36,576 nt of DNA from Ruminococcus sp. (GTDB taxonomy: Bacteria > Bacillota > Clostridia > Oscillospirales > Acutalibacteraceae). Position 1 is the first letter of the stretch. Every line of letters begins with the position of its first letter. Under the pieces are notes generated by a model. The model searched no databases, was not told the DNA's origin, and was given only the letters and a program-made list of their open reading frames with translations. Made by a program: the position numbers and the translations under genes. Shown in pieces: positions 1 to 36,576 of the stretch. The DNA is taken from NCBI GenBank assembly GCA_017481885.1, contig JAFUOM010000105.1, positions 1 through 36,576 on the forward strand, in the 5' to 3' direction.

Positions 1-2209
1 GACAACCAACACCTTCGGTGCAAACGAGCTTAAGCTCGAAGATGACGAGTACACTCTCGAAGAACTCATAAAAAGTGCTATTGATAACGCAAAGAGTGCT
101 ATCAACGAGTGTGGTAAGCTTCAGGGCGAAGATGTGTTTGTTGGTCTGTCAGTCGGTCCGTGCGGTAAACTTTTAAAGCCACTTGGTGACCTTGATTTTG
201 AAGACGCAGTATCTGCTTTTTCAAAAACAATTTCACTCGGTGAAAAACACGGTGCTGACCTCATCATTATCGAAACAATGAGCGATACATACGAGGCAAA
301 GGCAGCACTGCTTGCAGCAAAAGAAAGCTCCGCACTCCCTGTATTTGTCACCGTTGCTTTTGACGAAAACAAAAAGCTTATGACCGGTGCATCCCCTCAG
401 GCTGTTGTTGCTTTGCTCGAAGCTTTGGGTGCAGATGCAATCGGAATCAACTGCGGTCTTGGTCCGCACCAGATGAAAGAGATAGCAGAAGAATACGTAA
501 AATACAGCTCAGTTCCTGTAATCGTCAGCCCAAATGCAGGTATGCCTAAATCTGAAAACGGCAAAACTGTCTACGATGTTGATGCAGACGAGTTCAGCAA
601 AGTGATGAAAGAAATCGCAGAGCTTGGTGTTCACGGATTAGGCGGTTGTTGCGGTACAACACCAGAGTATATCAAAGCGACAGTCAAGGCTACTAAGGAT
701 ATAGCAGCCCTTCCGATTAACCAAAACACCGACACTGTTGTGTCATCATATACAAAAGCAGTACGTTTTAAAGACACCCCTGTAATCGTCGGCGAGCGAA
801 TCAACCCGACAGGTAAAAAGAAGCTAAAAGAAGCACTGCGCGAAAACCGCCTTGACTACATTTTAAACGAGGCTGTTTCTCAGCAGGACAAGGGTGCCAA
901 GGTGCTCGACATCAACGTTGGACTTCCAGAAATCGATGAAGTAAAAATGCTCACAGACGTAGTTAAATCTGTACAGGCTGTAACTGATTTACCGCTCCAG
1001 CTCGATTCTTCTGACCCTGTTGCGTTAGAAAAGGCTATGCGTATTTACAACGGCAAACCGATGATTAACTCCGTCAACGGAAAGCAAAGCTCAATGGATG
1101 CTATCTTCCCGCTTGTCAAAAAGTACGGCGGTGTTGTAGTTGCTCTCACACTCGACGAAAACGGTATCCCAAAAACTGCTTTGGAGCGTGTAGCAATTGC
1201 AGAAAAGATTATCAAAGAAGCAAAAAAATACGGTATAAACAAAAAAGACATCGTTGTCGATGCCTTAGCAATGGCAGTAAGCTCCGACAAAAACAGCGCC
1301 AACACAACCATCGAATCCGTAAGAATGTTAACTGAGGAAATCGGTGTCAATACTATCTTAGGTGTGTCAAACATCTCGTTCGGTCTGCCTTGCAGAGAGA
1401 TGCTCAACTCAACATTTTTGACTCTATGCTTCGAAAACGGCTTAAGCTCAGCGATTATGAATCCGCTGTCAAGTAAAATGATGGAAGCATACTACAGCTA
1501 CTGTGCATTAAAAGGACTTGATAACAACTTCCTTAACTACATCAATTTTGCAAGCGGTAACGAAGAAGTCAGCAAAGTGTCCCAGTCAACCGAAATGACA
1601 CTTACTTACGCTATCGAAAAAGGTTTTAAAGACAAGGCGTATTCAATCGCACTTTCGCTTTTAGAAACCGAAAAACCGCTTGCTATTATCAACGAGAGAA
1701 TCATCCCTGCACTTAACACTGTCGGCTCAGGCTTTGAGAAAAACACAATTTTCTTGCCACAGCTTTTGATGAGTGCCGAAGCGGCAAAGTCGGCTTTTGA
1801 TGCAGTTAAAACCGCAATAGTTGAAAGCGATAACAAAAACAGCAATAAGATTGTACTGGCTACCGTTGAGGGTGACATCCACGATATTGGCAAAAACATC
1901 GTAAAGGTTCTGCTCCAAAACTACGGCTTTGACGTAATCGACCTTGGCAAAGACGTAAAACCTGAAACAGTGCTCAACGCAGTGATTGACAACGATGCAA
2001 CCTTGGTCGGACTTTCAGCCTTAATGACAACCACCGTTGTCGCAATGGAAAAGACAATCAAACTGTTAAAAGAGAAAGCACCACACGTCAAAACAGTAGT
2101 CGGCGGAGCGGTACTCACACAGGAGTACGCCGATATGATAGGTGCGTCGCACTACGCAAAGGACGCAATGGAAACCGTGCGATACGCACAGACCATTTTT
2201 GAAAAGTGA
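1..2209 (+). CDS. metH: Cobalamin-dependent methionine synthase (5' end missing)
   Basis: Transfers a methyl group from methyltetrahydrofolate through cobalamin to homocysteine, making methionine in the cytoplasm. The reading frame is open from base 2, so the gene starts before the window. Domains in order: the homocysteine methyltransferase barrel (TNTFGAN at the edge; zinc-ligand cysteines in GINCGLGP and GGCCGTTPE), the pterin-binding barrel (starts near VGERINPTGKKK, with LDINVGLP and QLDSSDP), the helical cap, and the B12-binding domain with the cobalt-ligand motif GDIHDIGKN. The protein stops right after the B12 domain, so the AdoMet-binding reactivation domain of E. coli MetH is absent. 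That is usual in Clostridia, where reactivation is thought to come from a separate protein. The next gene starts one base after the stop. Confidence 0.95.
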   Translation, partial: TTNTFGANELKLEDDEYTLEELIKSAIDNAKSAINECGKLQGEDVFVGLSVGPCGKLLKPLGDLDFEDAVSAFSKTISLGEKHGADLIIIETMSDTYEAKAALLAAKESSALPVFVTVAFDENKKLMTGASPQAVVALLEALGADAIGINCGLGPHQMKEIAEEYVKYSSVPVIVSPNAGMPKSENGKTVYDVDADEFSKVMKEIAELGVHGLGGCCGTTPEYIKATVKATKDIAALPINQNTDTVVSSYTKAVRFKDTPVIVGERINPTGKKKLKEALRENRLDYILNEAVSQQDKGAKVLDINVGLPEIDEVKMLTDVVKSVQAVTDLPLQLDSSDPVALEKAMRIYNGKPMINSVNGKQSSMDAIFPLVKKYGGVVVALTLDENGIPKTALERVAIAEKIIKEAKKYGINKKDIVVDALAMAVSSDKNSANTTIESVRMLTEEIGVNTILGVSNISFGLPCREMLNSTFLTLCFENGLSSAIMNPLSSKMMEAYYSYCALKGLDNNFLNYINFASGNEEVSKVSQSTEMTLTYAIEKGFKDKAYSIALSLLETEKPLAIINERIIPALNTVGSGFEKNTIFLPQLLMSAEAAKSAFDAVKTAIVESDNKNSNKIVLATVEGDIHDIGKNIVKVLLQNYGFDVIDLGKDVKPETVLNAVIDNDATLVGLSALMTTTVVAMEKTIKLLKEKAPHVKTVVGGAVLTQEYADMIGASHYAKDAMETVRYAQTIFEK

Positions 2210-2210
2210 T

Positions 2211-2885
2211 ATGGAAAAGCTGAACATTCTATATGAAGACAAGCACCTGATAGCGGTTGTAAAACCCTACGGTGTTTTGTCCCAAGGAAATGAAAACACA
2301 AAAAGCCTGTGCACCGATATAAGCTCGTATCTGAAAGAAAAAGGCGAAAGCGGTGAGGTTTACGTCATTCATCGTCTTGACAAAACCACAGGCGGAGTGA
2401 TGTTCTTTGCAAAAACAAAAGCGATGGCTTCTAAAATGAGCGCCCTTATCCAAAACGGCGATTTCCACAAAGTTTACTACGCTGTGATAAGTGGCAAGCT
2501 TGAGCACAACACAGGAGCATTAGCTGATTTGCTCTACCACGACAAAACAAAGAACAAAACCTATGTAGTAAAAAAAGAACGAAAAGGCGTAAAAATAGCA
2601 AAGCTGTGCTACGTTTCCCACGGTAACGCACAGTTTGAAGATAACGACGTCACAAAGGTCGAAGTGCTCCTCTTAACAGGCAGAACCCATCAGATTCGTG
2701 TGCAGTTTGCATCACGCAAACACCCACTCGTTGGCGACAGAAAATACGGAAGTGAAATTGCTTACAAAAACATCGCCTTGTGGAGTAGAGAAATCAACTT
2801 CAAGCATCCGTTCACCGGTGAACACATTAAAGTCACAGCTGACCCTGAGAGCGATATCTTCAACCTCGATTTCAGATTGTTTTAA
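2211..2885 (+). CDS. RluA-family pseudouridine synthase
   Basis: Converts specific uridines in rRNA or tRNA to pseudouridine. The 224-residue protein has the RluA family signature HRLDKTTGG at about residues 54-62, with Asp57 as the catalytic aspartate, and the later conserved segment GRTHQIRVQFA. It has no N-terminal S4 domain, so it is the short form of the family, and the RNA target cannot be told from sequence. I chose the ATG at 2211 because it follows the metH stop by one base. A longer in-frame start at 2142 would run deep into metH and has no family similarity. It is probably translated from the metH message by coupling. Confidence 0.9.
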   Translation: MEKLNILYEDKHLIAVVKPYGVLSQGNENTKSLCTDISSYLKEKGESGEVYVIHRLDKTTGGVMFFAKTKAMASKMSALIQNGDFHKVYYAVISGKLEHNTGALADLLYHDKTKNKTYVVKKERKGVKIAKLCYVSHGNAQFEDNDVTKVEVLLLTGRTHQIRVQFASRKHPLVGDRKYGSEIAYKNIALWSREINFKHPFTGEHIKVTADPESDIFNLDFRLF

Positions 2886-2954
2886 AACGCTTTTTACAGA
2901 CATTACTGAATAGCACGGCATATCTGAGCATAAAACGTAAATCTATATCAAATT

Positions 2955-2993
2955 GTAGGGTACGGCATCCTTGACGTACCGTGTGCGTAGCAC
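2955..2993. repeat. Intergenic palindromic element
   Basis: In the gap after the pseudouridine synthase, GGTACG (2959-2964) and CGTACC (2975-2980) form a perfect 6-bp inverted repeat around a 10-base loop, within a GC-rich patch that starts with TTGTAGGG and ends with GCACCC. Its look is that of a dispersed palindromic repeat rather than a terminator, because no T run follows. Only one copy is in the window, so repetition elsewhere is a guess. Confidence 0.35.
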
Positions 2994-3024
2994 CCACAGA
3001 AATACAAATCAAACATTACAACAA

Positions 3025-3055
3025 AACGGCGTGCCATTTCGGTACGCCGTTTTTG
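3025..3055. terminator. Bidirectional intrinsic terminator
   Basis: AACGGCGTGCC (3025-3035) pairs with GGTACGCCGTT (3041-3051) with one G-T wobble around a 5-base loop, followed by a T run. It lies between the convergent pseudouridine synthase and lipoprotein genes. A-rich sequence on the left gives U residues on the minus transcript too. Confidence 0.8.
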
Positions 3056-3072
3056 CTTTCTATATAACGCTG

Positions 3073-3477
3073 TTAATTCTCTTCTTCACCATAGACAGGT
3101 TCTTGATACACAAACTCGTCAATCTCTTCTCCGTCATCACTGATGCGAACGAGTGTATTTGAGTCCTTGATTTCAAAAACATATGTATTTCCATTTTGTA
3201 CAGTAGAAACCAGTTTTCCATCAATAATTTCATACGAGCCGTACTCAGCATATGACATCATTAGGCTCTGACCATAGTAAAAAGAGTTATCTTCTGTATC
3301 AATAGACACATATGGCTCAAGCATTATAGCCTGATCCGCTGTTGACACACCGGAGCTTCTCTCTTGAGCCAAATAAACTCCCGACTTAAGCTGTGCATCA
3401 GCAGACTGAGCACCACAACCGCACAACAGCACCATAACCATAATTACAACTGCTAATAATAAACTAATCTTTTTCAC
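3073..3477 (-). CDS. Small lipoprotein of unknown function
   Basis: A 134-residue protein with a lipoprotein signal peptide: a KK start, a hydrophobic stretch to about residue 18, then the lipobox LCGC with Cys21 as the lipidated residue. It would be exported and anchored to the outer face of the membrane. The rest is acidic and looks like a small beta-rich domain (repeated short Tyr/Ser strands, DGKLVSTVQNGN, NTLVRISDDGEEID). I do not recognise the family. The start is a GTG at 3475-3477 with AAAGG about 10 bases upstream; the overlapping ATG upstream is out of frame and ends at once. It stands alone on the minus strand and shares a terminator region with the preceding gene. Confidence 0.75.
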   Translation of the reverse strand: MKKISLLLAVVIMVMVLLCGCGAQSADAQLKSGVYLAQERSSGVSTADQAIMLEPYVSIDTEDNSFYYGQSLMMSYAEYGSYEIIDGKLVSTVQNGNTYVFEIKDSNTLVRISDDGEEIDEFVYQEPVYGEEEN

Positions 3478-3578
3478 ATCAACACATCCTTTCTCCTATA
3501 TGAAAATCATAGCACACAAAACTTTTAAAACTATAAACAAAATGTTAAGTTTACTCAAAAATTTCCTACTAAAATTGG

Positions 3579-3607
3579 TTGACAACTCAAGTGCTCAAGA
3601 TTATAAT
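3579..3607 (+). promoter_or_regulatory. Consensus promoter of the aspS operon
   Basis: TTGACA (3579-3584), a 17-base spacer, and TATAAT (3602-3607): a perfect vegetative sigma-factor promoter. Transcription would start near 3614, at the foot of the T-box Stem I. Such a strong constitutive promoter fits control by attenuation downstream. Confidence 0.9.
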
Positions 3608-3610
3608 GTA

Positions 3611-3827
3611 CTAGTGAAGACTCGGCTTTTGTGGAAAGCCTTTAAGGGAGTGCACGTCAGCGACTGAAAGCGTGCTAAGGTGAGTAGTAAGTACGGGAAC
3701 ACTTCATAGCGTATACTCAAAACTTTATATAAAAGCGGATGCATTTTTGCATCAACACGGGTGGCACCGCGGGTTTTATCGTTTAACTCGTCCCGAGAAT
3801 AGGCATACTATTCTCGGGACTTTTTTT
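3611..3827 (+). promoter_or_regulatory. T-box riboswitch, probably Asn-responsive
   Basis: Senses uncharged tRNA and lets transcription continue into aspS-gatA-gatB. Stem I spans about 3611-3709, closed by CTAGTGAAG (3611-3619) with CTTCATAG (3702-3709). Stem III is GATGCA (3738-3743) with TGCATC (3748-3753). The conserved T-box GGGTGGCACCGCGGG is at 3759-3773. The terminator is a perfect 12-bp stem, 3790-3801 with 3809-3820, followed by seven T. On the 3' side of Stem I the sequence GGGAAC (3695-3700) offers AAC (Asn) as specifier, overlapping GAA (Glu). The AAC reading is an inference from position and from the downstream genes; the T-box itself is certain. Confidence 0.95.
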
Positions 3828-3830
3828 ATG

Positions 3831-3952
3831 CGCCGAGCACCGTAGCCCTCACAAAGTCGAAGTCGAGTCTGCCTTTTCGTAGTTGACAAGGTCAACGAAG
3901 AAAAAGGTGCGAGACTGTGGACTTTTGAGGAGTAGCGGAGGTGAACGAGGCG
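3831..3952. repeat. Long imperfect hairpin between T-box and aspS
   Basis: About 120 bases that fold back on themselves: CCTCACAAAGTC (3847-3858) with GACTTTTGAGG (3920-3930), an AGTCT/AGACT pair, and GTTGAC (3884-3889 region) with GTCAAC near the centre, plus matching outer ends CGCC and GGCG. It is more GC-rich than its surroundings, has no start codon in a useful frame, and sits between the T-box terminator and the aspS ribosome site. It could be a REP- or MITE-like insertion, or a second leader structure. Confidence 0.6.
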
Positions 3953-4013
3953 TGATATCGCTGTCGCAGACCCACTAAATAATAAACAATCCTTAATGGG
4001 AGGTAATAAATTT

Positions 4014-6089
4014 ATGTACAGAACACTATTTTGTAACGACATACGTGAGAGTCACGTTGGCTCTACTGTAAGTCTTGCTGGCTGGGTTGACGTTATCCGT
4101 GACCACGGTGGCGTTATCTTCGTAGACCTCAGAGACTACACAGGTATCACACAGGTTGTCGTTCACGACGAAAAATTACTCGAAAATGTAAACCGTGAAA
4201 CTGTTATTTCAGTCACAGGCGTTGTTGAAAAGCGTGACCCGGAGACAGTTAACGAAAAGATTGCAACAGGTGACGTTGAGCTTGTTGCATGTACTCTTAC
4301 AGTGCTTGGCAGAAGCACAAATATGCTTCCGTTTGAAGTTTCAAACTCACGAGCTTCTAAAGACGAAATCCGTCTTAAGTACCGTTACCTTGATTTAAGA
4401 AACCCTAAGAACCACAACAATCTCGTTATGCGTTCAAAGATTATCCGTCATCTGCGTAACAAAATGGAAGAGAAAAACTTCCTTGATATGCAGACACCAA
4501 TCCTCACTGCATCTTCTCCAGAGGGTGCTCGTGACTTCTTAGTACCATCACGTAAGCATCCTGGCAAATTTTACGCTTTGCCACAGGCTCCACAGCAGTT
4601 CAAGCAGTTACTTATGGTATCAGGCTTTGACCGTTACTTCCAGGTAGCTCCGTGTTTCAGAGATGAAGACGCTCGTGCTGACCGTTCCCCTGGTGAGTTT
4701 TACCAGCTCGACTTTGAAATGGCTTTTGCTACACAGGAAGAAGTGCTCGACGTTTGCGAGGACGTAATCTACGATACATTCAAAACTTTCTCAGACAAGA
4801 AAGTTACTCCTAAGCCTTTCCGTCGTATCACATACGCTGACGCTATGATGACATACGGCTCAGATAAACCGGATTTACGCAACCCACTGACAATCTGCGA
4901 CTTAACAGACTTCTTCGCAAATGTTGCTTTCCCTGCATTCAAAGGCAAGCCGGTACGTGGTATCGTTGCTAACTGTCAGGGCAAATCTAAGAAGTTCTTT
5001 GAAGACTCTTTAAAGTACGCTACATCAACAGAAGTAGGTCTTGGCGGTCTTGGTTACATCACTTTAAAAGAAGGCGTGTTCGCAGGTCCTATCGCTAAGT
5101 TCTTGTCTGACGAGCAGAAAGTTGAAATTACAGAGCTTACAGGCGTTAAAGAGGGCGAAACACTCTTCTTCATCTGTGACGACAAGAAAAACGACACAGA
5201 GAAAAAGGCTGGTCACATTCGTACATGGCTTGCACAGCCTACTCAGCTTGACTTAATCAGAGATGACTCGTTTGAGTTCTGCTTCGTTGTTGACTTCCCT
5301 ATGTTCGAAGAAGACGAAGAAACAGGCGAAACAATCTTTACTCACAACCCATTCTCTATGCCACAGGGCGGTATGGAGTCACTTCTTACAAAGAAGCCTG
5401 AAGAAGTTCTTGCTTACCAGTATGACCTTGTTTGTAACGGTATCGAGCTTGCATCTGGTGCTGTTCGAAACCACGATATTGAGATTATGAAAAAAGCGTT
5501 TGAAATCGCAGGCTACGAAGAGAGTGAGCTCAAAAAGCGTTTCAACGCACTTTACACAGCGTTCCAGTACGGTGCACCACCACACGCAGGTATGGCTCCT
5601 GGTATCGATCGTATGGTTATGCTCCTTACAGACGAAGAAAAGATTTTAGACGTAATTGCATTCCCATTAAACGGTAACGCTCAGGATTTACTCTTAGGTG
5701 CTCCTTCTGAAGTTACTGACCAGCAGCTTGAAGACGTTCACCTTCTTGGCAACGGCTCTGCTTTAGCTCACAGAGGTGCAAAGACTTCTGCAAAGGGTGG
5801 CACAGCAAACAAGCGTTCAACATTCTCAAACACTCAGCAGTTAAACCAGCTTTCTCTTACTGACGAAGAAGAGACAGTAATGCAGGGCATTTTTGACTCA
5901 ATGAAAAAGAGCGAAGAAGCTTTAAAAGCTGTTGATACAGAAAACACAGAGCCTATGGTTCACGTTATGGAAATGACAAACGTTCTTCGTGAAGACAAAC
6001 GTGTTCAGCCGTTTACTCGTGAGAGCTTGCTCGAGTCAGCTCCACAGCGAAGCGACGACTCTTGGGTTGTTCCACGACTTGTAAAGTGA
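4014..6089 (+). CDS. aspS-gatC: Aspartyl-tRNA synthetase fused to GatC
   Basis: A 691-residue fusion. Residues 1 to about 578 are a complete bacterial-type AspRS: OB-fold anticodon domain (GWVDVIRDHGG), catalytic core with motif 2 (FRDEDARADR), inserted GAD domain, and motif 3 (GAPPHAGMAPGIDRMVMLL). His31 sits where non-discriminating bacterial AspRSs carry His and discriminating ones Leu, so it probably charges both tRNA(Asp) and tRNA(Asn). After a Gly/Ser/Lys linker (about 579-604), residues 605-691 match GatC: LSLTDEEE, VDTENTEPMVHV, NVLREDK, LLESAP and the end VVPRLVK. No separate gatC is present. The ATG at 4014 has GGGAGG 10 bases upstream; an in-frame ATG at 3996 overlaps that site. 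gatA follows 10 bases after the stop. Confidence 0.95.
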   Translation: MYRTLFCNDIRESHVGSTVSLAGWVDVIRDHGGVIFVDLRDYTGITQVVVHDEKLLENVNRETVISVTGVVEKRDPETVNEKIATGDVELVACTLTVLGRSTNMLPFEVSNSRASKDEIRLKYRYLDLRNPKNHNNLVMRSKIIRHLRNKMEEKNFLDMQTPILTASSPEGARDFLVPSRKHPGKFYALPQAPQQFKQLLMVSGFDRYFQVAPCFRDEDARADRSPGEFYQLDFEMAFATQEEVLDVCEDVIYDTFKTFSDKKVTPKPFRRITYADAMMTYGSDKPDLRNPLTICDLTDFFANVAFPAFKGKPVRGIVANCQGKSKKFFEDSLKYATSTEVGLGGLGYITLKEGVFAGPIAKFLSDEQKVEITELTGVKEGETLFFICDDKKNDTEKKAGHIRTWLAQPTQLDLIRDDSFEFCFVVDFPMFEEDEETGETIFTHNPFSMPQGGMESLLTKKPEEVLAYQYDLVCNGIELASGAVRNHDIEIMKKAFEIAGYEESELKKRFNALYTAFQYGAPPHAGMAPGIDRMVMLLTDEEKILDVIAFPLNGNAQDLLLGAPSEVTDQQLEDVHLLGNGSALAHRGAKTSAKGGTANKRSTFSNTQQLNQLSLTDEEETVMQGIFDSMKKSEEALKAVDTENTEPMVHVMEMTNVLREDKRVQPFTRESLLESAPQRSDDSWVVPRLVK

Positions 6090-6099
6090 GGTGTGTAAG

Positions 6100-7290
6100 A
6101 TGAAATATTATATGGTTAAATTTTCAGACAAAGGAACCATCGCAGTAGATGATACTATCCTTGTAAAAGGCGAGCTCTCCTGTGCAGGTTCACATATATT
6201 AGACGGTTACAAACCGCTTTTCTCAGCAGAAGCTGTTGAGAGATTAATCGCTAAAGGATACGAAATCGCAGGCAAAACTAATGTTGGTGAATTCTCACTT
6301 GATTTAGTTGGCGAGTTTTCATACTACAACGAGCTTGAAGATGGCGAAACACTCAAAGGTGCTGCCGCTGAGCTTGTAAAAAGTGGTGAAGTTAAAGCCG
6401 CTTTAGGTGTTGATATGAACGGTTCAACACGACGTGCTGCTGCTTTATCAGGTGTAGCTTTCCTAAAGCCAACATACGGCACAGTTTCACGTTACGGCGT
6501 TATCTCCTGTGCGGCAAGTGGCGAACAGCTCGGTGTTTACGCAAAGGATGCTGACGCAGTAGCTGAGATTATGACAGTTATCGCTGGTAACGATAAAAAA
6601 GACGGCACATCTTTAAGAAACGAGTCATACACATATAACACTAACGACGATGTTAAGGGTGCAAAAGTTTGCGTCGTAAAGGAGCTTTTTGACAAAGCTG
6701 ACGATACTGTAAAAGCTAACATCACTTCATACGCACAGTCACTCAAAGCTCAGGGCGTTGAGGTTGAAGAAATCTCCCTTGACTTTGTTGACATCGCTAA
6801 CACAGCGTGGCAGATTCTTATGTGTGCAGAAACCTGCAACAACGTTTCACGTTACGACGGCGTTAAATACGGCCACCGTAGCGAAAACTATAGAAACATC
6901 GACGAGCTGTACGTAAATTCACGTACAGAGGGCTTCAACTTCCTCACAAAGGCAGTTATCCTCTACGGCTCAGACGTACTTTCAAAGCACCGTTACGCTG
7001 ACTGCTACGACAAGGCTCTTAGAATCAGACGTCAGGTAGCTGATAAAATGAAAGAATTATTCTCTAAATACACTGCTGTGCTCACTCCTGCTTGTAGTAA
7101 AACAGAGTACGCACAGTACGATATCAAAGATGCTTTCACAAAAGTATTCGAAGAAAGCGTATTCACAGCAATCCCTAACCTTGTTGGTACACCTGCACTT
7201 GTTTCAAACGGTGTTCAGCTTATGGGTAATCATTTTGATGAGAGCAAGTTACTCTCAATTGCTAAAACCGTGGAAAGGAAAGGTGAATAA
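6100..7290 (+). CDS. gatA: GatA-like subunit, glutaminase site degenerate
   Basis: By position and homology the A subunit of Asp-tRNA(Asn) amidotransferase, which normally hydrolyses glutamine and passes ammonia to GatB. Conserved: GKTNVGEFS, LKPTYGTVSRYG, RYDGVKYGHR, SRTEGF, and NHFDES near the end. Departures: 396 residues against about 485 in the family, with roughly 65 missing at the N terminus; the catalytic Lys of VKDNI is Asp17 (IAVDDTI); the glycine/serine loop GGSSGGS holding the cis-Ser is replaced by ETLKGAA; only the nucleophile Ser (NGSTR) remains. The frame is intact and the ATG at 6100 has GAGG 8 bases upstream, just after the aspS stop, so this is not a sequencing truncation. 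It is probably structural, or uses another nitrogen source. GTG at 6091 is a less likely start. Confidence 0.88.
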   Translation: MKYYMVKFSDKGTIAVDDTILVKGELSCAGSHILDGYKPLFSAEAVERLIAKGYEIAGKTNVGEFSLDLVGEFSYYNELEDGETLKGAAAELVKSGEVKAALGVDMNGSTRRAAALSGVAFLKPTYGTVSRYGVISCAASGEQLGVYAKDADAVAEIMTVIAGNDKKDGTSLRNESYTYNTNDDVKGAKVCVVKELFDKADDTVKANITSYAQSLKAQGVEVEEISLDFVDIANTAWQILMCAETCNNVSRYDGVKYGHRSENYRNIDELYVNSRTEGFNFLTKAVILYGSDVLSKHRYADCYDKALRIRRQVADKMKELFSKYTAVLTPACSKTEYAQYDIKDAFTKVFEESVFTAIPNLVGTPALVSNGVQLMGNHFDESKLLSIAKTVERKGE

Positions 7291-7292
7291 TT

Positions 7293-8714
7293 ATGGCTTA
7301 TGAACTCGTAATCGGCCTTGAAACCCACGTTGAATTAAATACAGAGTCTAAAATTTTCTGTTCTTGTGGTGGACACTCTTCCCCTATTGAGCCTAACGAC
7401 TGCGTGTGTCCTGCGTGTGCAGGTATGCCTGGTATGCTCCCTGTTATGAACAAGCGTGTTGTAGAGCTAGCAGCCACTGCAGGTCTTATGCTCAACTGCG
7501 AGATTAACCGCTACACAACATTTGACAAGAAAAACTACTACTATCCTGACCTTCCTTGTGCTTACCAGATTACACAGCTCAACCACCCAATCTGTGTTAA
7601 CGGCTTAGTTAAAGTTAAGACAGCAGCTGGCGAGCGTGATATCAGAATCAAGCAGATTCATATGGAAGAAGATGCAGGTAAACTCGTTCACGGCGGTAAC
7701 TCATCTTACGTTGACTTCAACCGTACATCAGTTCCGCTTATCGAAATCGTTACTCAGCCAGATTTCCGTTCACCTGAAGAAGTTGTAACTTACCTTGGCA
7801 AATTAAAGTCAATGTTCAAGTCAACCGGTATCTCAGAGTGCGAAGAAGGTGCTATGCGTTGCGACGTTAACATTTCAGTGCGTGAAGAAGGTACTGAAGA
7901 ATTCGGCGTTCGTACAGAGATTAAGAATATGGCTTCATTTGAGGCTATCGACCGTGCTATCCGTTACGAGGCACAGCGTCATATGGATGCTCTTGAATTC
8001 GGCACAGAAGAGCTTGTTCAGGAAACACGCCGTTTCGACGACGTAACTGGCAAAACATCAGCTATGCGTAACAAAGAGACAGAAGCTGACTATCGCTACT
8101 TCCCAGACCCTAACTTAATGCCAATCGTAATTGACGACGAGTGGCTCGAGCAGATTAAGGCTAACAAGCCTGTAGCACTCGACGAAAAGGCTGAGGCATA
8201 CTCAGAGATGGGCATTTCCGACAAGGAAATCGCAATGCTCATGAGCGAGCACACAGTTGCAAAACTCCTTGACGACGTAATCGCTCTTGGTTGCAACGGT
8301 AAGGACGCAGCAGCGTGGATTTTGACCGACTGTGCTGGTATTTTACGTAAAGCAGGCTTAAAGCTCAAGGATTTAGCTATCACAGCAGACGGCCTCTCAT
8401 TCCTCATCAAGAAAGTTGAAGAAGGCAAGTTAAACCGTGGTGCCGCTAAGAAAACTCTCATCGCTGTAATTGAGCAGGGTGCTGACCCAGTAGCTTACTG
8501 TGATGAGCAGGGCTTCCTTGTTGAAGTTGACTCATCTATGATTGAGTCAGTTATCGACAAGGCGATTGAGTCTAACCCACAGGCAGTTGCAGACTACAAG
8601 TCAGGCAAAGAAAAGGCATTAATGGCAATTTTCGGTGCTTGTATGAAAGAATTAAAAGGTAGCGGTGACCCAGGCCAAATCCGCACAATGCTTATCGAAA
8701 AACTCAAAAACTAA
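7293..8714 (+). CDS. gatB: Asp-tRNA(Asn)/Glu-tRNA(Gln) amidotransferase subunit B
   Basis: The ATP-dependent subunit that phosphorylates the Asp (or Glu) on mischarged tRNA and replaces it with an amide. At 473 residues it is full length. Visible features: IGLETHVELNT with Glu10, the zinc site C23-x-C25 and C39-x2-C42, NYYYPDLPCAYQITQ, EDAGKLVH, DFNRTSVPLIEIVT, RCDVNISVR, TEIKNMASFEAI, DYRYFPDPNL, and the helical YqeY-like tail that contacts tRNA (ends ...IRTMLIEKLKN). Nothing looks degenerate, in contrast to the GatA-like neighbour. It starts 3 bases after the gatA stop with AGGTGA just upstream. It closes the aspS-gatC/gatA/gatB operon. Confidence 0.96.
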   Translation: MAYELVIGLETHVELNTESKIFCSCGGHSSPIEPNDCVCPACAGMPGMLPVMNKRVVELAATAGLMLNCEINRYTTFDKKNYYYPDLPCAYQITQLNHPICVNGLVKVKTAAGERDIRIKQIHMEEDAGKLVHGGNSSYVDFNRTSVPLIEIVTQPDFRSPEEVVTYLGKLKSMFKSTGISECEEGAMRCDVNISVREEGTEEFGVRTEIKNMASFEAIDRAIRYEAQRHMDALEFGTEELVQETRRFDDVTGKTSAMRNKETEADYRYFPDPNLMPIVIDDEWLEQIKANKPVALDEKAEAYSEMGISDKEIAMLMSEHTVAKLLDDVIALGCNGKDAAAWILTDCAGILRKAGLKLKDLAITADGLSFLIKKVEEGKLNRGAAKKTLIAVIEQGADPVAYCDEQGFLVEVDSSMIESVIDKAIESNPQAVADYKSGKEKALMAIFGACMKELKGSGDPGQIRTMLIEKLKN

Positions 8715-8720
8715 AATATA

Positions 8721-8752
8721 CAGGACCGCTGAAACTCGGCGGTCCTGCTTAT
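8721..8752 (+). terminator. Putative terminator of the aspS operon
   Basis: CAGGACCGC (8721-8729) pairs perfectly with GCGGTCCTG (8739-8747) around a 9-base loop. The T tract that follows is weak (CTTATTATC), so some readthrough into the editing protein gene is possible. Confidence 0.6.
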
Positions 8753-8777
8753 TATCACTACAAAAAAGGTGAAACAT

Positions 8778-9920
8778 ATGACAATAAAATTATACGAAAA
8801 TGATTCTTACATAAAGGAATTCGACGCAACGGTCCTTTCGTGCGATGAGTGCAAAAACGGCTATCTTATAACCCTTGATAAAACAGCGTTCTTCCCTGAG
8901 GGTGGCGGACAGCAAGCCGACAAAGGCACTATAAACGACATTGATGTCCTCGATGTTCAGATTAAAAACGAAGTGATAACCCACAAGGTCGAAAAGCCGT
9001 TTGAAGTTGGCACAACTGTCAGCTGTAAAATCGACTGGGACACACGTTTCAGAAGAATGCAGGGTCACACTGGTGAGCATTTGGTGTCAGGTATTATCCA
9101 CACTCTGTTTGGTTACGACAACCTCGGCTTTCATATGAGCGAAAAAACAATGACGCTTGACCCTAGCGGAATGTTAACCCCTGACGACATTAAAGAGGTT
9201 GAAAGACGAGCTAATATGGCGGTGTATGAAAACCGTGACATTGTCGTGTCCTACCCTGCTCCTGACAAGCTAAAGGAAATCGACTATCGTAGCAAGCTTG
9301 ATTTAGAAGAAGGCGTGCGTTTAGTTACAATTGACGGCTACGACACCTGTGCGTGCTGTGCACCACATGTTAAAAAAACAGGCGAAATCGGACTAGTTAA
9401 GATTATCGACTTCATCCAGTACAAAGGCGGTATGCGACTAACTATGGTATGTGGTATGAACGCCTTTGAGGATTACTCAGCTTTACACGATGACGCAAAA
9501 AAGATGATGAACCTGCTTTCTTCCCCTAGAGAAAAGGTGCTCGAGTTTGTAGTAAAAGACCACGAAACAATCGGTACTATGAAAGCCGAAATCAACCGCT
9601 TGAACGCAGAGCTGTCAAAAGCAAACCTCGAAATCGTAACAGTGTCAAACACTCTGTGCGGTTTTACAAAGGGTGCTTCATTTGATGATATGCGTGCACT
9701 TGTAAACGATAACCTCGACAAAGCTAAGCTTGTTGCATTTTTCAGCGAGGGTGACAACGGCGACTACTCCTACATTATTTCAAGTGCAACTCTTGACGTG
9801 CGTGATACCGTCAAAGCCTTAAATGCTGAGTTTAATGGCAAAGGTGGCGGTCGTCCAAACTACGCTCAGGGCAAACTCTCAGCCACAAAAGAGGACATCG
9901 TTTCATACTTCGAAAAATAA
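8778..9920 (+). CDS. AlaX-type alanyl-tRNA editing protein with DHHA1 domain
   Basis: Removes wrongly attached amino acids (typically Ser or Gly) from tRNA(Ala). The 380-residue protein has the AlaRS editing core: FFPEGGGQQADKG (38-50), the zinc-binding HTGEH (His97 and His101) and CCAPH (Cys193 and His197), a coiled helical stretch at about 255-290, then a C-terminal DHHA1 domain ending with GGGRPNYAQG. It lacks the AlaRS aminoacylation domain, so it is the long free-standing AlaX form. The ATG at 8778 has AAAGGTG 6-7 bases upstream; a GTG three codons earlier overlaps that site. Its place behind the aspS operon may be chance or may reflect shared use in translation quality control. Confidence 0.9.
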   Translation: MTIKLYENDSYIKEFDATVLSCDECKNGYLITLDKTAFFPEGGGQQADKGTINDIDVLDVQIKNEVITHKVEKPFEVGTTVSCKIDWDTRFRRMQGHTGEHLVSGIIHTLFGYDNLGFHMSEKTMTLDPSGMLTPDDIKEVERRANMAVYENRDIVVSYPAPDKLKEIDYRSKLDLEEGVRLVTIDGYDTCACCAPHVKKTGEIGLVKIIDFIQYKGGMRLTMVCGMNAFEDYSALHDDAKKMMNLLSSPREKVLEFVVKDHETIGTMKAEINRLNAELSKANLEIVTVSNTLCGFTKGASFDDMRALVNDNLDKAKLVAFFSEGDNGDYSYIISSATLDVRDTVKALNAEFNGKGGGRPNYAQGKLSATKEDIVSYFEK

Positions 9921-9936
9921 TCTATCATAAAACAAC

Positions 9937-9971
9937 AAAGCCCCGAGTAAAAACTCGAGGCTTTATTTTTT
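9937..9971. terminator. Bidirectional terminator
   Basis: AAAGCCCCGAG (9937-9947) pairs with CTCGAGGCTTT (9954-9964) with one mismatch, followed by a T run; A residues upstream serve the minus strand. It separates the convergent editing-protein and GH3-like genes. Confidence 0.8.
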
Positions 9972-9982
9972 ATATAAAGTTT

Positions 9983-11212
9983 TTACTTCATAATACCTGT
10001 TGTGTACTTATACGCAAGAACTCTCAGGCACGCTTTCTGCAACACTTCTTTGCTAATTGTACCGTCTTTAACAGCATCTAAAATCGATGTGTAAGCATCT
10101 TCGATGTTATCAACCATAATCAGGTCGTTACCGCACAGAACAGCCTGAACGTAAACATTCTTATCATCAGCGTAGTAGCTGTAATCAGCATTGTTGAGGT
10201 TGTCTGTCATAATAAGACCTGTAAATTTTAGGTCATCTCTTAAAGTCTTGTGAATCTTCTCTGACAATGATGCAACGCACTTATCATCTAGAGAAGTGTG
10301 CAAAACATTTGAAACAAGCACACAGTGAGCACCAGCGTTAATTCCTGCTTCAAAAGGTTTGTAATCAGTAGATACAAACACAGATTCTTCCCTGTCATCT
10401 ACCACAACAGGTTCGTAAGAATCAGGAATAGTGCCGTAACCAGGGAAGTGCTTGAGTGCAACTGAAACGCCCTTGCCCTGACTCACAGTTGTAACATCGC
10501 TTGCGTACTTAGCAGTATCATCAACAGTACCACCAAGTGAGCGAGAGTACATAATCTGAGTGTAGTCCTCGGCCATATCGAGCACAGGAGATAAGTTCAT
10601 ATTAATGCCGACAGATGCAAGCATTGTGGCTTTCTGAGTTTCATTCTCCTTGATTGCATCCATTCCGCCTTCTGCAAAAGTATCTCTCGGGGACGCAAAT
10701 TCATACTCAGGGAAAGCTTCCAAATCGCTTAACGCAGTAACTGCTCCACCCTCTTCTTCAACTGCCATAATCATCTTTGTTGAAGCGTTTGACTGGTACT
10801 TTTCGATTGTTGTCTTAATCTCGTCCGCACTCATTGCGTAGAAATTGTCAACCGTGTAGTAATATCCCGACAGAGCGTAGCGTGTCATCAAAGTTTCAGC
10901 AGTTTCGTCAACAGGACAAGTACCAACGATGAGCTGACCGACCATCTGTTCATCAGACATAGACATCATATACTCATAAGCTTTGTCGTAGCTTGATTCA
11001 AAAATACCGCCATCCTTAAACTCAGCAGGGCACGAGGTAATAGCTGTAGTTTCCTTTTCGTTGTCATCATTCTTAACGGTTCTTGTCGGTGCAATCTGGT
11101 CAACTGTGGCATTGTTTTCCTTATTTACAGAAACAAAGTGAACAAGACTCACCGAAAACAAGATTGCCGACACCAAAATGATAACAACACTTGTAATCCA
11201 GAACTTTTTCAT
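9983..11212 (-). CDS. GH3-like (NagZ-type) membrane-anchored protein
   Basis: A 409-residue protein with one N-terminal membrane segment (about 5-28), a polar linker, and a GH3 N-terminal barrel facing outside. Family marks: VGQLIVG, AVEEEGGAVTAL, LSPVLDMA, SRSLGG, ALKHFPGYG (252-260), and GLIMTDNL with the likely nucleophile Asp337. NagZ-type enzymes cut beta-N-acetylglucosaminides and use an Asp-His dyad in the loop after KHFPGH as acid/base. Here that loop reads DSYEP, so the His is Tyr266, and the preceding His is also Tyr. It may be weak, changed in specificity, or non-catalytic. The ATG at 11210-11212 has GGAGG 5 bases upstream; a TTG four codons earlier is less likely. It is monocistronic. 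Confidence 0.82.
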   Translation of the reverse strand: MKKFWITSVVIILVSAILFSVSLVHFVSVNKENNATVDQIAPTRTVKNDDNEKETTAITSCPAEFKDGGIFESSYDKAYEYMMSMSDEQMVGQLIVGTCPVDETAETLMTRYALSGYYYTVDNFYAMSADEIKTTIEKYQSNASTKMIMAVEEEGGAVTALSDLEAFPEYEFASPRDTFAEGGMDAIKENETQKATMLASVGINMNLSPVLDMAEDYTQIMYSRSLGGTVDDTAKYASDVTTVSQGKGVSVALKHFPGYGTIPDSYEPVVVDDREESVFVSTDYKPFEAGINAGAHCVLVSNVLHTSLDDKCVASLSEKIHKTLRDDLKFTGLIMTDNLNNADYSYYADDKNVYVQAVLCGNDLIMVDNIEDAYTSILDAVKDGTISKEVLQKACLRVLAYKYTTGIMK

Positions 11213-11283
11213 TATTTCCTCCAAAACTCAAACAAATTTTATATTTATGCTAAAAAAACAGTAATTATCCCTATATATTGCGT

Positions 11284-11312
11284 ATTCTACCACAAAACAT
11301 TACATTTTTCAA
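11284..11312 (-). promoter_or_regulatory. Promoter of the GH3-like gene
   Basis: On the minus strand TTGAAA (11307-11312), a 17-base spacer and TAGAAT (11284-11289), with TG before the -10. It is divergent from the transporter promoter next door, with 15 bases between the two -35 boxes. Confidence 0.75.
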
Positions 11313-11327
11313 CAATATATTACAGTA

Positions 11328-11356
11328 TTGACACAATCCCTTTTTTAGTTTATCAT
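11328..11356 (+). promoter_or_regulatory. Promoter of the DMT transporter gene
   Basis: TTGACA (11328-11333), a 17-base spacer and TATCAT (11351-11356). The untranslated leader would be about 18 bases, just enough for the ribosome site GAGGAGG at 11367-11373. Confidence 0.75.
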
Positions 11357-11380
11357 TTCTAAGGTTGAGGAGGCAAATAT

Positions 11381-12304
11381 ATGAAAAACAGAAGATTTCT
11401 TTCAAATATAGCGTTGCTGATAGCGGCACTTGTCTGGGGTTTTGCGTTTGTGTCGCAGGAACAAGCGGCAAAGTACGTTGATGCTTTTACGGTTAACGCA
11501 ACCCGTTCATTTGTAGCGGCTGTGGCACTTATTCCGCTGATATTATTCACATCTAAAAAAAGTGGCAGACCGATTTTAGAACGCACAAAAGCTGATCGAA
11601 AACTACTTGTCAAAGCAGGTGTGATGTGCGGTACACTTTTGTGCCTGTCATCGGCACTCCAGCAGTTCGGCATTTCGATTTATCCTGACAACGCTGCTGT
11701 GTCGGCACGAAGCGGATTTATCACCGCACTTTACGTAATATTTGTTCCGATAATCGGACTGTTGTTCTTCAAACGCAAAGTCAACTTCACAGTGTGGCTG
11801 AGCGTAGCAGTTGCGGTTTTGGGACTTTACCTTTTGTGTGGTACAAACGGACTGTCAGGAATTTACGCAGGCGATTTTCTCGTGCTTAGCTGTGCTGTTT
11901 CATTCTCGCTACAGATTTTGTGCGTTGACCATTTTATCGACCGTGTTGACGGTGTCAAGCTTGCGGCTATACAATTTCTTGCTTGCGGTGTTGAATCGAT
12001 GGTGCTGATGTTCATTTTCGAAAACCCGTCAATGAGCGATATTCTGCTTGCATCACGCTACATTCTGTATCTCGGAATTATGAGCTCAGGCGTTGGCTAC
12101 ACACTCCAGATTATCGGCCAGAAATACAGCGACAACCCGACAGTTGCTTCGATTTTAATGAGCCTTGAGTCGGTATTTGCGGCGCTCGGCGGATGGATAA
12201 TTCTAGGCAAAGCGTTGTCAATTCCCGAAATCATCGGCTGTATAGTTGTTTTCTTCGCAATCGTTTTAGCACAGCTTCCTGTAAAAGAAAAAGCAAAGGA
12301 ATAA
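11381..12304 (+). CDS. DMT/EamA-family transporter
   Basis: A 307-residue polytopic membrane protein of the drug/metabolite transporter superfamily, with about ten transmembrane segments in two EamA repeats. Typical marks are ALVWGFAFVSQEQAAKY in the first helix, a positively charged loop (KKSGRPILERTKADRK), and the second-repeat segment VASILMSLESVFAALGGW. The substrate cannot be read from sequence; relatives move amino acids, nucleosides, sugars phosphates or drugs. The ATG at 11381 has GAGGAGG 7 bases upstream. It is transcribed alone and ends at a terminator shared with the convergent gene. A second, only distantly similar DMT protein is encoded at 27776-28675. Confidence 0.88.
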   Translation: MKNRRFLSNIALLIAALVWGFAFVSQEQAAKYVDAFTVNATRSFVAAVALIPLILFTSKKSGRPILERTKADRKLLVKAGVMCGTLLCLSSALQQFGISIYPDNAAVSARSGFITALYVIFVPIIGLLFFKRKVNFTVWLSVAVAVLGLYLLCGTNGLSGIYAGDFLVLSCAVSFSLQILCVDHFIDRVDGVKLAAIQFLACGVESMVLMFIFENPSMSDILLASRYILYLGIMSSGVGYTLQIIGQKYSDNPTVASILMSLESVFAALGGWIILGKALSIPEIIGCIVVFFAIVLAQLPVKEKAKE

Positions 12305-12320
12305 TACTTTTACATAACAA

Positions 12321-12356
12321 AAGGCACTCAAGCTTAACACTTGGGTGCCTTAATTA
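12321..12356. terminator. Bidirectional terminator
   Basis: AAGGCACTCAAG (12321-12332) pairs with CTTGGGTGCCTT (12340-12351) with one mismatch around a 7-base loop, between convergent genes. T-rich sequence follows on the plus strand; the upstream ACAAA gives U residues on the minus strand. Confidence 0.75.
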
Positions 12357-12361
12357 TTTGT

Positions 12362-13282
12362 TTACTTATAAATTCTGATAAACGGACCGTCGCTTGGGTT
12401 GAGCCAATAGAGCAGTGTGAGAATATCGTCGTGTGAAAGACCAATACCACCCCAGTTTGTCGGACCATAGCTTACGTGTATAAACTTTGCACAGCCCTGA
12501 TTTGGGTCAACGTTGTCGCGGTTGTAGTTGAATACAATAGCGTAAGGATATGAAACTGTAAACTCACAGAGCCACTGAGCAGTTGACCAGTCAGCACCAT
12601 CAAGCGAGCTCATCCAGCGATTGTAGTAAGCAGAATTAGGGTCGGTAATCCAGTAGTCCTGCTCAGTAAATTTGCTGTAGTCCATAGCGGTTCCAGGGTC
12701 GTACTCAGTACCGAAAGCATACTCAAGTCTGAACAGACCTGTCGGAGTTTTAGCCTCATACGGAGTAACCATAGTACCTGCGCCCTCAGCTCCGATATAA
12801 CCCGAAAGCGGGTCAAAAGCAGGAACGAACACGCCGTTTTCGTCCTTCTGGTAACAGTGAATCTTGCAAGTAAGTGTCTGTTCGTCAACCTTTGCAAATA
12901 TCATCTGGTTAACCTTGACGTCTTCAAGGTCCATTCCGCTATCCTTAAGGAAACCTAAAAAGTCCTCGTTCTGCTGAGCAGGTGGCTCTGTAGGCGCTTC
13001 GGTTGGTGCCTGAGTCACAGCCTGAGTTTCCACCACAGTAGGAGCCACAGTTGGCGCATCTGTTGCTGTCATATTCTGTAAAGCTGAGTCGAGCGAATTG
13101 TAAATACTATCGCCGAAAGTGAACACAACAACAAGCGATGAAATCACAACAAACGTCAGAACAGACACAAGCACAGCCGCTTTTGTCTGCGACGAAGAAC
13201 GCTTTTGTTTGTAGCTGTGAGCACTTCGATAACGAGATTTATATCTTCTTCGATTTTTGGTTCTGTCATTTCTATATGCCAT
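12362..13282 (-). CDS. L,D-transpeptidase-like membrane protein lacking the usual Cys
   Basis: A 306-residue protein: a very basic cytoplasmic tail (1-33), one membrane segment (about 34-57), a Thr/Pro-rich linker (72-103), then a domain like the YkuD (L,D-transpeptidase) fold. Marks: TPTGLFRL (179-186), GCAKFIHV (263-270), and the end LLYWLNPSDGPFIRI. In active members the segment after this His is a TAGCVA-like motif with the catalytic Cys; here it reads TNWGGIGL (275-282), so Cys is Gly. A Cys is present instead at 264, before the FIH segment. The role in cell-wall cross-linking is therefore doubtful. AAGGAAG precedes the ATG by 8 bases. It is the last of three genes with the PP2C phosphatase 39 bases upstream. 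Confidence 0.75.
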   Translation of the reverse strand: MAYRNDRTKNRRRYKSRYRSAHSYKQKRSSSQTKAAVLVSVLTFVVISSLVVVFTFGDSIYNSLDSALQNMTATDAPTVAPTVVETQAVTQAPTEAPTEPPAQQNEDFLGFLKDSGMDLEDVKVNQMIFAKVDEQTLTCKIHCYQKDENGVFVPAFDPLSGYIGAEGAGTMVTPYEAKTPTGLFRLEYAFGTEYDPGTAMDYSKFTEQDYWITDPNSAYYNRWMSSLDGADWSTAQWLCEFTVSYPYAIVFNYNRDNVDPNQGCAKFIHVSYGPTNWGGIGLSHDDILTLLYWLNPSDGPFIRIYK

Positions 13283-13321
13283 AGCACATCTTCCTTTTAT
13301 AAGAAAACTTATCCTTAAAAA

Positions 13322-14068
13322 TCACTTTGAAATTTTGCACACGATAACAGTAGCGTTGTCGATGCCACCATTTGCTTTTGCAAGCTCAATAATCTCCCTT
13401 GCGATTTCATCAAGTGGTTTTTTCGCTTTTACAAGCTCACAGAGAGTTTGCTCGTCAACCATATCAGAAACACCGTCAGTACACAAAACGTAGATATCGT
13501 TTACATTGTACGCTCCGCGAGCAATGTACGGATTAAGACCATTTTTGTCAGGTGTACCAAGGAACTTTGTAAGCGGAGCTTTGCCAACAAATCCGGGAGC
13601 TACATGGTCCTGAGAAATCTGCACGATTCCGTTTTTCATTACTTTGTAAATTCTGCTGTCTCCCGCATTAAGAATGTAAATTTCGTCTTTATAAAACTGT
13701 ATCATAGCGGCTGTAGTGCCCATCAGAACAAGCGAACGTGCATCGCTTTCCTTTAAAATACTCTCGTTTAAAGAATCAGCCAGCTCGTACAGATACTCGT
13801 CATAGTCCTGTTTATTTTCGCAGAATTCTTTCATCTTTTGGGACGCAATCAATGACGCAACCTCGCCACACGCTTCGCCGCCCATACCATCAAAAACAGC
13901 AAAAGCGTCGTTTGTCGAAGACTTAATCTTTCCGCCAAAGACCACATCATCGTTGTTGTCAGGGTCGAGCCTGAGTTTTGAATCACAATAAAAATTATCC
14001 TCATTGTTTTTTCTGACAATGCCTACGGTACAGCCACAACCATACTCAATAGTATATGTTTTTTTCAC
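13322..14068 (-). CDS. PP2C-family serine/threonine protein phosphatase
   Basis: Removes phosphate from Ser and Thr in proteins using two metal ions. The 248-residue domain is complete: RKNNEDNFY (19-27), FAVFDGMGG (56-64), LNAGDSRIY, LCTDGVSDMV and GGIDNATVIV. It has no membrane segment, so it is cytoplasmic. I chose a GTG start at 14066-14068 because GGAGGGTGA lies 8 bases upstream; an ATG at 14098 would put that site inside the coding region. In Firmicutes this family usually sits next to a PASTA-type kinase (prkC/stp); none is here. Instead it is flanked by two membrane-anchored extracytoplasmic proteins, which suggests envelope-related control. Confidence 0.9.
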   Translation of the reverse strand: MKKTYTIEYGCGCTVGIVRKNNEDNFYCDSKLRLDPDNNDDVVFGGKIKSSTNDAFAVFDGMGGEACGEVASLIASQKMKEFCENKQDYDEYLYELADSLNESILKESDARSLVLMGTTAAMIQFYKDEIYILNAGDSRIYKVMKNGIVQISQDHVAPGFVGKAPLTKFLGTPDKNGLNPYIARGAYNVNDIYVLCTDGVSDMVDEQTLCELVKAKKPLDEIAREIIELAKANGGIDNATVIVCKISK

Positions 14069-14094
14069 GCTCTCACCCTCCTTTTTAAAAATTA

Positions 14095-15051
14095 TCAATA
14101 ATCAATTTCTGCTGCTGTGAAAAAGCTCTCAGGAATTTCAGCCTGAGCCTGTTTGAAGTCGTCCATATTAACTTCAATATAATAATTGTCGCCTTCTACC
14201 TCATATCCCATATAAACATAGCTGAGGTATCCTGCTTCATCGATAGTGTAAGTTATAAAAACATCAGTGCTCTGCAAATTCATCACGCTGTTTTCGACAT
14301 TAGCCTTGAACTCACTAAAAGCTTTTGCGCTTGTATATGCAGGACCTACGTTGTCAACAATAATCTCAAAAACTTTGTCCATCTCAGGTCTGAAAGTAAC
14401 CTCGGTTTTGCCGTTTTCGGCAACCACTTCCTGATGGAGCACATTTCGCATAGTTGACGGCTTTGTAAGCTCATCTTCTATTTCATAAAACGCTTCTCTG
14501 AGTAAATCAGAGTTAAACTTCCTGTTAGTCTGAGTAAAACGTGTCGCCGCACCTGCGTTAAATTTACCCTTACGGTATCTGTTGTAAAAAGCGTAAAAGT
14601 CAAGCGCTCTGTCTGTGTAGTCCTCTACAGTCCACTTGCCGTCGTAATAATTACCCCTTACAGCTTTTTGACCTTTCGCGTAAGTCACAGCGTCATACTC
14701 ATAGTCCTCATACACCGCGTGGTAAGCAGACTCGATACTTCTATCATCAAGATTAAACTCAATAGAACCATCATACTTCATATAAACATCATCGTTCACT
14801 CCGACTGATATATCATAAGAAAAACTACCGCAGTCAAAGTTCTTGGTTGAAGCTTTATTAAACATAACAAAGGTATTATTCTTGTAGTTTATAGCAAACA
14901 TAGAAAACACGATTACCACAACCAACACCAATGCCACCACTACAAAAACAGAAAACTTAATATATTTATTTATATCGATACCCGAAGGTTCATCTTCGTA
15001 GTAACGCTCGCTTTTCAAAAGCGGTCTTTTTCTGTTAAAAAACATAGACAT
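14095..15051 (-). CDS. Membrane-anchored protein of unknown function
   Basis: A 318-residue protein with a charged cytoplasmic N terminus (1-31), one membrane segment (about 32-55, rich in Val) and a long extracytoplasmic domain rich in Tyr, Asp and Glu. The domain has strand-like repeats and aromatic patches (YDISVGVNDDVYMKYDG, YVYMGYEVEGDNYY) of the kind seen in extracellular lipoprotein-like DUFs. I do not recognise the family and no catalytic motif is evident. The ATG at 15051 has AAGGTG 6 bases upstream. It is first in an operon with the PP2C phosphatase and the L,D-transpeptidase-like protein, and its stop lies 26 bases before the phosphatase GTG. Confidence 0.8.
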   Translation of the reverse strand: MSMFFNRKRPLLKSERYYEDEPSGIDINKYIKFSVFVVVALVLVVVIVFSMFAINYKNNTFVMFNKASTKNFDCGSFSYDISVGVNDDVYMKYDGSIEFNLDDRSIESAYHAVYEDYEYDAVTYAKGQKAVRGNYYDGKWTVEDYTDRALDFYAFYNRYRKGKFNAGAATRFTQTNRKFNSDLLREAFYEIEDELTKPSTMRNVLHQEVVAENGKTEVTFRPEMDKVFEIIVDNVGPAYTSAKAFSEFKANVENSVMNLQSTDVFITYTIDEAGYLSYVYMGYEVEGDNYYIEVNMDDFKQAQAEIPESFFTAAEIDY

Positions 15052-15111
15052 TTATTTCACCTTAGTACAAAATAAATCAAAACACACTACTATCCTTATT
15101 ATACAGATAAA

Positions 15112-15141
15112 ATTATATCAAATATGCGTACATATTGTCAA
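15112..15141 (-). promoter_or_regulatory. Promoter of the PP2C operon
   Basis: On the minus strand TTGACA (15136-15141), an 18-base spacer and TATAAT (15112-15117) with TGA before it, giving an extended -10. The leader would be about 55 bases. Confidence 0.8.
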
Positions 15142-15185
15142 CATTGATTATATTTTGAAAACAATTAAAAATTATAAAAACCCTC

Positions 15186-15214
15186 TTGCATACCTCTTTT
15201 TGCAATGTTACAAT
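15186..15214 (+). promoter_or_regulatory. Promoter of the dockerin-esterase gene
   Basis: TTGCAT (15186-15191), a 17-base spacer and TACAAT (15209-15214); start expected near 15221, with GGAGG at 15239-15243 before the ATG. Confidence 0.65.
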
Positions 15215-15250
15215 CAAATTGTAAGCACTATATTAATCGGAGGTTATGCT

Positions 15251-16687
15251 ATGCGTTCATCAAGATTTTTTGCCTTGTTAACAGTTTTGTCGCTACTTAT
15301 AACAATGACGTTCACGTGTGCTTGCGAAAGCACATCGATTGTCTACGGCGATGTGGATTTGGATTCAAACGTAACAATTATGGATGCAACCACAATCCAG
15401 CAAGCCCTTGCAAAAATTATCACGCTCGAAAAAGAGCAGGAAAAGTGCGCCCTTGTAACAGGTAACGACGATGTGTCCATTATGGACGCAACATTAATCC
15501 AGCAGTATATTGCAAAAATTATTGACAAATTCCCTGTGGAGGACAGCAACGTGACTGATAAAGAAACAATCAACAAAATCGATACAAACATCACTGTTCA
15601 TTTTTCAAACAACAAAAAGTGGACAACCGTGTACGCATACATCTACAATGAGCAAACAGGAAAAACAAATGCTACCTGGCCTGGCGAAAAGCTTACAAAC
15701 GGCACAGTAAATTCTTACGGCGAGACTGTGTACGCAATTGATGTGGATTGCTCAAAATTTAACCGAATCATCTTTTCAAACGGTACAGACCAGACCTCTG
15801 ACAATCCGCTGAGCGTTACAAACTCAGGGTATTTTGTCCAAACAAAGCTCAACGGCAAGTATGTCGCAGGTGTGTATCCTTACGCTCAGGACAACGAGGG
15901 CACATTAAAATACGTTGACCTTGAATACGCAGAAGGCTACAACAAGGAGATTACAATCTGGACACCTGTTGGCTATGACGCAAAAGATAAAGACAAAAAA
16001 TACTCCGTGCTTTATATGACAGATGGTCAAAACCTGTTTGGCGACAAATCCACATTGTCAGGCTACGAATGGGAAGTTGACGAAACGGTGCTTTCATATA
16101 TGCAAAACGGCGGTGACGGCATCATTGTTGTCGGCATTGACAACTCAAACTCAAAGCGTGATAGTGAGCTCACTCCTGATTTAGGTGACATTGTACCTGA
16201 GTACAACTACGGCGGTTTCAAAAGCGGCACAGGCAAAGAGTACTCAGACTTTGTTGTAAACACTGTTATCCCATACATCGAAGCAAATTACAACACAAAC
16301 TCAATCCGTGGTATTGCAGGCTCGTCAAGTGGCGGTATCGAAGCATTCTACATCGGTATGGAACACAAGGACAAGTTCTCCTACATAGGAGCGCTCTCCC
16401 CTGCATTCTTGCTTTACGACGAGTCCACTTGGGACAACTACTTAAGCACACTTGATTTTTCAGACAAAGACGCTCTTCCACGAGTTTACATCCACAACGG
16501 CAACAGCGAAGCGGATGCTTTAGAGCAGGAGCTCTACCCTAACGCCGCAGCAATGCAAGGCTTCTTGGAAGAAAAAGGCTACCCGTCAGAACTTATCAAA
16601 ACCGTTATTGACAAAGACGGCACCCACAACGAGCTTTTCTGGGCAGTGTGGTTCCCTGAAGCTTTAGCATTCGGTTTGGGATATTAA
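15251..16687 (+). CDS. Surface esterase with dockerin and CBM26-like module
   Basis: A 478-residue exported protein. Residues 1-25 are a signal peptide, possibly a lipoprotein one (Cys25 after TCA). Residues 31-97 form a type I dockerin with two calcium-binding repeats (YGDVDLDSNVTIMDAT and GNDDVSIMDATLIQQ). Residues 113-212 resemble CBM26-type starch-binding modules (ITVHFSNNKKWTTVYAY, ATWPGEKL, IIFSNG). Residues 220-478 are an Esterase D/feruloyl-esterase-type alpha/beta hydrolase with GSSSG around Ser359, acidic residues near 419-424 and His459. The dockerin implies docking to a cohesin scaffold, as in amylosomes or cellulosomes; the ester substrate is unknown. The ATG at 15251 has GGAGG 7 bases upstream. 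A longer reading frame begins at 15155 but ignores that site and the signal peptide. Confidence 0.88.
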   Translation: MRSSRFFALLTVLSLLITMTFTCACESTSIVYGDVDLDSNVTIMDATTIQQALAKIITLEKEQEKCALVTGNDDVSIMDATLIQQYIAKIIDKFPVEDSNVTDKETINKIDTNITVHFSNNKKWTTVYAYIYNEQTGKTNATWPGEKLTNGTVNSYGETVYAIDVDCSKFNRIIFSNGTDQTSDNPLSVTNSGYFVQTKLNGKYVAGVYPYAQDNEGTLKYVDLEYAEGYNKEITIWTPVGYDAKDKDKKYSVLYMTDGQNLFGDKSTLSGYEWEVDETVLSYMQNGGDGIIVVGIDNSNSKRDSELTPDLGDIVPEYNYGGFKSGTGKEYSDFVVNTVIPYIEANYNTNSIRGIAGSSSGGIEAFYIGMEHKDKFSYIGALSPAFLLYDESTWDNYLSTLDFSDKDALPRVYIHNGNSEADALEQELYPNAAAMQGFLEEKGYPSELIKTVIDKDGTHNELFWAVWFPEALAFGLGY

Positions 16688-16725
16688 TCTGATAACTTAA
16701 TCTGAGATAGTAATTCTCATCATTT

Positions 16726-16754
16726 ACAGCTTCCTTTTTTGGGAGCTGTTTTTG
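16726..16754 (+). terminator. Terminator of the dockerin-esterase gene
   Basis: ACAGCTTCC (16726-16734) pairs with GGGAGCTGT (16741-16749) with one wobble around six T, followed by TTTTTG. Confidence 0.8.
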
Positions 16755-16790
16755 TTTATTATATGTATTTTACAACAATTACTTGCAACA

Positions 16791-16817
16791 AAAAGCCCTC
16801 CCTTTTTACAGGGAGGG
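16791..16817 (-). terminator. Terminator of the cardiolipin synthase gene
   Basis: CCCTCCCT (16796-16803) pairs perfectly with AGGGAGGG (16810-16817); on the minus strand the stem is followed by CTTTTTG. Confidence 0.8.
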
Positions 16818-16845
16818 TTGGTTGATACAATAAGCCACCGTTTTA

Positions 16846-18378
16846 TCACAACAGCGGTGAGAACACCTTCATAACGTTTGCAAAAAGTTTTTCAAAGAAA
16901 GGCAGTGTTGCCTGCTCCTTAGAAATCGCCTGCGACTTTCTTTGTGTTTCAATAAAATCGTCACGCATATCCTTTATACACTCGGTGTTGTACATCCACG
17001 CACCACATTCAAAGTGGTGCACCAGTGAACGATAGTCAAGGTTAATCGTTCCGCAAACGGCAAATTTGTCGTCGCTGACAAAACTCTTTGCGTGGATAAA
17101 ACCAGGGGTGTACTCATAAACCTTTACACAGCTTTCGACAAGCTTTTTGTAGTTTGAGCGTGTCATAAGGAAAACTGCTTTTTTATCAGGAATGTGTGGT
17201 GTAAGCAATCTGACGTCAACACCACGTCTTGCAGCGTTACACATTGCGTTAAGTAACTCTCTGTCACAAATCAGATACGGTGTTGTTATGTACACATAAT
17301 CCTTTGCACAGTTGAGCATATTGATGTACACCGTCTTGCCGATATCCTCGGTGTCAATCGGACTTGGTGAGTCACCAAACGGCACAACATAACCCTTGCC
17401 ACAATCGCCACCTTTGCTCATAAACAGATATTTGTCACTGTCAAGTTGGCGTTCGTTCTGCATATTCCAGATTGAAATAAACAACGCAGAAAGTGACTTT
17501 ACAGCCTCACCCTCAATTTTAATTGCGGTATCTTTCCAGTGACCGTGCTTTACATACGCATTGATGTACTCATCCGCAAGGTTAATACCACCAGTGAAAC
17601 CAACCTTGCCATCAATAACAGTGATTTTTCTGTGGTCACGGTTGTTGTGGATGTGTGACAGAATAGGCTTGAATTTATTACACGGCACACAGTTGATGCC
17701 ATCTTTTTGCAACTGCTTGTAAAAGTCCTCAGGCAATGTTGCAATACATCCAAGGTCGTCGTACATCAGGTAAACCTCAACACCGCTGTTTGCTTTTTCT
17801 TTGAGCACCTCATGTATAGGTGTCCACATCTTGCCTTCCTGTATAATGAAATACTCCATAAAAATGAAGTTTTTAGCCTCTTTAAGCTCCTTTATCAAGT
17901 CAGCGTGGAAATCCTCACCGAGCGGATAGTAGGTAGTTTTTGATTTATCGAAAACAGGCATTTTTGCTCCCGCATACAAATACTGCGCCTGAGCATAAGC
18001 GTCAACATCCAGCTGTTTGAGCTTTTCGATGTTGTTAGTCTGAGTCATATGTGGTCGGATTTTCTTCGCTGATTTTTCAAAACGCTTGTAGTCATCCTTA
18101 CTTGCATTATTGTTTGACAAAAGTAAAAACAAGAACGAACCGAAAATCGGAATAATAAGCAGTATTACAAGCCACGGAAGCTTGTTTTCAGGGATTTCGT
18201 CACGATTAAGAATGTAGAGCAAAACAACAAAGTAGAACACCCACGCAAGTACAGCAAGCGGTACGAACACCTCGATAAGCCACGAAAGAATCGCAACCAA
18301 TATTCCAAACTCAAGAAGAATCACCATCGCTCCCAAAAAAAACCTTGAGCGGACTATTTTTTTAATAGCATCTATCAT
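16846..18378 (-). CDS. cls: Cardiolipin synthase (phospholipase D family)
   Basis: Joins two phosphatidylglycerol molecules into cardiolipin at the membrane. The 510-residue protein has hydrophobic N-terminal helices (about 13-57 and 67-88), then two phospholipase D half-sites: HRKITVIDGKVGFTGG and HAKSFVSDDKFAVCGT, each with the H-x-K-x4-D pattern, followed by INLADEY and INLDYRSL. Length and order match ClsA-type enzymes of Firmicutes. The ATG at 18376-18378 has GAGG upstream. It is transcribed alone between two surface-protein genes of opposite orientation to each other; I see no functional link to them. Confidence 0.94.
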   Translation of the reverse strand: MIDAIKKIVRSRFFLGAMVILLEFGILVAILSWLIEVFVPLAVLAWVFYFVVLLYILNRDEIPENKLPWLVILLIIPIFGSFLFLLLSNNNASKDDYKRFEKSAKKIRPHMTQTNNIEKLKQLDVDAYAQAQYLYAGAKMPVFDKSKTTYYPLGEDFHADLIKELKEAKNFIFMEYFIIQEGKMWTPIHEVLKEKANSGVEVYLMYDDLGCIATLPEDFYKQLQKDGINCVPCNKFKPILSHIHNNRDHRKITVIDGKVGFTGGINLADEYINAYVKHGHWKDTAIKIEGEAVKSLSALFISIWNMQNERQLDSDKYLFMSKGGDCGKGYVVPFGDSPSPIDTEDIGKTVYINMLNCAKDYVYITTPYLICDRELLNAMCNAARRGVDVRLLTPHIPDKKAVFLMTRSNYKKLVESCVKVYEYTPGFIHAKSFVSDDKFAVCGTINLDYRSLVHHFECGAWMYNTECIKDMRDDFIETQRKSQAISKEQATLPFFEKLFANVMKVFSPLL

Positions 18379-18425
18379 ATAAAACCTCGCAAATTTAAAT
18401 TATGCAAACAATCATCTTTCTTTGC

Positions 18426-18454
18426 ATTATACTCCTTATTCTGACAAAACACAA
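18426..18454 (-). promoter_or_regulatory. Promoter of the cardiolipin synthase gene
   Basis: On the minus strand TTGTGT (18449-18454), a 17-base spacer and TATAAT (18426-18431). Confidence 0.6.
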
Positions 18455-18498
18455 CAAACAAAAATCAAAAATACAAAACGCTACTATCAAAAAACAGC

Positions 18499-18534
18499 AA
18501 AGAGGGCACCGTTTTCACGATGCCCTCTTTTTTT
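18499..18534. terminator. Terminator of the dockerin-phosphoesterase gene
   Basis: AAAGAGGGCA (18499-18508) pairs perfectly with TGCCCTCTTT (18521-18530) around a 12-base loop. T runs flank it on both strands, stronger on the plus strand. Confidence 0.8.
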
Positions 18535-18546
18535 ATTCTACCCTCA

Positions 18547-20766
18547 TTAAGGTGCGTACACATATGTTTCGCAGTTGTATTTACCGCTTGTCTGAGTTGT
18601 AGTTTTGTATCCCTGATTATTTGATGAACCAAGGGTAAGGTTAACAGTCTGTGAACCGCTTCCGTTTGAGAAGATGATACTGTCATACTTGCCGGCAGGA
18701 ATAGAAATCTTGTAAATCTTCTGTGACTCGCTGTTTGTACCAACATAAGTCATAGCGTCACCAGGCCAGCTGTTGTTTGTTGAATCCTTCCACATATAAG
18801 CGTAAACAGAACTACAGTTAGGAACGTTTGTGAAGTAAACGTCAATTGTAGAACCTACATCACCGCTTGACAAACCGCCTGTTGCTGTGATGATAGCCTT
18901 TAAGTCCTCGTAAAGTGTGTTGAGCTTATTGTAAGTTGTTTCGGTCTTTTCGCCTGTTTTCTCAATCTGCTTCACATACTTCTTGAGTGCCTGATACTGG
19001 TCGTATGATGAGTATGTGTAGTTAGTTGAAAGCTCACCCTTAGCTGACGCAAGTAAAGCAGCAAAGTCACCCTCGCCTGTGCTTGCAACGCTCTTAGAAG
19101 CTTTTGTATTTTCAACAGGGAACTTGTCGATTACTTTTGCAAGGAACTGCTGGATAAGTGTTGTATCCATAATTGTAAGCTCGTCGTTACCTGATACCTT
19201 TGCGTTTGTCAAGCCCTGTCCTGTAAGAACCTCGATTTTTGCAAGGTGGAGCTGAATGTATGTAGCGTCTGTGATATTAACATCGCCATCAAGGTCAGCG
19301 TCGCCGTACAAAGCAGGTGCTTCTGTAGGAGCAGGGGGCTGTGTAGGCTTTTCTGTTGGTTTCTGTGTAGGTTTCTGAGTTTCAACCGGCTTATCAAGTG
19401 CAGATGTAGATGTCTCGATAATGTATGTGCAGTCCGGCATAATCTCGTCAGACCAGAGGTTTGCACCATTGAAAATTACACAGTTGTTGTAAACATCAAC
19501 AAAGTAACCTTCTGTAAGACCTTTTACAGGATCTCTGTTAACAGAACCGTTTACAAGTCTTCTTACGCCGCCGATAGCACTGTTGTGCATCATAACAGCA
19601 GACTTACCGTTGTTGTCAGAATAGTTTAAGTGAGCTGAAAGCTCAAGGTGAGTATGACCTGTAACGATGATACATTCTTTGTATGTTTCCATAAGGCTGA
19701 TAAACTTAGCAGTACTAGCCTGCGACTTTGTCATACCAAGGTCGTAGTAGTAAGGACTTGTTGCTTTGTCGCCACTACCCCAACCTTCAACGTTAGCGTG
19801 CTCGAAAATAAAGATATTCTTACCGTCGCCGTGGTACTTTTTGAGCAGCCCCTCAAGCCAAGCAAGCTGTGCATCAGAGAACTGGTTGCCCTCATTTGTG
19901 TAGAAACCACCTTCCTGAGCCATAAAGATGAAGTGGTCGCCTGTTGTAGGCTCAGTGATTTCAAAGTAAGCCTTGTTAGCTTTGATTGTGTCAGCCTTTG
20001 AGTCAAGACCTGTACCCTTAACGAAAGGAGCGTTCAAAACAGGAGAACTGCTCTTCCAGTTAACGTGAACGTCGTGGTTACCGTTACATTCCCAAACTGG
20101 GTTAACATAGCTTGAATCAGCTAAGAGTTTCTGGTATCTCTTGTACTCTGTAGCGTATGTCTGACCACCGTTCTGGTCGTTTACAATGTCACCTGAAGAT
20201 GCAAGGAAGTCCATATTTCTTCTTGCAAATGTCTCAAGAGCTGCAGCCCAGTGTTCTTCGTCGTATGGGTATCTGCCTTCGCCATAAGAATCATTTGCAA
20301 GCTGTGGGTCAGAAAAAGCACCGAATGAGTAGATAGCGTTTCCTGTACTCAGACGCTTGCTCTGAGGAATGGCGTAAGTTGCAGCTGCCGCACTTACAGT
20401 TTTGTTGCTTGGAACAGAACTACCTTTGATAGCAATAATCTGAGTAGCCATTGGTGGGATAGCTGTGTGGTCAAGCATCTTGTATGTGCCTGTTGAACCT
20501 GCTGACACGTTAAGAGTTGCAATGTATCTGTAACCGCCGAGTGCTCGGTTTGCATCTGCCCAGTACAGATAGTAGTTGCCTGCGTCAGAACTGTTGTTTA
20601 CTTTAAGACTGATTGTACCCTCTGCAAAACCTGCTTTGTTAGCTTCTTCGCCTGTAAAACTGTAAGCCAGTGTCACACCGCTCGCTGCATTAGCAACACA
20701 CGCAGTGCAAACGATTGAAGAAAGCAAAACAAGCATCGCAAGAATAATAGCGATTGTCTTTTTCAT
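18547..20766 (-). CDS. Secreted metallophosphoesterase with dockerin and CBM26-like module
   Basis: A 739-residue secreted protein. Signal peptide 1-27 (cut after VANA); N-terminal beta domain to about 140; calcineurin-like phosphoesterase about 145-435 with the metal-site motifs FSDPQL (151), SGDIVND (191), GNHD (229), FEHAN (321) and TGHTH (369); Thr/Pro linker 456-484; type I dockerin 487-552 (YGDADLDGDVNITDAT, GNDELTIMDTTLIQQ); a helical spacer 563-627; and a C-terminal CBM26-like starch-binding module 639-739 (SSVYAYMWKD, NSWPGDAM, SIIFSNGSG). The first motif has D-x-Q instead of the commoner D-x-H. The substrate is unknown. The ATG at 20766 has GGAGG 8 bases upstream. The second dockerin repeat is closely like that of the esterase, so both may bind the same cohesin. 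Confidence 0.88.
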   Translation of the reverse strand: MKKTIAIILAMLVLLSSIVCTACVANAASGVTLAYSFTGEEANKAGFAEGTISLKVNNSSDAGNYYLYWADANRALGGYRYIATLNVSAGSTGTYKMLDHTAIPPMATQIIAIKGSSVPSNKTVSAAAATYAIPQSKRLSTGNAIYSFGAFSDPQLANDSYGEGRYPYDEEHWAAALETFARRNMDFLASSGDIVNDQNGGQTYATEYKRYQKLLADSSYVNPVWECNGNHDVHVNWKSSSPVLNAPFVKGTGLDSKADTIKANKAYFEITEPTTGDHFIFMAQEGGFYTNEGNQFSDAQLAWLEGLLKKYHGDGKNIFIFEHANVEGWGSGDKATSPYYYDLGMTKSQASTAKFISLMETYKECIIVTGHTHLELSAHLNYSDNNGKSAVMMHNSAIGGVRRLVNGSVNRDPVKGLTEGYFVDVYNNCVIFNGANLWSDEIMPDCTYIIETSTSALDKPVETQKPTQKPTEKPTQPPAPTEAPALYGDADLDGDVNITDATYIQLHLAKIEVLTGQGLTNAKVSGNDELTIMDTTLIQQFLAKVIDKFPVENTKASKSVASTGEGDFAALLASAKGELSTNYTYSSYDQYQALKKYVKQIEKTGEKTETTYNKLNTLYEDLKAIITATGGLSSGDVGSTIDVYFTNVPNCSSVYAYMWKDSTNNSWPGDAMTYVGTNSESQKIYKISIPAGKYDSIIFSNGSGSQTVNLTLGSSNNQGYKTTTQTSGKYNCETYVYAP

Positions 20767-20814
20767 GTTAACTACCTCCGAAATAAAAAATCGTAAAGCG
20801 TTGAATACGTGCAC

Positions 20815-21075
20815 AAGGCGTAAAGCACAAATTTCCCCTCATAAACGAAACCGTACGCACGCCTTTACTTTAACATATATATTCTACCATACAGATACAT
20901 ACAAATAAAGGAATTTATCGAAGAATAACTACCAAAATTTAACCCTTGTTTTTATGCAAAAAAGCACCTACAAACAAGCCTGTTCACTAAGAACGCATTT
21001 CACATTTTAAACTTATACACATCAAGTTTAAACAAAACGCACAAAAACGCACCCTTAATTTTGTAGAATATTAAC
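20815..21075. other. Divergent intergenic region, no gene seen
   Basis: About 260 AT-rich bases between the phosphoesterase gene (minus) and the small sortase-substrate gene (plus). On the minus strand TAGAAT near 20891 is a possible -10 for the phosphoesterase but lacks a good -35. I see no coding frame with a ribosome site and no stable RNA fold. Confidence 0.5.
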
Positions 21076-21104
21076 TTTACTTTCCTAAACCTTTGTGATA
21101 TACT
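21076..21104 (+). promoter_or_regulatory. Promoter of the small surface protein
   Basis: TTTACT (21076-21081), a 17-base spacer and TATACT (21099-21104) preceded by TGA, an extended -10 that would make up for the weak -35. Confidence 0.65.
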
Positions 21105-21154
21105 CAATTTATCTAATTGTAAGTTATTTATATTACTATATGGAGGAGATTACT

Positions 21155-21379
21155 ATGAAGAAGTTATTTGCTATCGCTGTTGTTGCTGTAATGATGCTTG
21201 TGATAGGCACTGTTTCTGCTTTCGCTGAGGTTAGCCCTACTGCTAAGCCTGAGCCTGGTAAGCCATCAGGTCCTTCTACTTCACCACAGACAGGCGACAT
21301 CGCTGTTGTTTGCGGCGCTGCTGCTACTTTAATGACAGCTGCTACTGCAGTTCTCGCTGTTAAGAAGATTAAAGAGTAA
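21155..21379 (+). CDS. Tiny exported protein with SPQTGD sorting signal
   Basis: A 74-residue protein: signal peptide 1-24 (cut after AFA), a short Pro/Ser/Lys segment (about 25-42), then SPQTGD (43-48), a hydrophobic stretch (49-69) and a positive tail KKIKE. This order (motif, membrane span, basic tail) is that of a sortase substrate; the motif is an LPxTG variant with Ser at position 1. After processing only about 20 residues would remain on the wall, so it may be a peptide tag, a spacer or an adapter. The ATG at 21155 has GGAGGAG 6 bases upstream. A terminator and then a consensus promoter separate it from the sortase gene, so it is expressed on its own and probably at high level. Confidence 0.85.
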   Translation: MKKLFAIAVVAVMMLVIGTVSAFAEVSPTAKPEPGKPSGPSTSPQTGDIAVVCGAAATLMTAATAVLAVKKIKE

Positions 21380-21394
21380 TTTTTTAAAAGTTTT

Positions 21395-21428
21395 GCTCCG
21401 CATTTGTTGATGCGGAGCTTTTCTTTTT
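21395..21428 (+). terminator. Terminator after the small surface protein
   Basis: GCTCCGCAT (21395-21403) pairs perfectly with ATGCGGAGC (21410-21418) around six bases, followed by TTTTCTTTTT. Confidence 0.9.
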
Positions 21429-21440
21429 ATGTCTTCTTCA

Positions 21441-21469
21441 TTGACATAAATGCAGTGCAATTGTATAAT
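21441..21469 (+). promoter_or_regulatory. Consensus promoter of the sortase operon
   Basis: TTGACA (21441-21446), a 17-base spacer and TATAAT (21464-21469): a perfect vegetative promoter, directly after the preceding terminator. Confidence 0.9.
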
Positions 21470-21525
21470 TGTCGTGTATAGATATTTATAATCATTTGAT
21501 ATTTAAGCATACAAAGGAAGATATT

Positions 21526-22359
21526 ATGAAGAAAAAATCAGGAAAAATAATCTGGATAATCGTGCTCGTTGTTGCAGTGCTCGTTTTTCTGCTGTGTGCG
21601 GGTTATCTTGTAAAATACTTTTTCTTTGACCCTAGTCAAGGGATTAAGCGACCAACACACACACAGCCTTCCACCTCGGTAAGTGCAACAAAAGACGAAG
21701 CAACTGTTGTCGAAACAGAGGCCCCTACCCAGCGTTTTGCCGAAACAACTGCGCAAATTGAAGAAACCGAAACAGTTGACTTCAAAGAGCTTATGGAGAT
21801 AAATCCTGACATTTACGCCTGGATTTACATTCCGAACACCAACGTTGACTACCCTGTTGCACAAAGTGGAATTGGCGAAAGTGACAGTTTTTATCTTGAC
21901 CATAATGTGTATAAGAACTACCAGTTTGCCGGAACAATTTACTCGGAAAAGCACAACAAAAAAGACTTTTCTGACCCTGTGACTGTCCTTTATGGTCACA
22001 ATATGCTCAACGGTTCAATGTTTGCGTCACTCCATAATTTTAACGACAAGGAGTTCTTTGACAATAACAATACAATTTTTGTTTTCACAAAAGACAAGCT
22101 TTACACCTATCTTATATACTCAGCTTACCAGTACGATGACAGACACATCCTCAACTCATTCAATATGAACGATGATTACAGTTTCAGAGATTACCTTGAT
22201 TCAACTTTGGTAGAGCGTCCGTATTACTGCAATGTCAGAGAAGGCATAGAGCTTACCACCGACGACCGCATCCTCACTCTCAGCACTTGTATGAATGGTG
22301 GCGGTAACGTCAGATATTTGGTACAGGGGGTGCTTGTTGATGAACAATACACCGAATAA
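21526..22359 (+). CDS. srtB: Class B sortase
   Basis: A membrane-anchored transpeptidase that cuts sorting signals and joins the protein to the cell wall. The 277-residue protein has a basic N terminus, one membrane segment (about 8-33), a Thr-rich linker (42-84) and a class B sortase domain. Marks: INPDIYAWIYIPNTNVDYPV (92-111), LYGHN with His158, LSTC with Cys255, and RYLVQ with Arg263, the full catalytic triad. The ATG at 21526 has AAGGAAG 6 bases upstream; a TTG start further up overlaps the -10 box and is rejected. The next gene overlaps its end by 20 bases. The SPQTGD protein directly upstream is its most likely substrate. Confidence 0.92.
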   Translation: MKKKSGKIIWIIVLVVAVLVFLLCAGYLVKYFFFDPSQGIKRPTHTQPSTSVSATKDEATVVETEAPTQRFAETTAQIEETETVDFKELMEINPDIYAWIYIPNTNVDYPVAQSGIGESDSFYLDHNVYKNYQFAGTIYSEKHNKKDFSDPVTVLYGHNMLNGSMFASLHNFNDKEFFDNNNTIFVFTKDKLYTYLIYSAYQYDDRHILNSFNMNDDYSFRDYLDSTLVERPYYCNVREGIELTTDDRILTLSTCMNGGGNVRYLVQGVLVDEQYTE

Positions 22360-23638
22360 TGATTTTGAACCTACAAAACCTATTGAACGCAATTTGCAGG
22401 GCCAACCAACTCAGCAGGAACTCGACTCAATCGAGTACATCACTCCTGTAAAAAAGAGTAAGCACAAGCACAAACACAGTCATAAACATTATCACACCGC
22501 TTCAAACAGTTCAACACCCGTGTCCGATACAACTAAAGATGATGCTGACGATTTTGTATATGCACGTCATCACAGCAAAAAAGACAAGAAAAAGAAAAAG
22601 GCAATTAAAGTTCTGATAATCATCGCCTGCGTTTTGCTGGCGCTTGTCATTGTTGCTGCTTCAACCCTTTTTATTTTCAACTCTGTCGGTAAATCGGCAA
22701 TGCACAATTACAAGGATATGACCATCGAGCCATCTCCTGAAATCGAAAAGGTTGAGCAGGTCACAAACAGCGGTAAAACAATCACCTACAACGGAAAAAC
22801 ATATTCCTTCAACGAAGATGTTGCCACCGTAGTGCTGATGGGAATAGACACAAAAGACTTTGAAAATCCTGACAGAGTGGTCGGCGAAGGCGGACAGGCC
22901 GACGCTATCTACATTGCTGCTATCGACACAAAATCCGACAAGGTGTCTATACTCGGAGTATCCCGTGATTCAATGGTTGACGTCAATGTTTACAACCTTG
23001 AAGGTGGCTTCCTGCGTACCGAAAATATGCAGCTTTGTCTTTCCTACGCTTACGGCGACAGTGCACACACAAGTTGTGAAAATACCCTTACAAGTCTTGA
23101 GCGACTTTTCTACGGCATGCAGTACAACACATATTTTTCAATCGACACAAGAGCGCTTGAAACACTCACCGACACTGTCGGCGGTGTTACTCTTACAAGC
23201 CTTGTTGACTTTAATTCTGTTTATTACTCAAGAACCATCAAAGCAGGTGAAACTGTTACCCTTTACGGTAAAGATGCCACAAAATACGTACGCGAGCGTG
23301 ACACAACAGAACTTGACTCAAACAACGACCGTATGGCTCGTCAAAAACAGTTTATGACAGCATTTTTGTCCCAGATTTGGGGTTCTGTCAAGAGTAACCC
23401 TGCTATGATTACGGATTTGTACGGCACAATTTCAGACAACTCAACCACTAACCTAACTCCGTCAAAAATGACATACCTTACTACAAGTGCAATCTCGATG
23501 CTTGATTCCTACAAAGAGATTGAATTTGTCAATGTTCCGGGTACTGTCAAAAAGGGCGAATACGCCGAGTTCATAGTTGACGAAAACGCTTTGATGGAAA
23601 TTATGCTTGATTTGTTCTACATCGATGTAACCCAGTAA
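22340..23638 (+). CDS. LytR-CpsA-Psr family protein with His/Lys-rich tail
   Basis: LCP proteins move wall teichoic acid or capsule-type glycopolymers from undecaprenyl phosphate onto peptidoglycan. This 432-residue protein has a long cytoplasmic tail (1-88) with a His/Lys-rich patch at 38-52 (alternating KHKH), a KKDKKKKK stretch, one membrane segment (about 90-113), and an outer LCP domain: VLMGIDTKDF, ADAIYIAAIDT, ILGVSRDSMVDV, VGGVTLTS, and the arginine-rich RERDTTELDSNNDRMARQ. The ATG at 22340 lies inside the sortase gene with GGGGGTG 7 bases upstream, so the two are translationally coupled. A sortase with a glycopolymer ligase points to one surface-assembly unit. Confidence 0.9.
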   Translation: MNNTPNNDFEPTKPIERNLQGQPTQQELDSIEYITPVKKSKHKHKHSHKHYHTASNSSTPVSDTTKDDADDFVYARHHSKKDKKKKKAIKVLIIIACVLLALVIVAASTLFIFNSVGKSAMHNYKDMTIEPSPEIEKVEQVTNSGKTITYNGKTYSFNEDVATVVLMGIDTKDFENPDRVVGEGGQADAIYIAAIDTKSDKVSILGVSRDSMVDVNVYNLEGGFLRTENMQLCLSYAYGDSAHTSCENTLTSLERLFYGMQYNTYFSIDTRALETLTDTVGGVTLTSLVDFNSVYYSRTIKAGETVTLYGKDATKYVRERDTTELDSNNDRMARQKQFMTAFLSQIWGSVKSNPAMITDLYGTISDNSTTNLTPSKMTYLTTSAISMLDSYKEIEFVNVPGTVKKGEYAEFIVDENALMEIMLDLFYIDVTQ

Positions 23639-23644
23639 GCATAA

Positions 23645-23678
23645 AAAAAGAGAAGGTCTTTTTCGACCTTCTCTTTTT
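23645..23678. terminator. Bidirectional terminator
   Basis: A perfect 14-bp stem, 23645-23658 with 23665-23678, around six bases, with A and T runs built into its ends. It ends both the LCP gene and the convergent AraC-family gene. Confidence 0.9.
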
Positions 23679-23711
23679 GTTTATGGAGTTATTAAGTTCA
23701 ACACAATAAAA

Positions 23712-24590
23712 CTAAATCTTCCTGATTTCTGAAATCTGCGGAAGCTCGTGGTAAATCTTTACGTACTCACTAGGAGCACAGCCGTACACACTCTTGAATA
23801 CCGCAATAAACGACTTAACGCTTGGGAAACCATTGGTGAGTGCTGCGTGTGTTTCGCTGTCGTTGTTGTTTTGAATATCAAGCAATGCGTTTTCAAGACG
23901 AACAAGGTTCAAGTAATTCTTGAAAGTCTTTCGTGTGCTCTGTCTGAAATAACGTGAAAAATAAGTAGGAGTAAGTCCGACGTAAGAAGAAATATCATCC
24001 AGACTGATTTTCTCCTTGTAGTTTTCCTTGATGAAATCAATCGCTTTTTTAGCATATTCAAGGTCATCAGACGGCTCGTGAGCGGAAATATTTTCTTTCT
24101 TGACTCTGCACTTTGTGAACAGAATCATCATAATCTGCATCATAGCACAAGAAATCTTGAGCTGAGCAAACTCGCCGTTGTTCTCCATTTCAGCAACAAT
24201 CGCTTTCAAAAGCTGAGCGATACGAGCTTTAGCCTGTTCATTCTTATCAACATCAAGGGTGTAGCTCTCAAAGTCAGGGAAATATGCCTTGATGTAGTTG
24301 TAAGAAAACAGCACAACAAGGTACTTGACCTTTTCGTCAGGGGTTTTGCCACAAGTCTGGTGTACATCCTCAGAATTGACAACAACATACTCACCGTCAG
24401 AGATATCGTGGTCAACGTTATTCTGCATTGTCCACATTCTGCCACTGATTATGTAGTCAATTTCCAGATTCTTGTGCCAATGTTTATTTGTAAAACACTC
24501 GCAACCCGGCTTTTCGTAAAGCATAACCTTACCGGGAAGGTTATTATCAGCAGTAACAATTTCGTATTTACATCTGTAACCGTTTGACAT
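23712..24590 (-). CDS. AraC-family transcriptional regulator
   Basis: A 292-residue DNA-binding regulator. The N-terminal half looks like a cupin sensing domain (HWHKNLEIDYIISG, DGEYVVVNSEDVH); the C-terminal part (about 185-285) has two helix-turn-helix units with the family marks ISLDDISSYVGLTPTYFSRY and GFPSVKSFIAVFKSVYGCAP. Such proteins usually sense a sugar or surface signal and activate nearby or remote transport and catabolic genes. No sugar operon is beside it, so the target is unknown; the divergent metallo-beta-lactamase gene is the nearest candidate. The ATG at 24588-24590 has GAGGTGA upstream, after a leader of about 125 bases. Confidence 0.92.
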   Translation of the reverse strand: MSNGYRCKYEIVTADNNLPGKVMLYEKPGCECFTNKHWHKNLEIDYIISGRMWTMQNNVDHDISDGEYVVVNSEDVHQTCGKTPDEKVKYLVVLFSYNYIKAYFPDFESYTLDVDKNEQAKARIAQLLKAIVAEMENNGEFAQLKISCAMMQIMMILFTKCRVKKENISAHEPSDDLEYAKKAIDFIKENYKEKISLDDISSYVGLTPTYFSRYFRQSTRKTFKNYLNLVRLENALLDIQNNNDSETHAALTNGFPSVKSFIAVFKSVYGCAPSEYVKIYHELPQISEIRKI

Positions 24591-24676
24591 ATTATCACCT
24601 CGTTATACACGTTACAATAAAATCCTGAAAAATATTCATATACGTCATAACCGTTTATGTTTCAATGTTCAGTAAT

Positions 24677-24716
24677 ACGGCACCAAACCGCATAAAAAGG
24701 TCTTTTTCCATGCCGT
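24677..24716 (-). promoter_or_regulatory. Leader hairpin of the AraC-family gene
   Basis: ACGGCA (24677-24682) pairs with TGCCGT (24711-24716), and inside it AAAAAG pairs with CTTTTT. It lies at the very start of the predicted araC-type transcript and may be an mRNA-stabilising 5' hairpin. No attenuator logic is evident. Confidence 0.4.
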
Positions 24717-24722
24717 GAGATA

Positions 24723-24751
24723 AGTATAGCACATTTTTATGATATTTGCAA
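24723..24751 (-). promoter_or_regulatory. Promoter of the AraC-family gene
   Basis: On the minus strand TTGCAA (24746-24751), a 17-base spacer and TATACT (24723-24728), with TG before it. Confidence 0.7.
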
Positions 24752-24773
24752 ATTTTATCCTAAAAAACTTTTA

Positions 24774-24802
24774 TTGAAATGATTTTTACTTTGGTGTATA
24801 TT
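24774..24802 (+). promoter_or_regulatory. Promoter of the metallo-beta-lactamase lipoprotein gene
   Basis: TTGAAA (24774-24779), a 17-base spacer and TATATT (24797-24802). It is divergent from the AraC-type promoter, 22 bases away, so one regulator could affect both. Confidence 0.65.
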
Positions 24803-24830
24803 AGTATACATATAACAAAGAGGTGAAATA

Positions 24831-25865
24831 ATGAAAAAAACTCTTGTAACTCTTATGTGTACACTTCTTGCGTTTTTACTGTGCTCGTGCTCATATATTC
24901 CTTTAGAAGTGCCGACACCTGATTACAACGGCGAGCTTATAGTACATTTCATTGACGTTGGACAAGGTGACAGCATCCTGCTTGAATCACAAAACGAATT
25001 TATGCTTATCGATGCCGGTGAAGCCGAATACGGCAGTACAGTGTGTAGGTATCTTGAAAACAACGATGTAAAAACACTCAGCTACGTTGTTGCAACACAT
25101 CCGCACTCAGACCATTGCGGAGGACTAACAGAAGTAATAAACAGCTTTGAATGTGAAAATTTCATAACCGTTGAAACCGACCAGCAAACAAAAACCTGGC
25201 TCAATGTTCTTTACGCTGTCAAGAACAACAATGTAAACTACATTGACGCAAAGGTTGGCACTACATACACTCTGGGAAATTCATCGTTTCAGATAATGGG
25301 TCCTCACAGCAATTATTACGAGGATTACAACAACTACTCGGTAGTGATCAAAGCCACCTGCGGTAAAAACACTTTTTTGTTCACAGGTGATGCCGAAATT
25401 CTATCGGAAAACGAAATGCTCGACTACACTCTCGACCTTTCTTCCGATGTGCTCAAAGTGGGTCATCATGGTTCTTCCACCTCAAGCTCTTATAAGTTTT
25501 TAAGTGCAGTGTCACCACAATATGCCGTCATTTCCTGTGCTGAGCATAATGACTACGGACATCCTCACAATGAAGTTGTCAGCAGGCTTAACAATATGGG
25601 AATCTCAACATATCGCACCGACAAACACGGCACAGTTGTTGCAACAAGTGATGGTAATAACATAGAGTTTTACTGCGATAATTCACACATACCTCCAATT
25701 GACCCTAAAACGCTGTCGTACCTCGGCAACAAAAACAGCAAAAAATTCCACTTAAGCACCTGTAGTGGTGCAATGGATATAAATAAATACAATCTGGTCA
25801 GATTCAGCTCTCGTGAAGAAGCCTTGAGTAAAGGCTACTCACCGTGCAAAGCCTGCAATCCTTAA
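24831..25865 (+). CDS. ComEC-like metallo-beta-lactamase lipoprotein
   Basis: A 344-residue exported protein. Lipoprotein signal with lipobox LCSC (Cys20); metallo-beta-lactamase domain about 35-285 of the type found at the C terminus of the DNA-uptake protein ComEC: HFIDVGQGDSILLE, LIDAGE, the metal site THPHSDHCGG (His90, His92, Asp94, His95), LFTGDAE, LKVGHHGSS and GHPHNEV. A small C-terminal domain (about 294-344) with FHLSTC, SSREEALSKGY and PCKAC resembles Cys-rich Ada-like zinc modules often joined to secreted nucleases. A surface nuclease or phosphodiesterase is the best guess. The ATG at 24831 has GAGG 8 bases upstream. The methyltransferase gene follows after 4 bases. Confidence 0.88.
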   Translation: MKKTLVTLMCTLLAFLLCSCSYIPLEVPTPDYNGELIVHFIDVGQGDSILLESQNEFMLIDAGEAEYGSTVCRYLENNDVKTLSYVVATHPHSDHCGGLTEVINSFECENFITVETDQQTKTWLNVLYAVKNNNVNYIDAKVGTTYTLGNSSFQIMGPHSNYYEDYNNYSVVIKATCGKNTFLFTGDAEILSENEMLDYTLDLSSDVLKVGHHGSSTSSSYKFLSAVSPQYAVISCAEHNDYGHPHNEVVSRLNNMGISTYRTDKHGTVVATSDGNNIEFYCDNSHIPPIDPKTLSYLGNKNSKKFHLSTCSGAMDINKYNLVRFSSREEALSKGYSPCKACNP

Positions 25866-25869
25866 ACTT

Positions 25870-26919
25870 ATGATTAACAACAACATCTGCGTCTGGGACG
25901 CACTGAAAAACACAGACAAGCCCATCATACTCTACGGTATGGGAAACGGTGCCGACAAGGTGCTCAACGAATTTGAAAAACGAAATATAAAATGCAGTGG
26001 CGTTATGGCAAGCGACGACTTTGTGCGCTACCAAAATTTCAGGGGGTTCACTGTAAAAAAGATGAGCGATTATGAAGAAGAATTCTCTGACTTTATTGTC
26101 GCTTTATGCTTTGCATCTTCCCTGCCTGACGTTATGGAGCACATCCGATATGTAGCATCACAGCACACTCTTTTGGTGCCAAACGTTCCTGTTTACGGTG
26201 ATGAAGTAATTGACGACGACTTCATTTGTAAGTACAAAAATGACATAAAAAAAGCCTACTCTCTCCTCTTTGACGAAAAATCAAAAAAGGTTTTTGAAAA
26301 CACATTAAACTTTCTTTACAGTGGAAAACTCAACTACCTTTTTGAAATCGACAGCGACAAAGATGAGGTTTTTACTGACATACTTAAACTCACCGATAAC
26401 GAAAGCTACCTTGACCTTGGAGCGTATAGAGGCGACACGGTTGATGAATTTCTGAGCTATGTCAGCGACTACGAAAAAATCGTTGCCGTTGAACCAAATC
26501 AGAAAAACCATCAAAAAATGGTGGAACACTGCGAAAAACTCAAAAATTTCACCGCAGTAAATGCAGGTATCTCAGACAAAGAGGGCACTATGCTCGTTTC
26601 AAAAGGTGGCGGCAGACAGTCGGTTGTCGGCGATAAAAAGGGTATTGAAACTTTGGTCACAACTGTAGACAAGCTTCTTTTAACCCACACGGTTTTCACC
26701 TACATTAAAGCCGACATCGAGGGTATGGAACACAGTATGCTCAAAGCTTGTGCAAACGCACTTTCAAAAAAGCCTAAGCTTAACATCGCGGCATATCACA
26801 CAAACTCGGATTTCTTCACGCTTATCCTGAAAATCTACTCCCTCAACCCACTCTATAAAATCCACCTTAGAAAGCATCCGTACATCCCTTGCTGGGATTT
26901 AAACATCTATTGCGTATAA
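25870..26919 (+). CDS. FkbM-family methyltransferase
   Basis: A 349-residue cytoplasmic protein. The N-terminal part (about 1-110) has a nucleotide-binding-type start (IILYGMGNGADKVL) as seen in sugar-modifying or epimerase-like proteins. The C-terminal part (about 170-349) is an FkbM-type SAM methyltransferase: SYLDLGAYRGDTVDEF, IVAVEPNQKN, TTVDKLL, and KADIEGMEHSMLKA, and the end with the HLRKH segment. Members methylate hydroxyls of sugars and natural products, often on surface glycans. It starts 4 bases after the previous stop, with no clear ribosome site, so it is probably coupled to it. What links a secreted metallohydrolase to a methyltransferase is not evident. Confidence 0.85.
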   Translation: MINNNICVWDALKNTDKPIILYGMGNGADKVLNEFEKRNIKCSGVMASDDFVRYQNFRGFTVKKMSDYEEEFSDFIVALCFASSLPDVMEHIRYVASQHTLLVPNVPVYGDEVIDDDFICKYKNDIKKAYSLLFDEKSKKVFENTLNFLYSGKLNYLFEIDSDKDEVFTDILKLTDNESYLDLGAYRGDTVDEFLSYVSDYEKIVAVEPNQKNHQKMVEHCEKLKNFTAVNAGISDKEGTMLVSKGGGRQSVVGDKKGIETLVTTVDKLLLTHTVFTYIKADIEGMEHSMLKACANALSKKPKLNIAAYHTNSDFFTLILKIYSLNPLYKIHLRKHPYIPCWDLNIYCV

Positions 26920-26929
26920 CACAAACAAA

Positions 26930-26966
26930 AAGCACCAATCAAAGCTTAAAACTTTGCTTGGTGCTT
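26930..26966. terminator. Bidirectional terminator
   Basis: A 15-bp stem with one mismatch, 26930-26944 with 26952-26966, around a 7-base loop. Its right edge overlaps the stop codon of the convergent DUF2752 gene; the ACAAAAA on the left gives a U run on the minus strand. Confidence 0.8.
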
Positions 26967-27366
26967 ACTTTGTCAGCATCGTAATATTAACATAAACGCA
27001 GTATACGAGCAGGCATACAATCGCAGAGCAAACAATTATATTCTGCCAAAGGCACAAGTCCTTGTTGCCTGTCTTTACATAATCAATGCCCATTTTTGTA
27101 AAGCATACTGCAAGTGGTATCAGATAACAGAACAAAACAGGTTGAGCGTTAAACGCCGCTTTAAAATCAAGTTGCAGCAAAGCTACCGCAAGCCTTGACG
27201 TACCGCATCCGGGACAACACAGCCCTGTTACAAACCTGAAAGGACACGGCAAACCTATGTCAAAAATCCTGACAACAGCGTAATAAAGCAAACCGACCGA
27301 GATTGTCACAACAATCCCGGTCAAAAGTTTACGTAACCTGTTTTTCTGATTATAATTAACCCTCAA
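26965..27366 (-). CDS. DUF2752-family small membrane protein
   Basis: A 133-residue membrane protein with three hydrophobic segments and the DUF2752 core CPGCGTSR followed by a short amphipathic stretch (LDFKAAFNAQP). Its function is not known. No ATG fits the N terminus; the earliest start is a TTG at 27364-27366 that lies within the last codons of the upstream gene, so the two overlap by about 11 bases and are probably coupled. A second TTG 14 codons later is also possible. It forms a two-gene operon with the DUF4234 protein. Confidence 0.78.
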   Translation of the reverse strand: MRVNYNQKNRLRKLLTGIVVTISVGLLYYAVVRIFDIGLPCPFRFVTGLCCPGCGTSRLAVALLQLDFKAAFNAQPVLFCYLIPLAVCFTKMGIDYVKTGNKDLCLWQNIIVCSAIVCLLVYCVYVNITMLTK

Positions 27367-27697
27367 CTGTCTTGTTGATAGTATCCTGCATTAAGCAGTA
27401 GTTAACGATACCAAGACCAAAGAGACCTAAAACAAGGTAGATGATTGGAGAGTTGCTTGAAGACTCACCCTTGTTTGTCTTAATTGTGTCAACGTTCTCA
27501 CCCATCTTGTAGTACCAGAACCAGCCGTAGATACCACAAGTGATAAGTGTGAGTAAGAATACCATACCGCCTGATGTAGCACCCTGCTTGTTAGCAAGAG
27601 CGTTGAGTTCGTCGTTGAGCTTAATCATCCAGATGATACCGTAGATACCACATGTAACGATTGAAAGTAAAATAGCTACAACAATATTTCTTTTCAT
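27356..27697 (-). CDS. DUF4234-family small membrane protein
   Basis: A 113-residue membrane protein with two related hairpin-like helices, each carrying the segment TCGIYG (VTCGIYGIIWMIKL and ITCGIYGWFWYYKM), then a third helix at about 80-100. This internal repeat and the TCGIYG motif mark DUF4234, of unknown function. The ATG at 27695-27697 is preceded by AAGGGGG about 9 bases upstream; an alternative start 13 codons earlier overlaps that site. It has its own consensus promoter and shares a message with the DUF2752 gene. Confidence 0.82.
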   Translation of the reverse strand: MKRNIVVAILLSIVTCGIYGIIWMIKLNDELNALANKQGATSGGMVFLLTLITCGIYGWFWYYKMGENVDTIKTNKGESSSNSPIIYLVLGLFGLGIVNYCLMQDTINKTVEG

Positions 27698-27720
27698 TAT
27701 AAAATACCCCCTTAAAGTAT

Positions 27721-27756
27721 TGACGTCATTATACACTATATATAGTATGCTGTCAA
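27721..27756 (-). promoter_or_regulatory. Consensus promoter with two palindromes
   Basis: On the minus strand TTGACA (27751-27756), a 17-base spacer and TATAAT (27728-27733), a perfect promoter for the DUF4234-DUF2752 pair. The spacer contains the 12-bp perfect palindrome ACTATATATAGT (27735-27746), and TGACGTCA (27721-27728) lies just past the -10. Both are placed as repressor sites would be. Confidence 0.85.
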
Positions 27757-27775
27757 CAAGATTAGTACCAATTTA

Positions 27776-28675
27776 TCAACCATCACAAATTTTGTCCTCG
27801 TTTTTTGGAATATTTATCAATACAACAGAGAGGATAACTAACACTATGCCTATGTACCCAAACGGAAACTCAACTGCTTCATCAAACAAAACAGCACCCG
27901 TCACAGTTGCCACAACAGGTTCGATTGACGCAATTATCGAAGCTGTGCTAGATTTTATGTATTTTAGCGACAACGTATATGTAGCATAAGGCAAAACTGA
28001 CGACAACACCGCAAACAGCACACAAAACATTACGCTGCCCATATCTTCAAACATTACATTTACAACAGGCTTTACATCAATCAGCAAAAGCGACGCAATA
28101 CCCGAAAAAATGAAAGTGTAAAGTGTAATCGTCAGCGGACTGTATCCTCTGTTTAGTGCAAAGCGTGAGAATATCGAGTAAATCGCGTAGCACACGCCGG
28201 ACATCAAGCCATACACAACCGCAATCGTGTTAAAAGAGCCTGAGTCCCCTAGTACACCCGTCACAAACAAGCATCCCAAAAAAGCAAGCAAAAGCGATAC
28301 AATTTTAAGTGCAGTAAGCTTTTCCTTGAACAAAAACACGGAAAAAACCATAACAAATATCGGTGCTGTGTAAAGCAAAATAGATGCAACCGAAAGTGAG
28401 CTCAGTTCAATTGCCTTAAAATAACAGGCTGAGAAAACCGCAACACTCACAACTCCCGTACCGATAAAACACCATAAATCCTTAAGTTTAATTTTAAACA
28501 AACTTCGCTTGAACAAAAGAGCAAAAACGCAGAAAATCACAGCAGAAATCACCATTCTGACAGATACAATCTGCATAGACGAAAGTCCGCTTGACTGGAG
28601 CGACCGCACAAAGTAGCCAATCATTCCCCACAACGTTCCTGCGACAAGCGTCAGTAAAAATGCAAATCTTTTCAT
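27776..28675 (-). CDS. DMT/EamA-family transporter
   Basis: A 299-residue membrane protein with about ten transmembrane segments in two EamA repeats (AGTLWGMIGYFVRSLQ at the start; SSTASIIASIEPVVATVTGA in the second repeat). It belongs to the drug/metabolite transporter superfamily; the substrate is not evident. Its ATG comes one base after the asparaginase stop, with GGAAAG in the end of that gene as ribosome site, so the two are co-translated. That pairing makes an amino acid or its breakdown product a reasonable, unproven guess for what it moves. Confidence 0.88.
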   Translation of the reverse strand: MKRFAFLLTLVAGTLWGMIGYFVRSLQSSGLSSMQIVSVRMVISAVIFCVFALLFKRSLFKIKLKDLWCFIGTGVVSVAVFSACYFKAIELSSLSVASILLYTAPIFVMVFSVFLFKEKLTALKIVSLLLAFLGCLFVTGVLGDSGSFNTIAVVYGLMSGVCYAIYSIFSRFALNRGYSPLTITLYTFIFSGIASLLLIDVKPVVNVMFEDMGSVMFCVLFAVLSSVLPYATYTLSLKYIKSSTASIIASIEPVVATVTGAVLFDEAVEFPFGYIGIVLVILSVVLINIPKNEDKICDG

Positions 28676-28676
28676 A

Positions 28677-29603
28677 TTAACTTTCCAGCATCAGCTTCAT
28701 ATATGCACACGCAGGTGCCATATCATAAAGAAGCTTAACTCCTTTATCCATAATACTGCTCATTGAATAATAGTTGTCTTTGCCTGTTTTAAGACCACAA
28801 ATATACAGCGGTACGTTATCTTTTCTGCACTTTTCAATCAGCGTTGTGATGCAGTTGTTACTATTCCCTACCGCACAAACAGAACCTGCGTGATATGTGC
28901 GGTGAAGCACAGCATCTGCCCCTTTAACGTCAAGTCTGCTGTAATCCAAATCAGGGTATGGCATAACCTGCATAATTCTTTTATCGAAGTTTAAATTCGC
29001 TTTTTCAACATCAACACTATAAAGTGAGTTGCTCTCTTTATTCTTCACAATACTGCCGTTTTCAAAAACAGCATAAGCTCCACCCAAGGAGTAAAAATCA
29101 TCACTGAGCGTATCACTTTCAAAAAGCTCAACACCGTTGTGGATGTACACCTTGTTGTCACCATTGCGATACGGCACAAAAACTCCACACATACCATTTT
29201 TGATAATCTCAACAGCAACGCAGAAATTGTCCATCCCGTTTGATTTTTCATCCTGCAGGGATTTGTCAGCCGCAACAACGCACACAGGTTTGTTGATATT
29301 TGAAAACAGAATTCCAAGCAGAGCCGATGTATACGCAAGCGTATCTGACCCGTGAGTCACAATAACACCATCGTAAAGGCTCGTATCAATATTTTTAAAC
29401 GCTTCAACTATAGCTTTGTAGTCAGTCAGCTGTACATTTTCGCTCAGAATATTAACAGGCGACACAACCTCAAACTCAGTGTCTTTGTCAATCTCCTTGT
29501 ACTTTTTGAGCACCAGAAGTTTGCCCTGCGGTGTAACATCAATCACACCATCATCAATGATACTTGCGATAGTTCCGCCTGTAGTAAAAAGTAAAATCTT
29601 CAT
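28677..29603 (-). CDS. L-asparaginase
   Basis: Hydrolyses asparagine to aspartate and ammonia. The 308-residue cytoplasmic protein (no signal peptide) has both family signatures: FTTGGTIAS (6-14) with the nucleophile Thr, and VTHGSDTLAYTS (82-93). In the second, the usual THGTDT is THGSDT, a conservative Thr to Ser change at a catalytic residue. The region of the third catalytic residue (a Lys in E. coli) also differs (AADKSLQDEKSNG). The active site is mostly kept but altered, so activity on Asn versus Gln is uncertain. The transporter gene follows at once. The ribosome site is weak (GGTGA). Confidence 0.87.
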   Translation of the reverse strand: MKILLFTTGGTIASIIDDGVIDVTPQGKLLVLKKYKEIDKDTEFEVVSPVNILSENVQLTDYKAIVEAFKNIDTSLYDGVIVTHGSDTLAYTSALLGILFSNINKPVCVVAADKSLQDEKSNGMDNFCVAVEIIKNGMCGVFVPYRNGDNKVYIHNGVELFESDTLSDDFYSLGGAYAVFENGSIVKNKESNSLYSVDVEKANLNFDKRIMQVMPYPDLDYSRLDVKGADAVLHRTYHAGSVCAVGNSNNCITTLIEKCRKDNVPLYICGLKTGKDNYYSMSSIMDKGVKLLYDMAPACAYMKLMLES

Positions 29604-29618
29604 AAAATCACCGCTATT

Positions 29619-29647
29619 AGTTTACCACAACAAAGTGCGTATTACAA
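29619..29647 (-). promoter_or_regulatory. Promoter of the asparaginase operon
   Basis: On the minus strand TTGTAA (29642-29647), a 17-base spacer and TAAACT (29619-29624) preceded by TGG. Confidence 0.5.
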
Positions 29648-29663
29648 CAAAAGATAAAACAAA

Positions 29664-29691
29664 AAAGCAGAGAGCGTACACTCTCTGCTTT
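29664..29691 (-). terminator. Terminator of the transketolase operon
   Basis: AAAGCAGAGAG (29664-29674) pairs perfectly with CTCTCTGCTTT (29681-29691) around six bases; on the minus strand the stem is followed by TTTGTTTT. Confidence 0.9.
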
Positions 29692-29709
29692 AATATTAAA
29701 TGTATGAAA

Positions 29710-30657
29710 TTACTTCTTTGCGAGCTCTTTCTTGATAACCTTCTCAATGCTAGGAGCTGTGAAACCAAAGATTTCAAGAAGCTGATTAGCAGGACCTGAG
29801 TAACCGAAGCAATCGTTAACACCAATTCTTCTTACAGGAACTGGGCACTCAGAAGATGTAACCTCACAAACAGCATCAGCAAGACCGCCGATAACGTTGT
29901 GCTCTTCAACTGTGATGATTCTGCCTGTTTCCTTAGCAGCCTTAATGATGATATCACGGTCGATAGGCTTGATTGTGTGGATGTTGATAAGACGAACAGA
30001 AATGCCCTCTTTCTCAAGATTCTCAACAGCCTTCTTTGTCTCGTTTACAGGAAGACCTGTAGCGATAACAGTGATGTCATTACCTTCGTGTAAAGTGATA
30101 CCCTTACCAAGCTCAAAGCTGTAGTTGTCAGGATCGTTGAATGATGGAATAGCAAGTCTGCCAAGACGGATGTAAACAGGGCCCTGGTGCTCAATAGCAG
30201 CCTTAGTAGCCGCAATCATCTCGTAATGGTCAGCAGGATTTAAGATTGTCATGCCAGGGATAGTACGCATAATACCGATATCCTCTAAGCACTGGTGAGT
30301 AGCACCGTCTTCACCTGTTGAAATACCTGCGTGTGAGCCTGCAATTTTAACGTTAAGCTCAGGATAAGCAACAGAGTTTCTGATCTGCTCAAAAGCTCTG
30401 CCTGTAGCAAACATAGCAAAAGAAGCAGCAACAGGAATTTTACCGCAAGAAGCAAGACCTGCCGCAACACCAATCATATTGCCCTCGGCGATACCGCAGT
30501 TACGGAATCTCTCAGGGAAACTCTTTTCGAAAATAGAAGTCTTTGTAGCTGCAGCAAGGTCAGCGTCAAGAACAACGATGTTTTCGTTAGTTTTAGCGAG
30601 CTCACACAAAGCCTCGCCAAAGCTCTCTCTTGTAGCCTTAGTAACAATCTGTGCCAT
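29710..30657 (-). CDS. Transketolase, C-terminal subunit
   Basis: The pyrimidine-binding and C-terminal half of a two-subunit transketolase, which moves two-carbon units between sugar phosphates in the pentose phosphate pathway. The 315 residues hold the segment GIAEGNMIGVAAGLA with the Glu that activates thiamine diphosphate, GISTGEDGATHQCLEDI, and a C-terminal domain with EEHNVIGGLADAV. The usual AEQN is AEGN here. It begins 3 bases after the N-terminal subunit stop, with GGAGGGT as ribosome site. The split form is common in Clostridia, and the two subunits would act as one enzyme. Confidence 0.94.
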   Translation of the reverse strand: MAQIVTKATRESFGEALCELAKTNENIVVLDADLAAATKTSIFEKSFPERFRNCGIAEGNMIGVAAGLASCGKIPVAASFAMFATGRAFEQIRNSVAYPELNVKIAGSHAGISTGEDGATHQCLEDIGIMRTIPGMTILNPADHYEMIAATKAAIEHQGPVYIRLGRLAIPSFNDPDNYSFELGKGITLHEGNDITVIATGLPVNETKKAVENLEKEGISVRLINIHTIKPIDRDIIIKAAKETGRIITVEEHNVIGGLADAVCEVTSSECPVPVRRIGVNDCFGYSGPANQLLEIFGFTAPSIEKVIKKELAKK

Positions 30658-30660
30658 AGC

Positions 30661-31503
30661 TTAACCCTCCAATTCCTTAATCTGAGCGTCGAGCTCACTC
30701 AATGCGATTTCGAATTCCTCAGCGTTAGTAGCCTTGCCGTGCCAACCAACCTGATTCTCCATAAATGATACGCCCTTGCCCTTAACAGTCTTTGCGATAA
30801 TAGCAGTAGGCACACCCTTTGTGTTTTTCGCAGTATTTAAAGCCTCTTCGATCTGGTCGAAGTCGTGGCCGTCGATTTTAAGAACATTGAAACCAAAACT
30901 CTCAAATTTCTTATCGAGTGGTTCAACACCGCCAACCTGAGCAGTTGAGCCGTCAATCTGCAAGCCGTTGCAGTCAACAAAAACTACGAGGTTGTCAAGG
31001 CCCTTGTGAGCCGCAAACATAGCAGCTTCCCAAACTTCGCCTTCTTCACACTCGCCGTCGCCGAGTACTGTGTACACTCTGAAATCTTTATTGTCAATCT
31101 TAGCACAAAGAGCCATACCGCAAGCAGCAGAGATGCCCTGACCCAGTGAGCCTGTGCTCATATCGATACCCGGTGTACCTTTCATATCAGGGTGTCCCTG
31201 AAGCATAGCACCAACGTGTCTTAACTTCTCAAGCTCCTCCATAGGGAAGAAACCCTTCAAAGCAAGTACAGCGTAAAGGCTAGGACAGCAGTGTCCCTTA
31301 GAAAGCACAAAACGGTCTCTGTCAGCCCAGTTTGGATTGCTTGGATCAACATTCATCTCTTTAAAGTAAAGATAAGTAAAGATATCAGCAGCAGATAAAG
31401 AACCGCCCGGATGACCTGATTTTGCGTGGAAGGTACCTACAATAGCACCTCTTCTTGCTTTTGCAGCAAGAATTTTCAGCTGATTTGTGTCAGTAGAATT
31501 CAT
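30661..31503 (-). CDS. Transketolase, N-terminal subunit
   Basis: The thiamine-diphosphate-binding half of the split transketolase. The 280 residues include HAKSGHPGGSLSAADI, RFVLSKGH, GSLGQGIS, and the cofactor and metal motif GDGECEEGEVWEA followed by DCNGLQIDG. The start is one of two adjacent ATGs; I prefer the second (31501-31503) because it stands 7 bases from GGAGG, the first only 4. In a gut anaerobe without oxidative pentose steps this enzyme supplies pentose phosphates and erythrose 4-phosphate from glycolysis. Confidence 0.94.
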   Translation of the reverse strand: MNSTDTNQLKILAAKARRGAIVGTFHAKSGHPGGSLSAADIFTYLYFKEMNVDPSNPNWADRDRFVLSKGHCCPSLYAVLALKGFFPMEELEKLRHVGAMLQGHPDMKGTPGIDMSTGSLGQGISAACGMALCAKIDNKDFRVYTVLGDGECEEGEVWEAAMFAAHKGLDNLVVFVDCNGLQIDGSTAQVGGVEPLDKKFESFGFNVLKIDGHDFDQIEEALNTAKNTKGVPTAIIAKTVKGKGVSFMENQVGWHGKATNAEEFEIALSELDAQIKELEG

Positions 31504-31705
31504 CATTTGACCTCCTCAAAAGATTACATTACATAATTCATTGCTATTCTAACATACAAAATACGACGTATTTTTCATTTAAGAAAAAAACACTTTTTTT
31601 ATTGTAAAATTTACACCTATTTTTCTGTGCTTTTTCGTCGATAACAACCATAGCTGATTAGTTGCAAACTGCAAACAATAAAAGCGTAGGACAACTTCAA
31701 CTCAA

Positions 31706-32485
31706 TCAGTGAGTTAAATCGGTGTTTTTATAATATATAATCATCAAGCCCTTTAAAAGCAACTCACTGTCAAGGATAATATCCCTTTTGCACAACGGAA
31801 CAATCGTCTCAGCAAGACCGCCTGTTGCAACAACTGTGCACTTTTCGTTGAGTTCATCCTCGATTCGCTCAACAATGCCGTCAAGTGCACATGCGCTTGA
31901 ATACATAATACCGTTTTTCATACAGTCCACAGTATTTGTTCCGATGATTTTTGTAGGAACTTCAAACGCGATTTTCGGCAACTGTGAAGTGCGTCTTGTC
32001 AAAGCATCAGCAGAAATACCCACACCGCTCATAATAAGACCGCCGATATACTGCTTTTCTTTGTTAATTACAGAAATTGTAGTTGCTGTTCCCATATCAA
32101 TAATAATCTGTGGCAAAGGATATTGTTTTATACCTGCAACAGCGTCTACAACCAAATCACTGCCAAGTTGTGCAGGGTTGTCAATACGAATCGCAAGACC
32201 TGTTTTCATTCCCGGAGAAACCACCATTACATCATCAAGCTTTGTGTACTTTTCGATGGCGTTTTTCACCGTGCTTGTAATACCCGGAACAACTGACGAA
32301 ATAATGGCACCTGCCAACATTGACGAGTTAAAGCCGTGGATATGAAGCACCATTCTGATAGTAGTTGCATACTCAATATCAGTAGCGGTATGGTTAGTAG
32401 AAACTCTCTCGCTAAACAAAATTTCGTTATCTTCAAAACAACCTACAACAATGTTTGTGTTGCCAATATCAATAGCAAGAATCAT
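31706..32485 (-). CDS. coaX: Type III pantothenate kinase
   Basis: Phosphorylates pantothenate, the first step to coenzyme A. The 259-residue ASKHA-fold protein has AIDIGNTN (4-11), ISSVVPG, IRIDNPAQLGSDLVVDAVAG, IIDMGTATTISV, GGLIMSGVGISADAL and VATGGLAE, all expected for CoaX, a feedback-insensitive kinase unlike CoaA. The ATG at 32483-32485 has GGAGG 6 bases upstream. It starts 11 bases after the stop of the panT-like gene, so the two share a message. With coaBC divergent on the far side, pantothenate entry and the first CoA steps lie together. Confidence 0.95.
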   Translation of the reverse strand: MILAIDIGNTNIVVGCFEDNEILFSERVSTNHTATDIEYATTIRMVLHIHGFNSSMLAGAIISSVVPGITSTVKNAIEKYTKLDDVMVVSPGMKTGLAIRIDNPAQLGSDLVVDAVAGIKQYPLPQIIIDMGTATTISVINKEKQYIGGLIMSGVGISADALTRRTSQLPKIAFEVPTKIIGTNTVDCMKNGIMYSSACALDGIVERIEDELNEKCTVVATGGLAETIVPLCKRDIILDSELLLKGLMIIYYKNTDLTH

Positions 32486-32496
32486 AGTGTACCTCC

Positions 32497-33129
32497 TTAT
32501 GATTTAAGGCCCTTGAGCTTTAACAGTGCAGTGCCGATTGGTGTAGTGATAAGAGTTGACGCTATCATTTCAAACACAGCGTTAATACCTACAAATGTAC
32601 AAATCCACACAAAGATGTTCTGACCTGCAATCATACCCTGAAGTTCAGGTGTGTTACCGTAAAGCAGTACGAGAGCTGTCATAAAGAATACTGTGTTCAA
32701 AAACGCCGCAAGAAAACCTATAACAGCACAGACAACAGACTGGCGTTTAATTTTTTTAGATAAAAAGTTGTAGATAAAACCAAGCAAAATTCCCACCAAA
32801 AGACGTGGAACAAAGCGTTGAATAAAAGCAAAAATCGGGTTGATTTCAAAGCAGATTACACCAAGAGCACTTGAGCCGCCGATACCAATACACTGCAAAA
32901 AGCTGGTAATTCCGAAAAGTGCACCGATGACACCGCCACCTTTAGGCCCTAAAACTATTGCCGCAATCGCAACAGGGATAACGTTGAATGTAATAGCCAA
33001 CATACCAACATTAAGGTAGCCCAAAGGAGTGCAAGATAAAATAATCATAATTGCACAAAGCAAGCCTAAAAGCACCAGTGATGTGGTTTTGTTGTGTTGC
33101 AAAGCGTTACGTGTGTTGTTTTTGTTCAT
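32497..33129 (-). CDS. ECF transporter S component, probably pantothenate (PanT-like)
   Basis: The substrate-binding membrane subunit of an energy-coupling-factor vitamin transporter, which works with a shared EcfAA'T module encoded elsewhere. The 210-residue protein has about six helices and family segments TPLGYLNVGMLAITFNVIP, VLGPKGGGVIGALFGITS and FVPRLLVGILLGF. S components differ in substrate; being in one operon with coaX and divergent to coaBC makes pantothenate the best guess (inference). The ATG at 33127-33129 has AGGAGG 8 bases upstream. A leader of about 120 bases contains interleaved inverted repeats. Confidence 0.88.
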   Translation of the reverse strand: MNKNNTRNALQHNKTTSLVLLGLLCAIMIILSCTPLGYLNVGMLAITFNVIPVAIAAIVLGPKGGGVIGALFGITSFLQCIGIGGSSALGVICFEINPIFAFIQRFVPRLLVGILLGFIYNFLSKKIKRQSVVCAVIGFLAAFLNTVFFMTALVLLYGNTPELQGMIAGQNIFVWICTFVGINAVFEMIASTLITTPIGTALLKLKGLKS

Positions 33130-33178
33130 TATGTTTTCCTCCTGTTATTATTCCCATAACGGGATATAAATACAAATT

Positions 33179-33247
33179 GCAGATACCTTTGCGTATGCAT
33201 CGTCAAATTTCAAAAAGTGAATATCTGCGTGTAAAACATCGCATACG
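33179..33247 (-). promoter_or_regulatory. Pseudoknot-like leader of the panT-coaX operon
   Basis: Two perfect 7-bp inverted repeats interleave: GCAGATA (33179-33185) with TATCTGC (33222-33228), and CGTATGC (33192-33198) with GCATACG (33241-33247). On the minus transcript this is the order A-B-A'-B' in reverse, i.e. an H-type pseudoknot of about 69 bases, 50 bases before the start codon. I do not recognise it as a known riboswitch. A TATAAT box lies just upstream on the minus strand, but without a good -35. Confidence 0.5.
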
Positions 33248-33315
33248 GTAGAATATTCTGCTATTTAATTATATAACATTTTTTTGAAATTTCCATATAT
33301 TTTTTAATAAAAATA

Positions 33316-33334
33316 TGATATACTGTCGATATCA
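33316..33334 (+). promoter_or_regulatory. coaBC extended -10 with overlapping palindrome
   Basis: TGATATACT (33316-33324) is an extended -10 for coaBC without a clear -35. The palindrome TGATAT (33316-33321) and ATATCA (33329-33334) with a 7-base gap covers the -10 and the expected start, the position of a repressor site. Confidence 0.5.
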
Positions 33335-33368
33335 TATCAAAAATGCAAACAAGAAAGGATAACACAAT

Positions 33369-34562
33369 ATGCTAAAAGGAAAAACTGTTGTTCTTGGTGT
33401 CACAGGCAGTATAGCCGCATACAAAATCGCAAACCTTGCACGAATGCTCAAAAAACTTCACTGCAATGTCCACGTGATTATGACACAAAATGCTACTAAT
33501 TTTATCAATCCGATAACTTTCGAAAGCCTTATTTCAAACAAGTGTCTGGTTGATACTTTTGACAGAAACTTCCAGTACAGCGTAGAGCACGTCGCCATAG
33601 CAAAACAGGCAGATGTATTTATGGTAGCTCCTGCTTCTGCTAACGTAATCGGCAAAATCGCAAACGGCATAGCAGACGATATGCTCACCACCACAATAAT
33701 GGCTTGTCCTTGCAAAAAGATTATCTCTCCTGCTATGAATCACAATATGCTGCACAATCCGATTGTTCAGCACAACATAGAAAAACTTAAAAACTTCGGC
33801 TACGAAATAGTAAAGCCTGACACCGGAATGCTTGCAAACGGAGACTTAGGCGACGGCAGAATGCCTGACGAAAGCGTTCTGCTTGAATATATAATAAAGG
33901 AAATTGCTTTTGAAAAAGATTTGAGTGGCAAAAAAGTCCTTGTAACCGCAGGTGCTACCCGTGAAGCCATTGACCCTGTAAGATTTATTACAAATCATTC
34001 AAGCGGAAAAATGGGCATAGCTATGGCACAAGCTGCTGTCAGACGCGGTGCAGATGTCACTCTTGTTAAAGCAAACACCGAGGTAAAAGCTCCTATGTTT
34101 GTAGAAACCATTGATGTTGTATCTGCAGAAGATATGTTCAACGCAGTAACTGATAGAGCAGACGAAACTGACATTATCATCAAAGCCGCCGCTGTTTCGG
34201 ACTACACCCCAAAACTCTGTGCTGACCAGAAAATCAAAAAAGCAGACGATGATATGTCAATAGAGTTAAAACGCACAAAAGATATCTTAAAGCACCTTGG
34301 TAAGAATAAAAAAGAAAACCAGATAATCTGTGGATTTTCTATGGAAACTCAAAATGTTCTTATTAACTCACAGAAAAAGCTGGTGTCAAAAAATTGCGAC
34401 ATAATTTGCGCTAACTCACTTGTTACAGAAGGTGCAGGCTTTGGCACAAATACAAACGTTATCACAATCATCACAAAAGATGGCCACAAAGAACTGCCGC
34501 TTATGACAAAAGACGAAGCCGCACATTGCATTCTCGACGTTATCGCAAAGATGATGCCTTAG
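33369..34562 (+). CDS. coaBC: Phosphopantothenate-cysteine ligase/decarboxylase, Cys replaced
   Basis: Bifunctional enzyme that joins cysteine to 4'-phosphopantothenate (CoaB) and decarboxylates the product to 4'-phosphopantetheine (CoaC). The 397-residue protein has the FMN-binding CoaC half (GVTGSIAAYK; His74 in VEHVAIAK; PAMN with Asn124) and the CoaB half (LVTAGATREAIDPVRF, SSGKMG, IKAAAVSDYTP, KIKK, TKDIL). In E. coli the substrate-recognition loop reads ACGDIGPGRM with Cys158, which reduces the enethiolate intermediate; here it reads ANGDLGDGRM, with Asn157 (codon 33837-33839). The ATG at 33369 has AAAGGAT upstream. It is divergent from panT-coaX. Confidence 0.94.
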   Translation: MLKGKTVVLGVTGSIAAYKIANLARMLKKLHCNVHVIMTQNATNFINPITFESLISNKCLVDTFDRNFQYSVEHVAIAKQADVFMVAPASANVIGKIANGIADDMLTTTIMACPCKKIISPAMNHNMLHNPIVQHNIEKLKNFGYEIVKPDTGMLANGDLGDGRMPDESVLLEYIIKEIAFEKDLSGKKVLVTAGATREAIDPVRFITNHSSGKMGIAMAQAAVRRGADVTLVKANTEVKAPMFVETIDVVSAEDMFNAVTDRADETDIIIKAAAVSDYTPKLCADQKIKKADDDMSIELKRTKDILKHLGKNKKENQIICGFSMETQNVLINSQKKLVSKNCDIICANSLVTEGAGFGTNTNVITIITKDGHKELPLMTKDEAAHCILDVIAKMMP

Positions 34563-34659
34563 CTTTGAAATTTAAAACTAAAACCATATACAGCTTAATA
34601 TAATGATAGTGCGTTTAAATAGTAGCGTAGCAAACGCACATATACACACGGAGGTTATT

Positions 34660-35154
34660 ATGAAAGAGATTTCAGCAAACAATTTACCTAAGTCAGCATT
34701 TGAAATGATTGGCAAGGACTGGATGCTTCTTACAGCAGGCAACGAGCATAAGTACAACACAATGACCGCTTCCTGGGGCGGACTCGGTGTGCTCTGGAAC
34801 AAAAACGTAGTGTTTGCGTTTGTTCGTCCTCAGCGTTTTACCTTTGATTTTATGAGCGACAATGACTACTTCTCCTGCTCATTCTTCAAAGAAGACTACA
34901 GAAACGCTCTCGCTTACTGCGGAAAATACTCAGGTCGTGACGTTGACAAAGCAAAAGAGTGCAACCTCACCCCTGACTTTGCTGAAAACGCACCGTACTT
35001 TGATGAGGCTGACACAGTTATAATCTGCAAAAAGCTATACGTTCAGCAGATGGATGAAAGCTCTATCATCGACGAAAGTGTAAAAGCTAACTACAATGGA
35101 GACGATTACCACCACGTATTCGTTGGCGAAATCGTAAAGGTACTCAAAAAGTAA
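34660..35154 (+). CDS. Flavin reductase-like (FMN-binding) protein
   Basis: A 164-residue cytoplasmic protein of the flavin reductase/FMN-binding split-barrel family. The segment YNTMTASWGGLGVLWNKN (about 32-49) followed by FVRPQRFTFDFM is typical of the small clostridial forms, which bind FMN and may act as flavin or flavodoxin-like reductases. There is no partner monooxygenase nearby, so the role is unknown. The ATG at 34660 has GGAGG 5 bases upstream; an in-frame ATG 19 codons earlier has no ribosome site. A TATAAT at 34599-34604 may be its -10. It is probably monocistronic. Confidence 0.87.
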   Translation: MKEISANNLPKSAFEMIGKDWMLLTAGNEHKYNTMTASWGGLGVLWNKNVVFAFVRPQRFTFDFMSDNDYFSCSFFKEDYRNALAYCGKYSGRDVDKAKECNLTPDFAENAPYFDEADTVIICKKLYVQQMDESSIIDESVKANYNGDDYHHVFVGEIVKVLKK

Positions 35155-35183
35155 TATACAAGCATTAAAATATACAAACATAA

Positions 35184-35220
35184 AAAGGCACGAAGTACAA
35201 AAAACTTCGTGCCTTTAATT
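35184..35220. terminator. Bidirectional terminator
   Basis: AAAGGCACGAAGT (35184-35196) pairs perfectly with ACTTCGTGCCTTT (35204-35216) around a 7-base loop, between the convergent flavoprotein and peptidase genes. Confidence 0.9.
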
Positions 35221-35227
35221 TATGTGT

Positions 35228-36040
35228 TTACTTAACAACAATCGCCTGGTATCCAAGCTGAGCATAACGCTCCTGTGAAATCTCCTTTGAGAAGCAGGAA
35301 ATACCACCGCTGACAGAATCGCCGAAATAGTAGTTTTCTTCGTCAAATCCGCACAGCATCATACAATGCTCATTCTGAAGCCACACTTCGGTATCGCCTT
35401 TATCGTGTCTTGCGTTTTCGTCAACATACTCTACAATCCAGGAGAACTTTTCGTACGGTTCGTCCATATATGTAGTCGCCCACACCATAACAGGAATGTC
35501 GTTAGCAACATACTTCTGGCACAGCTCATCAAGCGACACACCCGACAGTGCAATAGCCTGTTTGCTGTCACCAATCTCCGTAAGATATTTGTTCATACAC
35601 TTTGCCATTGCAGGGCTGTTTATGCCGTAGCCGTAACCATCGTACACAGTACCTGCAAATGCACAGTTCATATCAGGGCCGTACATATTGCCGTCTGAAC
35701 CATAGTAAACGTCGTAGCAGTACAGATAATTATCTGCAAACTGATACTCAGTGATGTCGTAACCCATAGTCTGCAACGTCATTGTGCAAGCGTAAGTCTC
35801 GCAACCATTTCTGAGTCCGTGCTGTGCAAGTGTAACGACGTTATCAATATGATGTTCCTTAACAATTTCACGTGGTTGAGTTTCCTCGTTTACAACAACA
35901 CCGCTATCGGGCGTTACCTGTGGCGCTCTGCTGTCCCTGATAACACAGTAAACAGAAATCACAAGCACACCCAGCATAAGGAAAACAACGACCATACAAA
36001 AGAAAAAACTAAACTCTTTGTTTTTCATACGGTATCTCAT
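35228..36040 (-). CDS. C39-like cysteine peptidase family, membrane-anchored
   Basis: A 270-residue protein with a short basic N terminus, one membrane segment (about 11-34) and an outer domain of the C39-like papain fold. Marks: GLRNGCETYACTMTLQTMGY with the likely catalytic Cys in NGCE, and NEHCMMLCGFDEENYYFGD with the catalytic His and downstream Asp. These free-standing, exported relatives of bacteriocin-processing peptidases are common in Firmicutes, with mostly unknown substrates. There is no ABC transporter attached. The ATG at 36038-36040 is preceded by a weak site (GAAGAA); a second ATG four codons in has none. Confidence 0.85.
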   Translation of the reverse strand: MRYRMKNKEFSFFFCMVVVFLMLGVLVISVYCVIRDSRAPQVTPDSGVVVNEETQPREIVKEHHIDNVVTLAQHGLRNGCETYACTMTLQTMGYDITEYQFADNYLYCYDVYYGSDGNMYGPDMNCAFAGTVYDGYGYGINSPAMAKCMNKYLTEIGDSKQAIALSGVSLDELCQKYVANDIPVMVWATTYMDEPYEKFSWIVEYVDENARHDKGDTEVWLQNEHCMMLCGFDEENYYFGDSVSGGISCFSKEISQERYAQLGYQAIVVK

Positions 36041-36225
36041 TTCTTCAACACATTATTACTAAGAGTATTTGCATAAGTATATTTTAACATAATTACACAG
36101 ATTAAGCAAGCTTTTAAGCCTTTTACATCATTTTTTGCGATTATATCAACTATTATATTGCACTATTGTCACAAATCGTATAAAATAAACGTAATATGGG
36201 CTGATATGTTATCATATATTGCCTA

Positions 36226-36254
36226 TTGCATTGATTTTGAAAGTTTGTTAAAAT
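36226..36254 (+). promoter_or_regulatory. Promoter of adhE
   Basis: TTGCAT (36226-36231), a 17-base spacer and TAAAAT (36249-36254). The leader would be about 75 bases and holds a small hairpin (AGAGG with CCTCT near 36273-36287). Confidence 0.65.
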
Positions 36255-36262
36255 ATTAACAG
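36245..36262 (+). promoter_or_regulatory. Rex (redox) operator
   Basis: TTGTTAA, four bases, TTAACAG: 13 of the 14 conserved positions of the clostridial Rex site (TTGTTAA-N4-TTAACAA). It covers the -10 box of adhE. Rex is a NADH/NAD+ sensor that leaves such sites when NADH is high, which would turn on adhE and use up NADH. Confidence 0.8.
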
Positions 36263-36336
36263 GTCAATGACAGAGGTATACCCTCTATCAGACCACAAAC
36301 TTAAAAATCACAATTTCATTCTGTATGGAGGATAAC

Positions 36337-36576
36337 ATGGAGAATAAAACATACGACATTATCGACTCAGTCGAAAAACTCGAAAGTGCTATCAAAAGCA
36401 TCAGAAAACAGCAGGAGATTTTTGCAACCTACACACAGGAGCAGGTAGACAAGATTTTCTTAGCTGCTGCTAGTGCTGCAAACAAAGCAAGAATTCCACT
36501 CGCTAAAATGGCTGTAGAAGAAACCGGTATGGGTGTAGTTGAAGACAAGGTTATCAAGAATAACTACGCATCTGAA
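36337..36576 (+). CDS. adhE: Bifunctional aldehyde/alcohol dehydrogenase (3' end missing)
   Basis: The first 80 residues of an enzyme that reduces acetyl-CoA to acetaldehyde and then ethanol with NADH. The visible part (start MENKTYDIIDSVEKLESAI; FATYTQEQVDKIFLAAASAA; KMAVEETGMGVVEDKVIKN) is the start of the CoA-acylating aldehyde dehydrogenase domain. Whether the alcohol dehydrogenase half follows cannot be seen, so a lone aldehyde dehydrogenase is possible. The ATG at 36337 has GGAGG 5 bases upstream. The Rex operator over its promoter fits a fermentative NADH sink. Confidence 0.85.
   Translation, partial: MENKTYDIIDSVEKLESAIKSIRKQQEIFATYTQEQVDKIFLAAASAANKARIPLAKMAVEETGMGVVEDKVIKNNYASE

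Follow-up and report, generated by a model that had tools for sequence, protein, structure and literature searches.

The operon and its genes

We analysed a 36,576-nucleotide stretch of Ruminococcus sp. DNA (contig JAFUOM010000105.1), called the window below, from a genome of 1.94 Mb that is 88% complete. On its forward strand the window carries, in an almost gapless order, an aspS-gatC fusion, a short gatA-like gene, gatB and an AlaX-like gene. The relevant features are the following.

3602..3798, + strand: T-box leader with AAC (Asn) at the presumed specifier and the T-box bulge TGGC (RF00230, 43.3 bits)
3790..3827, + strand: intrinsic terminator of the T-box, a 13-bp hairpin plus T run (from the fold of 3736-3832)
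3996..6089, + strand: aspS-gatC fusion, GatC being residues 608-696 (NF001750, TIGR00135)
6091..7290, + strand: gatA*, GatA-like subunit predicted to lack a glutaminase site (TIGR00132, PF01425, residue alignments)
7293..8714, + strand: gatB, transamidase subunit, with the codon of C89 at 7557-7559 (TIGR00133, 487 bits)
8769..9920, + strand: gene for an AlaX-like editing protein, 3' of gatB (match to AlaXM/AlaS editing region)
28677..29603, - strand: asparaginase-family (PF00710) gene, the sole copy found in the window genome

The AspRS part of the fusion matched the aspartate--tRNA ligase model NF001750 with 748 bits, above the NCBIfam cut-off, and the GatC fused to it matched the gatC model TIGR00135 with 61.5 bits against a cut-off of 47.1. 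The gatA* reading frame (6091-7290, + strand) starts with GTG and encodes 399 amino acids. The gene at 8769-9920 is of the alanyl-tRNA editing type (AlaX-like) and here accompanies an operon of the Asn pathway; a relative was present in 22 of the 35 named loci examined, some of which stop short of that place.

We use the name GatA* for the short GatA-like protein of the window and its clade relatives. The relatives were collected from three sources: 36 loci from named GTDB-species records, 150 scanned genomes from the window's family, 13 of which (the window's own included) carry GatA*, and a GatB pattern search that added 6 genomes of other families. Duplicates were counted once (L067 and G056 are one contig, as are L063 and G264), which left 53 genomes and 53 distinct GatA* rows, the window included. 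The catalytic columns of these rows were compared with 19 canonical rows from within the window's family and with 4 rows of a second form, 'A2', described below. Residue numbers follow S. aureus GatA and were counted by hand on an alignment of PDB sequences. Routes to Asn-tRNA were surveyed in 28 genomes, comprising 13 with GatA*, 9 with canonical GatB only and 6 without GatB.

Residues of the glutaminase site in GatA*

GatA* belongs to the amidase signature family by its core domain, which matched PF01425 with 188.2 bits (cut-off 27) over profile positions 52-445. Against the gatA model TIGR00132, a comparison that the earlier note had proposed as a check, it reached 271 bits, below the curated cut-off of 481.1, with the match beginning at profile position 62. 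Alignment to six bacterial GatA chains starts at their residues 63-77, which agrees with the initial estimate that about 65 N-terminal residues are absent.

Residue by residue, the catalytic Lys79 of S. aureus GatA corresponds to Asp20 of the window protein, which is the Asp17 that the earlier note had placed there when counting from an ATG instead of the GTG. The cis-Ser loop GGSSGG reads ETLKGA, as had also been noticed, and L88 replaces cis-Ser154. The late-segment Asp that had been seen to read Ser is the Gln-binding Asp425, now Ser356. In addition, Val289 takes the place of Arg358, which corresponds to the Arg that binds the carboxylate in yeast GatA; this change was missing from the earlier list. 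PMC4027206 identifies the residues of the yeast protein that have these roles.

The same losses were found in all 53 distinct rows when related genomes were searched for them. The Lys79 column holds Asp in 51 GatA* rows and Glu in one, with a gap in the remaining one, a partial gene, whereas all 19 canonical rows have Lys. At cis-Ser154 the clade reads Leu 48, Ile 4 and Glu 1 against Ser in 19/19 canonical rows. Asp425 is retained in 0/53 GatA* rows versus 18/19 canonical ones, and Arg358 in 0/53 versus 19/19. The nucleophile Ser had been described as the only remnant of the site; this holds for the window, where Ser178 is Ser112, but not for the clade, in which the column reads Ala 29, Ser 21 and Thr 3 (canonical Ser 19/19). 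Thus, of the Ser-cisSer-Lys triad that characterizes TIGR00132, Lys and cis-Ser occur in none of the 53 rows and the nucleophile Ser in 21. On a quick tree of 52 rows, the nucleophile column switches between Ser and other residues no fewer than 13 times, which is expected if this position no longer matters. From these replacements, we consider the loss of glutaminase activity in the GatA* clade to be nearly certain.

Other positions have become fixed. N110, R115, E145 and Y292 are clade-specific and present in 53/53 rows, as is D20 in 51/53. Such residues show that GatA* is under a constraint of its own, and we regard the protein as a predicted pseudo-glutaminase that has been conserved.

Maintenance of gatA*

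The earlier note had argued from the intact reading frame that gatA* is under selection, and substitution rates support this argument. In six comparisons, each between the window and a close relative, dN/dS was 0.117-0.144 for gatA*; at this range it was 0.049-0.087 for aspS-gatC and 0.032-0.062 for gatB, on which constraint within the operon was strongest. Among these close relatives, gatA* evolves under purifying selection. A pseudogene or an assembly error is ruled out by the 53 distinct sequences that share the losses and by the dN/dS of 0.12-0.14.

The gene neighbourhood is equally constant. gatA* adjoins gatB on one strand in all 61 locus records, which represent the 53 genomes, and gatC, free or fused to AspRS, lies directly 5' of gatA* in all 60 records that cover it. 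Wherever the sequence extends that far, aspS is found within half a kilobase of gatA*, with the single exception of G014 (2.8 kb).

GatB and the position of Lys88

The window GatB matched TIGR00133 with 487 bits against a cut-off of 314.8. The gatB of the operon had been called normal, which is correct for the transamidase site: the key metal- and ATP-motif residues are present in the window protein, and those of the transamidase motifs do not vary across 45 rows linked to GatA*. It is not correct for the position of S. aureus Lys88, which is C89 in the window protein and Cys in 52 of the 53 GatA* genomes, with Gly in G056. When the five genomes known solely through the Cys pattern are set aside, the count is 47 of 48. 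Canonical GatB has Lys at this position in 18/18 cases (16 rows plus G071 and G074), as do the four bacterial PDB GatBs that were aligned. A search of 394 genomes of the order for the Cys-form pattern returned 7, from seven families, and gatA* was adjacent in 7/7.

In S. aureus GatCAB, Lys88 presumably helps to gate the ammonia channel, a role for which no support was found in the accessible text of PMC4027206 and PMC8406222. If the assignment is right, the loss of Lys88 fits a channel that has been freed from coupling to a glutaminase.

A second inactivated form

A further GatA of 445 amino acids, the A2 form, occurs in four genomes (G007, G012, G141 and G143; loci L092-L095) that also carry canonical GatA. 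Lys79, Asp425 and the cis-Ser loop are missing from it, whereas Ser178 and Arg358 remain. Its operon has the order AspRS-GatC-GatA-GatB and lacks a T-box core, and its GatB has Cys at Lys88 in 4/4 cases. In unrooted GatB trees the canonical sequences are separated from a branch of GatA*- plus A2-linked sequences with support of 99/98 and 100/100; given this support, one change at the Lys88 site suffices for both groups. Canonical, GatA* and A2 sequences form three separate groups on the unrooted trees of GatB and of GatA alike.

The asparagine T-box leader

The leader of the window operon was detected with RF00230 at 43.3 bits (E 1.6e-8 in a search of 341 bases), below the Rfam gathering score of 93. 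Its terminator region (3736-3832) folds with -38.8 kcal/mol (z -6.4) and has a T run. AAC aligns at the column that we take to be the specifier.

The arrangement recurs across the clade. A T-box core was found 5' of aspS in 45 of the 46 GatA* loci with an aspS motif, and the one locus without it, L039, has just 140 bases upstream of the motif in its sequence. The specifier reads AAC in 44 of the 45 loci with a core, or in 42 of 43 genomes after removal of two loci that are second copies of one genome. The T-boxes of L139 and L144 exceed the Rfam threshold, again with AAC aligned at the specifier. The leader of L047 shows no recognisable Stem I or specifier and keeps the core, 191 bases 5' of the aspS motif, and the terminator. 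The T-box of G056 (L105) reads AAC although this genome has AsnRS, and the G056 operon is predicted to be still wired to tRNA-Asn.

Six AspRS-linked operons that lack GatA* (four of the A2 type and two canonical) served for comparison; none of the six contains the T-box core, and none has a T-box above the Rfam threshold. The Asn T-box as an exclusive mark of GatA* is nevertheless ruled out by the canonical gatCAB operon of G004 (L101), which has a T-box with AAC at 6059-6274 (- strand). The leader is therefore best regarded as a predicted mark of an Asn pathway and not of GatA* as such. In L101 the T-box precedes a set of gatC, gatA, gatB and a gene for an AsnRS-like paralogue that adjoins gatB. 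Such a paralogue is also found beside gatB in G008 and G139, with 239-249 bits against the asnS model, below the cut-off.

AspRS type, tRNA-Asn and other routes to Asn-tRNA

The AspRS of the operon carries RDHGG in 15/15 rows, and the standalone AspRS of G000 and G075 has RDLG. RDHGG is presumably the motif of the non-discriminating AspRS type, and the motif suggests that the operon enzyme is non-discriminating.

Two nearly complete genomes are informative with respect to alternative routes. In G126 (97% complete) we found a single GatA-like gene, one AspRS and GlnRS, with no second GatA; AsnRS, AsnA and AsnB all remained below the cut-off in this genome. In G075 (96% complete) there was likewise no AsnRS over the cut-off and no other GatA, and AsnB is present. 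Free Asn cannot be charged where AsnRS is lacking, so that Asn-tRNA should come from the GatA* complex, and in some genomes the GatA* operon is apparently essential. Elsewhere, additional routes exist. AsnRS is also encoded in five GatA* genomes (G081, G145, G133, G014 and G056), where the complex is not the sole route, and canonical GatA is additionally present in G001, G014 and G036, which could use glutamine through their canonical complex. A GlnRS turned up in the window genome, as it did in 25 of the 27 others surveyed. AsnA was detected in 5 of the 6 genomes that lack GatB, in none of the 13 that carry GatA* and in none of the 9 whose only GatB is canonical.

Bacterial GatCAB recognises the U1-A72 pair of tRNA-Asn (PMC4206432). 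This pair is present in G126, G001 and G036, the three AsnRS-less GatA* genomes in which a tRNA-Asn was found, and in G287. The tRNA-Asn of three AsnRS-bearing GatA* genomes (G145, G133 and G056; loci L114, L124, L129 and L118) has G1-C72 and, on its sequence, is a misfit to the canonical U1-A72 rule. No tRNA-Asn was found by two patterns in the window genome, which is 88% complete.

A candidate mechanism

Our preferred reading, to which we assign a probability of roughly 0.7, is that these operons encode a tRNA-dependent Asn pathway that runs on free ammonia and in which a dead GatA* is retained as a scaffold. Uncharged tRNA-Asn would be sensed by the T-box leader, which would then allow expression of the operon. 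AspRS, which in the window is fused to GatC, would load aspartate onto tRNA-Asn, and GatB, held by GatC and GatA*, would activate the aspartyl group with ATP and amidate it to yield Asn-tRNA-Asn. GatA* would no longer hydrolyse glutamine and would instead support GatB and GatC structurally, and the amide nitrogen would be free ammonia that arrives at GatB through the remaining channel or directly.

With the glutaminase gone, free ammonia is the simplest donor, and it is probably the one used. Ruminant gut sites are rich in ammonia, and such a site is named in the title of 27 of the 36 named GatA* records. Ammonia can drive amidation in a related complex: yeast GatFAB, assayed with 20 mM NH4Cl as donor, amidates in vitro, and truncation of the piece of GatF that shapes the GatA site raised the NH4Cl-driven activity (PMC4027206). 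A private glutaminase within the operon was considered and set aside, since the recurring neighbours that could be identified were the AlaX-like gene (22/35) and an asparaginase-like gene; the latter is kept in the first of the alternatives below.

The clade-wide loss of residues, the purifying selection and the Asn-tRNA context of the operon make the new variant of the amidotransferase that the earlier note had suggested the best reading of these sequences. A more far-reaching version, which we put forward only tentatively, is that this is the first ammonia-only tRNA-dependent amidotransferase, with T-box control, a dead GatA as both scaffold and conduit and an ungated GatB, and that members without AsnRS are coupled to an asparaginase-like conversion of Asn to Asp and ammonia, so that all protein Asn would be rebuilt on tRNA.

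Alternative explanations

It is possible, and in our judgement unlikely, that a separate asparaginase-family enzyme hydrolyses Gln or Asn and hands the ammonia over, so that it replaces GatA as the glutaminase. PF00710-like genes do adjoin or neighbour many GatA* operons. They lie directly 3' of gatB on the same strand in L051, L052, L056, L057, G010 (L085), G172 (L142) and G489 (L140), and beside or near the operon in L040, L041, L054, L055, G075 (L100) and G287 (L139); the sole copy of the window genome lies in the window itself, 20 kb from the operon. Three of the proteins matched type I asparaginase (98, 98 and 84 bits) and GatD models (95, 85 and 75 bits), all below cut-off, but the first approximately 70 profile positions of GatD, its N-terminal part, had no match in the three. 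The gene is divergent, with one copy per genome where present, and the window copy reads HGSDT where relatives show HGTD. It is also not universal: it was not found in 7 of 19 GatA* genomes (G081, G145, G133, G014, G122, G056 and G159). Its presence follows the absence of AsnRS and not the presence of GatA*, with 12 of 13 AsnRS-less against 1 of 13 AsnRS-bearing genomes, canonical ones included; this tally covers 26 of the 28 surveyed genomes, which are related, so that the Fisher value of 3e-5 serves as a guide only. Such a distribution fits ordinary disposal of free Asn. The gene may supply Asp and ammonia, or it may just dispose of free Asn.

We consider it quite improbable that GatA* hydrolyses glutamine or another amide through a rebuilt active site. 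The old pocket region is constrained, as seen from N110, R115, E145 and D20, but these residues could just as well fill the old pocket. Lys and Ser are missing at the places where they are needed, no row retains the Asp or the Arg that bind Gln, and the nucleophile column drifts between Ser, Ala and Thr.

A complex that does not amidate, in which GatA* and GatB form a binding assembly for tRNA-Asn or AspRS or are vestigial, would explain why AsnRS and a G1-C72 tRNA-Asn coexist with GatA* in G145, G133 and G056. The invariance of the key GatB residues, together with a dN/dS of 0.03-0.06 that is the lowest of the operon among the window's close relatives, speaks against it, as does the failure to find any other Asn-tRNA route in G126 and G075, and we regard this explanation as very improbable.

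We give next to no weight to completion of the complex by a canonical GatA encoded elsewhere, since the second, canonical GatAs of G001, G014 and G036 each have their own GatB (and, as seen in G001 and G036, their own GatC), none was found in the other ten GatA* genomes of the family scan, the window's included (one PF01425 match in all in this 88%-complete genome), and in G126 and G075 such a gene is excluded unless it lies within their missing 3-4%.

Comparison with known systems

The ammonia-driven pathway proposed here resembles the bacterial GatCAB systems with a non-discriminating AspRS, as in S. aureus and B. bacteriovorus, in that AspRS, GatC, GatB and a GatA-like protein are encoded together, and with this bacterial Asn pathway it shares the U1-A72 tRNA-Asn in the AsnRS-less GatA* members where this tRNA was found. 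It differs from them in a GatA that lacks the triad, the Gln-binding residues and some 60 N-terminal residues, and in the Cys at Lys88 of GatB. T-box control of tRNA-dependent Asn amidation is in common with the AspRS/GatCAB of Clostridium acetobutylicum (Saad 2012, cited in PMC4206432).

To our knowledge, the GatA of the T-box operon in C. acetobutylicum has not been described as dead. Another parallel is NAD synthetase, a glutamine amidotransferase family that includes an ammonia-only short NadE (PMC3376133); short NadE drops the glutaminase domain entirely, whereas the GatA* operon keeps a dead subunit. For gatABC in 490 genomes, Table 1 of the same paper gives no arrangement without a glutaminase, while it does give a share for NadE.

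The archaeal GatDE is a tRNA-dependent amidotransferase in which an asparaginase-family protein, GatD, is the glutaminase. In the GatA* operons, by contrast, GatB and GatC are of the bacterial type, and the asparaginase-like proteins leave the N-terminal part of GatD unmatched and were not found in every genome (missing from 7/19). AsnA likewise makes Asn from Asp and ammonia, but it acts on free Asp and not on Asp-tRNA. Among the titles and opening parts of abstracts that our literature searches returned, we found no earlier report of a glutaminase-dead GatA.

GatCAB is the textbook example of an ammonia channel that couples a glutaminase to a transamidase. If the proposed reading is true, this coupling is dispensable, the glutaminase site having been erased in place and clade-wide in what is, in some members, the only route found. 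The GatA* complexes would then be a natural experiment on the roles of GatA beyond glutamine hydrolysis, and a core step of translation would be tied to free ammonia in ammonia-rich habitats. It would also follow that homology to GatA alone is no proof of glutamine dependence.

Other features near the operons

Two further elements were observed in the vicinity of GatA* operons. The window encodes at 15155-16687 (+ strand) a putative esterase that also carries a dockerin domain and the starch-binding module CBM26, possibly a part of a cellulosome or amylosome. In L060, a Gut-1 RNA (RF01706) lies at 8743-8819 (+ strand), directly after the GatA* operon.
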